Assembly (NCBI GenBank): GCA_963575745.1
Contig: CAUYUJ010000750.1
Location: forward strand, 1-64,000
Source of the DNA: Prorocentrum cordatum
Lineage: Eukaryota > Sar > Dinophyceae > Prorocentrales > Prorocentraceae
Direction of reading: 5' to 3'
DNA length: 64,000 nucleotides
Under the pieces are notes generated by a model. That model was given only the letters and a program-made list of their open reading frames with translations. It made no database searches and was not told the origin of the DNA. Position numbers and translations under genes: made by a program. Every line of letters starts with the position of its first letter. Positions within the stretch are counted from its first letter, which is position 1. Positions 1 to 64,000 of the stretch are shown here, in pieces.

Positions 1-330
1 AGCCTATTGTGAGCCGTCTTGGAGGCCCCCGGGCTATCATGGGGTCCTCTTCGGCCGTCTTGGGGGCCCCTTGGGGCGCTTGGGCCATCTTGGACCGTCT
101 TGAGCTGACGGGAGCTCGAGACGGCGAGCATGTAAACGTCTATCGGGCCTTGGTGGGTGAGATGTTGTTGCCCTCTTGGTTGCACCTCGGGCCGTCTTGA
201 GCCAATATTGGGCCGCCTTGAGACCAGCCTCGGCCGCCTTAGAGCGTCTTTGGCCTTTTGGGCGGCAGTGGTTGCCTGCCTGGGCCGTCTTGGAAGCTCG
301 GAGCGGTTTTGTACGAGGGATCGTGGCTTT
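1..330 (+). repeat. CTTGG-phased minisatellite array, copy 1
   Basis: Degenerate tandem repeat in which CTTGG recurs every 10 to 12 nt, separated by GGCCGTC, GAGGCCT or GGGCCAT. The same motif forms arrays at about 14.0-15.0, 15.2-15.5, 27.4-27.7, 28.5-28.6, 33.2-33.5, 35.4-35.6, 43.8-44.3, 55.25-55.5, 55.85-56.5 and 56.65-57.05 kb, and on the opposite strand at 31.6-31.8 kb. The open frames through it are only the repeat read as Leu-Gly-Arg or Pro-Lys-Arg. A G homopolymer of about 13 nt follows at 331-343. Confidence 0.85.
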
Positions 331-343
331 GGGGGGGGGGGGG

Positions 344-968
344 GTCGGCGAATTTGCCTGAACTCGACAGCCTTTGGCATTCAAATACGCCTCAACGTGC
401 AAGGGAGCACGGTCGCGGATTTCTTTGCATACTTTCCCTACGCCTTTGAATAACATATATTATGGTGCATCGCGTAAAATTTGTCCAACCGTTCAAACTC
501 TTCCAGCTAAGCAGACTGCGTTCTTCAACATGTGCAAGTTAGCATATACCTTGATTATCTTAGTTCTGACAAGCTGTCTAGCTTACGTATAGCGTAGCAC
601 ACGATTGGCTCCACTACCGATGTGTCGTCTTTAAGTGCATCAAGATTAGACGTCCTCTTCACATTATGATTCTAACGCTGTAGCCCATCATCCTTCGTAT
701 CTAGTGGCTTCCGGCCCGTGCAGCCATCGTGCCTAAGTTGTGGGGCAAAGGCCTCATGGTTGTTTTTTTGGGGTTTCTTGGTGGTGGGGCTAGCTTAGAC
801 TCTACATGTATATGTACATTTTGGAGCATGCACCATATTTGTACTTGAGGATTCGATCTTAACATGACTACGGGGCACTCCAACTCGCGCACGCATTCCT
901 GGTGGTATACACATATTTCCCCAACCCTCCTGTGTTGGGCACTCGCTTTGAATCGAGCACTGCCGACC
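344..968. other. AT-richer interval with no recognised gene
   Basis: This stretch is less GC-rich than its surroundings, especially 440-680. The longest plus-strand frame (374-592) uses a non-ATG start and ends in a hydrophobic run, but has no recognisable domain. I see no RNA gene or repeat family here. Confidence 0.5.
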
Positions 969-1012
969 CCTCCTCCTCCTCCTCCTCCTTCTCCTCCTCC
1001 TCCTCCTCCTCC
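969..1012 (+). repeat. (TCC)n microsatellite at the 5' junction of the LINE
   Basis: About 14 TCC units with one TTC interruption. The last TCC overlaps the first bases of the spliced leader, so the junction shows microhomology. A matching (TCC)n tract lies just beyond the 3' end of the LINE. Confidence 0.9.
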
Positions 1013-1031
1013 GTAGCCATTTTGGCTCAAG
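1010..1031 (+). other. Dinoflagellate spliced-leader sequence (relict SL at a retrotransposon 5' end)
   Basis: The 22 nt TCCGTAGCC ATTTTGGCTC AAG match the known dinoflagellate SL (DCCGUAGCCAUUUUGGCUCAAG, D = T here) at every position. It is followed by GCTCATG, not by a GT splice donor. It is therefore not an SL RNA gene but the product of reverse transcription of a trans-spliced transcript. It begins the LINE transcript unit, 196 nt before the likely ORF1 ATG. Confidence 0.93.
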
Positions 1032-1226
1032 GCTCATGCTTTTGCGGGCTGAGCCCGTATTGGCATTCTCGGATACCGCTAGTCCGCGGCAGTGCCAGAG
1101 CGCTTGCGCTCGACAGCTTTTCGCCTTCACCGAGGGGTTGGGCTCCCTCATCAGTTTTGCCGCCACGGCCAGGCAGCCCTCAGGGCCGTGGCTCTCGCCG
1201 CTTGTCCCTGCGACGCCGACGCCGCC

Positions 1227-2281
1227 ATGGCCCCGACGCGCAAGGAGAATGCTTCGCCATGGTATTGCAAGTGGTGCAGGCATGACGTCACGAATCAGCC
1301 GTGGTTCAACGCCTCCACCCTGGTGTACTGCAAGAAGTGCGGCCTGCACAAGAGCAACTGTTTCAAGGAGAACAAAGCAGCGTCGCAGCCCAGCGTCTCG
1401 GCCAAGCAGCAGTCGCTCGCGGCCAAAGTCAAGGAGCTCGAGGCGCAGCTCGCCAAGCTCCGCGAGCATCCCCCTGGGCAAGGGCCAGCGGCTACGGGTA
1501 CAGGTGCGAGCCCACCTTGGGCTGCCGCGCCTGGGGATGTTGATACTGTCAAGAGGAGCCGTATCAAGATGCTGGATCAGTTGCTTCGGGTCACTACTGA
1601 CCCTGCTGACGCTGGTATTGTGGCCAAATGGCGCGAGGAGCGAGCTAGGTTGGATGCGGAGCTCTTTCAGGATAGGCCCATTGAGCATCAGGCAAGGCAT
1701 TGGCGTCAAGGCTGTCCTCCGCTCGTGCGCGACAGGCTACCATCCAGGCCACTCGCGACGAGCAGCAGAGGAAGATCGACGAGCTCACCCTCGGCCTGGC
1801 CGACACTGACTCCAAGTTGCAGGAGGCGGCTGCCGAGGTCCTCCGCCTGGAGCAGCAGACTCGAGCCGCTATGTCGCGAGTCCAGCCGCCCGAGGGCACC
1901 CAGCCACCGACGTTGGCGGACTTGCTGCCCACCTTCGCGGTCAGCGTGGAGCAGCTGGGCAAGGTTGCATCGGGCCTCGGTCTCGGCGCTGACATGGTCA
2001 AGGAGCTGCAAGCTATGGCCAACACGGTCAGCAAGCTGCAGAATATGCCGCAAGCCAAGCCGCCTGAACCTACACCTGCCCATGATGATGAGGATGGTGA
2101 TGAGTCTTGCGCTGAGCCACCTGACATCGAGATGTCAGAGCAGGAGTACCGTGAGACGCTGGGTGCAGCAGGGGTCCCAGTCGAGGAGAGCGACACCCCT
2201 GACATCGTGCGTGAGAAGTTCAAGCGCCTTCAGCAGAGCTACTTGGACACTGTGGCCAAGAAGGCCAAGACTTCGGCGTGA
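1227..2281 (+). pseudogene. LINE ORF1 protein, one frameshift near 1695
   Basis: The ATG at 1227 sits in a strong context (GCCGCCATGG) and keeps the N-terminal zinc finger, so it is preferred over the upstream GTG at 1092. Residues about 10-43 hold a RanBP2-like ribbon: WYCKWC, a 17-residue loop region, then YCKKCG and a further Cys. A Lys/Glu/Leu-rich coiled coil follows (about residues 60-80). Near 1690-1700 the frame changes as if one base were lost. The second frame (TTG codon at 1700 onward) continues with a long heptad-like segment (KIDELTLGL... EVLRLEQQ), an acidic stretch and a basic C-terminus KKAKTSA, stopping at 2281. In LINEs this protein binds element RNA. About 350 residues in total. 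The two frames share acidic/coiled composition and cannot be separate genes. Confidence 0.8.
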
Positions 2282-2297
2282 AGGTGCTCGGCTTGAT

Positions 2298-5200
2298 ATG
2301 CTGTTGATTTGGCTCTTTGTCACCATGGTCAGCTCTACATCAGCGCAACATGTCGAGAGTCCGCCTCAGTCTTCTTCGATGGCGGCTAGCATTCTGGGCA
2401 GGGGGGGGAGGGATTCAGCCCCTCGTAGTCACACCCCCCTGCCCACATCGGCGTCTAGTTCCATGACCTCGGCTGGCACTACGGCGCCTACATTACTTCC
2501 CCCACTGGCCCGCTCCTCGGGGCGGGGGACAGCTCCGACCCTGACGGCGGCCCCACTTACTTCAGTTGAGCCTGCAGCTCCGTCTGGGGCGACCACGGCA
2601 TCACAGAGGGCTACTCCGTCTACGCCTACGCGGTTGGCCCCTGGCAGCACGCACTGCTCACCGACCTCACCTTCGGGGATTGGCGGCAGAGGGTACCGAC
2701 CGTCTTCGGACGGCACGCACCGCTCACCGCCCTTGCCCTCGGAGAATTCAGGCGGCAGAGAGTACCGACTGCCAGGGGCCCCACCGGGCCAGAGTGGCCC
2801 AGTGTGCACTACCTCGGATGACGATCATGACTTCTTCGAGGACGTTGAGCCTGACATGGAAGCAGATCTGTGTGAAGGCGCATTTCATGAAGCGCCATCT
2901 TCGTCCCCACCTTCTTCCCGATTACGCTTCGAGAAATCAGGTCAAGAACGCGCTGCACCCACCTCGCCTTTGCCGCCAGGGAGCACGGAGGCGAAGGTGC
3001 AGCCAATGCATGCAGTATCTCAGCCGCAGCTCAAGGGCCTCATCACAACGGTGAATGCTACGAGCTACGGTCCTCTCTTTGACTTTTTGGCTACCTATCG
3101 AGGAACTATCTTGCTGGCACAAGAATTGAGGATTACCGACTCCAGGCTTGGCGAGTTTCAGGCCAGGGCCTTGGATGTTGGATGGCACGGGCTATGGGCC
3201 CCGTCGCCCTCCACGGGTGACTCAGCCACGTCCAACTTCGGAGGCGTCGCTGTACTTGTGCCGACATACATCATGGTCACAGCCCCACCTGATGATGGGC
3301 ACATTATCTACCCAGGACGAGCAGTCTGTGCACAGATTAACTGGGGAGTGGCAGGCGGCATCATAGTCGCCAGTGTGTATCTTGTCACGTCCATTGGCAT
3401 ATCGGGCGAGAACATTGAGGTGCTGTGGGCCCTGGCACAGAGAGTGGCAGCATGGAACTCACGGGGCCTCGACTGGATCCTAGGTGGCGACTGGAACTCC
3501 GACATCGATGCGCTCAATGTTCGCAACTGGGTCGAGACCATGGCAGCCGTCCACTACGTGCCCGACCAGCACACCTGCATCACCGACGAGGGCAAGAGCA
3601 CCATAGACTATTTCGTCGTCTGTGCCAATCTAGCGTCTCGCATCAAGGGCAAGCCAGAGGTCCAGTATGACTCCACGGTCGTGCCGCCGCCGCATTTCCC
3701 TGTAGAGCTGCAGCTCATGGGAGAGGATCGCCCCACGTGGTGCCGTGTCCCTGTGGAGCCGCGCCCCTTCGCGGTGGTGCCGCCAGTTGGCTGTGCTAGA
3801 TATCCCTACCCGTGGCACAGGCTCCAGACAGAGTTCCAACGGGTCAGTTGTGCCGACGATCTGAGCCTGCTCTGGGACTCCGTGCTGCGAGGGGTGGACT
3901 ACGAGCTGGCGGGGCGTTACGACTGTGTGGGTGCTAAGGCCATGCAGTACATTGGACGCGAGGGGCCGCCGCAGTTCAAGTGGCAGCACTTGTCATGGCA
4001 GCCGCCACGCAGGCGTACCTACAAGGAGCCGACCGTGCTGGCCTGAAGCGATGGGCCCAGCACCTTGTGGCGGAGAAGAAGCGGCTGGCGAGGTACATCG
4101 AGCGCCTCAAGCTCTGCGCTGCCGTGTGTGACATCACGCCGCTGCAGTACACTAAGGTCGCAGTGGCTTTCAACGAGGTGGCTGCCTTTTACAGACGCGC
4201 GGCTCGGTCAGAGCATGTGCTGTGTGTTTTGGATGCTGCCTTCGCAGGCTTCTTTTGGCGAGGGCTGACTGGCCTGGTCGAGTCTGACTTTGAGGACGTA
4301 GCCAAGGCCATCATTGCCAGAGCTGATCATCATTTGGGATTGGCACAAAGAGCGTCAGAGAGGGCCTGGAGGCAGTGGGCCAAAGAAGCCTTCCTGGGAG
4401 GAGCATCTCGGGCACATTCGTCCTCCAAAGTTCGGGCTCGACAGGAGGTGCTTGCCTACTCCCACGACGCTCAGCCATACCAGATGGCTGACCGCACGCT
4501 CGACAAGTGGAAGGACGTTTGGACCTACCACGGTGCATGTTCTCTGTCGCTGCCTGCCGACCACGCTCAGTGGCCTTTGCTTCCGCCTTTGTCTGCATCG
4601 CAGGTGCGTGGGGCCATCAGGAGTTTTCCGTTGAAGACGGCCCCGGGCCAGACGAGGATCGCGCCACGCACGCTCGATGTGTTGTCCGACCAGGCCTTGC
4701 AGAGCCTGGCCGATATGTTCATGCTGTTTGAGAGTTGGCTGGCCTGGCCCACGGACAGGCTCTACAGCGAGCTTGTTCGCCTGCCCAAGCCTGACGGGGA
4801 CACTAGGTTGATCGTCCTCAGCAATACCTTCGTCAGGTTGTGGGGAAAGCTACGTCGGCCGCTTTCGGCGGAGTGGCAAGAGGCGCATAAGTGCGAGCAT
4901 ATGTGGGGGTCAAGGGCTGGGCAGACTTCGACCGATTCAGCCTTCGACCACAACCTGAGCCAGGAGATAGGAGAACTTTTAGGTGAGCACACATGCACCA
5001 TTCTCTTGGACATGACCAAGTGCTTCGATATGGTCAGTCACAGTGCACTTCTCCGAGAAGCTAGAGAGCTCGGGTACCCGCTGAGGCTCCTGTGGTTGCT
5101 CCTGGGCTCCTACCGTCAGCCGAGAAGGATCAAGTGCTTTGGATCTGTATCTAGGCCCTTGGTGGCCCATCAGGGTATTCTTGCGGGCTGCACGCACGCC

Positions 5201-7829
5201 ACGTACCTTCTATACCTCCTCGCGTACCGAGCGGTCCAGCGCACGGCCAGTATTGCACCCTCTATCACGCCACGCACGCTCATGGACGATGTGGGTCTGC
5301 AGTACGTGTCGCCCGTATTGAGGGAAGTGTCCAACCTGGCCCGAGCGGCCAAGGCGTTCACGTCGGATGCAGGAGATCTTGGGATGGTCCTGAAGCCGCC
5401 GAAGTCTGGATGTATCCCTGGGAACCAAAAAGGTTTGGGGACAGCTCAAGAGGCACCTGGGAACCTTGAAGATCCCGTACAGGGCCCACATGAGGAATCT
5501 GGGACACGAGCTCACAGGACCTCGAGTTCTTCGGCATATGGAGAAGCGTAGGTTGGTGCAGTTTCGAGAGCGCAAGCATCGTTTTCGCATGTTGAAGTCC
5601 GCCGTGGGGCGGAGTGCTACCAGCTTGTGGCGCACGGGCGCCCTTCCATCAGTGGCGCATGGCGGTGCAGTTGCTGGGGTTAGCGACAGCGCTCTTCGTG
5701 AGTTGCGACATTGTGTTGCAGTCCTAAATGGTGCTCCAGGTAAGACGATGGTTGGGGTAACAGCGTATCTCATATCTCATCGGGATGAATGTTATGACCC
5801 CATATATAACGCCACCACGGACATTGTGCTCAAATACGCCTCCTGGATCTGGGACGGGCGAGTGCAACCTAGCAGACTTCGGGAGGCTTGGGTGCGTCTG
5901 GGTGCTAAGTTTGAGAGTTCACCTTCCTGGGCCAAGGCGCGTGGGCCCCTTGGGGCCACCTGGCTTACTTTGAGGCGCATATCCTGGACTATGTCGTCAG
6001 AGCACATCCTGGTCGACGATTTGGGAAACAGTTTTGATTTATATCGTGTATGTCCAGCAGACCTACAAGTGTTCCTGCATCAAGGCATTCAGCGCTGGCA
6101 GCACCATAGGTTGCAGCAGCATTTTTACACCGAGCAGGCGGACGTGTGGCATCGTGCGCTGCGCCACGCGCTCGCCAAGATAAAGTGTCACAGGCGCCTC
6201 GGAGCGCTGCAGGCTTTGTGGGCTGACAACCTTCCCATCCCACCGCGTCGGGACATGAAGCACGGGAGGCCCATTAGGCCATGTCAGGCCTGCGGCAAGG
6301 CTAGCGACTCCGGTTGGGGTCATATCTTTTACGACTGCCCGCCGCTCCTCGAAGGGGACCCCGACCAGGAGTATTATGAGTTTCCAGAACAGCTTCAGGA
6401 GGTTCGTGGCATGCTTCAGGCGTCTGGTCAGATGCTGGGGTGCGCCGACTGGGACCAGAGATACTTGATCTATGGGGTTCCAGAGCCTGTTGCAGTACCG
6501 CACTACACCACGGTCTCCAATGAGGTTTTTGAATGGGGAGATGTCTTGGGCTCTTGGGGGCCTACGTCATATACTGACGGCTCGGGGTTCTCGGCCAGCA
6601 TCCCTGAAGTACGTAGGTGTGGGTGGTCGGTCTGCCAGCTGGACCCCGTCACGTGGCTCCCCGCCAGAGCTGTATATGGGCCCTTGCCCTACTATGTGCA
6701 GACAGTAGGACGTGCTGAGCGCTATGCCATCAAGATGGGACTTCAGAGGCATCCTGGGCATGAGGTTTTCATTTCTGATCTGAAATCGCTCGTGGAGGAG
6801 GGTGCGTCCTGGGACCAGAGGCTCGAGTTTGGCAAAGCGAAGCACGCCCGAGTCTGGAGAGATATTTTTTCGGCTGCCAGAGCACGCGATCCACGTCTGC
6901 CACCAGTGCGGTTTCAGTGGACTCCAGCTCACAGGAAGCTGGAGGACGTCATCGGGTCGGCCACGCCAGACGAGCTGGAGGCCTACGTCGGCAATGCCTG
7001 GGCCGACTTCTTCGCGAAGTGTGGCAGTGCTGCGCACATGGTGTCAAAGACACTGGCTGACAGTTTGGCAGCTGGGCTGAAGCAGCACAAGCAGGTCCTG
7101 CACTATGTGTCGTGGGCGGCCTTCCAGGTTGTGCAGTTTCGGAAGTGGGGAGCTGACCCTGTCGTGGTGCACGACCCAGAGCTCGCCCAGGTGCCCAAGC
7201 GTGTGGTTTTCGAGAGGCCCCAGGACCACGAGTTGCTTTTCTGCCAGAGGACGTCTGAGTATCGGTGTCGACGGTGCAATCGTGTCGCTCGGAGTGCGAG
7301 TACCCTCCAGACTCTTCGTTCGGGAGCTGATCGGGTATGTGCTCCCTCGCCTCTCGTCCAGAGCCTTGCCGAGGACTTCTTTCTGCGGAGTTCTGAGGCG
7401 TGGCTGAGTGTTTCAGATTCTAGGGTAGCGGCGGCCATCGAGGCGGCCGATAGGTTGTTGGGGTCCACGCCTCGGCCTTTAGAGGCCTCCTCGGGGTTCC
7501 CCGCGGTCCCTCCCCAGCCGCTGGAGCAGGTGTCTGCTGCCAGTGGCACGGCCGACGTTCCCCAACCTGTGCTTGCCGAATTCGCTGAATTGGGGCATGA
7601 CGTTTTCTGTGTTAATTCCGTGTATTGCTGCCGCAAGTGCGGGGGCAATTTCAACGGGTCCGAGTCCTTCAGGTCCGCCCGCAAGCTGCGGGCGCAGTGC
7701 CAAGGTTTCTCGGAGAATCCAAAGACTAGGGCGAACCAGCTCACGGCGATCGACCGTATTGCCCGTGGCCTGGAGCCCCGCCAGCGTGGGGCAGGAGCGG
7801 CGCGTTCTGGCCCGAACCCTGCCCCCTAG
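2298..7829 (+). pseudogene. LINE ORF2: APE endonuclease, reverse transcriptase, RNase H
   Basis: The ATG at 2298 lies 16 nt after the ORF1 stop. A Ser/Pro/Thr-rich linker leads into an APE-like endonuclease (about 3030-3710) with LAQELRI, ILGGDWNSD, STIDYFV and a terminal PPPHFP His. A one-base loss near 3977-3985 moves to the frame of the reverse transcriptase: LPKPDGDTRLI (about 4780), motif A LLDMTKCFD (about 5008), motif B QGILAGCTHA (about 5169), motif C LMDD (about 5279-5290). A one-base gain in the A5 run at 5427-5431 moves to the last frame. That frame has a CCHC finger CQACGKASDSGWGHIFYDC (about 6282), RNase H with SYTDGSG, RAERYAI, ISDLKS and NAWADFF supplying all four acidic residues, and two C-terminal Cys-rich fingers (about 7265 and 7627). 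Stop TAG at 7829. About 1840 residues. Motif C has Leu where most LINEs have Phe or Tyr. Confidence 0.92.
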
Positions 7830-7990
7830 TGTTTTCTTTTGGACTTGGGCCTGGGAGGTTTTCTTGGGTGTGGTTTTCCTGAGGCGCCCCACCCTCTCCC
7901 AGGCTTCCGCCTCCCGCCACCCCTGTGGCTCTCAGGTCTCACACGCGGTTGGTGTTCGTCACTCGGACGCCTCTCCTGCGGCTCGCTCGC
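7830..7990 (+). other. LINE 3' untranslated tail
   Basis: Sequence between the ORF2 stop and the second (TCC)n tract. It is C- and T-rich, with no poly(A) and no polyadenylation-like signal. Its end is set only by the start of (TCC)n, so the true boundary could be some bases away. Confidence 0.6.
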
Positions 7991-8080
7991 TCCTCCTCCT
8001 CCTCCTCCTCCTCTTCCTCCTCCTCCTCCTTCCTCCTTCCATTCTCCCCCTCCTGGTGTTGCTCCTCCTCCTCCCTGCCT
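7991..8080 (+). repeat. (TCC)n tract at the 3' junction of the LINE
   Basis: Interrupted TCC/TTCC repeat, the same motif and strand as the tract at 969-1012. The two tracts are the best candidate for the target-site sequence on each side of the LINE. Confidence 0.85.
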
Positions 8081-8089
8081 CGTGATCCC

Positions 8090-9040
8090 GCCACCCCCTG
8101 GGGGCTGCGATTTGCCAAACCGTCGCCACTCTCGTGGGCTCCTGGGGGGGCCAGCGGAGGTGCGTCCTGCGCAGATCATCACGAGACGTCGCCGTCCCGT
8201 GAGGGGCCGCGATTTGTGAAATTGTCGCAAACTTCCGTGGGCGTCTGGGAGGGCCGGCGGAGGCACGCCCCACGCAGTTCACCACGAGACCTCGCCGTCC
8301 CCTGGGGCGTCTGCGATTTGCGATTCTGTCGCCACTTTCGATGGGCTTCTTGGAGGGCCAGCGGAGTTGCGTCACACGCAGATCACCACGAGACCTCGCC
8401 GTCCCCTGGGTGTTTGCGATTTGCGACACTGTCGCCACTTCCGTGGGCTCCTGGGGGGCCCAGCGCAATGACGTCCTTTTCACGGGGCTCCTGGACTCCT
8501 GGAGGGCCAGCGGAGGTACGTCCCACGCAGATCACCACGACATCTCGTCGTCCTCTGGGGCGGCTGCGATTTGCGAAACTGTCGCCACTTTCGATGGGCT
8601 TCTTGGAGGGCCAGCGGAGTTGCGTCACACGCAGATCACCACGAGACCTCGCCGTCCCCTGGGTGATTGCGATTCGCGAAACCGTCGCCACTTCCGTGGG
8701 CTCCTGGGGGGCCCAGCGCAATGACGTCCTTTTCACGGGGCTCCTGGACTCCTGGAGGGCCAGCGGAGGTACGTCCCACGCAGATCACCACGACATCTCG
8801 TCGTCCTCTGGGGCGGCTGCGATTTGCGAAACTGTCGCCACTTCCGTGGGCGCCTGGGAGGGCCAGCGGAGGTACGTCCCGCGCAGATCACCACGAGACC
8901 TCGCCGTCCCCTGGGGGCCGGCGGTCTGCGAAACTGTCGCCACTTCCGTGGGCTCCAGGGAGGCCCAGCGGAGGTACGTCCTACGCAGGCAGGTGTCCGT
9001 GAGACCTCGCCGTCCCCTGGGGGGCTGCGATTTGCGAAAA
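8090..9040 (+). repeat. ~103-bp satellite, about eight units, with a 253-bp higher-order repeat
   Basis: Units are anchored by CTGCGATTTGCGAAAC followed by GTCGCCACTT and CACGAGACCTCGCCGTCCCC. The anchor recurs at about 8107, 8209, 8312, 8415, 8567, 8668, 8819 and 9027. Some units carry an extra ~49 bp (CTTTTCACGGGGCTCCTGG). The block from 8341 is repeated almost exactly from 8594, a 253-bp higher-order period. A further unit-like piece appears at about 10577-10680, beyond the palindrome's left arm, so that arm interrupts the array. Confidence 0.85.
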
Positions 9041-9159
9041 TCAGAGTGAGGGGGCCGAACGGTCATTCACTGTCCCTGGGTGCGTGGCTGATGTGGAATT
9101 CCGCGGTGCGGATTCTTGTTGTTGTTGTTTGTTGTTGTTGTTGTTTGTTGTCGTCGTCC

Positions 9160-9455
9160 CACCCGCAACCCGCCCCGCGACCCACCCCGCGACCCACCCC
9201 GCGACCCACCCCGCGACCCACCCGCGACCCACCCGCGACCCACCCGCGACCCACCCCGCGACCCACCCCGCGACCCACCCCGCGACCCACCCCGCGACCC
9301 ACCCCGCGACCCACCCGCGACCCACCCGCGACCCACCCCGCGACCCCCCCGCGGCCCACCCCGCGACCCACCCGCGACCCACCCGCGACCCACCCGCGAC
9401 CCACCCGCGACCCACCCGCGACCCACCCGCGACCCACCCGCGACCCACCTTCGAC
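9160..9455 (+). repeat. CCCGCGACCCA(C) minisatellite
   Basis: 11 to 12-bp tandem repeat of CCGCGACCCACC, more than 20 units. Reading frames through it give Arg-Pro-Thr or Gly-Trp-Val-Ala strings and are not genes. The inverted copy at about 12185-12400 has fewer and differently arranged units, which accounts for part of the difference in arm length. Confidence 0.9.
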
Positions 9456-9900
9456 CCAAACCACGTTCAAGGTACAAACCACAATTTTCGGCGCCTGCGG
9501 CGGGCTTTTTTTGCATTCCTTCCAACTGGAGAGCCCGCGACACATCCCGTGACCAACTCGCGACCAACCCGCGACCCAAACCACGTTCAGGGTACAAACC
9601 ACATTTTTCGGCGCCTGCGGCGGGCATATTTCGCATTCGTTTCAGGTGGAGAGCCCGCGGCCCACCCGCGACCACGTTCAGGGTACAAACCATATTTTCG
9701 GCGCCTGCGGCGGGCATCCTTTGCATTCGTTCCCTGTGGAGAACCCGCGGCCCACCCGCGACCCAAACCTCGTTCCGTGTACGAACCATTTTTTTGGCGC
9801 TTGCGGCGGGCTGCTTTTGCATTCCTTCCAGGTGGAGGTGGAGAGCCCGCGACCCACCCGCGACCTAAACCACGTTCACTGAACAAACCAACGCCGCACA
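9456..9900 (+). repeat. ~100-bp tandem repeat, about five units
   Basis: Each unit holds CCACGTTCAGGGTACAAACC, then TTTTCGGCGCCTGCGGCGGG, then TTGCATTCGTTCC, AGGTGGAGAGCCCGCG. Unit length varies from about 90 to 120 bp through loss of parts of the CCCGCGACCCA spacer. The right arm of the palindrome keeps about four of these units in inverted order. Confidence 0.85.
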
Positions 9901-10084
9901 AGCGCGGCGGCGGATTCTTGCATGCCGTCTGAGCCCGCAAGGACCTCTTCACGCCCCGCACATCCACGCCAGCCCGTCCAGCAACTTTGCCCTGGCGAGT
10001 TGCCTTGATCAGAGAAGGCGGGGAGCATAAAGTGGAAAAAAGGATTGCGTTGCAGTTATCTTGGGAAAGGAGGGGGAGGCAGGA

Positions 10085-10470
10085 TGAGTAAACAGGGGAC
10101 GAGGAGAACGTGGAAGAAGAGAGGATGTAAGGAGAACGTGGAGAAAGAAAAGGAGGAGGAGCAGGAGGACGAGGGGGAGGAGGGGGAGGAGGGGGAGGAG
10201 GAGGACGAGGAGGGGGAGGATGGGGAGGATGATGATGATGGACGACAATGGGAGGACGATGATGGAGGCCGATGAGGGGGAGGACGACAATGGGAGGACC
10301 ATGATGAAAAGACGAGGGGGGGAGAGGGAGGACGAGGAAGAAGAGGAGGAGGAGGAGGAGACGAGGTGGAGGAGGAGGATGACGATGACGATGAGGACGA
10401 GGAAGAGGAGGAGGAGAAGGAGGAGGAAGAGGAGGAGAAGGAGGAGGAGGAGGAGGTGGAGGAGAGCGCC
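10085..10470 (+). repeat. GGA/GAG purine tract (GAT and GAC interruptions)
   Basis: Long strand-asymmetric purine run within the left arm, matched by a TCC run at about 11255-11640 in the right arm. Its frames read as poly-Glu, poly-Arg or poly-Gly and carry no gene. Confidence 0.9.
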
Positions 10471-10576
10471 ATCGACAAGGAAGGTGGGGGCCACGAGGTC
10501 CGCCGGCTCGACGACGCCCGCGTCGCCCGCGCCCGCCCCCTCACTCTTATCCGCAATTGCGGGGTGCTACGTATCG

Positions 10577-11149
10577 TAACTTCCGTGGGCTCCTGGGGGG
10601 TCCAGCGGAGCGGATGGGTGTTCCACGGGGACCACCATGAGACCTCGCTGCGATGTTTGATCGCAGATCGCAGCGGGATGGGGTGCCACGGAGCGCATGG
10701 CGCTGCCATGTGGCCATGCCGCATCGACTTTTCAGCTGCCTCGTGTCCATAGTGCACTCGGGCACTTGCAGCGTTTGGCGCAGGGCGCTGTTCTGCAATG
10801 GGAACCTAGCGCGATGTGCCGTTACTCCCACGAAGCATGTCTCCAGTTCCCCCATCACCAGTCCGTTTCGAGGCCAACTCGTGGTCGCCTTCTTGCCAAC
10901 GAGCTCTGACTCTTAAGAGTGATGCCGCGAATGTGAAACATGTGGCTCTGGCCCAACGTCCTTTGGCGAAGCATTCAAGAGCACGGCGGATCCATCAGTG
11001 CTTGCTTTTGTATTGAACGGTCCGTTCCTGGGTAATGCTTATACATGTCCAGCCCATTTCTGCACATGTCCATGCGCCTTTCTTTTGCCCCTCCCCATCA
11101 TGTTTTGCTGTGTGCGCATATGTGCCTGCTTTTGCCCCCCGCACCACTT
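10577..11149. other. Spacer of the 3.5-kb palindrome
   Basis: 573 bp between the arms. The first ~100 bp resemble the ~103-bp satellite (ACTTCCGTGGGCTCCTGG and ACCACCATGAGACCTCGC). The rest is not repeated in the window and has no domain-bearing frame. Confidence 0.7.
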
Positions 11150-12523
11150 CGATACGCAGCACCCCGCAATTGCGGATAAGAGTGAGGGGGCGGGCGCGGG
11201 CGACGCGGGCGTCGTCGAGCCGGCGGACCTCGTGGCCCCCACCTTCCTTGTCGATGGCGCTCTCCTCCACCTCCTCCTCCTCCTCCTTCTCCTCCTCTTC
11301 CTCCTCCTTCTCCTCCTCCTCTTCCTCGTCCTCATCGTCATCGTCATCCTCCTCCTCCACCTCGTCGTCCTCCTCCTCCTCTTCTTCCTCGTCCTCCCTC
11401 TCCCCCCCCTCGTCTTTTCATCATGGTCCTCCCATCGTCGTCCTTCCCCTCATCGGCCTCCATCATCGTCCTCCCATTGTCGTCCATCATCATCATCCTC
11501 CCCATCCTCCCCCTCCTCGTCCTCCTCCTCCCCCTCCTCCCCCTCCTCCCCCTCGTCCTCCTGCTCCTCCTCCTTTTCTTTCTCCACGTTCTCCTTACAT
11601 CCTCTCTTCTTCCACGTTCTCCTCGTCCCCTGTTTACTCATCCTGCCTCCCCCTCCTTTCCCAAGATAACTGCAACGCAATCCTTTTTTCCACTTTATGC
11701 TCCCCGCCTTCTCTGATCAAGGCAACTCGCCAGGGCAAAGTTGCTGGACGGGCTGGCGTGGATGTGCGGGGCGTGAAGAGGTCCTTGCGGGCTCAGACGG
11801 CATGCAAGAATCCGCCGCCGCGCTTGTGCGGCATTGGTTTGTTCAGTGAACGTGGTTTAGGTCGCGGGTGGGTCGCGGGCTCTCCGCCTCCACCTGGAAG
11901 GAATGCAAAAGCAGCCAGCCGCAAGCGCCAAAAAAAATGGTTCGTACACGGAACGAGGTTTGGGTCGCGGGTGGGCCGCGGGTTCTCCACAGGGAACGAA
12001 TGCAAAGGATGCCCGCAGCAGGCGCCGAAAATATGGTTTGTACCCTGAACGTGGTCGCGGGTGGGCCGCGGGCTCTCCACCTGAAACGAATGCGAAATAT
12101 GCCCGCCGCAGGCGCCGAAAAATGTGGTTTGTACCCTGAACGTGGTTTGGGTCGCGGGTTGGTCGCGAGTTGGTCACGCGGGTCGGTGGCGACGGCGCGG
12201 GGGTCGCGGGGGTCGCGGGGTGGGTCGCGGGTGGGGTCGCGGGGTGGGCCGCGGGGGGGTCGCGGGGGGGTCGCGGGGTGGGTCGCGGGGTGGGTCGCGG
12301 GGTGGGTCGCGGGGTGGGTCGCGGGTGGGTCGCGGGTGGGTCGCGGGTGGGTCGCGGGGTGGGTCGCGGGGTGGGTCGCGGGTGGGTCGCGGGGCGGGTT
12401 GCGGGTGGGACGACGACAACAAACAACAACAACAACAAACAACAACAAGAATCCGCACCGCGGAATTCCACATCAGCCACGCACCCAGGGACAGTGAATG
12501 ACCGTTCGGCCCCCTCACTCTGA
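11150..12523 (-). repeat. Right arm of 3.5-kb palindrome; TIR-bounded element, copy 2
   Basis: Reverse complement of 9041-10576, from CGATACGCAGC at 11150 to CTCACTCTGA at about 12523. Base differences are few; length differs (about 1374 versus 1536 bp) because tandem tracts contracted. The inner junctions differ from each other, so the arms are not simply a read copied onto itself at a single point, although an assembly artefact is not excluded. Confidence 0.88.
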
Positions 12524-13259
12524 CCAGTGTCATAATATTGCTTCCCGCAGACTGTGGCGGGTCGTGGCCTCCCTCATGCCTCACCAGTGTATTGATTCTC
12601 TTGCGCGTTGCAAAGAGAGGGAGCTGTGATGGAGGTTGCGGCTCATCGCCTTGATGATTAGCTCGGGGTAGCGTTTCCAACTTGCTCGTGCCCAAGGGAT
12701 TCCCAATCTTTTTGCCAAAAGTATGATTGGTGGCTGCTGGCATGTCGGTTGCGCTTATTAGCAACTGGCTCTGGTCGGAGTCCCGTCAGGTTTATTTCGA
12801 CCCACAAATATTTCCATATTGCAGCGTTCCCCATGGATGGCGTATTCGAATGGATGTATCGCTAGAGGCTGTTGTCAAGCCGAAGGCCCTGAGATATGCT
12901 CACATCGGGGACATGTAGAAAGTCGTGAACGCAACTCGAATCACTGCTTGCAGCTTCACTCATTCATGAGAAGAACATGGCTTGTGGTATCCATTGCGAT
13001 CCAGGTTGGCTGACCCGCTGACGATTCTTGCATTTTGCTGGTTGGTACGCCCGCTTAGATCAATGTTCTAGCACCGTTCGCCTGCCTAGGCGGCCCTGCT
13101 GAATGGCCACAGCGAGCGCATCGTCCTGATGGGCATGTCTCAGGAGCGTGGATGGGGGAAGGGAGAGGCTGGAAGTCAAACGCTCAGTTGGATGACCCGC
13201 GTGCTTCGCAACTGGCGCCGGGCGGGCCAGAAGAGTGACCGCAGGCGCCGCGCTGACCA
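12524..13259. other. No gene recognised
   Basis: Mixed-composition single-copy sequence between the palindrome and a fragment of repeat family J. The frame at 13129-13770 runs through repeat J and into the composite repeat, so I do not call it a gene. Confidence 0.5.
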
Positions 13260-13322
13260 TTTGCCGAAAAACCACGCACGAAACCGAACAAAAACACAGG
13301 GAATGGACGTCCGTGCGATGGC
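13260..13322 (+). repeat. Repeat family J, right-end fragment (copy J2)
   Basis: Shares AACCACGCACGAAACCGAA and ATGGACGTCCGTGCGATGG with copies at 31806-31938 and about 57200-57322. Only the right half is present. In the fullest copy the ends are inverted repeats of the GCTCGGACGT type. Confidence 0.7.
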
Positions 13323-13724
13323 GAGTGGTGCGAAGATGCTCGCGCGGCGCGCATCGCGGCCTGGACTGGAGAGCTGCCCCTCTTCAGCGCGCGAAGGTGG
13401 GGCTCGCGCCGAACAGAGCTGGGCACGATGCTCGAGCTTGATAGCCCCAGCAGACGCAGCGCCCCATCCCCCATTGCTTTGCCGCCCCTCAAGGCGACTG
13501 TCGCGGAGCCCCCCTCCCATCTGGAGGACCCTTGGCAATGGCGCCGCCCAGTTTACCACCACTGCCGGCGGAACCAACGTTCTCGGACAACGGCGAACCC
13601 TCTCGGGGTCTTTCGTGTCTCCCCCAGGAGTGCCCATTTTGAAGAATGGGGGGGCAGGCCGCTTGCAGGCTGGTGGTGCACCTGGTATAAGCTACGCAAG
13701 TGACATTGTGAAATGGGCAAGCAT
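13323..13724. other. No gene recognised
   Basis: GC-rich sequence with several overlapping frames and no conserved motif that I can name. Not similar to other parts of the window. Confidence 0.45.
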
Positions 13725-13962
13725 TACCGAAGACGCCTACGACGAATCACCGCCGCCCCCTGCCTTTTGAAATCGCCCATGTTGCCGCGCGTTGTGGCAG
13801 GAGCCCTGCCAAGCTATCGGAGCATGTGTTCCCCCAACCGTTGTGGAAACCCTTCGGAGAACATTTGGGGGAGGATGGCGGGGAGGAGAAGGAGGAGGAA
13901 AAGGAAGAGTCGGAGGAGGAGGAGGAGGAGGAGGAGGAAGGGGCATCTTGGGAGCCTCTGGG
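13725..13962 (+). repeat. Composite repeat: conserved head plus GGA tract, copy 1
   Basis: Head contains GACGCCTACGACGAATCACC, GCCGCCCCCTGCCTTTTG, ACCGTTGTGGAAACCCTTCG and GGGGGAGGATGGCGGGGA, then a GGA tract, then GGGGCATCTTGGGAGCCTC. The same head precedes GGA and CTTGG arrays at 55000-55250 and 55675-55860. This shows a modular repeat: head, GGA, CTTGG array, tail. Confidence 0.82.
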
Positions 13963-14975
13963 AGCACTCTTGGGGCCTCCTGGGAACTTCCTGGGAATTT
14001 GTTGGAGGCATCTTTGGGGCCTCCTTAGACCTCTTGGGAGCCTTTGCGGGCTTCTTGGGAGCCTCTTTGGCCGTCTCGGGGCATTCCTGGCCCGTCTCCG
14101 TCTTGGGATCGTTGAGCCGAATTGACCCGCTTGGGGTGCTCCAGGGCCGTCTTGGAGGCCATCTTGGGCGGCTTGTAGGACTCTTGGGCCGTCTGGTGCC
14201 CCCTTGGAGTCGTCTTGAGGGCCCTTTCGGCCGTTCTGGGGCCATCCTGGAAGCCTCTTGAGCGATCTTTCGGGGCTCTTGGGCCGTCTCGGGCCGTCGG
14301 AAGGCCGAAAAGAAGCACAGACCAACATCCTTCAAACATCTAAGGAAACTCAATGATTTTGGCTTCTTCGGGCCTTCCTGGAGGTCCCCTTAGCTGCCTC
14401 TTTGGCCGTCTTGGAGATCTTTTGGGTGCCTCTCGGGCCGCCTTGGGCAATCTTAGAGCCATATTGAGCCGTCTTAGTGGGCCCCTGGGCCGTTTGACGC
14501 CGTCGAAAGTTGTATTGGGGGCCTCTCTGGGCCGAGAGGGGCCATCTTGGGGTGCTCCATGGCCATCTTGGAGGCCACCCTGGGCGTTTTGGAGGCCTCT
14601 TGGGCCATCTTGTGGCCCTCCTGGGGCGGTCTTGGGGTCCTCTTGAGCCGTTCTGGGGCCATCTTGGAGGCCTCGTGGGCGATCTTGGGGCGATCTTTTG
14701 GGGCTCTTGGGCCGTCTCGGGCCGTCGGGAGGCCGAAAAGAAGCAACTGCCAAAATCCTTCAAACACCAAATGGACATCAATGATTGGGGCCTCTTCGGG
14801 CCTTCCTGGAGGTCCTCTTGGAGGCCTCTTGGGCCGTCTAGGACGCCTCTTGGGGGCCTCTTGGGCCCTCTGGGACCGTCTTGGAGGCTTGGGCGGACTT
14901 GGAGGCATCTTGGGCCCTCTTGTGCCGTCCATCAAAGCCGTCTTGGCCATCTCGGGCCATCTTGGAGCCGCCTGG
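13963..14975 (+). repeat. CTTGG-phased minisatellite array, copy 2
   Basis: About 1 kb of the 10-12 nt motif. Two internal segments with GGGCCGTCGG AGGCCGAAA AGAAGCA and CAAACATCTAA / CAAACACCAAATGG occur at about 14290 and 14730, so the array also has a ~440-bp higher-order repeat. A third such segment is at about 56215. Confidence 0.85.
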
Positions 14976-15200
14976 AACAGGAAGAACCTTGACAACTGGG
15001 TCTTCCGCGGGGCCCGCGGGGCGGGCCGAAACCCCACGGGGGATTTTCTGGGGAACAGAACCAAAACCAAATCGTAAGAAGTTCAGCGCGCCGAGCACCC
15101 ATGTGATGAATCAACAAGGGGCGGCGGACTATCCAATGGCATTCGGTCCCGCCACCGTGCTTGGGTTGTGAATATGAATCATATGAGATATTCGTTGGGA
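14976..15200 (+). repeat. Composite repeat tail, copy 1
   Basis: Contains ACCAAAACCAAATCGTAAGA, GATGAATCAACAAGGGGCGG, CCGCCACCGTGCTTGGGTTG. The same order of motifs is found at 55565-55675 and 56480-56650. It ends the first CTTGG array and begins the next. Confidence 0.8.
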
Positions 15201-15545
15201 TATCGTGGGAGGCTGGAGGCCTCTTCGAGGCAGTTTGGACGCCTCTTGGGAGCCGTTTCGGGCCTTGTTTGGGCCTCTTGCGGGCCTGTTGGGGTGCTTC
15301 TTGGGGATCGCTTGGGGGCCTCATTGGGGCCTCTCGGGGCCTCCTGAGGGGTTGTTGGAGCAGAAGGATCAGATGTTCAGTTCGTGCTCCTTCTCTTGGA
15401 GCCCTTTTGGGGCCGTCTTGGGGCCCTCTTTGGCTTTTGGGCGCCTCTTGGACCGTCTGGTGCCCTCTTGTGTTGTTTTGGGGCCCTCTTGGGACGACCT
15501 TCAGAGGTCCTAGGGCCGTCTGGAAGCCTTGGGAAGCCGACGCGG
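15201..15545 (+). repeat. CTTGG-phased minisatellite array, copy 3
   Basis: Same motif as 1-330, about 345 bp, ending in ACGCGGCGAGAACACCAACA. Nothing else is seen here. Confidence 0.82.
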
Positions 15546-15749
15546 CGAGAACACCAACAACGTCCAAACACCCACAACAAATTTATGAGTTTGGCCTTTG
15601 GGGCCGCTTAGAATGGGAGGTGCCCAGCTGTTAAAACAAGCTCCGCACGACGAGAACGCGCGCGTATAAGGCGCCCATTGAGCGCAAAGGAGCGCAGCAA
15701 GGGTAAAGGTGGACGAAGGAGGTAGTGCGGCGCGGGCGCTGCTTCGTTC

Positions 15750-16478
15750 ATGGCCTCCCTTACCACCGATCAGAATGCGAATCTTTCCACAGGGGCAAGG
15801 GGGGGGGTCGCGGTCGCTGAACCACCAGCAAAGGGAACGGTAGGAAGCAAAACCCCAATCGGTGAAGATGGCCGCCTCAAGCTGCGCTACGCGCGCGGGT
15901 CTCCAAAGCGCGTTGCATCGCGGCGCAGCAAGAGAAATGGGCGCGGGGATTGCGGCGCCGCAGCTCATCCCGGCCCAGAGATTTTTGAGCGCGTCGATTA
16001 CGACCAGTTCTCCCCTGAAGAGGGCGCGCTGCACCTCGCCAGGATTTCCATTTACATGAGTGCATTCGACGGAGCCGCAGACTATATGTGGAGCCTGGAC
16101 GACGCATCGGCGCCGCGCTCTCATTTGCCCATCTCGTTCGAGCAGCGGGCAGGGCTCGGCCGCGTGCCCCGCGGGCTCGGCGCCGATCTGGGGCGCGGCG
16201 ACGCGCCGGAGAATGGCAAGCCCCCGGCGGGGCGCGACATGCACTCGCCTTCGCCCCCCCCGTCTTCTCGTGCATTCATTGCACAGACCACTCGGGGAGG
16301 CGTTGGCGCAGTGCCTGGCAACGAGCTACTAGCGCAAATCAACAGTCCACTATCTGACGACATCGAGGACGCAAACATCCTACCCGATGACCGCGGGAGG
16401 GCGTTCGCGCCCCCCGCCGCCTCGCCATCCGCGGCCAGGCGATTATTCTCACCGCGCTTCAAGGCGGACTGCGCGTAG
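15750..16478 (+). pseudogene. Open frame at the start of the Copia-like block, possible gag remnant
   Basis: ATG at 15750 opens 242 codons. The segment FERVDYDQFSPEEGALHLAR looks protein-like, and the ends are low-complexity. I do not recognise a domain. Its place upstream of the integrase-like and reverse-transcriptase remnants makes gag possible; chance openness in GC-rich DNA is the alternative. Confidence 0.3.
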
Positions 16479-19400
16479 ACGAGGGCGCCGCGGAGCGATT
16501 CATGGGGCGGGGGGCGAGGGTCGGGCCCGTGGCAGCGCTGGGCCACGGCGACGCGACGACGGTCGATAGCGGGAGTGCACAGGCGCAGAGAGGCACGGAT
16601 GGCCGCACCTTCCGCGCACTATTCACCCGCGCAGAGGGGGCAGACCAGATACGTCGCAGCAAACGGGGAGCTATCGAACGACGCCAGAGGCACAGCGTAT
16701 GCTTGTGTAAGCTCCATCGGAATCACAGGCCAGGCTGTCCCATGGACACCGAGTCAAGCAGCCCTAACATGGTGCCACCCCCTGGGAGTAAGGGCGCGGT
16801 GACGGAGCGGGCGGCCATGCATTTCGAATCGAAGACGTTCGTCGGCGCTCGCGGGCGGGCGCGGTGCAGACAACTTGCGACCGCGACGCGTTGCTTGATG
16901 ATCGTCGTCCGATGGTCCATTTCGCCAAGACCAGGCTGGGGCCCCCCGAAGGGCGGGCGCGCCCAACGGGGCCAGCGTGGCAACGTTCAGATGCAAGTGC
17001 GCAATCAAGTCTCGCCCGGCGCGCCCCGACGCCAGCGCCCGCCCCCCCTCCATGATCATTGCGCGACGGGCGAGGGGCGCGCGCGAGTCACATCCCGTCC
17101 GCAGCGACGACGCCAACGTAAAGGTGCCAGTCCTGCCTTGGCCCGTGGGCATGAGATTCCATCGCGAAACGACCGCGTCGAGGAGGGCACTGCACACGTG
17201 AACGAATACCTACGCGAGAAGTTGGATGGGGCATAAGGGCCCCGAGGAGACTCGCAAGGCGAAGAGAGAGCGCGAACGCGCTCGCTACAAGGAGGAGCGC
17301 CACGCGCCCACCCGTCAGCTATAAGCGCAATCGCTTCAGGACTAGCAGGAGGCGGAGGAGGAGGCGGCGAAACTGATCGCCGAGCTCGCTGAGGAAATAG
17401 GCGCGCCAGGTGAAGAAGAGCGACAACAGGAAGCTTCAATGGACAAGTTGCCGGCACGCCACCGGGCTGAGCCCGGTCGATGCGCTGTAGTCTCCAGGGC
17501 GAGGCCTGGCGCGCCCCGGTCTCTTTCAAGCAGTTCGCAGTCGAGGGCGCCGTCGGCCGCGCTTTCCAAGCCACCGCCGTCGGCGGGCCAGACGCGAGCG
17601 CGAGCGGCGGGATGTCGGGAATACCGCCCAGCAGCGCAAACCTACCCTTTTTGGACAAACGGAGGAGGAGCAGACATTCTTAGGGAGACTATGTGGACGA
17701 GATGCCCTCCTTCAGAAAGGAAGCCATATCGAAGTTGTTACCCCCTCGCTGTTGCCATGTGCCATCGACGACATGAGCCGCTGTTTTTTAGTGGCGGCGC
17801 TGCCATTTCGCGAGTTTGACGGCTGGCTCCAGGTCGAAAATCTTATCCACCATTGGCGCGGCCAGCGCGATTAAGATTGCGAGTGGCGAGGAGGTCAGCG
17901 ACGCGGGGCATCTTGCGCCGGGCGCATTTCCTGACGCGCATCTCCCAGATGGTGGATGGGAAGGGCCAGGCGACGAGCCGCCTCTAGCTGAAGCTTGCGC
18001 ATCCCGACGAAGAAATATTCGCGGCGGCGGCGACGGGATTACGGCGGGGCGACCGGCCAGAAGCTTTCGCGCTCGGGACTTCGGGGGGCGGCCAATTCTG
18101 GCCACCATGTCGATCGACTTGTCAAAAAGAGGAGAGCGCGACAGTCGGGCACCTTGACGCGCTAGACAAGGCGTTCACGGATGTTCATATTTGCCGTGCG
18201 ATTTGGGTTTCGATTGGACGCAGAAGTTCTCCGCGTTCGTACCGATCCCGGAGTTATTAGCAGATAGATGCCGCATTTGGAGGTCAGATGACAACATATT
18301 TTCGGTGACGGTAGCCAGGGCGTGATGGACCCGACGCGCAGTTTTAAGTTCGCATGCTTACTGGGGCGTTTCCAGGGCCAGCGACGGCGCGACACTTTCT
18401 CTGAATCCATGTACACGACGACCGCATCTCGTTGACAGATCTCCACCAGGAGCACATGCGCGGTTCAAACGACTCGATGGAGACGGTAGCCATCCAGGAG
18501 ACCAGGGCGCCAGCGCCAAAGGCGCCGGCCGAGAGCTTCTCGCCGTGGAACGCCGGGGGCCAGGGCGACTTGCAAGAGCGCTGCGACGGTCAGTCTGAGC
18601 GGCCATGGAATCTGCCTGCGCCAGCCGACTTTGCCGCGCTCATGCTAGAGGTTCATGCTCGTTTACTGGGCATACTTCAGCAACGTTATCCCCGTGCTAA
18701 TGCCGCGGCCAAGACAGCGCTGCTTTCAGGCGCGGCAGCGCGCGAGCTCTGCGCCCGCCGCCCCGCGTCGGCATCGCGTGGTTCACGTCCGCGGAGTTCG
18801 GCGCTCCGAGCAATGCGGCAACGCCAGCTGCGCCACCTTTCGGCGCGCCACCGTCGGAGGCTTCATGCATCTTGGCCACCGAGAGATGAGAGATTTCGCA
18901 GGAGGGGGAACGCAATGCGACGGCCACTGCTCGAGGCAGCGCTGCGCCAGACGCTCGATCTCGGCTCGCCACGCCCCTCAGATGTCCAGCGGGCCATGGA
19001 AGCTGAGCTTCGTGATCGGCCGCACAGAGCAACGGAAAGGGCCGCCAGAGCGGCGGCGTCGTCGCGCGGCGGCGCGCGCTGGGCGCCTAGAGACAATTCG
19101 TTGAACAGCGGAGGCGTCGCGTCACGGGGGTCGGCAAGTCGTGGAATTGACAGCGCGCAGCAGCAACACTTGGAAGCCTCCGTGGGAATGGGTGCCAGAT
19201 GGAAGCTCGAGCTTGTTGCCTGAAGTGCGAGACTAGAGCCCGCTTGTACCGGGAGCGGCAGTTTCCCCCCAGCTACCCGACCCTGCATGGGACCACCTCC
19301 CGCGCCAGTGGGCACGCCAATGTTCCCCGAGCTCCGCCGCGCGATGGACGGCAGGCCGGAAAAGATGCGCTGGCTGGTCCAAGTGCGCGTCGCGGACCCA

Positions 19401-20521
19401 GGTGCCTTGCCGCGCTCGGCGTTTTAACTCGCGCCGTCTGACGTCGGCGCGCGCGTCCAAGAGCCTGGCCAGCTCCTCGGGGCACATGCTGTGTGCATTT
19501 GTATAACGCATTGTTGATAGTCGCTACGCGCAGCAAGCGGTAATGAGCAGGCGCGAGGAGGTCGGGCAGCAACGGCTGCTGCGGGCGAGATGGGGCAACC
19601 AGCGTGGCAACTCGCCAAAAGAGGCACATGCCCCAACGACGCAGCCGGACACGGCGCGGGCGCGACTGCCGGCGTCGCGGGTTGCGGACGAGGCGACGGC
19701 GCGGTTGATGCACGAGGGCGACCACCGCCCTCCATCAACGCTGCCGGGAGGGGCCCGAGGCCCGAGACCGCATCGCTACAGATCCGTTCACGGAGGACGC
19801 GGCGCAGCCGTGATGGGCAGTCTGGGACCCGCCGATGACAAGGATGAGATTGCCCGCATCCGCGTGATATAGTTATGCTGCGGCGTGGCAACGTGCATGA
19901 GGGCGCGTCGGCATCGCGGCGCAAGGACTGAGCGCGCGCAGACATCAACGCAGTGGCCCGGCAGCCACAACGCACCAGGCTCTCTGACGGCAGGGCACAC
20001 TTTCCATTTAACCCTGGCATCAGAAACAACGCGATCGGCTCGAATGTGGCTTTCTGAAGTACGACGGGGAGTCCGACGAGGCGACAGGGCAAGTGTCAAG
20101 TGCCCGACGGGACGCCTACTTTCAGACGTGAGTTGTGTCGGCGAGGGCAGCGCGCCGTGCGACGCGCAAGGAGTCTCCCCTTATTGCACGCCCGTGCCAG
20201 GACAGGAGCCAAGAGGGTGCGTGCCAAGCGATTATTGCCTCTGGATGTGGCATCTGTTTTCCCGCTCTCCTGGGCTTTGGCTCGATCCAATACAAGTTGG
20301 CCATCGTCCTGTTCGAGCGCGGCGAAGAGGTGCTGGGAAGCCCTTGGGGAAGGGGCAGAAGTATTGAAGATGGGCAACTCCATGCCGCGGCATGTCAGCA
20401 CACTGCGCAGATAATGGAAAGCGCGGCAATTCGCTGATACCATCACCGAGGGCACAGCAGCAGCCTCGACTTTTTTTACGAGCGTGGAAACGGCAGCAGA
20501 GAGCGCAGCGTTTCTGGCCGC

Positions 20522-20655
20522 GTGTTGGTGGCTAAGGCTCTGGATGGTACAGGCTTGGATATCGTGGACGCAACTGCATTCGTCGGACACTTGAGAGATT
20601 CCATGTTGGACATGATCGACGACGAGGCCAAACGGACGAGGGCGGTGGAATCCTG
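20522..20655 (+). pseudogene. Integrase-core-like fragment of the Copia-like element
   Basis: 44 codons reading VLVAKALDGTGLDIVDATAF then VGHLRDSMLDMIDDEA, ending in TGA. The pattern G-[LI]-D-[IV]-x-D followed by LNIVD-like residues resembles the start of the integrase catalytic core, where the first catalytic Asp lies. The match is short, and the HHCC zinc-binding region upstream is not recognisable. Confidence 0.35.
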
Positions 20656-22505
20656 ACCCCGCGTGCCATTGCACGGGTGACTCGGGAGGGCAGGGTGGCG
20701 ATGGGCCCGCGCCTGCCGCGCGGACGCGCGGGCAAGCAGACAGCGTGCATACGCGCGTGCAGTTTCACTCTGCAATGTTTGTCGTTGAGGGTCAGAGAGT
20801 GGCGACCGCCATTCTCTGGCCGCAGGACTTTCTACGCGATCGAAGCGCGCGTCAGGACGTCCTGCCTTCGCAGGGCGCGTTTTTCCTAGGAGGAAGCCTT
20901 TCAGGGGTCGAGTGCCCTTTGTGGATGCCGGCTCCTCTGGGTCGGCGCGCGTGGACTGCCGGCAATCGCGCCGCGCCGCGCAGGGAGAGAATGCGCAGCG
21001 CACCTTCTAATTGTCAGGAGCCACATATTCATATCATCATGTTCGGTCTTCTTGGGTGCATGTGGCACGCGGCGCCTTTGCGCCTCACCGTGCGCTTGTC
21101 CAGCCGCGGTCTTGACTTTGAAAGACATACTACCGCCCCCAGCGGATCATTCGCACGAGTGGCCAACTTATTCGCATGACCGGCACATGCGCGGTTGCGC
21201 ACGTGCACAGTCGACGACTATGCGCGCTTGATTGGCACGGATGCAAGCGGGATGCCACCCCCATGTGCGCAAAGCATTCGCTACAATGCTGCTGCAGCAC
21301 ATTGCCCATTATACCACGATCGATGCCCAGCGCCAGGCGCTCGCGCATCTGAGCATCCATGCCCGCGCCGGAAAAACGCGAAGCATTGCGCGACGACAAC
21401 GCCGCAAGGACGCGAGTGGGATCAAGTTTCGCGACGAGTATGGGGTCGATACGGACAGCCACACCGTCATACAATACATCAATGTCAAGCATTATCGTTT
21501 TGGATACGGTGTGCATGCCAGCTTGTTCGGGGACTTGCAGAGGCGGAAACGCCCAAAGGAGAGGATCCTCGTCGCCATGGACGACCGTCTCCCTCCTCTC
21601 CTGAGTTGCGGACCGAAGGTGGCCCGCCCGTGCAGTCTGCCGACCCAGCCGAATGCCGGACCAAACAATCGTCGAATTTTAACGCAGAAGTTGAGCCGGA
21701 ATCGTGCGACGGAGATTTCAGGAGCACGTCGAGGTCGAACACAACGACTGCGGGGGAGATTTGGATGGCATTGGTTGGGGCGCCAGCGCAACCCACATGA
21801 GCGCTGATGCACCTGCCGAGCAACTAGAACCTGCGTGCGCCGTCACGGGCGCCGGCCGACACAGCGGCAGACGTATATCCCACATGCGTACGCGATGCGA
21901 CGTCTCCAACGGTGGTGGCGCGGATCTGCTGGGACTCTGCGGTGGGGAAGGCGGCGTTGCTAGGCTGGCTTTCAAGCTTGGGCGCGCTTCGCGTGGGATG
22001 CGAGATAAGAATGCACATGTCAAGCGCCCCAACGCGAGAGAACCCTTCATCGACGCTCGACCAGCCTCATAAAGCGTGACGGCACGAGTGTCAAGACGTC
22101 TGACGCGGTGGCCACTCATTTCGCATTTGTACCGCTATCCAGGAAGTTCAAATGCGACGGGAAGCATGTCCATGCGCTGGTGTAGAACACATTTCTCGTT
22201 AAGACAGCGCTCTATACGCATCTCAGACAGTCAGCATTCGTCGAAGCAGTTCGGCTCATGCGAGACACGGCCGCGCATGAGAGACTGCAACATGAAGGGC
22301 TTCTGGGAAGCCACTGTGCTCCAGCTCTCTATGCTGTGTTGGCGCAGGTGATTCCAGACCAATGCGTCTAAATCCTTGCAAAGTTCGAGGAGCACGGTGA
22401 CTTGCTTGATGCGCCTGCAGGCCAGAAGCAGGCCTGGGAACGCGCGCAGTTCCCGCGCAATTGTGCGAGTACGACAATATGTATACATTGGACGCCAGCT
22501 GCAGC

Positions 22506-23145
22506 GAATAATGGCAGCAGACATGGCCCACGCTTGTCTCGTAGAACAGAAGCATCAATTTGATGACGACATTGACATAGCCGCGACCAGGGCATGCGCC
22601 ACTACTGCATCTGGAAAAGCGATTATCGAAAAAGAGAGCGACCTACTGACGAAGGCAGAAATCCATGCAAACGCCTTGAAGGTACGAATGGCCCTCTACA
22701 CTGGTTTACGTATCTGGCGCGATAGCGACCGCTTCTGTGCGCGCTCAAGGGCAGACGCCACCAATGTCATGACATTTCGTTTTGTATAGAGTGGAAACTC
22801 GTAGAGAATGAGATTGGCGCGATGGGGCGCGCGATGCCGCTCGGGCCCGCGCTGCGCGGCATCCTGGACGCCGACGCTTTCGACGTCGAGACCTTCTCGG
22901 GCGCGGCCTGCTGATTTAACCGGGGGCCTTTGGCCAGCGCGGCGGCGCGCAAGACGGAGCGGACTCTCGCATCCTCGCGCATCGGCAAAGCCATCCTCGA
23001 AGGCCCCGCCCACAGCGAGTTGGCGGCAGCGGCTGGGAGAAAGGGGGGAATCGCGTGTTTGGCGTTCCCTCCTGGCTTGGCCGCGGTGCTCCGAGCGCCA
23101 TCGGGCGTCGCATACTCCGACGGATCAAATAATTACCTCCAGTGA
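22506..23145 (+). pseudogene. Copia-type reverse transcriptase (RVT_2) remnant
   Basis: The first frame (to 22789) has LLTKAEIHANALKVRMAL and ADATNVMTF. These fit the LTKEE...AxKAExxxW and NxxDSRWV region that precedes RVT_2 in dinoflagellate Copia elements. After a one-base frame change at about 22786 the text continues as IEWKLVE, LRGILDADAFDVETFSGAA, a TGA at 22912, then LASAARKTE, IGKAILEG (motif A region, normally SADVSKAFLQG), ELAAAAG and LAFPPGLAAVLR. The order and spacing match the family closely. The catalytic Asp of motif A has been lost, and the copy is dead. Confidence 0.72.
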
Positions 23146-23261
23146 TTGACGCCCTGCGCGGGTACCAAGGGCGCTCCTCGAACATTCTTACTTGAGCCCG
23201 GAAACATCGCGAGGGGCTTCGGGATCCAATAGACGGAAGCGGCGACAAGTCCGAAGCTTGC

Positions 23262-23760
23262 GCGGCCTTGATCACGACCAAACCGGTCGAGGCATCAACG
23301 TGGCCGGCGAGAAAGTTCGCGTCGACAAGTGCGTGCGTCGAGCATGCGTTTGGCCATTGTAAAGGGCGCGCGTGCACCCGCTGCGCCGCGCGATGCTCCA
23401 GACCCCAGAACGACGACGTCACCGTGAACGAACGCGAGTTCGTTGAGCAGCCGAGAGCCATCCAACATCCCGAGCTAGCGGGAGCAGCGCCCGAAAAAGG
23501 AAGCCACCATGACGGTAACGGACATGTTCATGAGAATTTGCATTTGCATTGGCATGTGTTCTCATCGCGCAGGCATGGCCCATGGTCTACGTCGCCTCAC
23601 TTCAACAAGTTCAGGGACATGCAAACATCCAGGTTCGGACGCCGAGTGAGCGCCACGACCCTGCAGCTACGGTCTGGTCCAAAGGACCGCATGCATCCAG
23701 CCAGTTCGCCGACGGACCAGGTAGATATTCATTGCGATCCATCGATGCCGCCGATTGACG
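23262..23760 (+). pseudogene. Copia-type reverse transcriptase, C-terminal remnant
   Basis: LITTKPVEASTW stands where the family has LIVAKHVDDLK, so the YVDD-box Asp pair is altered. VNEREFVEQ and IQHPELAGAAPEKG fit the segment that follows. After a frame change, MVYVASLQQVQGHANIQ (about 23580) resembles the VFVxALQRxxHxPxxxH region. The assignment depends on its position between the better-matched neighbours. Confidence 0.5.
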
Positions 23761-23859
23761 GGAGACGCGGATGATGACAAAGGATGCGGCATCCGCGGGG
23801 CAAGATCGCTAAGGCACGGTCGCGCACAAAACGGCGCAGTCGTGACCCACCTCGTGGAT

Positions 23860-24074
23860 GCATCATGCATGTCGGATCGGCTTTAGGCGCGCCTGGCTAC
23901 TCAGCGGGAGCGCTAGTTGCGGCGCACAATCTCAAAGACTGCTACCCGACCGCAGTCACGCTACACGAACTTCTCCACGGAACTAGTGTGCATCCCGAGG
24001 AACTTCATAACGCGCTGGAACATGGTGATCGATTCATCGATGCATCTTCCACCATCGTGCCGGGTCTGTCTTAA
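23860..24074 (+). pseudogene. Copia RNase H-like remnant
   Basis: GYSAGALVAAHNLKDCYPTA then VTLHELLHGTSVHPEEL correspond to the STFSAELxxAxDAxDxxxx and LHELxxGxxxxxEAR stretch of dinoflagellate Copia RNase H. DASST may be what remains of the VDAMSV segment. The frame ends at TAA 24072-24074. Confidence 0.5.
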
Positions 24075-24130
24075 GACCCCTATCTAGCAAAGGCCTGGCA
24101 AAGCCGATTGAAATTGATATCCCGCCCGCC

Positions 24131-24784
24131 CGCCATAATGTCCTGTTCACACGGCCTCGCCGTTAGGGCAGCGCTTGCTTATTGACCCCCACCCATCAGG
24201 GCCCCATCCAGCCCGAATGCTTGAAACATCGCCCGCCCCTATCTCTCCATTCTTCTGTGTCAAAAATTTGCTTCAATCTATTCATCTATACATCCAGGCA
24301 TGATGTTGCTTATGCCTGTCTCTCTCTCTCTATCTCTCAGTTCCTGTTGTTTTCTTCATAAAAATATACATATATATGTTTAGTGTATGTTTCTTCTTGT
24401 TCTCTACATGTACTCATATGTGGTTGATTGCGCTGTATTCGTATCCCTCTTTCTCTCTCTTTCTTTTTATATGTTTTTTTTGTCCCCTCTCTCTCTCTCT
24501 CTTTTGTTTTTTTTTTCTTTATCAAAATATTCCACCTCTTCTTTCGAGTTTTTTCATTTATTTGGAAGAGAGGACCGAGGCGGGCCAGCAAGCAACCGCA
24601 CGGGGGAATGCGGTATCCGGCTTCCAGACAACGCTTTTGAACAGGAGGGGGGGAGCAGTGCAGATGGAAGGGAAGGAACAGGAGAACGTCATGCAAGGTC
24701 CGGCCGGCAGAAAACGTGGGAGATCGGATCGGAAAGGTGCGGGGGGGATCGCGGTCGTCGTTGCAGTGGTCTTTCTTGTCCCTC
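24131..24784. repeat. CT-rich and T-rich low-complexity stretch
   Basis: Contains runs of TCTC (24320-24340, 24450-24500) and T homopolymers, with AT-rich patches near 24360. It is much less GC-rich than the rest. Apparent Phe/Ser/Leu frames come from this composition. From 24570 the sequence is GC-rich again, with no recognised content. Confidence 0.75.
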
Positions 24785-24975
24785 CCCCTCCCCGTTTTCC
24801 TCCTCCTTCTCCTCCTCTTCGTCCTCCTCCTCCTCCTCCTCCTCCTCCTCCTCCTCCTCTTCCTCCTCCTCATCCTCCTCGTCCTCCTCCTTACCCTCCT
24901 CCTCCTCCTTCTCCTCCTCTTCTGCCGCCTCCTCCTCCTCCTCCTTCTCCTCCTCCTCCTCCCCCATCCTCCCCT
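24785..24975 (+). repeat. (TCC)n tract
   Basis: About 190 bp of TCC with TTC and TCG interruptions, pyrimidine on this strand. Frames read as poly-Pro, poly-Ser or poly-Leu. Confidence 0.92.
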
Positions 24976-25125
24976 ACTCCTCTACCCCCCCTGCCTTTCC
25001 TCTGTTTCAATCCTGGTCCCTGTAAACAATTTCTCCCCGTCGCGCCTCGAGGCGTTTCGGTCGGGCGCGCCGGGCGTTTCTGCTGACACTCCTTCACCGA
25101 GTATTGTCTTCAAGCTGAAATGTGC

Positions 25126-25545
25126 GTAAGCTTCACGGATGGAGGGTGGGTCTTTTTCAAGCGTGGCTCTCGCTCCAGCGATGCCCACATTCACGTTATG
25201 TGTCATGCAAAAACTACACGGACAGAGGGCGGGCCGTTTTCAAGATGTCGGTTTCGCTTCAGCGCCGTGCGCATTCGGATTAACAAATGCAGCAGTGTCG
25301 CGGATGGCACGTGACCTTCGGCAAAGCACCGCGCAGATGTTCTCGCCTGAACGCCTCGTACATTCGTCTTACAAAATTGCAAGATCTTCATTGATGGAGG
25401 GCGGCTTCGTTTCAAAATGTGGCTCTCGTTTTTGCGCCGCGCACATCGTCTCAAGTATTTGTAAGAGCTTCATTTGTGGAGGGCGGGTCCTTTTTTCAAA
25501 ATGTGAGTCACGTCCCAGCACCGCAAACATACGTTTTCAGAGCTC
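25126..25545 (+). repeat. Degenerate ~85-bp tandem repeat, five units
   Basis: Units share GCTTCAxxGATGGAGGGCGG, TTTTCAAAATGTGGCTCTCG and GCGCCGCGCACATxCGT. The best preserved are at about 25128, 25214, 25385 and 25468. One unit near 25300 is badly eroded. Beyond it, 25640-25740 holds two imperfect copies of GATTCGCxGCGTTG followed by CCAGGAA. Confidence 0.75.
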
Positions 25546-25887
25546 TCAACAGTTTCAAAGACTCTCATGGCGAACGTCCCAGAACTGATATTGTGATACG
25601 ATGTCGGATTGTCAGGGCGCAGTAGTTACGTTGATTCGCTGCGTTGCTGTACCAGGAACGGCGTTCTGGCATAATTCACGATCGTCAATACGCAACAATA
25701 ACGGTGATTCGCGGCGTTGAAGTCCCAGGAAAGGTGTCCTGGAGCTTTCCACCACAGCTCAGAATCTTCAAACGGTTGTCTTCCAGCGGGGCATGCCTTT
25801 CAGTGGAAATGAAGCCTTGCAGGAGCCACTGAAGAGGGAACTTGGAGGGGGTCGTTCCAATGTCGTTGGTAAGCGTCGGGTTTGCAC

Positions 25888-25940
25888 TGGTCCTCCTCCT
25901 CCTCCTCCTCTTCCTCCTCCTCCTCCTCCTCTCCCTCGTC
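25888..25940 (+). repeat. (TCC)n tract
   Basis: Short TCC/TTCC run inside GC-rich sequence. The 300 bp before it and 170 bp after it contain nothing I recognise. Confidence 0.85.
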
Positions 25941-26121
25941 CCCCTCCCTCTCGCTCGCATCCCCTCCCGCGCAGGCGGGGCGGCGGACCCCCCCCCCCCG
26001 CCCGCGGCGGCCGCACAGGGCGGCGGCCAGTCGATGTTGCGCTTTCTGCGCTCGAACCTGCGGCTGGGCGGCTGGGCGGGCCCCACGCGGCTTGCCCCAC
26101 CCTGCTCCCCAGCCATGCGCG

Positions 26122-26313
26122 GAGGGCGGAAAAGAGGGGGGTGATGACTATGGGGGGGTGGATTTCATGGCGCGGGCCATGATTTTTCCTCAGATTTCAT
26201 GGCGCCTCTTCTTATTTCATTACGTCCCTGGCCCCCCCACTGGGCCGCGCACATGCCGCCGGTCATGATTTGCACCCCCCCCTCTTGGACACCCCCCTCT
26301 TGGCCGCTCCCGA
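26122..26313 (+). mobile_element. Short TIR element family B, copy B1, with direct-repeat flanks
   Basis: 192 bp starting GAGGGCGGAAAAGAGGGGGG and ending CTCTTGGCCGCTCCCGA. The ends are imperfect inverted repeats (GGxGCGGxxAAAGAGGGG). It is flanked by CATGCGCG at 26114-26121 and 26314-26321; the match continues for 7 more bases because the element start resembles the downstream flank. Copies at 29506, 53378 (truncated) and 57624. An 8-bp target duplication would suit a hAT-type non-autonomous element. Confidence 0.8.
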
Positions 26314-26337
26314 CATGCGCGGAGGGCGTATTGTTGA

Positions 26338-26496
26338 GTCGAGCGTGTCCTTCTACAGGAGGAAGATGCAAGAGTAGTCAAAAAATAGTCTGGAGTCTGG
26401 AGACGACTTTTTGCCAATGTTCGGACATGTTCTGGCAGTTTAGGTGCATCTGTTTTTTTTCCGTCCAGGATCGGCCTGTCTGGGGACATGCCCGAC
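26338..26496 (+). mobile_element. TIR element family A, copy A1
   Basis: Begins GTCGAGCGTGTCCTTCTACA and ends CTGTCTGGGGACATGCCCGA C, the family's inverted termini. The T-rich interior with TAGTC and TTCGTCC-like words is shared with other A copies. It lies 24 bp after B1. Confidence 0.85.
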
Positions 26497-26499
26497 CTA

Positions 26500-27384
26500 C
26501 GGGCTGGGGAAAAGGCGCCTTAAAAGCAGCTCTGCGCCTTAGAATGCGCGGGCCTCGTCTAGAGACGTAAGGTCGGCACCCTGTAAGAAGCAGCCTCCTT
26601 CTAGGACGGCTTCCCCCCTCCCCCCACCCACCTGCGCGCGCCGCCGGAAGCTCCGCCTCCCCGTCGAATATGATTGATTGGGGCGGTGTACGATCGGGCA
26701 AGTTTACTAACTAACACATGGCACTCCGTCCCCACACTTCCCGCCACCCCCCCTCCGCCTTTCCAACCTGCGCTGGGTCGAAAAGGCGTGCAAGTGAGCC
26801 TGAAGTACGCCAGCATCTTGCTCGTCCCCTGGATGGGCTTTCTGGACGTTTTCGTCGGTTCGCACAGGTTTCATCGCTTCGAGATACTTTCCATCGTTGA
26901 CGCCTGGTCGAGAGCGTTCGGGGGGTGTCCGGATTGTACTGTCCCGATCCGCCGCTGGAACACACTCCGGAGTCTCGCCCGAAAAAATACAACGACGGAG
27001 TGATTTAGGCAATTCTTGGCGCATCGCATATCCCCACCAGCCTGTCACCTTCTTCGGCACGTGCATCTTGGGGCGTCTCCTTCCCTGGTGTGGGGTCGCT
27101 ATCCCACACCGCTTCGCACCCGCGTCCTACTGGCAACCCTTGTGCACGTGGTCACCGTGCCGGTCTGCCAGTTCCTACGCCACTTTGGACGCTGAGCCCG
27201 CTTCTGAGCCGGGCGCTGCTCCTTCTGTTTTTCTTTGCTTCGGCGCGGCCCGCCGTAGCTCTGCCCGGCTTTCGACCTGCTTCGCGAGCCCGCGAACCAA
27301 CAAGTATCCACACCAGCCCATCCAGAAACGATGCCCATGAGAGTTGACGGGGGGAGAAAGGAAGAGACACGCATAGCCAAACAA
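26500..27384. other. No gene recognised
   Basis: GC-rich sequence with mutually overlapping frames on both strands (for example 26674-27003 and 26707-27066) and no conserved motif. A local inverted repeat GGTGTGGG/CCCACACC lies at about 27088-27110. Confidence 0.45.
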
Positions 27385-27660
27385 CGAGGGAGGCTTGGGA
27401 GGCTCCGTGGCCATCTCGAGCCGTCTTTCAGCGGTTTGGGGGCCGCTTGGAGCATCTTGGGAGCCATCTTGAGCCAGCTTAGGCTATCCGGCGCCATCTT
27501 GGAGGTCATCTTTAGCTCTCTGAGGCCGCTCGGGGGCCTCTTGGGTGCCTCTCGGGTGCCTGTTGGAGGCATCGTTGGGCCTTTTGGGGCGCTCTTTGAG
27601 CCCTCTTGGGAGCCCCTTGGGAGCCCTGGAGGCCTCTTGGGGCCATCCTGGTGGCGGTCT
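27385..27660 (+). repeat. CTTGG-phased minisatellite array, copy 4
   Basis: Same 10-12 nt motif. Minus-strand frames through it read as Pro-Lys-Arg repeats. Confidence 0.82.
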
Positions 27661-29505
27661 GTCAAAAAAGGGGGGGTACTCGATTTGTCCCTCTCTGGGG
27701 GGCCACGATCCTTGTGAGGGGTGGCAGAAAATGGCCCTCCCAATAGCCGCAGAAGGAGCCTCCGACACCTCGCGATCCCCCAAAACATCTTCAGGGAGGG
27801 GAGTGGGAGGGCTCCCCCCCCGAAGGGAAGAGGGGCTGTGGAAGAGGAAAGAGACCCTCGTTAGACCACCTCGCCGGCGTCTCGCTGGGCCTCGTGGTCG
27901 TCGAACACGATTTGGTCCGAGTGGAAGGGTCCAGACCTCGGAGGCACGGTCCTGTGGGACAAGAATCACGGTGTTGAGGATTTGGGCCTTCCTCCTGCTC
28001 GTTCCTCCCGCCCCTCCCCCCTTCCCGCGTCCCTTTCCTCCTCCCGCTTCGCTCCTCTCTCCTGCATTCCGCGCATGGCCCCTGGCATTGAGACTGTATG
28101 TGTGCGGCCTCGGATATGACGCCCCGCCACGCAATTGTCATCAGGTTTCGTCTTCCCGCACTGGGCCCCGCCGCTCTTGGCCCGATGTCGCAGCAGCCGC
28201 CGCGTGCCGAACGGCGGGGCCGGTCGCGCCACACGTTCGGGGAGCGCATTGGCCCCTGAGCCGCCCGCCCCCTCCTTGCTTCCCTTCGGCCGCGTCCCTC
28301 CTCCCTCCTCCTCCTCTTGCATGGTGGCACAGGTCGCTCCAACGGAACCCCTGTTGATGCCTGTTTCCGCCAGCGCGGTCACCCTCTGCCTAGCCGCCGA
28401 CGCAAAACATGTGCGCACGGCCTCCTGAGCCGAGGCCAGGAGGGCTTGCAAACCATGCCAGGGCTCAGCCACGGGAAGTCTGGGGGCATCCGATTGGCTT
28501 TGGGGGGCCTCTTGGGGGCCTCTCGTCTTGGAAGTCTCTTTGGACATCTTGGGGTTGTCTCGGGGGTCACTGGGGGGCTCTTGGGACAATCACGGCGGGA
28601 AAGACTCCTGATGTCAGCTCGTATTGCCCCTCTTGGGCCCCTCTGTTCCTTCCTCATTCTGCCTTCCTCCTATTCCTTCCCCTCCTTCCGCCTAATGCTG
28701 CGCACTCCGCACCTAGGCTGAGCCCGAAGGTTGCGCGCGCAGGTTACGCCGGCTTCTCGCGTCAGGTTCGTCCGTGCGTCGCGTCTGCAGGTGGCGCCCG
28801 CACAGTGCGCATGCCGTTGGTCGCGCGCAGGTTCTGCACTCGGACTTTTTGTCGGGCAGGCTGCTCGCGCAGTTTGCGCCGTCTGCGTGGGCCCACCTCT
28901 CTGCTGTTGCGGTCTCGGGCTTGGCTGCCGCCACTATTTGTGCGACGCCGGCGCCAGCCTCGTCTGCGCTGTTCGAGCCCCTGAAGGTGTTCTGTCCTCT
29001 GCCCCGGAAACGTTTCACAGCTCACACGTGACCCTTTGGCTCCGCAGTTTTGCCTGTAGCCCTCCCCAGGGCCGCCGAGCCCAGAAGCTCCCTTCTTCCA
29101 CCTCCCTGCCCCCCTTCCTTCTCCCCCCTCTCTGGCCCTGACCCCCCGATGCAGTCCAGAAATGGGTTCCGCCAAGGCTGGCCACTTACATTGAGAGAAG
29201 ACATTTGCCATGATCCAGGATTTTCCGTCGAGCCCACCCCAAGGGACACGAAGAGAACATGGAGGCGGATCATGAGATCGAGGATCTGTGCGCATCGTTT
29301 TGCTCTGCATGCGAAATTGCGCATCGGGGCCCGTCACTTGTGCGTCTCACCGATCTTGGCCGTGACGATCTTGCTCCCATCGTACTTGAGGACCACACGC
29401 CAGAAATAAGTTCGAGCACCCAGAATAGAGGCGAAACAGTGTCGAACGAGTGTCGCCTCCCAGGGCCCGGCACGTGAAAACCCTTAAAGTCTGGTGCTTC
29501 CTTTC
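27661..29505. other. No gene recognised; short CTTGG patch at 28495-28590
   Basis: GC-rich sequence with low-complexity patches. The frames at 27545-28357 and 27966-28589 have biased composition and overlap on opposite strands, and I see no domain. The CTTGG motif returns briefly at 28495-28590. At 28705-28990, words of the type TCGCGCGCAGGTT recur irregularly. Confidence 0.45.
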
Positions 29506-29704
29506 GGGGGCGGAAAAGAGGGGGTTGATGACTCGGGGGGGTGGGTGGATATCATGGCGGGGGGCATGATGATATTTCCTCAGATTTCATGGCGCCTCTT
29601 CTTATTTCATTACGTCCCTGGCCCCCCCCGCTGGGCCGCGCACATGCCGCCGGTCATGATTTGCACCCCCCCCTCTTGGACACCTCTCTCTTGGCCGCTC
29701 CCGA
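29506..29704 (+). mobile_element. Short TIR element family B, copy B2
   Basis: GGGGGCGGAAAAGAGGGGGT at the start, CTCTTGGCCGCTCCCGA at the end, and an interior nearly identical to B1 (CAGATTTCATGGCGCCTC, GGGCCGCGCACATGCCGCC). Flanking direct repeats are unclear: TCCTTTCG versus TCCTGGGT. Confidence 0.8.
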
Positions 29705-30503
29705 TCCTGGGTGCTCGAAATTCTGTCTGGTGATCAAGGCTCAAGTAGGTTGGAACATCATGAGCCTTGGCGATCCTGCTCCAAGGGTCAGTTTGGGCCG
29801 AACGGAAGGGTGGGATAGGGAAAGGAGGGGTTACGACACCCGCTGCGAGCAGCTGCTTTCGGCCCCGCCGCCGGGGCCCATCCCTCGATATACGTGGGCG
29901 CCTCCGGGCGCCGGGAGACGCGGGGCAAATCAGCAACGTGAGCTCCTTCTCTACCCTGCCCTTTGCTATCCTCCCCTCCTCCGCCCCCCCCCCCCCGATC
30001 GGGGCAAACACCGCCGACCCGGGTTAGGAGGTCGGCCCTGCCAGGTCAAGGGTGCCCTCGCGTCCTGTGTCTCGCGACCCATGCCTCCTACGGTCCCGTG
30101 GCAGTGTGGCCCTCGTCCTCTCGCGTGTCCTGTCCAGTCGAGTCCGACGGCGTGCCCCTCGGCCGAGCCCGGAGGGCGCACGCACACCTCTCCTGGGGCC
30201 TGGGCGCGGGCCGGCCAGGAGCGGCGCGGTGCCCCGCGGGCCCCCCCCTCCCCTCGGCGGGAGGGGAAGCGATACCAACACCACCAGGGGGCCCACCTCC
30301 AGCGAGGAGGTCCACGATGCCTCCCCGAGCTGGATGCTGGGGATGTCTCGAGCGAGGGGGAGAGGGGGGGGGGCACACCACCGGGGAGACTCCCCTGGCC
30401 TCCTCGCACCTCCTCGCCCTGCTGGTGTTGTTGTGGCCTTTCCTTGTCCCCCCCCCTCCACAGGGGGTCGGGAGAGCACCCCATGATGCCTACCTCGTTT
30501 TGA
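29705..30503. other. No gene recognised
   Basis: GC-rich stretch with C and G homopolymers. The frame at 29541-30503 starts inside B2 and has no conserved domain. Confidence 0.45.
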
Positions 30504-30658
30504 GTCGGGCGCGTCCCTCTCCAGGAGGCATATTCAAGAATAGTAAAGCAAATAGTCAGGGGACGTTGTTTTAACATTATTTCCTGACCAGTTTGGGGTA
30601 TTGTTTGCCAATTTTTCGTTTTTCGTCCAAAATCCGCCTGTAGGGGGACACGCCCGAC
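30504..30658 (+). mobile_element. TIR element family A, copy A2
   Basis: GTCGGGCGCGTCCCTCTCCA to TGTAGGGGGACACGCCCGAC, 155 bp. The interior has ATAGTCAGGGGACG and TTTCGTCCAAAATCCGCC, the best-kept words of the family. The right flank is CTAAG. Confidence 0.9.
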
Positions 30659-30675
30659 CTAAGCCTAGTTCAGGC

Positions 30676-30863
30676 GATCGCAGACACGGATCAAGGGGGC
30701 GTGGATTCGCGACGGGTCTCGTTTCCATGGGAAATCGCACATTGTCGCCGCAGAGCGAGGCGACGATGGCCGTATTCTTGGGGGAGGGCACCTCCCCCGA
30801 TCCAAGGAAGTGGCGACCGCGCGCCGAATCCATGGAACGCTAACCCATGTTTGCGCACCCCCG
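30676..30863 (+). mobile_element. Short TIR element family D, copy D1
   Basis: Left end GATCGCAGACACGGATCAAG, right end CTAACCCATGTTTGCGCACC, which is the inverted form. The interior shares GCGTGGATTCGCGACGGG, ATGGGAAATCG and GGAGGGCACCTCCCCCGATC with D2 (51618-51803). It lies 17 bp after A2. D2 likewise lies just downstream of a family A element. Confidence 0.82.
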
Positions 30864-31387
30864 ACGAGTGTCCGCTCCTTCCCTCGACCTCCTCCCCCCT
30901 CCCAGGATGGCACCGAGCCCCTCCTGCCGCGCCCCTGCACTCCCCTCCCGCATCCCCCCCCCCGCCCCCGCCCCCCCCCGCCGCCCAGTTCTTCCCCCGT
31001 CGCCCATCGCCCCCATCCGCCTTCCGCCTCGCATGCCCCTCAGCCTACGAAGTTTGCTGCATGCAGCTGGTTTCGGCCCCACCGAGGGGCTCATTCCTCG
31101 ATACATTGCCGCCTCCGGCGCCGGGAGGCGCCGGGAGAATCAGCTACGTGAGCTGATCCTCAACCCCCCCCTTTGCTATCCCCCCCTTCCGCCCGACCCG
31201 AATTTCCCACCTCTCCCCTCTCCTCGAGCTTCTCGGCGCCCCGCCGACCCCGCGGGGCCCGCGTGCTCGAGTGCCGCGGCGGCCCCGGGCCCGTCTCCGA
31301 GAGGACCCTCGCGCGCCGCTGGGAGCGCGCCTTGCCTGGCGGGCCCGCGCTCGCCAGTGGCAGACGCGCCGTCCTCCTCCTCCTCCT
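30864..31387. other. No gene recognised; (TCC)5 at 31372-31387
   Basis: C-rich sequence. The long frame 30847-32682 is open because of GC content and runs across element E1, TCC and GGA tracts, so it is not accepted as a gene. Confidence 0.5.
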
Positions 31388-31550
31388 CTCAGGAGGGGAA
31401 AAACACACAGACACAATTAATCGTCGACTCCCAGGAAAATATGGGAAAATATGGGAAGTGGGGGGGAAGACAGAAACCCAGAAAATATGAGAAAATATGG
31501 GGGATATTTTTATTTGTGTGTATTTATTTGTGTGTCCCAGGGCCCCTTCA
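31388..31550 (+). mobile_element. Dispersed repeat family E, copy E1, inside (TCC)n
   Basis: 163 bp from CTCAGGAGGGGAAAAACACA to TGTGTCCCAGGGCCCCTTCA. Related at high identity to 53537-53700. (TCC)n borders it on both sides (31372-31387 and 31549-31588), so like the LINE it appears to sit within a TCC microsatellite. The ends are only weakly inverted (GGGGAAAAACACAC versus GGGACACACAAA). Confidence 0.78.
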
Positions 31551-31590
31551 TCCTCCTCCTCCTCCTCCTCCTCCTCGTCCTCGTCCTCGA
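31551..31590 (+). repeat. (TCC)n tract
   Basis: TCC run with two TCG interruptions following E1. Confidence 0.9.
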
Positions 31591-31624
31591 GCCTCTGCGC
31601 TCGCTCTCCCCACGCTCGCGAGCA

Positions 31625-31790
31625 GGTCTCCCAGCCCCCCCAAAGAGCCCCAAGAGGGCTCGAAGACTCCCCAATCGATTCTCAAGAGGGCCCCAAGAAG
31701 GCCTCAAGAGGGCCCCCAGAGGGCCCCACGATGGCGCCCAAACCTTTTCTTTTGGAGCGATGGGGCCCAAGATGACCCCAAGAGGTCACC
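31625..31790 (-). repeat. CTTGG-phased array on the opposite strand
   Basis: CCAAGAGGGCC words at 10-12 nt spacing, the reverse complement of the arrays elsewhere. This is the only inverted array in the window. Confidence 0.78.
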
Positions 31791-31805
31791 CCGCCCGCCG
31801 TTCCC

Positions 31806-31938
31806 TTGGCATCGCTCGGACGTGTGCATTTTGCCTCGGCGGGAGCCATCGAGGGGACCATCCTGGGCCATCGAGCAAAAGAAAACACGCGCACGAAGCC
31901 GAAGCATGCACGGGACATGGACGTCCGAGCGACGGCAA
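31806..31938 (+). mobile_element. Short TIR element family J, copy J1
   Basis: 133 bp with inverted ends TTGGCATCGCTCGGACGT and ACGTCCGAGCGACGGCAA. The interior GAAAACACGCGCACGAAGCC is shared with J2 (13260) and J3 (57200). Confidence 0.75.
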
Positions 31939-32149
31939 GTTCCCCGCCCCCCGCCCCTCCGCACTCCGCCCCGCCTGGTGACGCAGCACCCGCAGAAAGG
32001 GCAGAAGCGCTGGCGCACAGAGCGCCTCCTCGGTGCGCGCACCGCCGCGCCGCCGCGCAGCCTCGCGAGCGGCCAGGGACCCGCGCCGCCCTCCCCCCCC
32101 CGCTATACCCCTCTCCCTGCTGTACCCCGGCGCCTCCCCGGGCCGGCCG

Positions 32150-32360
32150 AGGAGGAGGAGGAGGAGACGGAGGAGGAGGAGGAGGAGGAGGAGGAGGAGG
32201 AGGAGGAGGAGGAGGAGGAGGAGGAGGAGGAGGAGGAGCAGCAGGAGCAGGAGGAGGAGGAGGAGGAGGAGCGACGAGGAGCGAGGAGGAGCCACGAGGG
32301 GCGACGAGGAGCGCGCAGCGGGGCGGAGCGGGGAAGAGGAGGAGGAGGAGGCCGAGGAGC
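32150..32360 (+). repeat. (GGA)n tract
   Basis: About 210 bp of GGA with GCA and CGA interruptions. Frames read as poly-Glu, poly-Gly, poly-Arg. Confidence 0.92.
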
Positions 32361-33189
32361 GAGAGCGAGTCCCCGGAGGTGGGCTCCGTGTGCCACGTGC
32401 CCACCGCGCCGCACACGCCGCGCAGCCGCGGCCTCGGCGGCCTCCGCGCGGCCCCGCCCCGCCCCGCGCGGGCCACGCGCGGGAGGTCCGGGCGAGCTGC
32501 GGCTTCTGCGGCGGTGGCCTCGCGCGGCCTCTGCGCGGCGGCGGCGCCTCGAGGTGGACCCCTTCGGGGCCTCTGCGTACAGTGCCGTTTTTTTATGCAA
32601 AAGCAGCGAGGAGTTCATGTATCAACTTATTCATACATTGATCCTTAACGAATCCTATATGTTCAAAAATCCCATGTCTTAAAAACTGCCCTGTAGCCTC
32701 GACGGTCCCTCGGTGGCCGCGCAGGCAGCTGGGGTCGGGACGGCGCCCGGGGCCAGTCCGGGGGCGGAATTGGGACGGGAGTGGCCCTCCTGCCTCGCCG
32801 CGGGCACTCGATGTGGAACGCCCTCGGGGTGCCCGCGGGCCCCGCGATTGGGCGCCAGATCCATGCGAAAGCTGAGCTTCAGAGCCCTGGGGGATCTCCG
32901 AGAGCAGATCTGTGGCAAGCTTGATCGGCCCGCGCAGCGACAGAAGCCCTGACCCGACAGCCTGGGGACTCTGTTTTTCTCGGCGGCAGGACGAGAAGTC
33001 GCGGTTCGCGCGCCGCGAAGCGCAACGCTGGGCGGCATCGGTCGTAAGATGGATGGGGCAAGCGCAGACCGTAGGATAAGGCGCGCTGCGCGCCGACCAT
33101 CACTAGCCTGACACATGCCATTATTCTTATGATGTGCCTCTCGCTTCGCGGGGTGCACGCCCGGAGCACGTGCAGTCCAGACGTTGTGG
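32361..33189. other. No gene recognised
   Basis: GC-rich to 32570, then an AT-rich patch (32580-32690), then moderate GC. Frames on both strands overlap and have no motif I recognise. Confidence 0.45.
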
Positions 33190-33495
33190 GGCCTGGTGGA
33201 AGCCTCTTTGGGGCCTCTTGGAATCTCGTGGGCTTCTTGGGGCCTCTTGGGGCCTCATGGGGGCGTCTCGGGCCGTCTTGGGGCGCTCTTGCGCCCTTTG
33301 GCTCCTTCGGAGGCCATCCTGTGTCCCTTTCGCGGCCGCCTTAGGGCTCTCTTAGGGGTCCTCTTGGGCCGTCTTGGGGGCCTCTTGGACCGTCCCGGCG
33401 GCCTCTTTGGGCCGTCTTGCGGCTTTCTTGGGCAGTCTTGGGGTCCTTTTGGGGGCCTCTGGGGCCGTCCTGGGACCGTTTTGGAGGCTGCCCGG
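33190..33495 (+). repeat. CTTGG-phased minisatellite array, copy 5
   Basis: Ends about 100 bp before the first recognisable codons of the second LINE. Confidence 0.82.
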
Positions 33496-33599
33496 TCCGT
33501 CGCGAACCTTGAAGGATGGAAAAAAGAGAGCGCTACAATCTTCCAAAACCCTAAGGAAGAACCACGGTCCCCCAGAGGTCCCCCAGCGGCTGGAACAAC

Positions 33600-35253
33600 C
33601 GGGCAGGATGGCGGCACTCCTCCTTTCACAGCCTCTGAAGCCTGGGAGGAATTCATAGCTTTGACGCGGGGTAGAGCTGCTGACCGGGCTGCAATCTCCA
33701 GCACAATTTTCAAACATGGTGGACAGAAGTTCTAATCGACATGGTCGCTTTATTTTTTCAACGACATTATCAATCCAGGCGGAATCACCCGAGAGAGTTG
33801 GAATTCATCATTCGATGCAGTATTGTTGAAAGATGGCAACGCCAAGCTGCCTTCCAACTACCGGCCTATCACTATCATCCCGCTGCTATACACATTGTTC
33901 AGCCGCCTAATCAGACGGCGTCTCATAGCAATGGGAAAAACAGGCCGGGTTCAGGGCGATTTACAACACGGACGATCATCTATTCGTTTCTGTTTTATGG
34001 CGAGTGAAATGTGACGAGTGGCGGCAGCAACTGTGGGTGGCTGCGCTGGACTTCAAAAAGGCAGTCGGTAGCATTCCACACGATAGTATTTGGGCTGCGC
34101 TGCGAGAGCAAGGTGTTCCTATTCTTTACATGTCATTATTGCAGAACTTAATCAAACTGGCGCCATTATTAATTTGGACAAGACGAGCAGAGATGTCCCA
34201 ATCCGCCAGGGGACGAAGCAAAGGGACCCGCCAAGCCCGACTCTTTGTAATGCTGCAATCGAGTTTTTACTCCAGCCACTAAAATCCCGATTGCTGTCAA
34301 ATTCTTGTGGTTCTTTGCTTGGGGACCGGCGGGTGACAAATCCACGTTTTGCAGACGACGTCATGTTAGTGAGTAACACGCTGGCAGGCTTGAAGATGAT
34401 GCTGGGGGACGTGGCGGCGGCGTGCAGCTTGCACGAATTTGCCGACGAGGGGGGGCGAAATTGCGCAACAAAAGCGTCTCAGTGCGTGGCATTGACATCG
34501 AACTAATCAAAATAAGAGACACCGTACATATTTCGGAAGAAAGATCTCGTTCCAGGGCGCCCACAAGACGGAGTTAGACAACCGGATGCGCAGTGCTTGG
34601 CAAACGTTTTATGCGTTCAAGGACGAGATGACGATCAATAAGTATCCAATCAACACCAAGGTGCGCCTTTTCGAGTCCGTGGTCACTCCGTGCGCACTGC
34701 ATGGTTCGTCGTGTTGGACGCCCGCGGCAGACTTAGAGCAGGTCTTGGTCAAAACACATCGCCACATTTTACGAATGGTGATTGGTTGTGGCAGGCGCCA
34801 GATCCCAACCGCTTTTCCTTCCAAGTCGTTCCCGGGTCCTGCTTGTTCGATTTCGTCTTCTGGTGACATGTTTGACGACGAGGCGGAGGGGGAGGACGGG
34901 AGGAATATATTATTGAGTCTTGTGCTGCTTGGTTGCAAAGGGCGGCGCAGAACATCGAGCAACAATTGGACGCGCTGGGCGCATCTGATTGGAAAAGGCA
35001 ACACAGGAGACGCAAGTGGCACCGAGTCGGAACGCTGCTGCAATCCGAACAGCACAGTGCTCACACGCATTGTTGTTTTGGGAGCCGGGGAGCACGCTTG
35101 CAGGAGAGAGCGTACGGGACGGCCCCCCGAATATGGGAAGATGGTCTTACGCAGGCGTGCGCATCATATTCAGGGCCGGGCCTCAACTGGAAAGCTTGCG
35201 CTTCTGACAGCCAGGTGTGGGGGAGTCTGGAGATGTGCGACGCGGGCCTCTGA
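33600..35253 (+). mobile_element. 5'-truncated second LINE: reverse transcriptase and C-terminal part
   Basis: Begins in the N-terminal part of the reverse transcriptase and continues to the end of ORF2. It lacks an endonuclease and ORF1. Its reverse transcriptase is of a different type from that of the first LINE (FADD motif, no RNase H, a C-terminal region like many RTE/Jockey-type elements). 5' truncation is usual for LINEs. The 3' end past 35253 has no poly(A) or clear repeat. Confidence 0.85.
33610..35253 (+). pseudogene. LINE reverse transcriptase ORF2 remnant with several frameshifts
   Basis: Readable in pieces: FTASEAWEEFIALTRGRAAD and ISSTIFKHGGQKF (33630-33735), LPSNYRPITIIPLLYTLFSR (33850-33910), LWVAALDFKKAVGSIPHDS (motif A, 34033-34090), RQGTKQRDPPSPTLCNAAIE (motif B, 34201-34260), NPRFADDVMLVSN (motif C, 34339-34377). 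Then ISFQGAHKTELDNRMRSAWQ and KVRLFESVVTPCALHGSSCW (34545-34720), ILRMVIGCGRR (34768), WLQRAAQNIEQQL (34939), RRRKWHRVG, and a final WGSLEMCDAGL ending at 35253. Frames change at about 33736, 33790, 34015, 34190, 34505 and 34920. Motif A has Val for the usual Phe-Asp pair (KKAVGS for KKAFDS), so the copy is inactive even apart from its frameshifts. Confidence 0.85.
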
Positions 35254-35399
35254 CCGAAACTATCGTCTTCCGTGCCACCGTTGCCTGGGGCGGGTCCACC
35301 CGCTCTCCGGCAGCGCACCGCTCTCCCCTTCGCTGGGGCCAGCCTTCTGGCTGTGCAGAGCGAGTCCGAGTCGGAGTCAAGAAAAAACCTCGAGATTGG

Positions 35400-35575
35400 C
35401 CCCTGGAGGCGCTGTTGGGGGTCCTCTTGGGGCCCTCTTGGGCCTTCTTGGGGGCTTTTAGGCCCTTTTAGAGCCATCTTGGGCCGTCTTGGGGTCGTTT
35501 TGGCCCGCCTAGAGGCCAACTCTTGAGCTGTCTTGAGCCGTTTTGAGCCCAAGAGGCCCCAGGGGCCCAAATCAT
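35400..35575 (+). repeat. CTTGG-phased minisatellite array, copy 6
   Basis: Short array following the second LINE by about 150 bp. Confidence 0.78.
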
Positions 35576-36085
35576 TTATTTTCCACAGGTTCTTGTGGGT
35601 ATCGAGCCCCGCAAGGGGTCCGTCACGCTTGGGTCCGTCCGGCGCTACTCCAGGGGGGTGGGGTGTGTGGGGAGACGTGATATTGCAAAACGCCAGAAGT
35701 TGTAGATTTCGTGTGCAGTCAATGGGTACTTTGGATCCAATGCATTACAGCATCGCCGGAACCGCCTCCGGCAACACATCATTTGTGGACGTCGGTTTTT
35801 GAGGTTTGCGCCACATCCGCCGACCCCTTGGAGCGCTCTGGGGGCACATCGGGCCACCGTGCGCGCCGATAACACCACCGAGCGGATACGACCACCAACC
35901 GCATTCCCTTTTGAAACTTATGTGTTTCGCTTCTTGGGGCTCTCGTGGGGTCTCCGAAATGCCGAGGTGTCCCAGTGGACTGCTGGAGTGCAGGACGTAT
36001 TCTCCCTTCTGCATCTTCGAGCGGCGATGAGAGCTTGAGACAAGTTTGGGTCAGGTGGAAGTTGGGCGGGAGAAAAAAGCATGAG
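35576..36085. other. No gene recognised
   Basis: Moderate GC. The frame at 35799-36038 overlaps one in another frame, and neither has a motif. No match to other repeats in the window. Confidence 0.45.
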
Positions 36086-36415
36086 GGAGGAAGACTAAAG
36101 GGGAGGGAGGAGGATGGAGAGGGGAGGGGCTGAGGCGGTTGAGGGACAGGGGGAGGAATAGGAGGCGTAGGGGAACAGGAGGAGGAGGCTGAGGTGGAGG
36201 AAGAGGAGAAGGATGAGCAGGAGGAGGAGGAGGAGGAAGAGGGGGAGGAGGAGGAGGAGGAGGAGGAGAAACACGAAAATGAAGGGGACGAGGATAAGGA
36301 GGAGGAGGAGGTGGAGGAGCAGGAAAAGGAGGAAATGGAGGCGGAGCAAGAGGAAGAGGACAAAAGGAAGAGGAGGAGGGGGCGGAAAAAAGAAGCAGGA
36401 GGAGGACAAAGACAT
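36086..36415 (+). repeat. GGA/GAG purine tract
   Basis: About 330 bp purine-rich run with GAAA and CACGAAAATG interruptions. Confidence 0.9.
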
Positions 36416-36985
36416 CCGCATGAGGGGGTACAACGTCTGAACACCGACTCAGGTGACTGATGCTCCTTAGTCAAAATCCCCTGCGATCTGGTGTTCTACA
36501 GCCCTGCCTTCTCACTAGGGCCGGCAGGGGGCAGGCCACGTAGCTCAAGGGCCGAGCTCCGAAGTGGCCCCGTAAGATGGCTCGCTACCTTACATCACGA
36601 GTCCCATCGGGTCAGTGCGGGGGGAACGGCTGCTGGCCCTGCCGCGTGCCCTAGGGGAGGGGGCGCGCAGGCTTATCAGGGCGCCCAAGCCACGGGGGGG
36701 GGGAGACGACGACAAGACCTCAAAAGGAGGAGAGGGGGGAGAGACGGAAGGCCCGAGACCCCTAATTCTTGCTGGGGAGCTGCGTTTTCTACAGTTTGAA
36801 TTCCGTGCTCCCTTCTCCCGCTCGGCTCTTTTCTCGGTCGTTCCGAGAGATGTCCCATGTATTGTCACATTTGTCTTTTGGGCCAACGAGGAACACATCG
36901 GTGGGTTTCTTGCAGATCGTTTTTTCCCCACATCCAAAGTGGGCTTCTTGTTTTCTCTGCACACCCCGCGCAGGAACACTCACCC
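36416..36985. other. No gene recognised
   Basis: GC-rich, then more balanced after 36770. The plus frame 36615-37256 runs into CA and TCA repeats, so its C-terminal Ser/His string is an artefact. Confidence 0.45.
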
Positions 36986-37134
36986 CACCCCCTCTCCTCT
37001 TCTGCCTTCGCACACTCACTCACCCACTCATCATCATCACCACTCACTCACACTCACACTCACTCACGCTCTCTCATCATCAACATCAGCATCATCACTC
37101 GCGCTCTCTCACACGCTCAGTCACTCACATACTC

Positions 37135-37195
<61 letters not shown>

Positions 37196-37232
37196 CTCGC
37201 ACTCTGTCACACGCTTACTCATTCACATACTC
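36986..37232 (+). repeat. CACTCA and (CAT/TCA)n microsatellites
   Basis: CTCACTCACACTCAC-type repeats, then about 19 ATC units with few interruptions (37135-37195), then CTCACACGC repeats. Confidence 0.92.
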
Positions 37233-37236
37233 ACCT

Positions 37237-37705
37237 GGAGGAAGTCTCAGGCGTGAGTTCGTCTGTGAGTGAATTGTGAGGAAGTCTCAGGCGGGAGCCC
37301 CGTCCCTATGGGGCCCGCAGATCACGTTGGTAATCCGAGCGGGTCATGCAAACCTTGTAACTGTCGTCACTTTTTGGGCTCCTCAAGCTTGAGTACGGAG
37401 GAAGTCTCAGGCGGGAACTTCGTCTGTGAGTGAATTGCGAGGAAGTCACAGGCGGGAACCCCTCCCTATGGGGCCCGCGCTTCACGTTGGTAATCCGAGC
37501 GGGTCATCCAAACCCTGTAACTGTCGCCGCGCTTGGGCTCTTCAGGCTTGAATTTGGAGGAAGTCTCAGGCGGGAGCCTCGTCTGTGAGTGAAGTGTGAG
37601 GAAGTCTCAGGCGGGAGCCCCCTCCCTATGGGGCCCGCAGATCATGTTGGTAATCCGAGCGGGTCATCCAAACCTTCTAACTGTCGTCACTTTTGGGCTC
37701 TCGCG
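37237..37705 (+). repeat. ~160-bp tandem repeat, three units
   Basis: GGAGGAAGTCTCAGGCGGGA starts units at 37237, 37397 and 37556. Each also contains GTGAGTGAATTGTGAGGAAG, CCTATGGGGCCCGCAGATCA and GTTGGTAATCCGAGCGGGTC. The sub-motif AGGAAGTCTCAGGCGGGA occurs twice per unit. Confidence 0.9.
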
Positions 37706-37707
37706 CT

Positions 37708-37960
37708 GCCGGAACGCCATTCCCGGGCCACATTGTGCATGCCCGGAGCCAACTGTAGGCCACTTCGTGTTCTTCGTGTTCCCAGAACACCATTCCCGGG
37801 CCACATTTTGAAACCCCGGAGCCAACTGTAGGCCACTTCGTGTTCTTCCTGTTCCCAGAACACCACTCCCGGGCCACATTCTGGATGTCCGGAACCAACT
37901 GTAGGCCACTTTGTGTTCGTCGTGTTCCCAGAGCGTCATTCCCGGGCCACATTTGTGAAT
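37708..37960 (+). repeat. 73-bp tandem repeat, four units, upstream of the putative gene
   Basis: TCCCGGGCCACATT recurs at 37721, 37794, 37867 and 37940, exactly 73 bp apart. Units also hold CCAACTGTAGGCCACTTCGT and GTTCTTCGTGTTCCCAGAAC. The last unit ends about 25 bp before an ATG at 37987. Whether it has a regulatory role is unknown. Confidence 0.9.
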
Positions 37961-37986
37961 TTCGAATCCGACGAGGGTCCTCAGGG

Positions 37987-38158
37987 ATGAACACGCGTGC
38001 TCGTCGCGACGCTCGGCGTCTGGGCGTGCCCCTCGTTTTCCTGCAGGCCGTTGACGAGTGCGGCACGATTCAGGGCGATCCCGACGCGGGTCGGCGCCTC
38101 CTGAACGTCCCGAACATGCACAATACGGGGGACATCCACGGCGTCTTGCCGGCCCGTC
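37987..38158 (+). CDS. Possible N-terminal part of the hypothetical gene (different frame)
   Basis: ATG at 37987 opens a frame reading LGVPLVFLQAVDECGTIQGD and LLNVPNMHNTGDIHGVLP, then becomes Arg/Gly-rich after about 38160, where the next frame (38162-38860) begins. The tidy hand-over suggests one gene split by a single-base difference. Without transcript data, chance openness is also possible. Confidence 0.35.
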
Positions 38159-38161
38159 GGC

Positions 38162-38860
38162 ATGGAGGTGCGGTTCACGGCAGCGCAGGAAGAGCTGAAG
38201 AAGAAGTTGGGGCTCGTGCAGGAGCAACGGGCCACCATCGTGTCTTTCGAGTTCCACCACGAGGACGAGCAGCGGCACGAGGAGTGCTCGGCAGGCCAGC
38301 TCTTTCGCCCCCGCTTCCTACCGCAGGGAATCTGGCTGCAGGTACACGGCTTCAAGGAGTCTCCGATCTACCAGGAGGTCGCCGAGGTGCTGCGACAGGG
38401 CGCCGAAGACGCCGACGACGACGGCCAGGCCGAGGCGCGGGCGTGGAGTTTGCTGATGTTCAGGCCCAGCGAAAAGGAGTTCACATGGCAGAGCTCGGGG
38501 CCGCACAACGTGCGCCGCTCGGGGTTCACCCTGACCCACGCGTCCTACCTGACCTCCACGCTGTCGCAGGGCCAGACGCTGCGCAAGGGCGTCACCATCG
38601 ACTGCGCGAGAGACGAGGACGCTGGCCGCACGGGCACGTCTGACGAGCAGTGGTGGCTGCACCTCCACGTCATGCGCTCCCGCGCCACGTGCATGCGGAA
38701 CATGCTGATCCTGCGGCCGCCGCCGCGGGAGTTCCTGGAGCGAGGGCCGCCACCAGCGTCCTTGCGGAAGGCGCTCCTGGAGTTCGACAAGAAAGCGGTT
38801 TTGTCAAGGGCGGAGGCGAAGCAGCTCGCGGCAGAGCTGGGCGTCGTGCTGCCCGCCTGA
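38162..38860 (+). CDS. Hypothetical protein, 232 codons
   Basis: The only open frame in the window that looks like an ordinary host gene: even amino-acid use, strong GC preference at third positions, an ATG in good context (GGCATGGAGG), and a clean TGA stop. The protein starts with a Lys/Glu-rich helix (EELKKKLGLVQEQ). Its middle has alternating hydrophobic and polar segments (FRPRFLPQGIWLQVHGF, WSLLMFRPSEKEFTW) and an acidic loop (GAEDADDDGQAEARA). It ends in a helical, charged tail (LLEFDKKAVLSRAEAKQLAA). I recognise no family, signal peptide or membrane segment. The upstream +1 frame from ATG 37987 to about 38158 also looks coding (VPLVFLQAVDECGTIQG). The true gene may therefore start there, with a one-base indel or an intron joining the frames. 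Function is unknown. Confidence 0.6.
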   Translation: MEVRFTAAQEELKKKLGLVQEQRATIVSFEFHHEDEQRHEECSAGQLFRPRFLPQGIWLQVHGFKESPIYQEVAEVLRQGAEDADDDGQAEARAWSLLMFRPSEKEFTWQSSGPHNVRRSGFTLTHASYLTSTLSQGQTLRKGVTIDCARDEDAGRTGTSDEQWWLHLHVMRSRATCMRNMLILRPPPREFLERGPPPASLRKALLEFDKKAVLSRAEAKQLAAELGVVLPA

Positions 38861-39255
38861 GCGCGGCTGCGCCCCGCTCGAAGCCCGCGGGGTTGTCCCA
38901 GCGGCTTGGTCTTGCGCGCAAGCGGCTCGCGGGGTTGCCCCGACAGCCTGGCCCGCGGGTTTGCCCCAACGGCTGCGCGACGTGGCCATGCCGAACGCGC
39001 CTGTGCTGGCCGAGGCGGCGACGGCGCCGATGAAAACCGACGCGCGCGCTCGTGCAATGGAAAGGCGAGGCGGTGGCGGGGCGCGAAAAAAACAGGAGGG
39101 CGAGGTCGGGGGCAACGTAGGGAGCGGGGGGGGGGCCGCGCCAGGGCGAGAAGAATTATACGCCGAAGAGACAGTCAGGACGCCTCACCAACCACGAGGA
39201 CGACGGTGAGCGCTTTTTCCAGATTCGCCCAGAGGATTCTCATGCGGAGTCCTTC
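38861..39255. other. Downstream of the hypothetical gene; three imperfect GCGGGGTTGCCCC repeats
   Basis: CGGGGTTGTCCCAGCGGC, CGGGGTTGCCCCGACAGC and CGGGTTTGCCCCAACGGC occur at about 30-nt intervals (38890-38975). The rest is GC-rich with no recognised content. Confidence 0.5.
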
Positions 39256-40956
39256 CGTCGGAGTAATTCCCCAACCATCCTGTGGGTCCTCGTTTTGAAG
39301 AGACGGTCCCCGCGTCCTCCTCCCCTCTCCTCTCCTCCTCTCCTCTCCTCCTTTCCTCCTCTCCTCTTCGCCCACCCAGTACACCGTTCCCCGCACGCCC
39401 AATTCGGCACACCCCTCACACGCTTCGTGGCCCCATAGGGAGCCCCACCGAAGGCCCCAGCGCTGCCGCCCGCATGCGTCACCCACGCCCAATTCGGCAC
39501 ACCCCTCGCACGTTTTGTGGCCCCATAGGGAGCCCCACTGAAGGCCCCAATGCTGCCGCCCGCATGCGTCCCGCACACCCAATTCGGCACACCCGTCACA
39601 CGTTTCGTGGCCCCATAGGGAGCCCCACCGAAGGCCCCAATGCTGCCGCCCACATGCGTCACCCACACCCAATTCGGCACACCCCTCACACGTTTCGTGG
39701 CCCCATAGGGAGCCCCACCGAAGGCCCCAATGCTGCCGCCCGCATGAGTCCCGCAAGCCCAATTCAGCACACCCCTCACACGTTTCGTGGCCCCATAGGG
39801 AGCCCCACCGAAGGCCCCAGTGCTGCCGCCCGCATGCGCCCCGCACACCCAATTCGGCACACCCCTCACACGTTTCGTGGCCCCATAGGGAGCCCCGCCG
39901 AAGGCCCCAACGCTGCCGCCCGCATGCGTCCCGCACACCCAATTCGGCACACCCCTCACACGTTTCGTGGCCCCATAGGGAACCCCACCCCCAATGCTGC
40001 CGCCCGCATGCGTCCCGCACACCCAATTCGGCACACCCCTCACACGTTTCGTGGCCCCATAGGGAGCACCACAGAAGGCCCCAGTGCTGCCGCCCGCATG
40101 CGTCGCCAACACACAATTCGGCACACCCCTCACACGTTTCGTGGCCCCATAGGGAGCCCCACCGAAGGCCCCAGCGGGCCGCCCGCATGCGTCCCGCACA
40201 CCCAATTCGGCACACCCCTCACACGTTTCGTGGCCCCATAGGGAGCTCCACCGACGGCCCCAGTGGCGGCGCTCACATGCGCATGCGTCCCCTGCACCCA
40301 TTTCGGCACATCCCTGACAGGTTTCGTGGCCCCATCATCCACCGGAGGCCCCAGTGGCGGCGCTCACATGCGTCACCCACACCCACCCAATTCGGCACAC
40401 CCCTCACACGTTTCGTGGCCCCATAGGGAGCTCCACCGAAGGCCCAGCGGCCGCGCTCACATGCGTCCCGCCACCCATCCCGGCACGCCCCTCACAACAA
40501 CAGGTTTCGTGGCCCCATAGGGAGCTCCACCGAAGGCCCCAGTGGCACCGCCCGCATGCGTCACCACCCGCACCCAATTCGGCACACCCCTCACACGTTT
40601 CGTGGCCCCATAGAGAGCTGCACCGAAGGCCCCAGTGGCGGCGCTCACATGCGTCCCCGCCACACATCCCAGTACACCCCTCACGCGCTTCGTGGCCCCA
40701 TAGGGAGCTCCACCGAAGGCCCCAGTAGCGGCGCTTACATGCGTCTCCGCCACCCATCCCGGCCCCCCCCCCCCGCAGCAGCATCATGTTTCGGGGACCC
40801 ATAGGGAGCTCCACTGGAGGCCCCAGTGGCGGCCCGCACATGCGTTTCCGCCACCCATGTCGGCACGCCCCGCGCGTGTTTCATGTCCCCATAGGGAGCT
40901 TCGCCGAATGCCCCAGTGGCACCCATCTCGGCACACCCCTCACACGCTCCGTAGTC
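39256..40956 (+). repeat. Left arm of the second palindrome: 90-bp satellite
   Basis: AATTCGGCACACCCCTCACA recurs at 39401, 39491, 39581 and so on, 90 bp apart, with CGTTTCGTGGCCCCATAGGG and GCCGCCCGCATGCGTC in each unit. About 17 units. It is preceded by CCAACCATCCTGTGGGTCCT and a TCC-rich stretch, and those flanks are also mirrored at the far end of the right arm. Because 90 is a multiple of three, frames stay open across the array and give 30-residue repeats; these are not genes. Confidence 0.92.
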
Positions 40957-41069
40957 GTATGGGGAGTTCATTGAAGATGAAACCCGCAGCCGCGGTACTA
41001 ACAACTGCATGTGGTTGGGTTTTTCGCCAGGCTAATTTGAGTACCGTAGGGTACACTATTATAGGGTAG
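40957..41069. other. Spacer of the second palindrome
   Basis: 113 bp of non-repeated, AT-richer sequence between GTAGTC (40951) and GACTAC (41070). Confidence 0.85.
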
Positions 41070-43312
41070 GACTACGGAGCGTGTGAGGGGTGTGCCGAGA
41101 TGGGTGCCACTGGGGCATTCGGCGAAGCTCCCTATGGGGACATGAAACACGCGCGGGGCGTGCCGACATGGGTGGCGGAAACGCATGTGCGGGCCGCCAC
41201 TGGGGCCTCCAGTGGAGCTCCCTATGGGTCCCCGAAACATGATGCTGCTGCGGGGGGGGGGGGGGGGGCGGGATGGGTGGCGGAGACGCATGTAAGCGCC
41301 GCTACTGGGGCCTTCGGTGGAGCTCCCTATGGGGCCACGAAGCGCGTGAGGGGTGTACTGGGATGTGTGGCGGGGGCGCATGTGAGCGCCGCCACTGGGG
41401 CCTTCGGTGCAGCTCTCTATGGGGCCACGAAACGTGTGAGGGGTGTGCCGAATTGGGTGCGGGTGGTGACGCATGCGGGCGGTGCCACTGGGGCCTTCGG
41501 TGGAGCTCCCTATGGGGCCACGAAACCTGTTGTTGTGAGGGGCGTGCCGGGATGGGTGGCGGGGACGCATGTGAGCGCGGCCGCTGGGGCCTTCGGTGGA
41601 GCTCCCTATGGGGCCACGAAACGTGTGAGGGGTGTGCCGAATTGGGTGGGTGTGGGTGACGCATGTGAGCGCCGCCACTGGGGCCTCCGGTGGATGATGG
41701 GGCCACGAAACCTGTCAGGGATGTGCCGAAATTTGTATGCGGGACGCATGCGCATGTGAGCGCCGCCACTGGGGCCTTCGGTGGAGCTCCCTATGGGGCC
41801 ACGAAACGTGTGAGGGGTGTGCCGAATTGGGTGTGCGGGACGCATGCGGGCGGCAGCACTGGGGCCTTCGGTGGAGCTCCCTATGGGGCAACGAAACGTG
41901 TGAGGGGTGTGCCGCATTGGGTGTGGGTGACGCATGCGGGCGGCAGCACACTGGGCCTTCGGTGCGGCTCCTATGGGGCCCACAAACGTGTGAGGGGTGT
42001 GCCGAAATTGGGCGGGGGGGCGGGACGCATGCCGGGCGGCACCACTGGGGCCTTCGCGGGGCTCCCTATGGGTGCCACGAAACGTGTGAGGGGTGTGCCG
42101 AATTGGTGTGTCAGGCCGCATGCGGGCCGGCAGCACTGGGGGGGCCTTCGGAGGGGCTCCTATGGGGCCACGAACGTGTGAGGGGAGGTGCGAATTGGCG
42201 TGCGGGAACCATGCGGGCGGCAGCAGTGTGTCCTTCGGTGGGGGCTCCCTTGGGGCCACGAAACGTGTGAGGGGTGTGCCGATTGGGTGTGCGGGACGCA
42301 TGCGGGCGGCAGCACTGGGGCCTTCGGTGGGGCTCCCTATGGGGCCACGAAACGTGTGAGGGGTGTGCCGAATTGGGTGTGCGGGACGCATGCGGGCGGC
42401 AGCACTGGGGCCTTCGGTGGGGCTCCCTATGGGGCCACGAAAGCGTGTGAAGGGGTGTGCCGAATGGGTGTGCGGGACGCATGCGGGCGGCAGCACTGGG
42501 GCCTTCGGTGGAGCTCCCTATGGGGCCACGAACGTGTGAGGGGTGTGCCGAATTGGGTGTGCGGGACGCATGCGGGCACACACTGGGGCCTTCGGTGGGG
42601 CTCCCTATGGGGCCACGAAACGTGTGAGGGGGGGGACGGGACGCATGCGGGCAGCAGCAGCACTGGGGCCTTCCGGGGCGGCGCATTCATGGGGCCACGA
42701 ACGTGTGAGGGTCGGCTGCGAATATGTGAAACGTGTGAGGGGTGTGCCGAATTGGGTGTGCGGGAAGCATGCGGCGGCAGCACTGGGGCCTTCGGTGGAG
42801 CTCCCTATGGGGCCACGAAACGTGTGAGGGGTGTGCCGAATTGGGTGTGCGGGACGCATGCGGACGGCAGCACTGGGGCCTTCGGTGGAGCTCCCTGTGG
42901 GGCCACGAAACGTGTGAGGGGTGTGCCGAAATGGGTGTGCGGGACGCATGCGGACGGCAGCCATGGGGCCTTCGGTGGAGCTCCCTATGGGGCCACGAAA
43001 CGTGTGAGGGGTGTGCCGAAATGGGTGTGCGGGACGCATGCGGACGGCAGCACTGGGGCCTTCGGTGGAGCTCCCTATGGGGCCACGAAACGTGTGAGGG
43101 GTGTGCCGAATTGGGTGTGCGGGACGCATGCGGGCGGCAGCACTGGGGCCTTCGGTGGAGCTCCCTGTGGGGCCACGAAACGTGTGAGGGGTGTGCCGAA
43201 ATGGGTGTGGCAGGAGGAGGGGGGGGAGGAGGAGAGGAGGAGACGCGGGCCACCGTCTCTTCAAAACGAGGACCCAACACCACAGGATGGTTGGGAAAAA
43301 TACTTCCCATTG
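41070..43312 (-). repeat. Right arm of the second palindrome: 90-bp satellite, inverted
   Basis: Reverse-complement units (GTGTGAGGGGTGTGCCGAAT and CCTATGGGGCCACGAAACG). The first ~690 bp mirror 40270-40956 closely, including irregular units with ATGCGCATG and CCTGTTGTTGTGAGGGG. From about 41930 to 42740 small indels are frequent, and the unit count exceeds that of the left arm. The outer end (CCGTCTCTTCAAAACGAGGA, 43254-43312) mirrors 39262-39310. Confidence 0.9.
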
Positions 43313-43819
43313 CGATGGCGATGAGGGCGCTCTGTTGTGCCCGTACTGGCTGTCATGATTTGCGTGCCGAGAAACCTCGCGAATGATTTTCCTCACTGTC
43401 TACCAGCACGGCCAGCTCACAACTTGCCTAGAGTAGCGTTCCGAGAAACCTCACTCATATTTCTTCCTCTTGGAGAGCCAACAGGCTCCAGTGGGTGAGC
43501 TGGCCGTAGTCGTCTCCTCCGATTTGGGGTACCCGAACTTTTCCGCGAACATCCCGGTGCCATCCAGCATGGTCGTGGCTTCTGGCGCTCCTTTAGCCTC
43601 AGCAGGGAGAGGAGCGGGATGAGGAGGAGGACGAGGAACGGGGGCGACTTGCAAGATCCATTCCAGATGGCACACGGCGTCCTACCACGTTCAACGTGCT
43701 AGGGGGCGCAGTGGCGGAAATGCTGAAGCGCGCCGCCATCGTCGGTCCGACGTCGACGCCGGCCAGAGAGCAGACACCGAGGGGCGTTGGAACGTTTGGG
43801 GGATGGCGATTCAGAGCGT
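43313..43819. other. No gene recognised
   Basis: Moderate-GC sequence with a short GGA patch near 43620. The direct words CCGAGAAACCTC occur at 43367 and 43440. Confidence 0.45.
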
Positions 43820-44345
43820 TTTTTGGGCCCTCTGGTGTCATTCGACGCCTTCCTGGGTCGTCAAAGGCGCATTTTGGTTCGTGAATCATCTTGGGCCTTG
43901 GGCCCCTCTGGGGCCGTCTTGTGGCCATCTGGGGCTGTTTTGGGTAGTTCCTGGGGCCCTCCGGGGCTGTGCAGGAGGTCTCGTCGGCCGTCTTGGGGCC
44001 CTCTTGGGTTTTTAATCGGGCCGTTCTGGGGCGATTTGGGAAGCCTCGGAGGCCATCTTGGACGCGTTGGAGGCCCAAAAAGCGTATTTGATGGGCCTCG
44101 GAGGTTGTCTCCCAAAGACGAATATTTGGAAATGCCCGTTTCCCGAAATGAATAGAGCGATGCTTGCTTGTTGAGGCCCTCTGGGAGGTCTCTCTTGGAG
44201 CTCCCTGGGAACGTCTTGGAAGCTCATAGGGCTGCCTTGAAATCATCTTGGGCCGCCTCGCTTCAATCTTGAGTCATACGGGCGCCACGTTGAGGCGTCT
44301 TGTAGCCTTTGGCGCACATTTCCAAGCCAGTTTGGGCCGTCCAGA
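43820..44345 (+). repeat. CTTGG-phased minisatellite array, copy 7
   Basis: Same motif, more eroded than others, with a non-repeat insert at 44075-44165. Confidence 0.75.
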
Positions 44346-44562
44346 TGCATTTCTGGGAGGGATGATGCCCCCCGCCCGTTTCGCCGGACCCCATCCCACC
44401 AAACCAGCAGGACTTGATTCCAGGGGGACGGGCTTGGAGAGGGGCAGTGGCCGCGGCCCGAGGTTGTGACCCGCTGATCGTCGAGGGCCGCCCGACCATC
44501 AATCGCGACCGGGCGAGCCGACCTCGCCGCCGCCGCGGCAATGGGAACGCAGGGAGGAGTTA

Positions 44563-44650
44563 TCGGGGGTGGACAGACCTCCTACCCTGACACGTCGAGT
44601 GGCGAATGGGCCGTTTTCGATCCGCGACAGGGCGCCGCGGCCATCATTCG
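44563..44650 (+). mobile_element. Short TIR element family F, truncated copy F1
   Basis: Begins TCGGGGGTGGACAGACCTCC and holds CTGACACGTCGAGTGGCGAA and GGCGCCGCGGCCATCA, as in F2 and F3. It is cut off where element G1 starts. Confidence 0.75.
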
Positions 44651-44656
44651 GGGGAG

Positions 44657-44844
44657 CGTAAGACCCGGGTTTGCCGGGACTCGGGTTCGCAATCGTTTTT
44701 TGACGACCGCGACTCGGATTTTGACGAGGAGGAGTTTCGTGGGATGTCTGCAGCGGGAGGCCTCGTCAAAATGCAGGCTCGGCCTCGTCATTTTTTTGAC
44801 GACCTCGTCGGGGATTTCCGAGTCCCCCGTACCCGGGTCTTACG
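44657..44844 (+). mobile_element. Short TIR element family G, copy G1
   Basis: 188 bp with inverted ends CGTAAGACCCGGGTTTGCCG and CGTACCCGGGTCTTACG, and inner inverted GACTCGG/CCGAGTC. The interior has TTTTTTGACGACC and its inverse. A decayed relative is at about 49170-49357. G1 appears to have inserted into or truncated F1. Confidence 0.82.
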
Positions 44845-45375
44845 TCTCCCCGATAAAGGGTGGGGTACGAAAGGGAGGCTTGCCCACCGCCGAAGTCAGA
44901 CCCCTCTCGCAGGCGATGTTTCTCCCCCAATCCCCGAGTTTCGCCCAAAAAGTTTGGCCGCTCAGAAAAATGGAAAAACCCTGGGATGCACCCCAAGGGG
45001 GCTATTCGGACGCACCCCTATCGAGGATGGGCACCCCCCCATCGTATATCCCAGGGTTGGGCCCCAAATTTCTGGTCCATTCGGAAACCCCACGAAGCCT
45101 GGGATAGGGGTCGACGTATCCCTTGTTACCCTCTGCAGCGTCCCACTGCAGAGTGGCACCACTGAACAACCGCGTCGCCCGGCCAGGGTCGCCCTGGGCC
45201 ATGGCACGGTGTGCGCGGTCTCGCGGCAGGCGCGTTGCGCCGGAGGCGTTCTGGCGGTTTCATCGCTCGCGCACGTGGCTCCCAGAGGCTTGGGTATTAA
45301 TCACACCTTCCTGCTCCCTGCTTGGCCGTGCTTTCTGATTGTTCGCGCGGTCGGGCAGGATTGTGCCAGCTTGAA
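44845..45375. other. No gene recognised; repetitive CCCTGGGAT words
   Basis: Contains CCCTGGGATGCACCCC (44980), TATCCCAGGGTTGGGCCCC (45048) and CCTGGGATAGGGGT (45097), suggesting another short inverted-repeat element that I cannot bound. CTGCAGCGTCCCACTGCAG (45133) is a small hairpin. Confidence 0.45.
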
Positions 45376-45525
45376 GTCGGGACTGTCCCTCTACAGGAGG
45401 AACCTTCCAAGATAGTGAAAACAAATCTGGGGGCGATGTTTTGAACATTTCTTGACCATTCTGCGGTATCTGTTGACTATGTTTGATTTGTCGTCCCAAA
45501 TTCTCCGTAGGGGTACACGCCCGAC
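45376..45525 (+). mobile_element. TIR element family A, copy A3
   Basis: GTCGGGACTGTCCCTCTACA to CCGTAGGGGTACACGCCCGA C. Right flank CTACT. Confidence 0.87.
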
Positions 45526-45578
45526 CTACTGCCAGCTGAGACCGGAAGGGGAGCGTGGGCCTCGAGAGCCCCGCGGTT

Positions 45579-45750
45579 TCGGGGGTGGACAGACCTCTTT
45601 CCCTGACACGTCGAGTAGGGAGTTGTCCGTTCTCGGTTCTCCAGGGGGCGCCGCGGCCGTCAGTTTCCAGGCTTTGCGCTCGCCAGGTTTTGGCCCGAGG
45701 TCGTCTTCACTAGACCACGTGTTGCGAAAGAGGAGTCTGTCCATCCCCGA
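45579..45750 (+). mobile_element. Short TIR element family F, copy F2
   Basis: 172 bp with inverted ends TCGGGGGTGGACAGACCTC and GAGTCTGTCCATCCCCGA. The interior GGCGCCGCGGCCGTCAGTTT and TTTTGGCCCGAGGTCGT is shared with F3. Confidence 0.85.
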
Positions 45751-45857
45751 CGGATGAGTTTTCAAGCTCACGTGCTGGGGCTCCCGTGGATCCGGCGCAA
45801 GGGCCTTCAGAGGACCTTCCCCGAGTCGCCCAGGGCCGCGACTCTTGACGTCGCCAG

Positions 45858-46014
45858 TTACCAGCCTCGAACGTATCCCTATCCCTAAGATTGACACGCC
45901 AAAAGGCGATGACAATCTTGGGGATTCGCCCTCAAAAAATAGGGAATCCCTAAGATTGGCATCGTGATGAGGAGGTGCCCAGCATACGGATAGGGATATG
46001 TTCCAGGCTGGTAA
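45858..46014 (+). mobile_element. Short TIR element H (single copy)
   Basis: 157 bp with inverted ends TTACCAGCCTCGAACGTATC and GATATGTTCCAGGCTGGTAA (27-bp termini, few mismatches), with CCCTATCC/GGATAGGG just inside. The interior CCTAAGATTGACACGCC recurs as CCCTAAGATTGGCATCG. No second copy in the window. Confidence 0.8.
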
Positions 46015-46056
46015 GCCAGGCCAGGGGGGCATCAGCTGTTCCTGGCCTCCTCTTAA

Positions 46057-46266
46057 GTCGGGCGTGTCCCTCTACAGGAGGGAGATTGAGAAATAGTAAA
46101 AAAGATCGTCTGGGCCACCGATTCTTTTTGGACCATTTCTAGGCGGCCTCAAGTCTGGGGACGATTTTTGAGTAAGTCTGGGGACGATTGTTGAGTATTT
46201 TAAAGTGTGTTTGGACATGTTGTTTGATGATTTTCATGTTTCGTCCGAGCTGAGGACACGCCCCAC
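46057..46266 (+). mobile_element. TIR element family A, copy A4 (longer form)
   Basis: GTCGGGCGTGTCCCTCTACA to GCTGAGGACACGCCCCAC, 210 bp. The extra length comes partly from a direct duplication of AGTCTGGGGACGATT(T/G)TTGAGTA. It lies 42 bp after element H. Confidence 0.85.
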
Positions 46267-46511
46267 CTGAGCCTACTGGGGCCCTGACCGAAGGATGAAC
46301 AAGGCGGACTACAGGCTCACCCGTGGGCGGCACCGCCATGGAGATTTGGTGTTTTTTTTTCCGCAGCGTCTCCCACGGGCAGGCACCTCCTTGACGTTTT
46401 ATCTAGGCTGTTATCGAGCACGCGTCGGCCAGTTCAGCGACGTCCATGCAGGGGCCGCGGCCTCCCGGGTTCCGGAGCTCCCGGAGAGAGCCCCGCAGGG
46501 GCTGGGCTCAA

Positions 46512-46663
46512 GTCGGGCCTGTCCTTCTACAGGGGGGATATTCAAAAATAGTCAAGACATAGTCTGGGGACAATTGTTTGACAATGTTTTGACTATTTTC
46601 GAGCATGTTTGGAGTATTGTTTATGATTCGTCCAAAAACCGCCTGTAGGGGGGGACGCCCAAC
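46512..46663 (+). mobile_element. TIR element family A, copy A5
   Basis: GTCGGGCCTGTCCTTCTACA to CTGTAGGGGGGGACGCCCAA C; right flank CTAAG. The interior is close to A2 and A13. Confidence 0.88.
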
Positions 46664-47324
46664 CTAAGACTAGGCAGGGGCGCGCGCAGGGCGTCCTGTC
46701 GCGGTGCGGCGCTGCGGGGCCAGGGCCACCAAAGCGTTTGGCTGCTGCAGGCCTCCCGAGTGGACTCCGAGTTTCCGAGCACCTGGGGGGGCGGAGGATC
46801 GCGCCGCGTGGCCGCGGCGTCGGCGATGGGGCTGGCTGTGGAGCCCGATCTTCCTCAAGCCGACGGCGCCGATGCATCGCTGACGTCGCCGATGCCTCGG
46901 CGATGCGGCACGACCTTCCGACATCATCTAGTCGGACCCCATTCAGGAAACCTCCGTGCGCTCGCTTCATGTGTGTGTGTGTGTGTGCATGTCCAGGGAA
47001 GCTGCATTAGCATAACTGCACGAGGGAGGTTTGGCAGGGGATAGTTGCAGAGGTAAAGGATGTCTTCCAGCGGGGCCGCTCCGTGGGGAGTCACTTGCTT
47101 GCGTTTTGGGGGCCTCCATTGACCCCAACGCTTTTTCACTCAATAGATGGTTCCCCGCAAGTTTCTAAGTTGATTAACTCTGCTGAACACTCAAGCCCAC
47201 GAATTGGAACTGTTTGAACTACCAGGCCCAATAAGTCTCAAACACATGCTCTTCAATGCACACACACACTTCCACATCCAGACTGTCCATTGAGGTTTAA
47301 TCGGCGTCACCCCAACCTACTCAT
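46664..47324. other. No gene recognised; (TG)n at 46973-46987
   Basis: GC-rich to 46950, then a short GT repeat and AT-richer sequence. No motif-bearing frame. Confidence 0.5.
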
Positions 47325-47518
47325 GCTATGTGTGCGTCGCCCCCCCCCAGGGGCGACGCGGGCACCGAGAAATCTTATAGTATGTGCGTCGTGGCGGGCG
47401 CTTTCTGGCCACACCGCTCGGGAAACAATATACTACAAGATGGCTATACTATCTGTTCGGGTTGGACGCGGGCCTCCAGAGAGGACATATCGAATTAGTA
47501 TGTCAATGTGCGTCCCAT
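47325..47518 (+). repeat. Dispersed repeat family C, copy C1
   Basis: About 194 bp, closely related to 53174-53364. Starts CTATGTGTGCGTCGCCCC, whose stem GCGTCGCC/GGGCGACGC closes over a C run. Also shared: GGGCGCTTTCTGGCCAC, CGCTCGGGAAAC and GTATGTC...TGTGCGTCCC. The repeated hairpins suggest a structured RNA or SINE, but no tRNA-like box is clear. Confidence 0.8.
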
Positions 47519-47669
47519 GCGATTTCCACACCCAGGAGTGCTGGACAAGTCTTGCTTGCCGCAGGCCCCTCCTTCAACAGTCCAGGAGTTCTTCTTCAAA
47601 CACGTCTGTGTGCCCCGTGGCGCTGCCGTTCCAAGTCGATAGCGTCGTCATCGCTGCTGCCCTCGCAAG

Positions 47670-47855
47670 TGGGGAGGAGGAGGAGGAGGAGGAGGAGGAG
47701 GAGGAGGAGGAGGAGAGGGAAGGAAGAGGAGGAGGAGGAGGAGGAGGAGGAGGAGGAGGAGAGGGGAGGAGGAGGAGGAGGAGGAGGAGGAGGAGGAGGA
47801 GGAGGAGGAGGAGGAGGAGGAGGAAAGGAGGAGGAGGAGGAGGAGGAGGAGCAGC
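47670..47855 (+). repeat. (GGA)n tract
   Basis: About 185 bp of nearly pure GGA/GAG. Confidence 0.93.
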
Positions 47856-48905
47856 ACCATTGCATTCTCACACTTCCCAGGGCTCCCAGGTCCAGAGAGT
47901 GTGCTAGGAGGGTCGGGGGTTGGTTGCTCACACCTCCACACCTGCCAGGCCCGGCCAGAGTGACGGGAGCGTGCGGCACGAGGCGGACCCCCTCGGGGCT
48001 TCCGAGGCCCAGCACGTGCGGCAGGGGCTCGGTGCCCTCTCCGTTGCCAGGCCTTGCCTGGCCTGGCGCAGGCTTCCCGGGGCCAGAGGGTCCCAGAACT
48101 TCGACGTCGTGATGTTTTTGTTGCCACACCTTCCCCCGGGGCCCCACGGGCCCCGAGAGTCAGAAAGCTGTCCAGACACCCGCTGCCGCGAGATTCTTGT
48201 CGCGACGCGAAGAAGGCAAGAGAGTGTTGAAAGGGCATGCGGTTGTTTATCTTTTGGAGCCGCCTTGGCGCCCTCACAGAGCGGCGCGCCGTTCCAGATC
48301 CCAGGTCCCCCCGCGTCCAGGTGGTGGGGGCACAGCGTGGCAGCCTTCAAGATGTTGAGCAAAGATTTTGTCTTGTTTTCTCGTTTGCGGTTCATACTAC
48401 TGTCCTTCGCACGGGTGCATATGTGTGTGTGTGCGATTTGAGTCCGAGAGCTCTCAGCAGTTTACAGTCGACAAGTTCGGCTTAGGATGCCAGGCCGAGG
48501 CGGACTGCGACATACATGTTGCCGTTGTCGCAGTGCGGTGCTGTTGTCGGCACCGTAGATACGTCACCGCCCGAACACCCGAACACGTGGTGGCTCAAGA
48601 GGCGCGCTTGGCTTCAGCTTTTCGATGACACAGGCCACTGCCGCCCTCTCGCCACTCCCTCTACTTCATGCCGCTGTCGACTGGATGTCGGCGGCGATGC
48701 GGCAGCACGGCCACCAGCAAAGGTTGCTGTATCGGCTGCCGCTGGCGAGCGCGGAGCCGCCGAGCGAGGCGGCAGAGCGTCCGCACGGCTGCCGGCGCAG
48801 CCGGCGGCGGCCTGCCGACGCGGAGCCGGCGAGCGATGCCGGCGAGGCCCGGGGCGAGCTTTCGGACCTGAGGCGGCTGGCCTGTGGCGCGGCGGCGCCC
48901 AGCAT
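47856..48905. other. No gene recognised
   Basis: GC-rich sequence with overlapping frames on both strands. Between 48620 and 48900 one frame is Arg/Ala-rich. Nothing matches a family I know. Confidence 0.45.
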
Positions 48906-49073
48906 GATGGGCCTGTTTTCCACCACCACCACCACAATAAGATGGAGGGGGGGAAGGAGGAGGAGGAGGAGGAGGAGGAGGAGGATACGAAGGAGGAGGA
49001 GGAGGAGGAGGAGGAGGAGGAGGACTCCCTCCCCCTCCAACTGATGGTGGTGGTGGTGGAAATCAGGCCCATC
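48906..49073 (+). mobile_element. Hairpin element O with internal (GGA)n
   Basis: Inverted ends GATGGGCCTGTTTTCCACCA and TGGTGGAAATCAGGCCCATC, continuing as CCACCACCACCA/TGGTGGTGGTGG and GATGGAGGGGG/CCCCCTCCAACTG, enclose a GGA tract. The whole can fold into a long stem with a purine loop. Single copy. Confidence 0.8.
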
Positions 49074-49169
49074 ACAGCAGCTGCAGCAGACTGTCGCTGG
49101 GTGTGCTGCTGGTCGATGGCGTGGGGATCAGTGGGAGGTTTCGTCTCGGGGCTCCCAGCATCGAGGAGC

Positions 49170-49357
49170 CGTGAGGCTCGAGCACGCCCGAGTTCGGGTT
49201 GGCCGACGCTCTTCGGCGGTGCCGTCCTGAGTGTTGACGGTCCAGCGTTCGTGGGATGTCTGCAGCGGGGGTCCGCGTCAAGTTTCAGAGTGTGTCTGAA
49301 CAATTCCTTGGCGGCCCAGTGAGGTCAACCCGCGCTTTCCGAACCCGTGTCTTACGT
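49170..49357 (+). mobile_element. Family G relative, decayed copy G2
   Basis: Shares TTCGTGGGATGTCTGCAGCG and ACCCGTGTCTTACGTCTCCC with G1. The left end is hard to place. Confidence 0.55.
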
Positions 49358-49490
49358 CTCCCCGACATGCGAAATTGTTTTCGCAACCGCCAACGCGCAC
49401 AGAAGTTATAGTCTGCATTCTTACGTCTACCCGTCATGCGAAATTGTTTTCGCAACCGCCACCGCGCACAGAAGTTATAGTCTGCATTAT
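49349..49490 (+). repeat. ~70-bp tandem duplication
   Basis: TCTTACGTCTCCCCGACATG then CGAAATTGTTTTCGCAACCG then CACAGAAGTTATAGTCTGCA occurs twice in succession with three or four differences. It begins at the right end of G2. Confidence 0.88.
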
Positions 49491-49634
49491 TTGGGTAGGT
49501 TCGAGCGGGAAACGTTCAACAGCGGCATGCACTCTACATTTGATCCAGGGCGTCGGGTGCCCACGTCCCCCCCCCCCAGATGGTAGGGGTCCCAGGGTTC
49601 CCACGTCTCTCCCCCAGATGGTATGGGGGGGGGC

Positions 49635-49697
49635 GGCGGGCACGACGACGGCGACGACGACAGCGGCGACGACGGCGACGAAGGCGAAGACGACGGG

Positions 49698-49751
<54 letters not shown>

Positions 49752-49785
49752 GTTGACGACGGCGGCGACGACGACTTTGCTAAGC

Positions 49786-49827
<42 letters not shown>

Positions 49828-49860
49828 TCGTGAAGACGACGACGATGACGGCGCTGCCTT
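49635..49860 (+). repeat. (GAC)n / (ACG)n microsatellite
   Basis: Long CGA/ACG/GAC run with GGC and TTG interruptions. Frames read as poly-Asp, poly-Thr or poly-Arg. Confidence 0.93.
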
Positions 49861-50120
49861 TGCTGACGACTACGCCAGAGACACGCGCCCAAAGCGCGCA
49901 CGCGCAGGCACGCACGCACACACGCACAAACACAACCACCACGCAGCACACCAACAGGGGGGGGGTACACGCACGCACGTGCGCAAACCACCACACCACA
50001 GCACACCACACCACGCCACACCCACAGGGGGGCGGCGGGGGGACACGCATGCACGCATGCACGTGCGCAAACCACCCGTCCACACCACAGCACAGCACAC
50101 CACAGGGGGAGGGGGGGGGG
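49861..50120 (+). repeat. CA-rich stretch with a ~65-bp repeat
   Basis: ACGCACGCACACACGC-type repeats. ACGCACGTGCGCAAACCACC and ACACCACAGCACA occur twice (about 49970 and 50055). G runs of 7 to 11 follow. Confidence 0.8.
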
Positions 50121-50217
50121 GCACCCATCATGGGGGGGGGCTGGACACCACGCCATCTGGTTGGGGGAGGACAGACCCTGGACCATATATAGCCAGCGAT
50201 GGCTCTTTTGCTTTATA

Positions 50218-50320
50218 GTATGTAGACGTATGTATGTATGTATGTATGTATATATATATATATATATGTATATATATAACATATATAAATACGCATACGC
50301 ATACACATACACATGCACAC
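50218..50320 (+). repeat. (TATG)n and (TA)n microsatellites
   Basis: TATGTATGTATG followed by (TA)8 and CATACGCATACACATACAC. Confidence 0.92.
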
Positions 50321-50598
50321 ATCATGTGTGCGTCTCCAAGACTCTTGGGGGGGGGGGCTCTCTGTCCCGGCACCTGCTGGACTCAGCGGCGCTGGGCGTT
50401 CGCGTCATATGGGGAGGGGGGGGGGCTGCGATGGCGATGCCGGGGGGGGGGGGGGGGCGGCAGCGAGGGCTGCAGAGCAGGAGCCCTCCCGGGCCCCCTC
50501 GAGGAGCCTTTTTTTGAGGACTGAAAAGGGGCTGAAAAGGGGGCCTCTGGGGCCCGAGAAGTGCACCTGCCTCCCCCCCCATGCATCGCTCCCCTTCA

Positions 50599-50752
50599 GT
50601 CGGGGCGGTCCATCTACAGGGGGAAAACTCAAAAATAGTCAAACAATAGTAGGGGGACTTTTTGTTGAGCATCGTCTGAGCATTTTGGAGTACTGCTTGA
50701 GTGTTTTTTCTCTTTTTCGTCGAAAATCCCCCTGCAGGGGGACTCGCCCGAC
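50599..50752 (+). mobile_element. TIR element family A, copy A6
   Basis: GTCGGGGCGGTCCATCTACA to CCTGCAGGGGGACTCGCCCG AC. Right flank CTGAC. Confidence 0.88.
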
Positions 50753-50935
50753 CTGACGCTCCCCCCATGGATCACCACCCACCGAACCGCCCCAGCCCAA
50801 CTCGAAGGCCCCAGCTTGGCCTCCGTTTCCGGGGGGAGGGGGGGGGGGGGGCGCGGAACCGGGGAGAGCCTGCACCCCGATGGAGGAGCACAGGGAGAAA
50901 CCGTTTTGACCCCCATGGGAGAAACACTTGTTTTA
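50753..50935. other. GC-rich linker, no gene
   Basis: Short linker with a 13-nt G run between A6 and hairpin L1. Confidence 0.5.
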
Positions 50936-51100
50936 GGAGGGCACCAACTATACACCAACACCGATCCTGGCCCAGGATCACCCTGGGCCCAGGATCGGTG
51001 TATACGCCCTCCTGCCTTGCGCAAGAAGGCATATACACCGATCCTGGGCCCAGGGTGATCCTGGGCCAGGATCGGTGTTGGTGTATAGTTGGTGCCCTCC
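50936..51100 (+). repeat. 165-bp near-perfect hairpin L1
   Basis: GGAGGGCACCAACTATACAC at the left is the exact reverse complement of GTGTATAGTTGGTGCCCTCC at the right. The arms continue through CCGATCCTGGCCCAGGATCA and CCTGGGCCCAGGATCGGTGT to a small loop around TTGCGCAA. Almost every base pairs. A related hairpin lies at 62649-62804. Confidence 0.93.
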
Positions 51101-51384
51101 GATTTTTTTGGGTCTGCGGGTCGAGAGCGGGCCTCTTCCGGTTAAGAGCTGGGCGGGGCGCGCAGAGCACGAATTGGGGAGACAGGGCGCGGGCGGGTGG
51201 GGCCTCAGGCGGCCGGAGGGTGCAGGCGGTGCCGAAGAGCTTGCACAGGAAGAGGTACGCCTCGGACAGGAGCCGGAGGCGAAGTCCCGGAGGGAGGGCG
51301 AAGTGGTCCCATTGCAGAAACACGTGTGGAACCCGTACCCCTCCACCCCCCAGCCCGAAATTTGGGTCTTCGGGTTCGGTTTAC
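51101..51384. other. No gene recognised
   Basis: GC-rich linker between L1 and A7 with no motif-bearing frame. Confidence 0.45.
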
Positions 51385-51538
51385 GTCGGGCCCGTCCGCC
51401 CACAGAAGGAAGATTCGAAACCAGCCAAGAACTGGTACAGGGACAATTTGTCGGACTATTTTCGAATATGTTCAAAGTATTGTTGGTGCATGTTGTCAAT
51501 TTGTGTCCACAATCCCCCTGTAGGGGGACAGGCCCGAC
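51385..51538 (+). mobile_element. TIR element family A, copy A7
   Basis: GTCGGGCCCGTCCGCCCACA to TGTAGGGGGACAGGCCCGAC; right flank CTAAG. Confidence 0.87.
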
Positions 51539-51547
51539 CTAAGGGTA

Positions 51548-51611
51548 GGTCGGGGTGGTCTGTTAGTCAGTCCGTGACTCCCACGCCCGAGGCGTCCAGG
51601 TGGTACCAGAG
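51548..51611 (+). repeat. Repeat K, copy 1
   Basis: GGTGGTCTGTTAGTCAGTCC, CCACGCCCGAGGCGTCCAGG. Copies at 51806-51884 and 52129-52200. Confidence 0.8.
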
Positions 51612-51617
51612 TCAGGT

Positions 51618-51803
51618 GATCGCAAACATGGATCAGGGGGGCGTGGATTAGCGACGGGCCCCGTTGGCATGGGAAATCGATGATTTCCTCCGCCGAGCGA
51701 GGCGGCACCGGTCGCATTTTGGGGAGGGCACCCCCCCTGATCCATGGATGTGGTGACCGCGCGCCAAGTCCACGGATCGCTAATCCATGTTTGCGCGCCC
51801 CCG
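51618..51803 (+). mobile_element. Short TIR element family D, copy D2
   Basis: Inverted ends GATCGCAAACATGGATCAGG and CTAATCCATGTTTGCGCGCC. Interior as in D1. It lies between repeat K copies 1 and 2, as if inserted between two K units. Confidence 0.85.
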
Positions 51804-51805
51804 AG

Positions 51806-51884
51806 TTGAGGTGGTCTGGCAGGCAGTCCGTGAGTCCCACGCCCGAGGCGTCCAGGCGGCACCAGAGGCAGCCGAGGCCTGGCC
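51806..51884 (+). repeat. Repeat K, copy 2
   Basis: GGTGGTCTGGCAGGCAGTCC, CGCCCGAGGCGTCCAGGCGG, GCCGAGGCCTGGCCTC. Confidence 0.8.
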
Positions 51885-51961
51885 TCTCTGACCATTTTGG
51901 TATATTTTCTGATGATTTTGCACTATTCATTTAACGCCTCATGTAGGAGAACCCACCCGAC
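51885..51961 (+). mobile_element. TIR element family A, partial copy A8
   Basis: Only the right half remains, ending TGTAGGAGAACCCACCCGAC with flank CTACAG. The left half is missing; repeat K copy 2 abuts it. Confidence 0.7.
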
Positions 51962-51977
51962 CTACAGGTAGTCTGTA

Positions 51978-52129
51978 GTCGGGCGTGTCCCCCTACAGGG
52001 GGAGCTTCGACGAAAAATGAAAAAGATATTCCAAAAATATGCCCAAATGGTCCAAAAGTCCAAAACATATTACCCTGGCTACTTTTCGGCTATGTTTGAA
52101 GATTCCCCCCCTCGAGGGGCAGGCCCGAC
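51978..52129 (-). mobile_element. TIR element family A, copy A9 (reverse orientation)
   Basis: GTCGGGCGTGTCCCCCTACA to CTCGAGGGGCAGGCCCGAC. The A-rich interior TTCGACGAAAAATGAAAAAG is the complement of the TTTCGTCGAAA word near the right end of other copies, so this copy lies in the opposite orientation. Confidence 0.85.
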
Positions 52130-52200
52130 CTGGAGGCAGTCCGTGGAGCCCCCGCCCGAGGCGTCCGGGCGGCACCCGAGGCGGCCGAGGCCTGGCCTCG
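52129..52200 (+). repeat. Repeat K, copy 3
   Basis: GGAGGCAGTCCGTGGAGCCC, CGCCCGAGGCGTCCGGGCGG, GCCGAGGCCTGGCCTCGC. Confidence 0.8.
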
Positions 52201-52307
52201 CTTTTTTTTGTTGTTCTGCCGGGGCCTCTGGCCGCTCGGGGGGGGGGGGGGCCCACGGGCGGCCGTGGGGTGCGGCCGCTCCGGGAGGCCCTCGGGCCGC
52301 CTCGGGA

Positions 52308-52520
52308 CTTTGGTGGTCTCCAAACCAGGTGGTGAGACACCCGGTGGTGACCCCGACTCCCCCCAACAGAATAGTTCTGGGTCGCCACCGGGTTTTTGGG
52401 ACACGCGGTCGCCACGAGGTTTTGCGTGTCCTGGGCCAGCCAGCGCTCGAAAACTATTACCCAAATCGCCCAAAACTCACCACCGGGTGTTCTCACCACC
52501 ACGTTTGGGGACCACCAAGC
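52308..52520 (+). mobile_element. Short TIR element N
   Basis: 213 bp with long inverted ends: CTTTGGTGGTCTCCAAACCA, GGTGGTGAGACACCCGGTGG at the left; CCACCGGGTGTTCTCACCAC, CACGTTTGGGGACCACCAAG at the right. Confidence 0.85.
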
Positions 52521-52649
52521 AACGGCACCTTGCCTGCCGCCCAGCCCGCGGCGGCTCCCCCTCCCCTGCGGCCAGCGTGGCCGCCGGGGTGGCCTCGCCG
52601 CACAGCCTCTGGTGCACTCCCCGTCTCTCCGGTGCCGCAGGCCGCCCGA

Positions 52650-52772
52650 GGACGGAGGAGGAGGAGGAGGGGAGGAGGAGGAGGGGGAGGAGGAGGGGGA
52701 GGAGGAGGGAGGGGGAGGAGGAGGAGGAGGAGGAGGAGGAGGAGGAGGTGGTGGAGGAGGAGGAGGAGGAGG
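52650..52772 (+). repeat. (GGA)n tract
   Basis: About 120 bp of GGA with GGGGA and GGT interruptions. A TCC tract at 52919-53030 could pair with it across about 145 bp. Confidence 0.92.
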
Positions 52773-52776
52773 AGGT

Positions 52777-52808
52777 GTTCTCACCACCACGTTTGGGGAC
52801 CACCAAGG
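52777..52808 (+). repeat. Second copy of the right end of element N
   Basis: GTTCTCACCACCACGTTTGG GGACCACCAAGG repeats the right end of N (52489-52520) immediately after the GGA tract. It could be a solo terminus or the scar of a duplication that included the tract. Confidence 0.85.
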
Positions 52809-52918
52809 ACTGGGCTGTCCAGGCAGGCGCGCGCCTCGGCAGGAGGATCGGCGTCGCCCCAGCATGCTTACAGTGGAGGCCCATGCCAAGAGACACCCTG
52901 CTCGCCCCCAGGGTGGCA

Positions 52919-53030
52919 CCCTCCTCCTCTTCCTCCTCCTCCTCCTCCTGCTCCTCCTTCTCCAACTCCAACTCCACCTCCAACTCCTCCTCCTCCTCCT
53001 CCTTCTCCTCCTCCTCCTCCTTCTCCACCC
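52919..53030 (+). repeat. (TCC)n tract with AACTCC block
   Basis: TCC run interrupted by CAACTCCAACTCCACCTCC. Frames here read as poly-Leu, poly-Ser or poly-Pro. Confidence 0.92.
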
Positions 53031-53173
53031 CCAGGGTGCCCTGGGGTTCTGGGGCTTCGAGGGTTCTGCGACAGAAAGCGCGACGTGCCCACGCCGAAAG
53101 TGAATGGGCGCCCTGGTGTCTCAGGGTCGGGTTTCTTGTGGCAGGTTCCTTGCGGTCGAGCCCCTACTGTAAA

Positions 53174-53364
53174 CTATATGTGCGTCGCCCGCCCAGGGGC
53201 GACGCGCGCACCGAGAGATGTTCGAGTATATGCGCCGTAGCGGGCGCTTTCTGGCCACGGCGCTCGGGAAACGATATACATCAACATAGGTATATTATAT
53301 CTTCGGGTCAGACGCGCGCCTCCAAGGAGGACATATAGTATTCGTATGTCTCTGTGCGTCCCAG
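53174..53364 (+). repeat. Dispersed repeat family C, copy C2
   Basis: Matches C1 along its length, starting CTATATGTGCGTCGCCC and ending GTGCGTCCCAGG. Compensating changes keep the first stem (GCGTCGCC / GGCGACGC). It is followed within 15 bp by B4. Confidence 0.82.
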
Positions 53365-53377
53365 GAGGAGTAATCTC

Positions 53378-53529
53378 GGGGGCGGCAAAGAGGGGGGTGA
53401 TTACGGGGGGGGGGGGGGTAGATATCCCGGCGAGGGCCATGATGTCTTCCCATATTTCACGACGCCTCTTCTTATTTCATTCCGTCCCTTGCCCCTCCCA
53501 TTGGGCCGCGCACGTGCCGCCGGCCATGA
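53378..53529 (+). mobile_element. Short TIR element family B, truncated copy B4
   Basis: GGGGGCGGCAAAGAGGGGGG start. The interior runs to GTGCCGCCGGCCATGA, then breaks off where family E begins. The right terminus is absent. Confidence 0.78.
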
Positions 53530-53536
53530 GAAATAT

Positions 53537-53700
53537 CTCAGGAGGGGAAAACACACAGACACAATTAATCGTCGGCTCCCAGGAAAATATACGAAAACAT
53601 GGGAAATGGGGGCGGGAGACGAGAACCCAGAAACTGTAGGAAAACATTGGGGCTCCTGTTATTCGTGTCCATTTGTTCGTGTGTCCCAGGCCCCCTTCAT
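53537..53700 (+). mobile_element. Dispersed repeat family E, copy E2
   Basis: CTCAGGAGGGGAAAACACAC to CCCAGGCCCCCTTCAT, as in E1. It truncates B4, showing that E moved after B. No TCC tract borders this copy. Confidence 0.78.
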
Positions 53701-53930
53701 AATCAGAAATTGTCGCAAAAATAGTTTGGGTACGACTTTTTGACTAGGTTTGATTAGTTCCCCACATGTTTCGTGGGGTTATGGTTTTCTTCCCTGCCGC
53801 GGCGCACCCGCGTCTCCTCCTCCTCACCCTCCTCCCCTCCTCCCTCCCCCCCTTCCTCTCCTCACCCGCGCTCAACACATGCACGGCAACACACACACAC
53901 ACACACAAACACACTCACACACACACAAAC
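53701..53930. other. Linker with TCC/CCT patch and (CA)n
   Basis: TAGTTTGGGTACGAC and TTTTTGACTAGGTTTG near 53730 resemble family A interior words, perhaps a remnant. A CCTCC patch and a CACA repeat (53890-53930) follow. Confidence 0.6.
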
Positions 53931-54800
53931 ACACGCTCGCAAAGCGCGGCAGGCGTGGCATTTCCTCGACACCAGGGGGGTGCGCACGGGGTGCGGTCTC
54001 TATCCGTCGCACGCCCGCAAAGCGCGGCAGGCGTGGCATTTCCTCGACACCAGGGGGGTGCGCACGGGGCGCGGTCTCTATCCGTCGCACGCCCGCAAAG
54101 CGCGGCAGGCGTGGCATTTCGTCGACACGAGAGGGGGTGCGCAGTTGGTGCGGTCTCTATCCGTCGCACGCTCGCAAAGCGCGGCAGGCGTGGCATTTCC
54201 TCGACTCCAGGAGGGTGCGCAGGGGTTGCGGTCTCCATCCGTCGCACGCTCGCAAAGCGCGGCAGGCGTGGTAGTTCATCGACACGAGAGGGGGTGCGCA
54301 GTTGGTGCGGTCTGTATCCGTCGCACGCTCGAAAAGCGCGGCAGGCGTGGCATTTCCTCCACACCACAGGGGGGCGCAGGGGGTGCGGTCTCCATCCGTC
54401 GCACGCTCCCAAAGCGCGGCAGGCGTGGTAGTTCATCGACACGAGAGGGGGTGCGCAGTTGGTGCGGTTTGTATCCGTCGCACGCTCGCAAAGCGCGGCA
54501 GGCGTGGCATTTTCTCCACACCAAGGGGGTGCGCAGGGGGTGCGGTCTCTATCCGTCGCACGCCCGCAAAGGGCGGCAGGCGTGGCATTTCCTCGGGCGG
54601 GCGCAGGGGGTGCGGTCTCTATCCGTCGCACGCTCGCAAAGCGTGGCAAACGCAGCATTTCCTCGACACCAGGGGGGGTGCGCAGGGGGTGCGGTCTCTA
54701 TCCGTCGCACGCTCGCAAAGCGCGGCAGGCGTAGCATTTCCTCGACACCAAGGGGGGGTGCGCAGGGGTCGCACGCTCGCAAAGCGCGGCAGGCGTAGCA
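53930..54800 (+). repeat. 78-79-bp satellite, about 12 units
   Basis: GCAAAGCGCGGCAGGCGTGG recurs at about 53939, 54016, 54095, 54174, 54252 and onward to 54777. Each unit also has ATTTCCTCGACACCAGGGGG and GTGCGGTCTCTATCCGTCGC. With a period near 78 (26 codons), all three plus frames and a minus frame stay open and give 26-residue repeats. There are no unique spacers, so this is not a CRISPR-like array. Confidence 0.92.
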
Positions 54801-54821
54801 GTTCCGCGGCAGGCAAACATA

Positions 54822-54929
54822 TAAGTTTTAAATCAAGTATGTGGGGTTCCTCGGTAGCGTAATTTGGAACTTTTTTGGGGCTACTTTAAGGTTTCCTCCA
54901 ACATCCGCCTGCAGGAGGACATGCCCGAC
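54822..54929 (+). mobile_element. TIR element family A, partial copy A10
   Basis: Right terminus CCTGCAGGAGGACATGCCCG AC with flank CTAAG and a T-rich interior. The left terminus is not found next to the satellite. Confidence 0.65.
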
Positions 54930-54994
54930 CTAAGATTTGACGCGGGTGGCCGGTCCAGGGGATCAGGGGCAGCGTAATGGGGGCGGGGATAGGT

Positions 54995-55250
54995 TTAGCC
55001 TTGGCACCGCTCGGACGTGTGCATCGGAAACACCCACGGCGAATCCCCGCCGCCCCTACTGCCTTTTCTGGAATCGCCCCCGTGGCCGAGGGTTGTGGCA
55101 AGAGCTCTGCTAAGCTGTCGGTCAATGCGTTCTCCCAGCCTTGCAGAAACCCATCGGGGAACACGCGGGGGAGGATGGCGGGGACGATAAGGAGGAGGAG
55201 GAGGAGGAGGAGGAGGAGGAGGAGGAGGAGGAGGAGGAGGAAGAGGGGGC
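54995..55250 (+). repeat. Composite repeat head plus GGA tract, copy 2
   Basis: CTTGGCACCGCTCGGACGTG (as in family J), then CACGGCGAATCCCCGCCGCC, CCTTGCAGAAACCCATCGGG, GGGGGAGGATGGCGGGGA and (GGA)n at 55189-55245. Confidence 0.82.
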
Positions 55251-55560
55251 ATCTTGGGAGCCTCTGGGGGCACTCTTGGGGCCTCCTGGGAGCCTCTTGA
55301 AGGCATCTTGAAGGCATCTTGGGGCGGCCTCCTTGGCCTCTTGGGGGCCTTTGGTTGGCTTTTGCGGGCCTCTTTGCCCGTCTTAGGGCGATCCTGGCCC
55401 GTATGACGCAGTCAGAAGCCGTCTTGGGGGCCTCGTTGGGCCGACTTGAGGCCCTCTTGGCTGCGCCAGGGCTGTCTTGGAGGCCATCTTGTGTGAATAG
55501 TAGGCCTCTTGGGCCGTCTTTGGGGCCATCTTGAGCAGCAGAAGCCTTTGCGACCACCTT
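55251..55560 (+). repeat. CTTGG-phased minisatellite array, copy 8
   Basis: Includes the non-CTTGG block CGGGCCTCTTTGCCCGTCTT and TGACGCAGTCAGAAGCCGTC, also found at 55960-56020. Confidence 0.82.
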
Positions 55561-55674
55561 GCCTGGAAATTTCGCGCCAGTGGGATTTCATTTCGAAAAG
55601 GAACCAAATCCAAGCCGTATAGCGTTTAGCACGTCAGGCACCCCTGTGATAAATTAACAGGGGGCGGCGGATCG
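55561..55674 (+). repeat. Composite repeat tail, copy 2
   Basis: AAAGGAACCAAATCCAAGCC, GTGATAAATTAACAGGGGGC, GGCGGATCGAAG, as at 15060-15140. Confidence 0.8.
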
Positions 55675-55844
55675 AAGACGCCTACGGCGAATCACCGCCG
55701 CCCCCTGCATGTTGGAATCGCCAATGTGTCCGAAGCTGTCGGTCCATGCGTTCCCCCAGCCTTGTAGAAACCCATCGGGGAACACTCGGGGGAGGATGGC
55801 GGGGAAGATCACGAGGATGAGGAGGAGGCGGAGGAGGGGTCATC
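55675..55844 (+). repeat. Composite repeat head, copy 3
   Basis: GAAGACGCCTACGGCGAATC, CCTTGTAGAAACCCATCGGG, GGGGGAGGATGGCGGGGAAG and a short GGA patch. It directly follows tail copy 2, so whole composite units stand head to tail. Confidence 0.82.
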
Positions 55845-56470
55845 TTGGGAGCCTCTGGGGGCACTCATGCGGTCTCCTTGGAGCTTCCTTGGAGCCTTTT
55901 GAAAGCATCTTGGGGGCCTCCTTGGGCCTTTGGGGGGCCTTTGGTTGGCTTCTCGCGGGCCTCTTTGGCCGTCTGAGGGCATCCCTGGCCCGTATGACGC
56001 CGTCGGAAGCCGTCTTGGGGGCCTCTCTGAACCGACTGAGGACCGCCTTGGGGCGCTTCACGGTCGTTTTGAAGGCTATCTTGGGCGTCTTGGAGCGCTT
56101 TTGGGCAGTCTTGGGGTCCTCTTGGGGCTGTCTCGGGGGACTCGTGGGCCGTCATGGAGCCATCTTGGAGGTCTCTTGGGCGATCTTGGGGCGATTTTGG
56201 GGGACTCTTGTGCAGTCTGAAGGCCGAAAAGAAGCAAAAGCTAACATCCCTCCTCACCTCTTCGGGCCATCCTGGAGAACCTTTTGGAGCCCTCTTGGGC
56301 CGTCTTGGAGCCCTCTTGGGAGGCAATTCGGGCCGTCTTGGTGGCTTCTTGGGCCGTCTTAGAGGCCATCTTGAACCAATTTAGGCAGACGTGGAGGCCA
56401 TTTTGGGCCATCTTGGCCGTCTTGGATGCATTCCATTTGGGACCATCTTGGGCGTGAAAGGTTGACATGT
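55845..56470 (+). repeat. CTTGG-phased minisatellite array, copy 9
   Basis: Contains GAAGGCCGAAAAGAAGCAAA at about 56219, the marker also seen at 14293 and 14733. Confidence 0.83.
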
Positions 56471-56650
56471 GCAGTTTGCGGTCCCTTCCAGGTGGCCAGC
56501 GCGTTGGGCCGAAGCCCCAGGAACCAAAACCGTCTAGGGTCTAGCAGGCCCAGCACGCCTGTGGCAAGCCAACAGGGGGCGGCGGATCTGGTGGCCGTCG
56601 GACCATCCCACCACCGTACCTGGGTTGTGGGTCAGAGTTCTCAGGGATTC
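56471..56650 (+). repeat. Composite repeat tail, copy 3
   Basis: AGGAACCAAAACCGTCTAGG, GCAAGCCAACAGGGGGCGGC, CACCACCGTACCTGGGTTGT. Confidence 0.8.
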
Positions 56651-57050
56651 TTCTCGGGGTCCCTTCGGGGCGCTCTCGGAGGCCTCTTGGGAACAGTTCT
56701 GGGGGCCTCTTGGGAGCCTCTTAGGGCTCTCGAACTGCCCGTTCGGGCTCCCCATTTGGGCCCCCTCTTGGGGCCGTCTGTGGGCCCTTCTGGGCCGTCT
56801 TGGGCGCCTCTTGGGCCGTCTTAGTAAGGCCGTCTTGGGGCCCTCGTTTGGGGCCAGTGAGCTTCAAAAGCCCACGGATAGTCAACGATTTGTGCCTCTC
56901 GGGGCCCTCTTGGGATGCCTCTTGGAAAACTCTTGGGACGTCTTCGGGGCCTGTCCGGACGTGTTGAGTCCATCTTGGGCGTCTTGGGGCACTCTTGGAC
57001 CCTCTCGAAGGCATCTTCGGCCCTATTGGGCGCTTGTTGGGTCCACGATT
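56651..57050 (+). repeat. CTTGG-phased minisatellite array, copy 10
   Basis: Same 10-12 nt motif. It ends near GGTCCACGATTGGCCGGCGG. Confidence 0.8.
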
Positions 57051-57199
57051 GGCCGGCGGCGCGACCAGAGGGCTCGCGCGCGCGGGCGTGCACGCACCCT
57101 GAGAATCCCCGAAAATCCCCGGGGAATTCCTGGGAATCCCAAGAAGTCTCCGGGTCGTGGTTTAATCGGTGCCCCGGGCTTTCCACGACATGCTGCAGG

Positions 57200-57322
57200 C
57201 ACAGTGGCGGATGCTTGTCTCGGCAAGAACCATCGCGGAGCAGTTTGGGTCCTCTTGCGAAAACGTTCGCGCGCGAAGCCGAAGAATGCGCACCTCGAGG
57301 AGTGGACGTCCGAGCGATGTCG
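57200..57322 (+). repeat. Repeat family J, copy J3
   Basis: GAACCATCGCGGAGCA, GCGAAAACGTTCGCGCGCGA, AGCCGAAGAATGCGCACC, GTGGACGTCCGAGCGATG. It matches J1 from its middle to its right end. Confidence 0.7.
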
Positions 57323-57623
57323 GATTGCAGGGGGGAGGCATCGACACCCGTCTGCGGTTTCGCCGTCAGCGCCCACCCCGCCCGTGCACCTGCGCTTGCA
57401 CTGCCGGAGGCCTACCGCCGAACGATCGGCGATGCGTCGCCGATCCCCACCCGACTCTCGCCACGCAGAGCCGCCCCTCCCCCACGATCGCCCCCCCCCC
57501 CCCCCCCTCAGGGGCCCCAGATCTCCGACGTCGTATCCAGTTCAAGCGGTCGGCCCCCAGAGGTCTGGACCTGTTCTCAGGCCGCCATGCCGTTCCGGCA
57601 ACGGGCCCACGCCCCCAGTGCCG

Positions 57624-57816
57624 GGGGCGGAAAAGAGGGGGGTGATGACTAAGGGGGGGTGGACATCATGGCGGGGGCCATGATATTTCCCCAGATTTCA
57701 TGGCGCCTCTTCTTATTTCATTACGTCCCTGGCCCCCCCGCTGGGCCGCGCACATGCCGCCGGTCATGATTTGCACCCCCCCCCTCTTGGACACTCCCCT
57801 CTTTGGCCGCTCCCGA
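57624..57816 (+). mobile_element. Short TIR element family B, copy B3, with 8-bp direct repeats
   Basis: GGGGCGGAAAAGAGGGGGGT to CTTTGGCCGCTCCCGA, 193 bp. Flanked by CAGTGCCG (57616-57623) and CAGTGGCG (57817-57824), 7 of 8 identical. Together with B1 this supports an 8-bp target duplication. Confidence 0.83.
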
Positions 57817-57989
57817 CAGTGGCGCCAACGCTTTCCTCCCTCGTGATCGCGGGAGGAGGTCGGCGCCGGAGGCCTCGACAGGCAGGGGAGGCCCCCCGCG
57901 ATGGTTCGTGTCCTTCCTGTGACCATCCCGTCGAGCCAGCTCCGCAGCCTGAGTGCATAGCCCACAGTGGGCCGCTCGGCGCAGCATAG

Positions 57990-58162
57990 TCGGGGGTGGA
58001 CAGGACCCCCAACAGTGGCACGTCGATTCGTGAGTGGTCCGTTTTCGGCTCGCGAGTGGGCGCCCCTGGCCGTGATTTTCCAGGCCTGCGCCCGCCAGGT
58101 TTGGGCCTCGGGTCGTTTTCACCAAACCACGTTTCACTACAGGGGGGTCTGTCTAACCCCGA
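57990..58162 (+). mobile_element. Short TIR element family F, copy F3
   Basis: TCGGGGGTGGACAGGACCCC to GGTCTGTCTAACCCCGA, 173 bp. The interior matches F2. Confidence 0.85.
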
Positions 58163-58500
58163 AGTACACCCCAGGCGATGTTTAAGAAAACTTGCGTTTT
58201 CGGCCAGAGTCTCGATGATTCTTAATGTTTCAATGTGAATCCTAAGATTTCAATCGAAATTGTGGTTTTTTATTCAAATTCTGAGACTATGAATTTCTTA
58301 ACCCATGATTTCTTAAGCATTTCGTAGGGTGTACAGGGCCGCCGTCTTGGAGCTCTCGTCGAGCTCCGCCTGGACGAGGCATGGGCCTCGGCCCTCCCGG
58401 GGGGGCGCAGAGGACAGCACAGCGGAGTGGCATATAAGGGAGCGGGCCCAGGCCCCGCGGAGGCCGAGAGTGGCCGAAAGCGCTGCCCCGCGTGGTCTCG
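58163..58500. other. AT-rich patch (58180-58330), no gene
   Basis: GATTCTTAATGTTTCAAT and GAATCCTAAGATTTCAAT form two imperfect direct repeats. GC-rich sequence follows from 58330. Confidence 0.6.
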
Positions 58501-58527
58501 AGAAGAGGTCGGTGCTGGAGGCGCCGG

Positions 58528-58620
58528 CCTCTTCGTCTTCTCTTTCCTCGTCTTCTCTTTCCTCGTCGTCTTCTCTTTCCTCGTCTTCTCTTTCCTCGTG
58601 TCTTCCTCGTCTTCCTCGGA
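58528..58620 (+). repeat. TCTTCTCTTTCCTCG minisatellite
   Basis: About five 15-18-bp units of TCTTCTCTTTCCTCG, pyrimidine on this strand. Confidence 0.88.
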
Positions 58621-58871
58621 GCGCGGGAGGGGGCAGGCGCCGCTGCGGTGTCCGGGTCCTGTGGCAGGGGATGCCGTCGGGGGCCCTCTGCCGCAGGATG
58701 CGGCACCCGGCTGCGCTTGCTCCCTTTCGTGAGACGAATGGGCCGCCACCTCCGCGCCCGCAGCTCACAACTGAAAGTGTTGTGGAGGGGCCCGTGTGAT
58801 TTTCCCACCAGTGCCAACGCTCGAACTCAGTCGGATAACTCTGTTTGTCTTCGCTCAGGGATGTCTAAGTC

Positions 58872-58916
58872 TCCTCCTCCTCCTCCTCCTCCTCCTCCTC
58901 CTCCTCCTCTCCTCCA
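58872..58916 (+). repeat. (TCC)n tract
   Basis: About 15 TCC units, followed by a C run, 40 bp before A11. Confidence 0.92.
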
Positions 58917-58956
58917 GGGAAGGCCCCCCCCCCCCCCCACACAGATCCAGCGTTAT

Positions 58957-59100
58957 GTCGGGTATGTCCTTCTACAGGAGGAATGCTCAAACATAGAACC
59001 ACACATCCGATGTGCACGATTTGGTTTGAACTCTCTTTGACTACTTCTGAACACCTTCGGTTTTCCCTTCCGAATCCGCCCGTGGGGGGACGCGCGCGAC
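58957..59100 (+). mobile_element. TIR element family A, copy A11
   Basis: GTCGGGTATGTCCTTCTACA to CCGTGGGGGGACGCGCGCGA C, 144 bp, the shortest full copy. Confidence 0.82.
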
Positions 59101-59264
59101 CCAAAATCCGCCGCGAGGTCGGGCTGGCGGGCTGCCTCGCCTGGAGGCTCGCCGCCGGCGGCGGCCCCGCGGCGGGCGGCGCGGCCCCGGCGGGGGGGCG
59201 CGGCGGGCTCGCCAGGGCACGGCGGGTAGAGGTCGCGGGCAAGAGTTCGAGCAGCAAGTCTTAT

Positions 59265-59461
59265 GTCGGGCGTGTCCCCCTACAGGGGGATTTTCAACGA
59301 AAAATCAAACAACAAAACAAAAAAAACCTAAAAGTACCCCAAATAGGTCAAACCATAGTCCAAACATAGTCCCCTGACGATGTTTGGATTGTTATTTGAC
59401 TATGTTTGGGTTTTTGTTTGTTCGTCATCGAAAATCCCCCTGTATGGGGGACATGCCCGAC
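59265..59461 (+). mobile_element. TIR element family A, copy A12 (long inverted arms)
   Basis: GTCGGGCGTGTCCCCCTACA to CTGTATGGGGGACATGCCCG AC. Interior words on the two sides are also inverted (CAACGAAAAATCAAAC and TTGTTCGTCATCGAAAA; CCAAACATAG and CTATGTTTGG). The whole 197 bp can therefore fold, unlike most copies. Confidence 0.87.
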
Positions 59462-59647
59462 TTAAGGGTACAATGCTCAACAGCAGTTCTTGCTAATTTT
59501 GAACAGGACTGGTTGTCGGTGTCGTCGCGGCTTGTGTACCTTTGAGACAGAGGGCCGCCCGCCCAGCAGCGGCCGCTGCGGGTTTGGGGCAAAATTTGTT
59601 GTTGGGCATTGTGCCCATCTTTTCCGTACCCATTTCGGGCGTCCAAA

Positions 59648-60395
59648 GGTCGGAGGAGGAGGCGGAGGAAGCGAGGAGGAGGGGGAGGAGGAGGAGGAGG
59701 AGGAGGAGGAGGAGGAGGAGGAGGAGGAGGGAGGAGGAGGAGGAGGAGGAGGAGGAGGAGGAGGAGGAGGAGGGAGGAGCAGGGAGGAGGAGCGCGGAGG
59801 TGGAGGTTGGAGCAGGAGGGGGAGGAGGAGGAGGGAGGATGGGGAGGGAGGAGGAGGAGGAGGAAGGAGGAGGAGGAGGAGGAGGAGGAGGAGGAGGAGG
59901 AGGAGGGCGGAGGCGGAGGCGGAGGCGGAGGCGGAGGAGGAGGAGGAGGAGGAGGAGGAGGAGGAGGAGGGGAGGCGGAGGCGGAGGCGGAGGCGGAGGA
60001 GGAGGCGGAGGAGGAGGAGGAGGAGGAGGAGGAGGGGAGGAGGAGGAGGACGAGGCGGAGGAGGAGGAGGAGGAGGAGGAGGAGGAGGAGGAGGAGGAGG
60101 AGGAGGAGGAGGGGAGGAGGATTAGGACAGGGGGATGGCGGGAAGGAGGAAGGAGGAGGAGGAGCAGGAGGAGGAGGAGGAGGAAGAGGAGGAGGAGGAG
60201 GAGGAGGAGGAGCAGGAGGGTGGCCGAAGACAGGGCTCTGGCGGCGCCAGAAAGCCTCGATCATCGAGCCTGGGGTTCGGAGTCCGCCATAGTGAGCAGT
60301 AGGAGGAGGAAGAGGAGGAGGAGGAGGATGAGGAGGAGGAGGAGGAAGAAAAAGAAGAGGAGAAGGAGGAGGAGGAGGAGGAGGAGGAGGGGGAG
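59648..60395 (+). repeat. Very long (GGA)n tract
   Basis: About 750 bp of GGA/GAG with GGC blocks and one non-repeat gap (60215-60300). It is the longest purine tract in the window; frames of more than 200 codons here are artefacts. Confidence 0.95.
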
Positions 60396-61208
60396 GGAGA
60401 GTTGTTCTACATGTTCAGTCTTTGGTCATTTTCGGCTTCCAGGGGCCATTTTGGGAACCGGGAAGCCGCGCGGGGTTCCGGAACCGCGCGGGGACCGCGT
60501 TTGGGTGGCGACCCCCCCCTGGACCCTCCCGGGGACCTCTCCGAGACCCCTTCCGGGACCCCCCAGGACCCCCCGGGACCCCCCCGTGACCCCCCCCCCG
60601 CCGGGGAAGGGACAAAGGGAAGGGGATTCCGTTTGACGTGGTTACGACATGGGTCGATTTCTCTCAAGCTCGCTAGAGCATTGCAACGACGACGACGACG
60701 ACGACGACGAACGGCGGCACAGCCCCTCACAAACGCCGACAGGGTCGGCGGATTTAGGCAGCGGGCAAGATGTTTGCCCATACCCACTGTTTTGGTACTA
60801 AATCATGGGAGCCTGGGCGACCCTCTTAAGTCTGTCTTTCGCGTCTGGGAGTGGATGAGAGAGCGTCGGTCAGCGTCGATCTAGCCTGGTGCAGCCTCTT
60901 GATTCTGCCTTTTGTGTCGACTAGCGTCTGGGAGTGCATGTGATAGCGTCGATCTAGCGTCGACGATCGTCGAACTAGCGTCGATTAGCGTCGGTTCGCA
61001 ACAGCCGACAAGATGGTATGGGAGGCTCCCATGAGTTGCCACCGAACAGTGCGTCTCGGATTGTCTTTGAAGGGGCCCCACCAGGCCGAGGCGCACTGGA
61101 TGTGGAGAAGGTTCGGGCCTCCACATGGGGCCAGCTTTTGATCCACATCCCGTGCGCACGGGGCTTTTGGGGTAAGTCAGCCCGAAACTCCAAGCTTCAG
61201 TGGGTACT
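60396..61208. other. No gene recognised; GGGACCCCCC repeats and AGCGTCGAT words
   Basis: GACCCCCC-type repeat at 60515-60600, (CGA)7 near 60690, and a duplicated GCGTCTGGGAGTG...TAGCGTCGATCTAGC block (60841-60985). No gene found. Confidence 0.55.
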
Positions 61209-61386
61209 CCAGATTTCGTATTAAAATGGAGGGGGTCTCATACCTCCCAGACGATAAGTTTTAGACCCCCCCCCGTGGGAGAACCCTCCAAAACAGCGTC
61301 CCCAGACCCCCCCAGGCCCTCCAAGATAGCCTGGAAGAGACCCCCCCCGAAATGAGACCCCCCTCCCTTTATTACGAAATCTGGGG
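61209..61386 (+). mobile_element. Short TIR element M
   Basis: 178 bp with ~35-bp inverted ends: CCAGATTTCGTATTAAAATG, GAGGGGGTCTCAT at the left; ATGAGACCCCCCTCCC, TTTATTACGAAATCTGG at the right. Single copy. Confidence 0.85.
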
Positions 61387-61575
61387 TATGGGCACAAGTC
61401 GTGCCCGCAGAGGTGCCCGTGGACGTGATGGCCGTGGGCGTCGCTGGCGCCGTCCAGCCGCGGCGGGCGGAGGTGCCCATGCCAAAGCCGCAGTTGGAAA
61501 GCAAAGTCATGTCCTCGGCCTCGCGGGCGGGGCCCTGGTGCCGTGGATACGGGGCGTTTGGTGTCGAATGCCGCG

Positions 61576-61677
61576 CTCCTCCTCCTCCTCCTCCTCCTCC
61601 TCCTCCTCCTCCTCCTCCTCCTCCCTCCTCCTCCTCCTCCTCCTCCTCCATTTCCTCCTCCTCCTCCTCCTCCTCGT
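61576..61677 (+). repeat. (TCC)n between direct repeats
   Basis: TCC run with TTTCC break. GTGGATACGGGGCGTTTGGT and GCGAATGCCGCGC lie on both sides (about 61542 and 61676), a direct repeat of about 35 bp enclosing the tract. Confidence 0.85.
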
Positions 61678-62395
61678 GGATACGGGGCGTTTGGTGGCGA
61701 ATGCCGCGCGCGGAACGCGTCCATGCAACCGCAAATCCACGGGATCGCGCCCCGGAGTCCAGTTTGCGAGGGCGTGGATCTGGCTACGTTCGCCCCTCGC
61801 GACGAAGAACAGGACCCTGAGGTGCTGGCGTCTGATTTTTGTCCGAGCTGGGCGTCGTCGCTCAGTTTGAACATTTGTTTAGAGAAATGCAGCAGGAGGA
61901 CGGGGTCCAGGGTATTGATCGTGACTTGTCTCGCTGTTGCATTCTGTTCGCACCGTCGGATTTCAGAGATCACCCAGACCTCCTCGCGCTGTGACAGAAG
62001 AACAACCCCGGCCTCCTCGGGCGGAGGTGCCCATACGGCAGTTTGCCGTCCTGGTCTCCAGGAAGTTTTCCCTTTGGTGCATGTGTGCATGTGTGTGTTT
62101 GTTTATGTGTTTTGTTGTGTGTGTGGTTGTGTGTGTGTTTGGCGTGGGATTTCGCACGAGGGGGCGATCATTCGGGGGGGGGGGTATCGCGGGTTGCGCG
62201 ACGGGTGCCTTCAAAGGACCACGAGGGGGCCCCAGCTCTGCACGTCAGGTGTTCCGTTCTTTCCTCCTCCCCCCCCCTCCCGCTTGCTGCCCCCAAGCAA
62301 GCAGCGCCTGGCCAAGAGCATGTGCTGGCCATGAATCTCACGGATGCCCCCCGGCCTCGGCGGGGGGAGGCCCCTGGGGTCAAAGAAGGGAGCAC
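61678..62395. other. No gene recognised; GT-rich patch 62080-62145
   Basis: GTGTGTTTGT-type repeats at 62085-62140; otherwise mixed sequence. The frame 61543-62334 starts in the TCC tract. Confidence 0.5.
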
Positions 62396-62580
62396 CATAA
62401 CACTAATCATAACAATGTTACTGACAGTAAAACTAATCATGTTATCAGTCCTAACAATGCTATCAATACTCATGACAATAATACGCGTAACAATAATCAT
62501 AAAACTAATCATACAAACGTTACTACGAATAAGAACCGACCTCCTGACAATAACAATACGGAGAAGAAACACCATAGTCA
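62396..62580 (+). repeat. AT-rich island of AATCATAACAAT-like words
   Basis: About 180 bp dominated by ACTAATCATAACAATG-like repeats with AATAAT and ACGT. It is sharply different in composition from the GC-rich surroundings. Confidence 0.75.
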
Positions 62581-62648
62581 GAATCGTAAGAAAAGACGGA
62601 GAAGAGCAAGCAGGATGAGGGACACCTGCGACAGAACAAAATTCCGAC

Positions 62649-62804
62649 GAAGGCATCTATACACCACCACCGTGCCAGGCCAGGGCCATCCTGGGCCCCA
62701 GGATGGTGTATAGACCCTCTTGGCCTCGGCCAGGAGGGCGTATACACCATCCTGGGGCCCAGGATGGCCCTGTCTTGGCACGGTGGTGGTGTATAGATGC
62801 CTTC
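62649..62804 (+). repeat. 156-bp hairpin L2
   Basis: GAAGGCATCTATACACCACC and GGTGGTGTATAGATGCCTTC are exact reverse complements. The arms continue through CCGTGCCAGGCCAGGGCCAT and CCTGGGCCCCAGGATGGTGT to a loop around TTGGCCTCGGCCA. Same design and many of the same words as L1. Confidence 0.92.
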
Positions 62805-62902
62805 TGCGACAAAATGTTCACAAGGATGGCCAGGGACGACGAACCGGTCATGCGGGAGGGGTCGAGACCTCTTGGGGCCCACTGTCGTGAAACAAGCGTT
62901 AG

Positions 62903-63054
62903 GTCGGGCGCGTCCCTCTACAGGGGGAATATTCAGAATAGACACATCGATAGTCAGGGGACGATGTGTTTAGTATTGTTTGACTTTTTGGGAATATTTT
63001 TATTTCATTTTTCATGTTTCGTCCAAAGTTCGCCTGTCGGGGGGCATGCCCGAC
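62903..63054 (+). mobile_element. TIR element family A, copy A13
   Basis: GTCGGGCGCGTCCCTCTACA to TGTCGGGGGGCATGCCCGAC. The left flank AG and right flank CT make the terminus AGGTCGGGC/GCCCGACCT. Confidence 0.88.
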
Positions 63055-64000
63055 CTGAAACAAGCGCGATGTCGGAGGTCTGAGAGAGTTCGGTACGATC
63101 GGAATACGGACAGAGCGGGGACTCACACCGACGGCAGGTGCTGCCCAATGTCAGGAGGACTCGCTGTCGGCGTCGCCACGGACGCTGTACGACAGCTGGT
63201 TGTTTTGTGAAATGCCTGCTGCTGGGTATCGTGAGTATCGTTTCTTCCAGGATCCATGTCGGGTGTGCCAGACAGTTTGACCGATTCTATATTCCCAGAG
63301 GTTCGCGCAGATTTCCTTCGTCGGTGCTGGCTCCCCTGTCGGCTCCGCCGCTGCCCCTGGGAGAAGCAAGAGCCAGCGCCGATCCACAATTCGCGCGGAC
63401 CTCCGTCGATGTATGCTGATACAGTTTTTCCCCAATATCGTTTCGCTAGTAAGACGCGATAGTGGAACAAACATCGGACGGGGCCAGGACGAGGACCAGT
63501 TCTTTCCAGAGCGTTCTGAAACGCTTTCAGAGTATGCTGTACCGCTCTGAGAAGGCCGCGGCGCCCGATACATCCTCCAGAACCACAGGATCCCAGAGAT
63601 TCTCGATTTATCCTCGCCGGATTTTAGCTTCGCTTTGGCTTCATCTTTACATGCAAACTCCGCAGAAGAGTCCCACAGTGGGGACGCGGGGCCCAGGGAC
63701 GCCTGGTCCGAGAGTTTCTTTGCCCGAGACTTCCTCACGATTGATTCATGAATCTCGCTCTCGCCCCAGTGCGGTCCAGACAGCCACGATCCATTTTGAA
63801 AGATCCATGAAGGTTCACATGACCAGGCCTTTCTTAGGAATCCTTAGGAGTCTCCAGGGATGTTCGTTTTCACTAGCCCACCTCTTGCAACTCGATCCGC
63901 CTCTGCATCTTTGCTGCTGTTCGGATGCTTTGCTGGCGTGTTTCTTCCTCTCAGGTATTCACGGGTGTGGATGACGCTCATCCTGGACAGGTGACGCCCA
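63055..64000. other. Less GC-rich interval with open frames on both strands, no family recognised
   Basis: A minus-strand frame of 195 codons (63151-63738) and a plus-strand frame of 170 codons (63462-63974) overlap. The minus frame has the more even residue use (for example ISGILWFWRMYRAP) and might be part of a gene that extends beyond the window or is interrupted by introns. I see no domain and cannot choose between the strands. Confidence 0.35.

Follow-up and report, generated by a model that had tools for sequence, protein, structure and literature searches.

The spliced leader at the head of a LINE

In dinoflagellates, the spliced leader (SL) is joined to transcripts by trans-splicing, and its presence as DNA at the exact 5' end of a LINE raises the question of whether one processed copy acquired it by accident or whether trans-splicing is a regular step in the life of the element. 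We addressed this question for a LINE in a stretch of 64,000 nucleotides from Prorocentrum cordatum (contig CAUYUJ010000750.1), referred to here as the window. The 22-mer TCCGTAGCCATTTTGGCTCAAG near the start of the window is a complete dinoflagellate SL with D = T, and it is unique there, with no other match to the SL 21-mer at three or fewer mismatches across the 64 kb, where chance would give a mean of 0.02. It runs directly into GCTCATGC, with no GT donor at the junction. An earlier note, made from the letters of the window, had described this arrangement as an exact SL without a donor followed by a LINE leader and ORF1, and the description was confirmed in each part (Table 1). ORF2 matches both the APE endonuclease (PF03372, E = 1.5e-5) and the reverse transcriptase (RT; PF00078, E = 1e-7) above the Pfam gathering cut-offs, and by these domains the element is an APE-type LINE, that is, a non-LTR retrotransposon.

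Several further features were read from the window copy. A Cys-rich, zinc-ribbon-like region at the N-terminus of ORF1 and the RNase-H-like motifs of ORF2 were recognized by eye; for RNase H, Pfam and PDB sequence searches of the window copy gave no match, and a weak RNase_H match (E = 0.0021, below cut-off) was found at a different SL site (L123). Overlapping ORFs indicate that the copy is disrupted by frameshifts near 1700, 4000 and 5500, and it extends to about 7990, where its 3' end, GCTCGCTCGC, lacks poly(A) and is followed by (TCC)n again. An Rfam scan of window positions 1–9000 returned no match to an HDV-like ribozyme up to E = 5, the sole ribozyme match being a hammerhead on the minus strand (E = 0.56, below threshold). 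We also considered the window SL as part of an SL RNA gene and rejected this, as GCTC and the LINE leader follow the SL, unlike in the likely SL RNA genes described below (L166–L168). Elsewhere in the window, positions 9548–12178 contain extended inverted repeats that are almost perfect (534 nt at 99%, 248 nt at 100% and 217 nt at 100%) with a 573-nt centre, and arrays of a 90-nt unit at 39300–43310 occur in both orientations, forming inverted repeats of up to 438 nt.

Table 1 Parts of the window element, and target-site duplications around five other copies
Feature	Position or sequence	Strand	Remark
Interrupted (TCC)n tract	971..1009	+	Target; half of probable (TCC)n target-site duplication
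Complete 22-nt SL TCCGTAGCCATTTTGGCTCAAG, first nucleotides of the integrated element	1010..1031	+	Boundary from unique-sequence duplications of five other copies
LINE 5' leader (5'UTR)	1032..1226	+	First 24 nt at 58 exact genome sites, 57 elements
Conserved 5'UTR hairpin GGA-U-[ACCGC]-UAGUCC-[GCGGC]	1071..1090	+	Outer A-C pair unformed in window copy
ORF1	1227..2281	+	Frameshifted near 1700 in window copy; from ORF calls
ORF2 region: APE endonuclease, reverse transcriptase, RNase-H-like motifs (by eye)	2283..7829	+	Start approximate
3'UTR ending (GCTC)n, without poly(A)	7830..7990	+	Last few nt ambiguous with respect to target
(TCC)n at 3' side	7991..8038	+	Second half of target/duplication
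Duplication L036/L180	CTCCCTGCTTTTAAGT		No overlap with SL
Duplication L031/L181	CTCCTCCATCATCCTA		No overlap with SL
Duplication L030/L179	CCTCCTAGATGGGG		Two extra Gs before SL
Duplication L071/L182	CCTCCTCTGATTATTCGT		One T shared with SL
Duplication L026/L044	CTACCTTGCCTGGGTT		One T shared with SL

Copies of the LINE begin with the spliced leader

We searched the P. cordatum genome (4,128,499,153 bases, or 4.13 Gb, in 21,875 contigs); genome-wide counts are of exact patterns, and samples were taken in contig order rather than at random. The first 24 nt of the LINE leader occurred at 58 exact sites (33 + 25), compared with 0 for the reversed control. These sites represent 57 elements, because L021 has two leader starts and was counted by the outer one, and upstream sequence was read for all 57, after L048 and L049 had been dropped as the same sites as L011 and L015. 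In every one of the 57 elements, the leader is immediately preceded by the SL or a part of it. The 22-nt SL is exact at the junction in 46 and has a single mismatch in six (L022, L060, L065, L067, L071 and L075); of the rest, L038 has an exact SL with a 15-nt relict behind it, L057 has lost two T from its SL, L025 has an altered SL with six mismatches, L012 retains only TCAAG of the SL behind TCC, and the SL of L037 is cut by the contig end, its remaining 17 nt fitting.

The 60 nt before the SL are TCC-rich in 55 of the 57 copies and GGA-rich in none, compared with a TCC-rich background of 2.8% of window positions on both strands under the same rule. Flanks are shared in two pairs (L009 with the window copy, and L019 with L034), so that at most 55 of the 57 insertions are independent; the flanks of 21 copies are only about 250 nt long. 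The copies compared, these two pairs apart, showed no common sequence upstream of the SL. The earlier note had reasoned that trans-splicing could be a normal step for this element if other copies also began with the SL, and that a longer conserved 5'UTR upstream, devoid of SL, would speak against it; alignment of the genomic copies at their 5' ends supports the former and gave no sign of the latter.

L047, L051 and L053 have an exact leader start but very strongly diverged bodies, so the 57 elements do not all belong to one close family, and a 5' exchange between families is possible in these three. In L021 (contig C16980), the SL is followed by leader nt 1–51, CTCAAG and the leader again, a partial 5' duplication for which template jumping, or splicing that joined two copies of the element, could be responsible. 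L038 and L023, which lie at different sites, differ at 5 of 1,850 nt; among 34 distinct copies examined, the ORF1 frame is open over 351 aa in 24 and over 345–349 aa in another three. Together these findings indicate that the family was active recently. LINEs of Symbiodiniaceae are described as old remnants in two studies (PMC8045281, PMC10235124). Among 8,000 scored candidates, relatives of the RT gave seven matches, five from P. cordatum and two from ENA sets, the latter two at 60% identity and covering 35% and 21% of the query.

The spliced leader lies inside the integrated DNA

Both ends were examined in 31 copies, including that of the window, and a tail was recognizable in 29 (none in L190 and L045). 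All 29 tails, those of the window copy and of 28 of the 30 others examined, end in (GCTC)n without poly(A). The length of this tail varies, with about nine extra GCTC units at the 3' end of the L038 copy (L138). In five of the 29 two-ended copies, duplications of 14–18 bp lie in non-repeat flanks (Table 1), and these place the start of the element at T1 of the SL, to within 1 nt where a T is shared (L071 and L026). The five elements so delimited are about 7 kb long and end in (GCTC)n, the last few nucleotides being ambiguous. These target-site duplications show that the SL lies inside the integrated DNA, and they bear out, from five other copies, the earlier proposal that the window copy reached full length with the SL as its 5' end. 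Judged as an SL-tagged retrocopy, the element has its SL inside a duplication-bounded insertion and lacks the poly(A) 3' end. In the other 24 two-ended copies, matches between the flanks fall in pyrimidine repeats, where their length is uninformative (23 copies), or there is no match (L025). The two extra Gs before the SL of L030 fit copying of the cap, although this is one copy with a G run, where slippage is possible.

Four of the five unique duplications begin with CTCC or CCTCC, which suggests that the first nick is probably made at GGAG on the other strand. LINEs that target microsatellites include Waldo, Dong and others, which prefer to insert into a simple repeat; compared with these, the present family has CTCC/(TCC)n as its target, in one orientation. 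The TCC/TCCG overlap at the window junction had been taken in the earlier note to suggest microhomology at 5' joining. A shared T in two of the five unique cases (L071 and L026) agrees with this, but there is no overlap in L036 and L031 and there are extra Gs in L030, and copies in TCC arrays are uninformative because overlap is unavoidable there. Microhomology is thus not supported as a general feature of the 5' join.

Spliced-leader sites across the genome

The SL 21-mer occurs in 14,218 exact copies genome-wide (reversed pattern, 0), of which 1,993 lie directly behind TCCTCC. For two Symbiodinium genomes, 244 and 496 SL sequences have been reported with a different method (PMC8045281). We sampled the first 68 of 100 listed sites among the 14,218 and classified the sequence before the SL, finding 32 TCC-rich, 14 GGA-rich and 22 other sites, against a background under the same rule of 2.8% for each of the two rich classes in the window and 0.6% for each in distal parts of 20 loci. 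Three of the 22 other sites (L166, L167 and L168) are likely SL RNA genes. These lie on contig C39, where three SLs spaced 5.2 and 3.0 kb apart are each followed by near-identical sequence, SL-ATACAAGCATCCCTACAAATTAC, with AT rather than GT after the SL. Among viral contigs, the sole one with an exact SL was L199 (IMGVR_UViG_3300045993_001077), in which positions 2746–2913 of the minus strand hold two exact SLs 147 nt apart in AT-rich sequence.

To describe what follows the SL, 20 ORFs were compared with Pfam, drawn from 19 of 20 SL sites with 3 kb downstream (two from L134 and none from L127). An APE match at E ≤ 0.01 was found at seven of the 20 sites, four of them above the Pfam cut-off (L116, L117, L118 and L135), and one further site (L123) has the weak RNase H match mentioned above. 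LINE heads are therefore established at a fifth of this 20-site sample, or at two fifths when weak matches are counted; 12 of the 20 proteins were silent in Pfam, in part because a 3-kb stretch may stop short of ORF2. Two SL sites, L004 and L008, had no visible LINE signs.

Flank and leader are not strictly coupled. Leaders like GCTAAACG (L122, L144 and L146) lie behind GGA, and the leader TTCCCAACGTCGC was found behind GGA (L003), behind TCC (L153) and in the other class (L148). A strict choice of target by family was considered; it holds for sites with the 5'UTR hairpin motif described below, all 14 of which among the 68 are in the TCC class, and fails for the TTCCCAACGTCGC leader, so family does not strictly determine the target. 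GGA-class sites, which include L117, L120, L122, L123, L144 and L146, have the orientation opposite to that of the window family. The idea that (TCC)n serves as a general polypyrimidine tract for trans-splicing is weakened by the 14 of 68 SL sites that lie behind (GGA)n.

A leader motif and a covarying hairpin

A 20-nt motif of the leader, GGATACCGCTAGTCCGCGGC, has 2,225 exact genome copies. We inspected the first 42 of 100 listed sites among these, which were not chosen for the presence of an SL (two had already been fetched as SL sites). An SL matching at least 16 of 22 positions was present at 40 of the 42, at least 19 of 22 at 39, and exact at 24, and, with relicts set aside, it lies 25–28 nt upstream of the motif at 31 sites and 38–40 nt upstream at nine. 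At the remaining two sites, L079 and L094, the SL is decayed or broken. Outside the motif, the leaders differ strongly (30 aligned). Most sites were read over 550 bp only, and LINE proteins were found behind the motif or a close variant at L001 (tblastn to ORF1 and ORF2 of the window), L116 (APE, E = 2.2e-8) and, weakly, L124 (E = 0.0043). Extrapolating from the few sites at which proteins were checked, the motif would mark a LINE superfamily.

The motif region can form a hairpin of the form GGA-N-N5-loop-N5, with the loop TAGTCC or a near variant, which we found at 14 of the 68 SL sites in 11 distinct sequences; these were picked by GGA and loop, not by their arms, and L126 and L175, with shorter loops, were excluded. 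Changes on both sides occur at all five pairs among the 11 sequences, at loci other than the window. Overall, 85.5% of cells are paired, compared with 63.8% in shuffles (0 of 500 reach this value) and 31–68% in slid controls. The outermost pair is formed in only three of the 11, and the number of further pair types is not clearly above that of shuffles (53 of 500 reach it); the six distinct stems have all of their 24 inner pairs formed (permutation p = 0.001). Across the genome, CCTC/GAGG, changed on both sides, was found 64 times, and CCTC/GCGG, changed on one side, six times. Single-sequence folding of five 5'UTR stretches was unexceptional (z from -1.6 to +0.4), so the support for the hairpin is that of covariation. 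For a pseudoknot between GGA and the UCC of the loop, there is hardly any variation and no compensatory change was found, which is evidence neither way. A conserved hairpin behind the SL is common to many SL-headed elements, and our best guess for its role is recognition of the element's own RNA, or an aid to trans-splicing or translation.

Tandem leaders point to repeated trans-splicing

The sequence CCATTTTGGCTCAAG corresponds to an SL truncated after its TAG, and 1,202 exact SLs, or 8.5% of exact SL sites genome-wide, have it directly behind them. When decay was tolerated, a second SL or relict lay directly behind the first at 15 of 65 sampled SL sites (three SL-RNA-like sites having been dropped), compared with 3 of 455 control windows. 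Full second SLs at L125, L128, L161 and L164 are decayed, and three SL layers can be seen by eye at L123 and L151. The perfection of the outer SL proves nothing, as it was selected as exact in this sample; the inner layers, however, show repeated rounds. Tandem relict SLs, which the earlier note had suggested looking for, are also present at 3 of the 42 motif sites, and the motif or a variant together with a relict was seen at L087, L106, L108, L116 and L178. Within the window family, the only one is that of L038 (1 of 57), whose single mutation may postdate insertion. The pair L065 and L038 was considered as mother and daughter, the mutated SL of the former matching the relict of the latter, and was rejected since the bodies misfit: the closest copy to L038 is L023, and L065 falls in a different subfamily.

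These layers bear on the alternative of a single past capture of the SL, which would since have been a fixed piece of DNA in the 5'UTR or promoter, with transcription starting from T1 and no new trans-splicing. Such a history would account for the SL or part of it standing at the same place in all 57 copies with a relict in only one, a promoter starting exactly at T1 would look identical in single-SL copies, and the SL, with its TTTTG box, has been proposed in print as a promoter motif for retrogenes (PMC6050394). However, an SL followed by a truncated relict, as in the 1,202 exact cases and at motif sites too, calls for a transcript with its start upstream of the old SL, to which a new one was then added. 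A fixed SL also sits poorly with the decay of inner SLs (L125, L161 and L164) and with motif-bearing leaders that differ strongly yet share the SL. We therefore regard a single capture as unlikely.

A second alternative is that the window holds a one-off SL-tagged processed copy, like any SL-tagged retrogene, of a LINE otherwise independent of the SL. SL-tagged retrogenes are common in dinoflagellates (PMC6050394, PMC12014239), and sites such as L004 and L008 show that an SL can occur in the same sample apart from visible LINE signs. With the SL in 57 of 57 copies and at 40 of 42 motif sites, this explanation is refuted for the window family and is very improbable overall. Tracts of (TCC)n are hard to assemble. 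An artefact of assembly or library, by cDNA contamination or by scaffolding that joined transcripts to (TCC)n gaps, could draw on the use of transcripts for scaffolding in the published P. cordatum assembly (PMC10666404), but is scarcely credible given unique duplications on both sides of elements of about 7 kb in five copies, 14,218 exact SL sites, inner SLs of differing decay and (GCTC)n tails without poly(A).

A proposed life cycle

We consider it very likely, from the sequence evidence, that the template for retrotransposition of the window's APE-type LINE is its own SL-trans-spliced and capped mRNA, and a trans-spliced mRNA probably also serves as template for a superfamily. That trans-splicing of the LINE mRNA preceded its reverse transcription had been proposed in the earlier note, and this agrees with the SL in 57 of 57 copies, its position inside integrated DNA in five and the tandem relicts. 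The cycle would begin with a read-through or externally started transcript that crosses the flanking tract and the old SL; tandem copies, in which the relict starts after the TAG of the old SL, require such a transcript, and single-SL copies presumably arise from one as well. The host would then add a new SL by trans-splicing, in most cycles probably with the terminal CAAG of the old SL as acceptor, so that one SL is regained at the same place; since only L038 among the 57 has a relict, this is the simplest reading of the usual acceptor. In a minority (8.5% by the exact pattern, 15 of 65 with decay tolerated and 1 of 57 in the window family), the acceptor would be the TAG within the old SL or an AG upstream, leaving the relicts or whole old SLs that are seen behind the new one.

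The duplications and tails suggest how the RNA may return to the genome. At CTCC/GGAG sites, most of them within (TCC)n microsatellites, the ORF2 protein would nick the strand rich in GGA, and reverse transcription would be primed at the (GCUC)n end of the RNA, with no poly(A). By continuing to the cap, it would give the new copy, flanked by a duplication of 14–18 bp, the complete 22-nt SL as its start, as the boundary in five copies shows. The balance tips slightly towards a broader reading, in which SL trans-splicing is obligatory in the life cycle of an entire superfamily of dinoflagellate LINEs, with CAAG as self-acceptor, and in which the same machinery has made many SL-tagged retrogenes.

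Relation to known systems

Dinoflagellate SL-tagged retrogenes come close, being reverse-transcribed mRNAs whose 5' end carries an SL that is either complete or a relict starting after the AG at SL nt 7 (work of Slamovits & Keeling 2008 and Song et al. 2017, as cited in PMC6050394, PMC12014239 and PMC3229502). There, the host gene is a passive substrate and the type of retroelement responsible is called unknown, with a 2018 review favouring LTR elements (PMC6050394). In the window family, by contrast, an autonomous retrotransposon is itself headed by the SL, in 57 copies and nearly always without a relict.

LINEs must keep a complete 5' end, which some achieve with internal promoters or self-cleaving ribozymes, both found in L1Tc (PMC8190864). 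The trypanosomatid ingi/L1Tc elements with Pr77, which offer the nearest contrast, are likewise LINEs in a host with SL trans-splicing and have a conserved 5' end common to many elements. According to the same source, however, L1Tc has an internal promoter, an HDV-like ribozyme and an unspliced RNA, whereas the P. cordatum LINE has the SL as its 5' end and no HDV-like match. In Caenorhabditis elegans, the transcript of the retrotransposon Cer1 can also receive SL1, but Cer1 is an LTR element in which SL1 is found on a 2.4 kb spliced mRNA and not on the 8 kb message, and the consulted part of the source holds no description of a genomic SL (PMC3315495). In the literature searched, which comprised partial texts and few subscription papers, we found no description of LINE copies in a genome that have an SL as their start, and we report as new the anatomy of CTCC/(TCC)n target, missing poly(A) and covarying 5'UTR hairpin.

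If the proposed cycle is true, the element rebuilds its 5' end in each round and would need neither an internal promoter that fixes the start nor a 5' ribozyme. Flanks of (TCC)n or (GGA)n are found at SL sites whether or not they show LINE signs, which points to LINEs as a source of retrogenes in P. cordatum, and, if the broader reading holds, the machinery that nicks at CTCC/(TCC)n also made many of the SL-tagged retrogenes in this genome. The question of which enzyme makes dinoflagellate SL-tagged retrogenes is thereby opened to testing. These LINEs seem to use the trans-splicing of their host, restoring cap and leader with each cycle.
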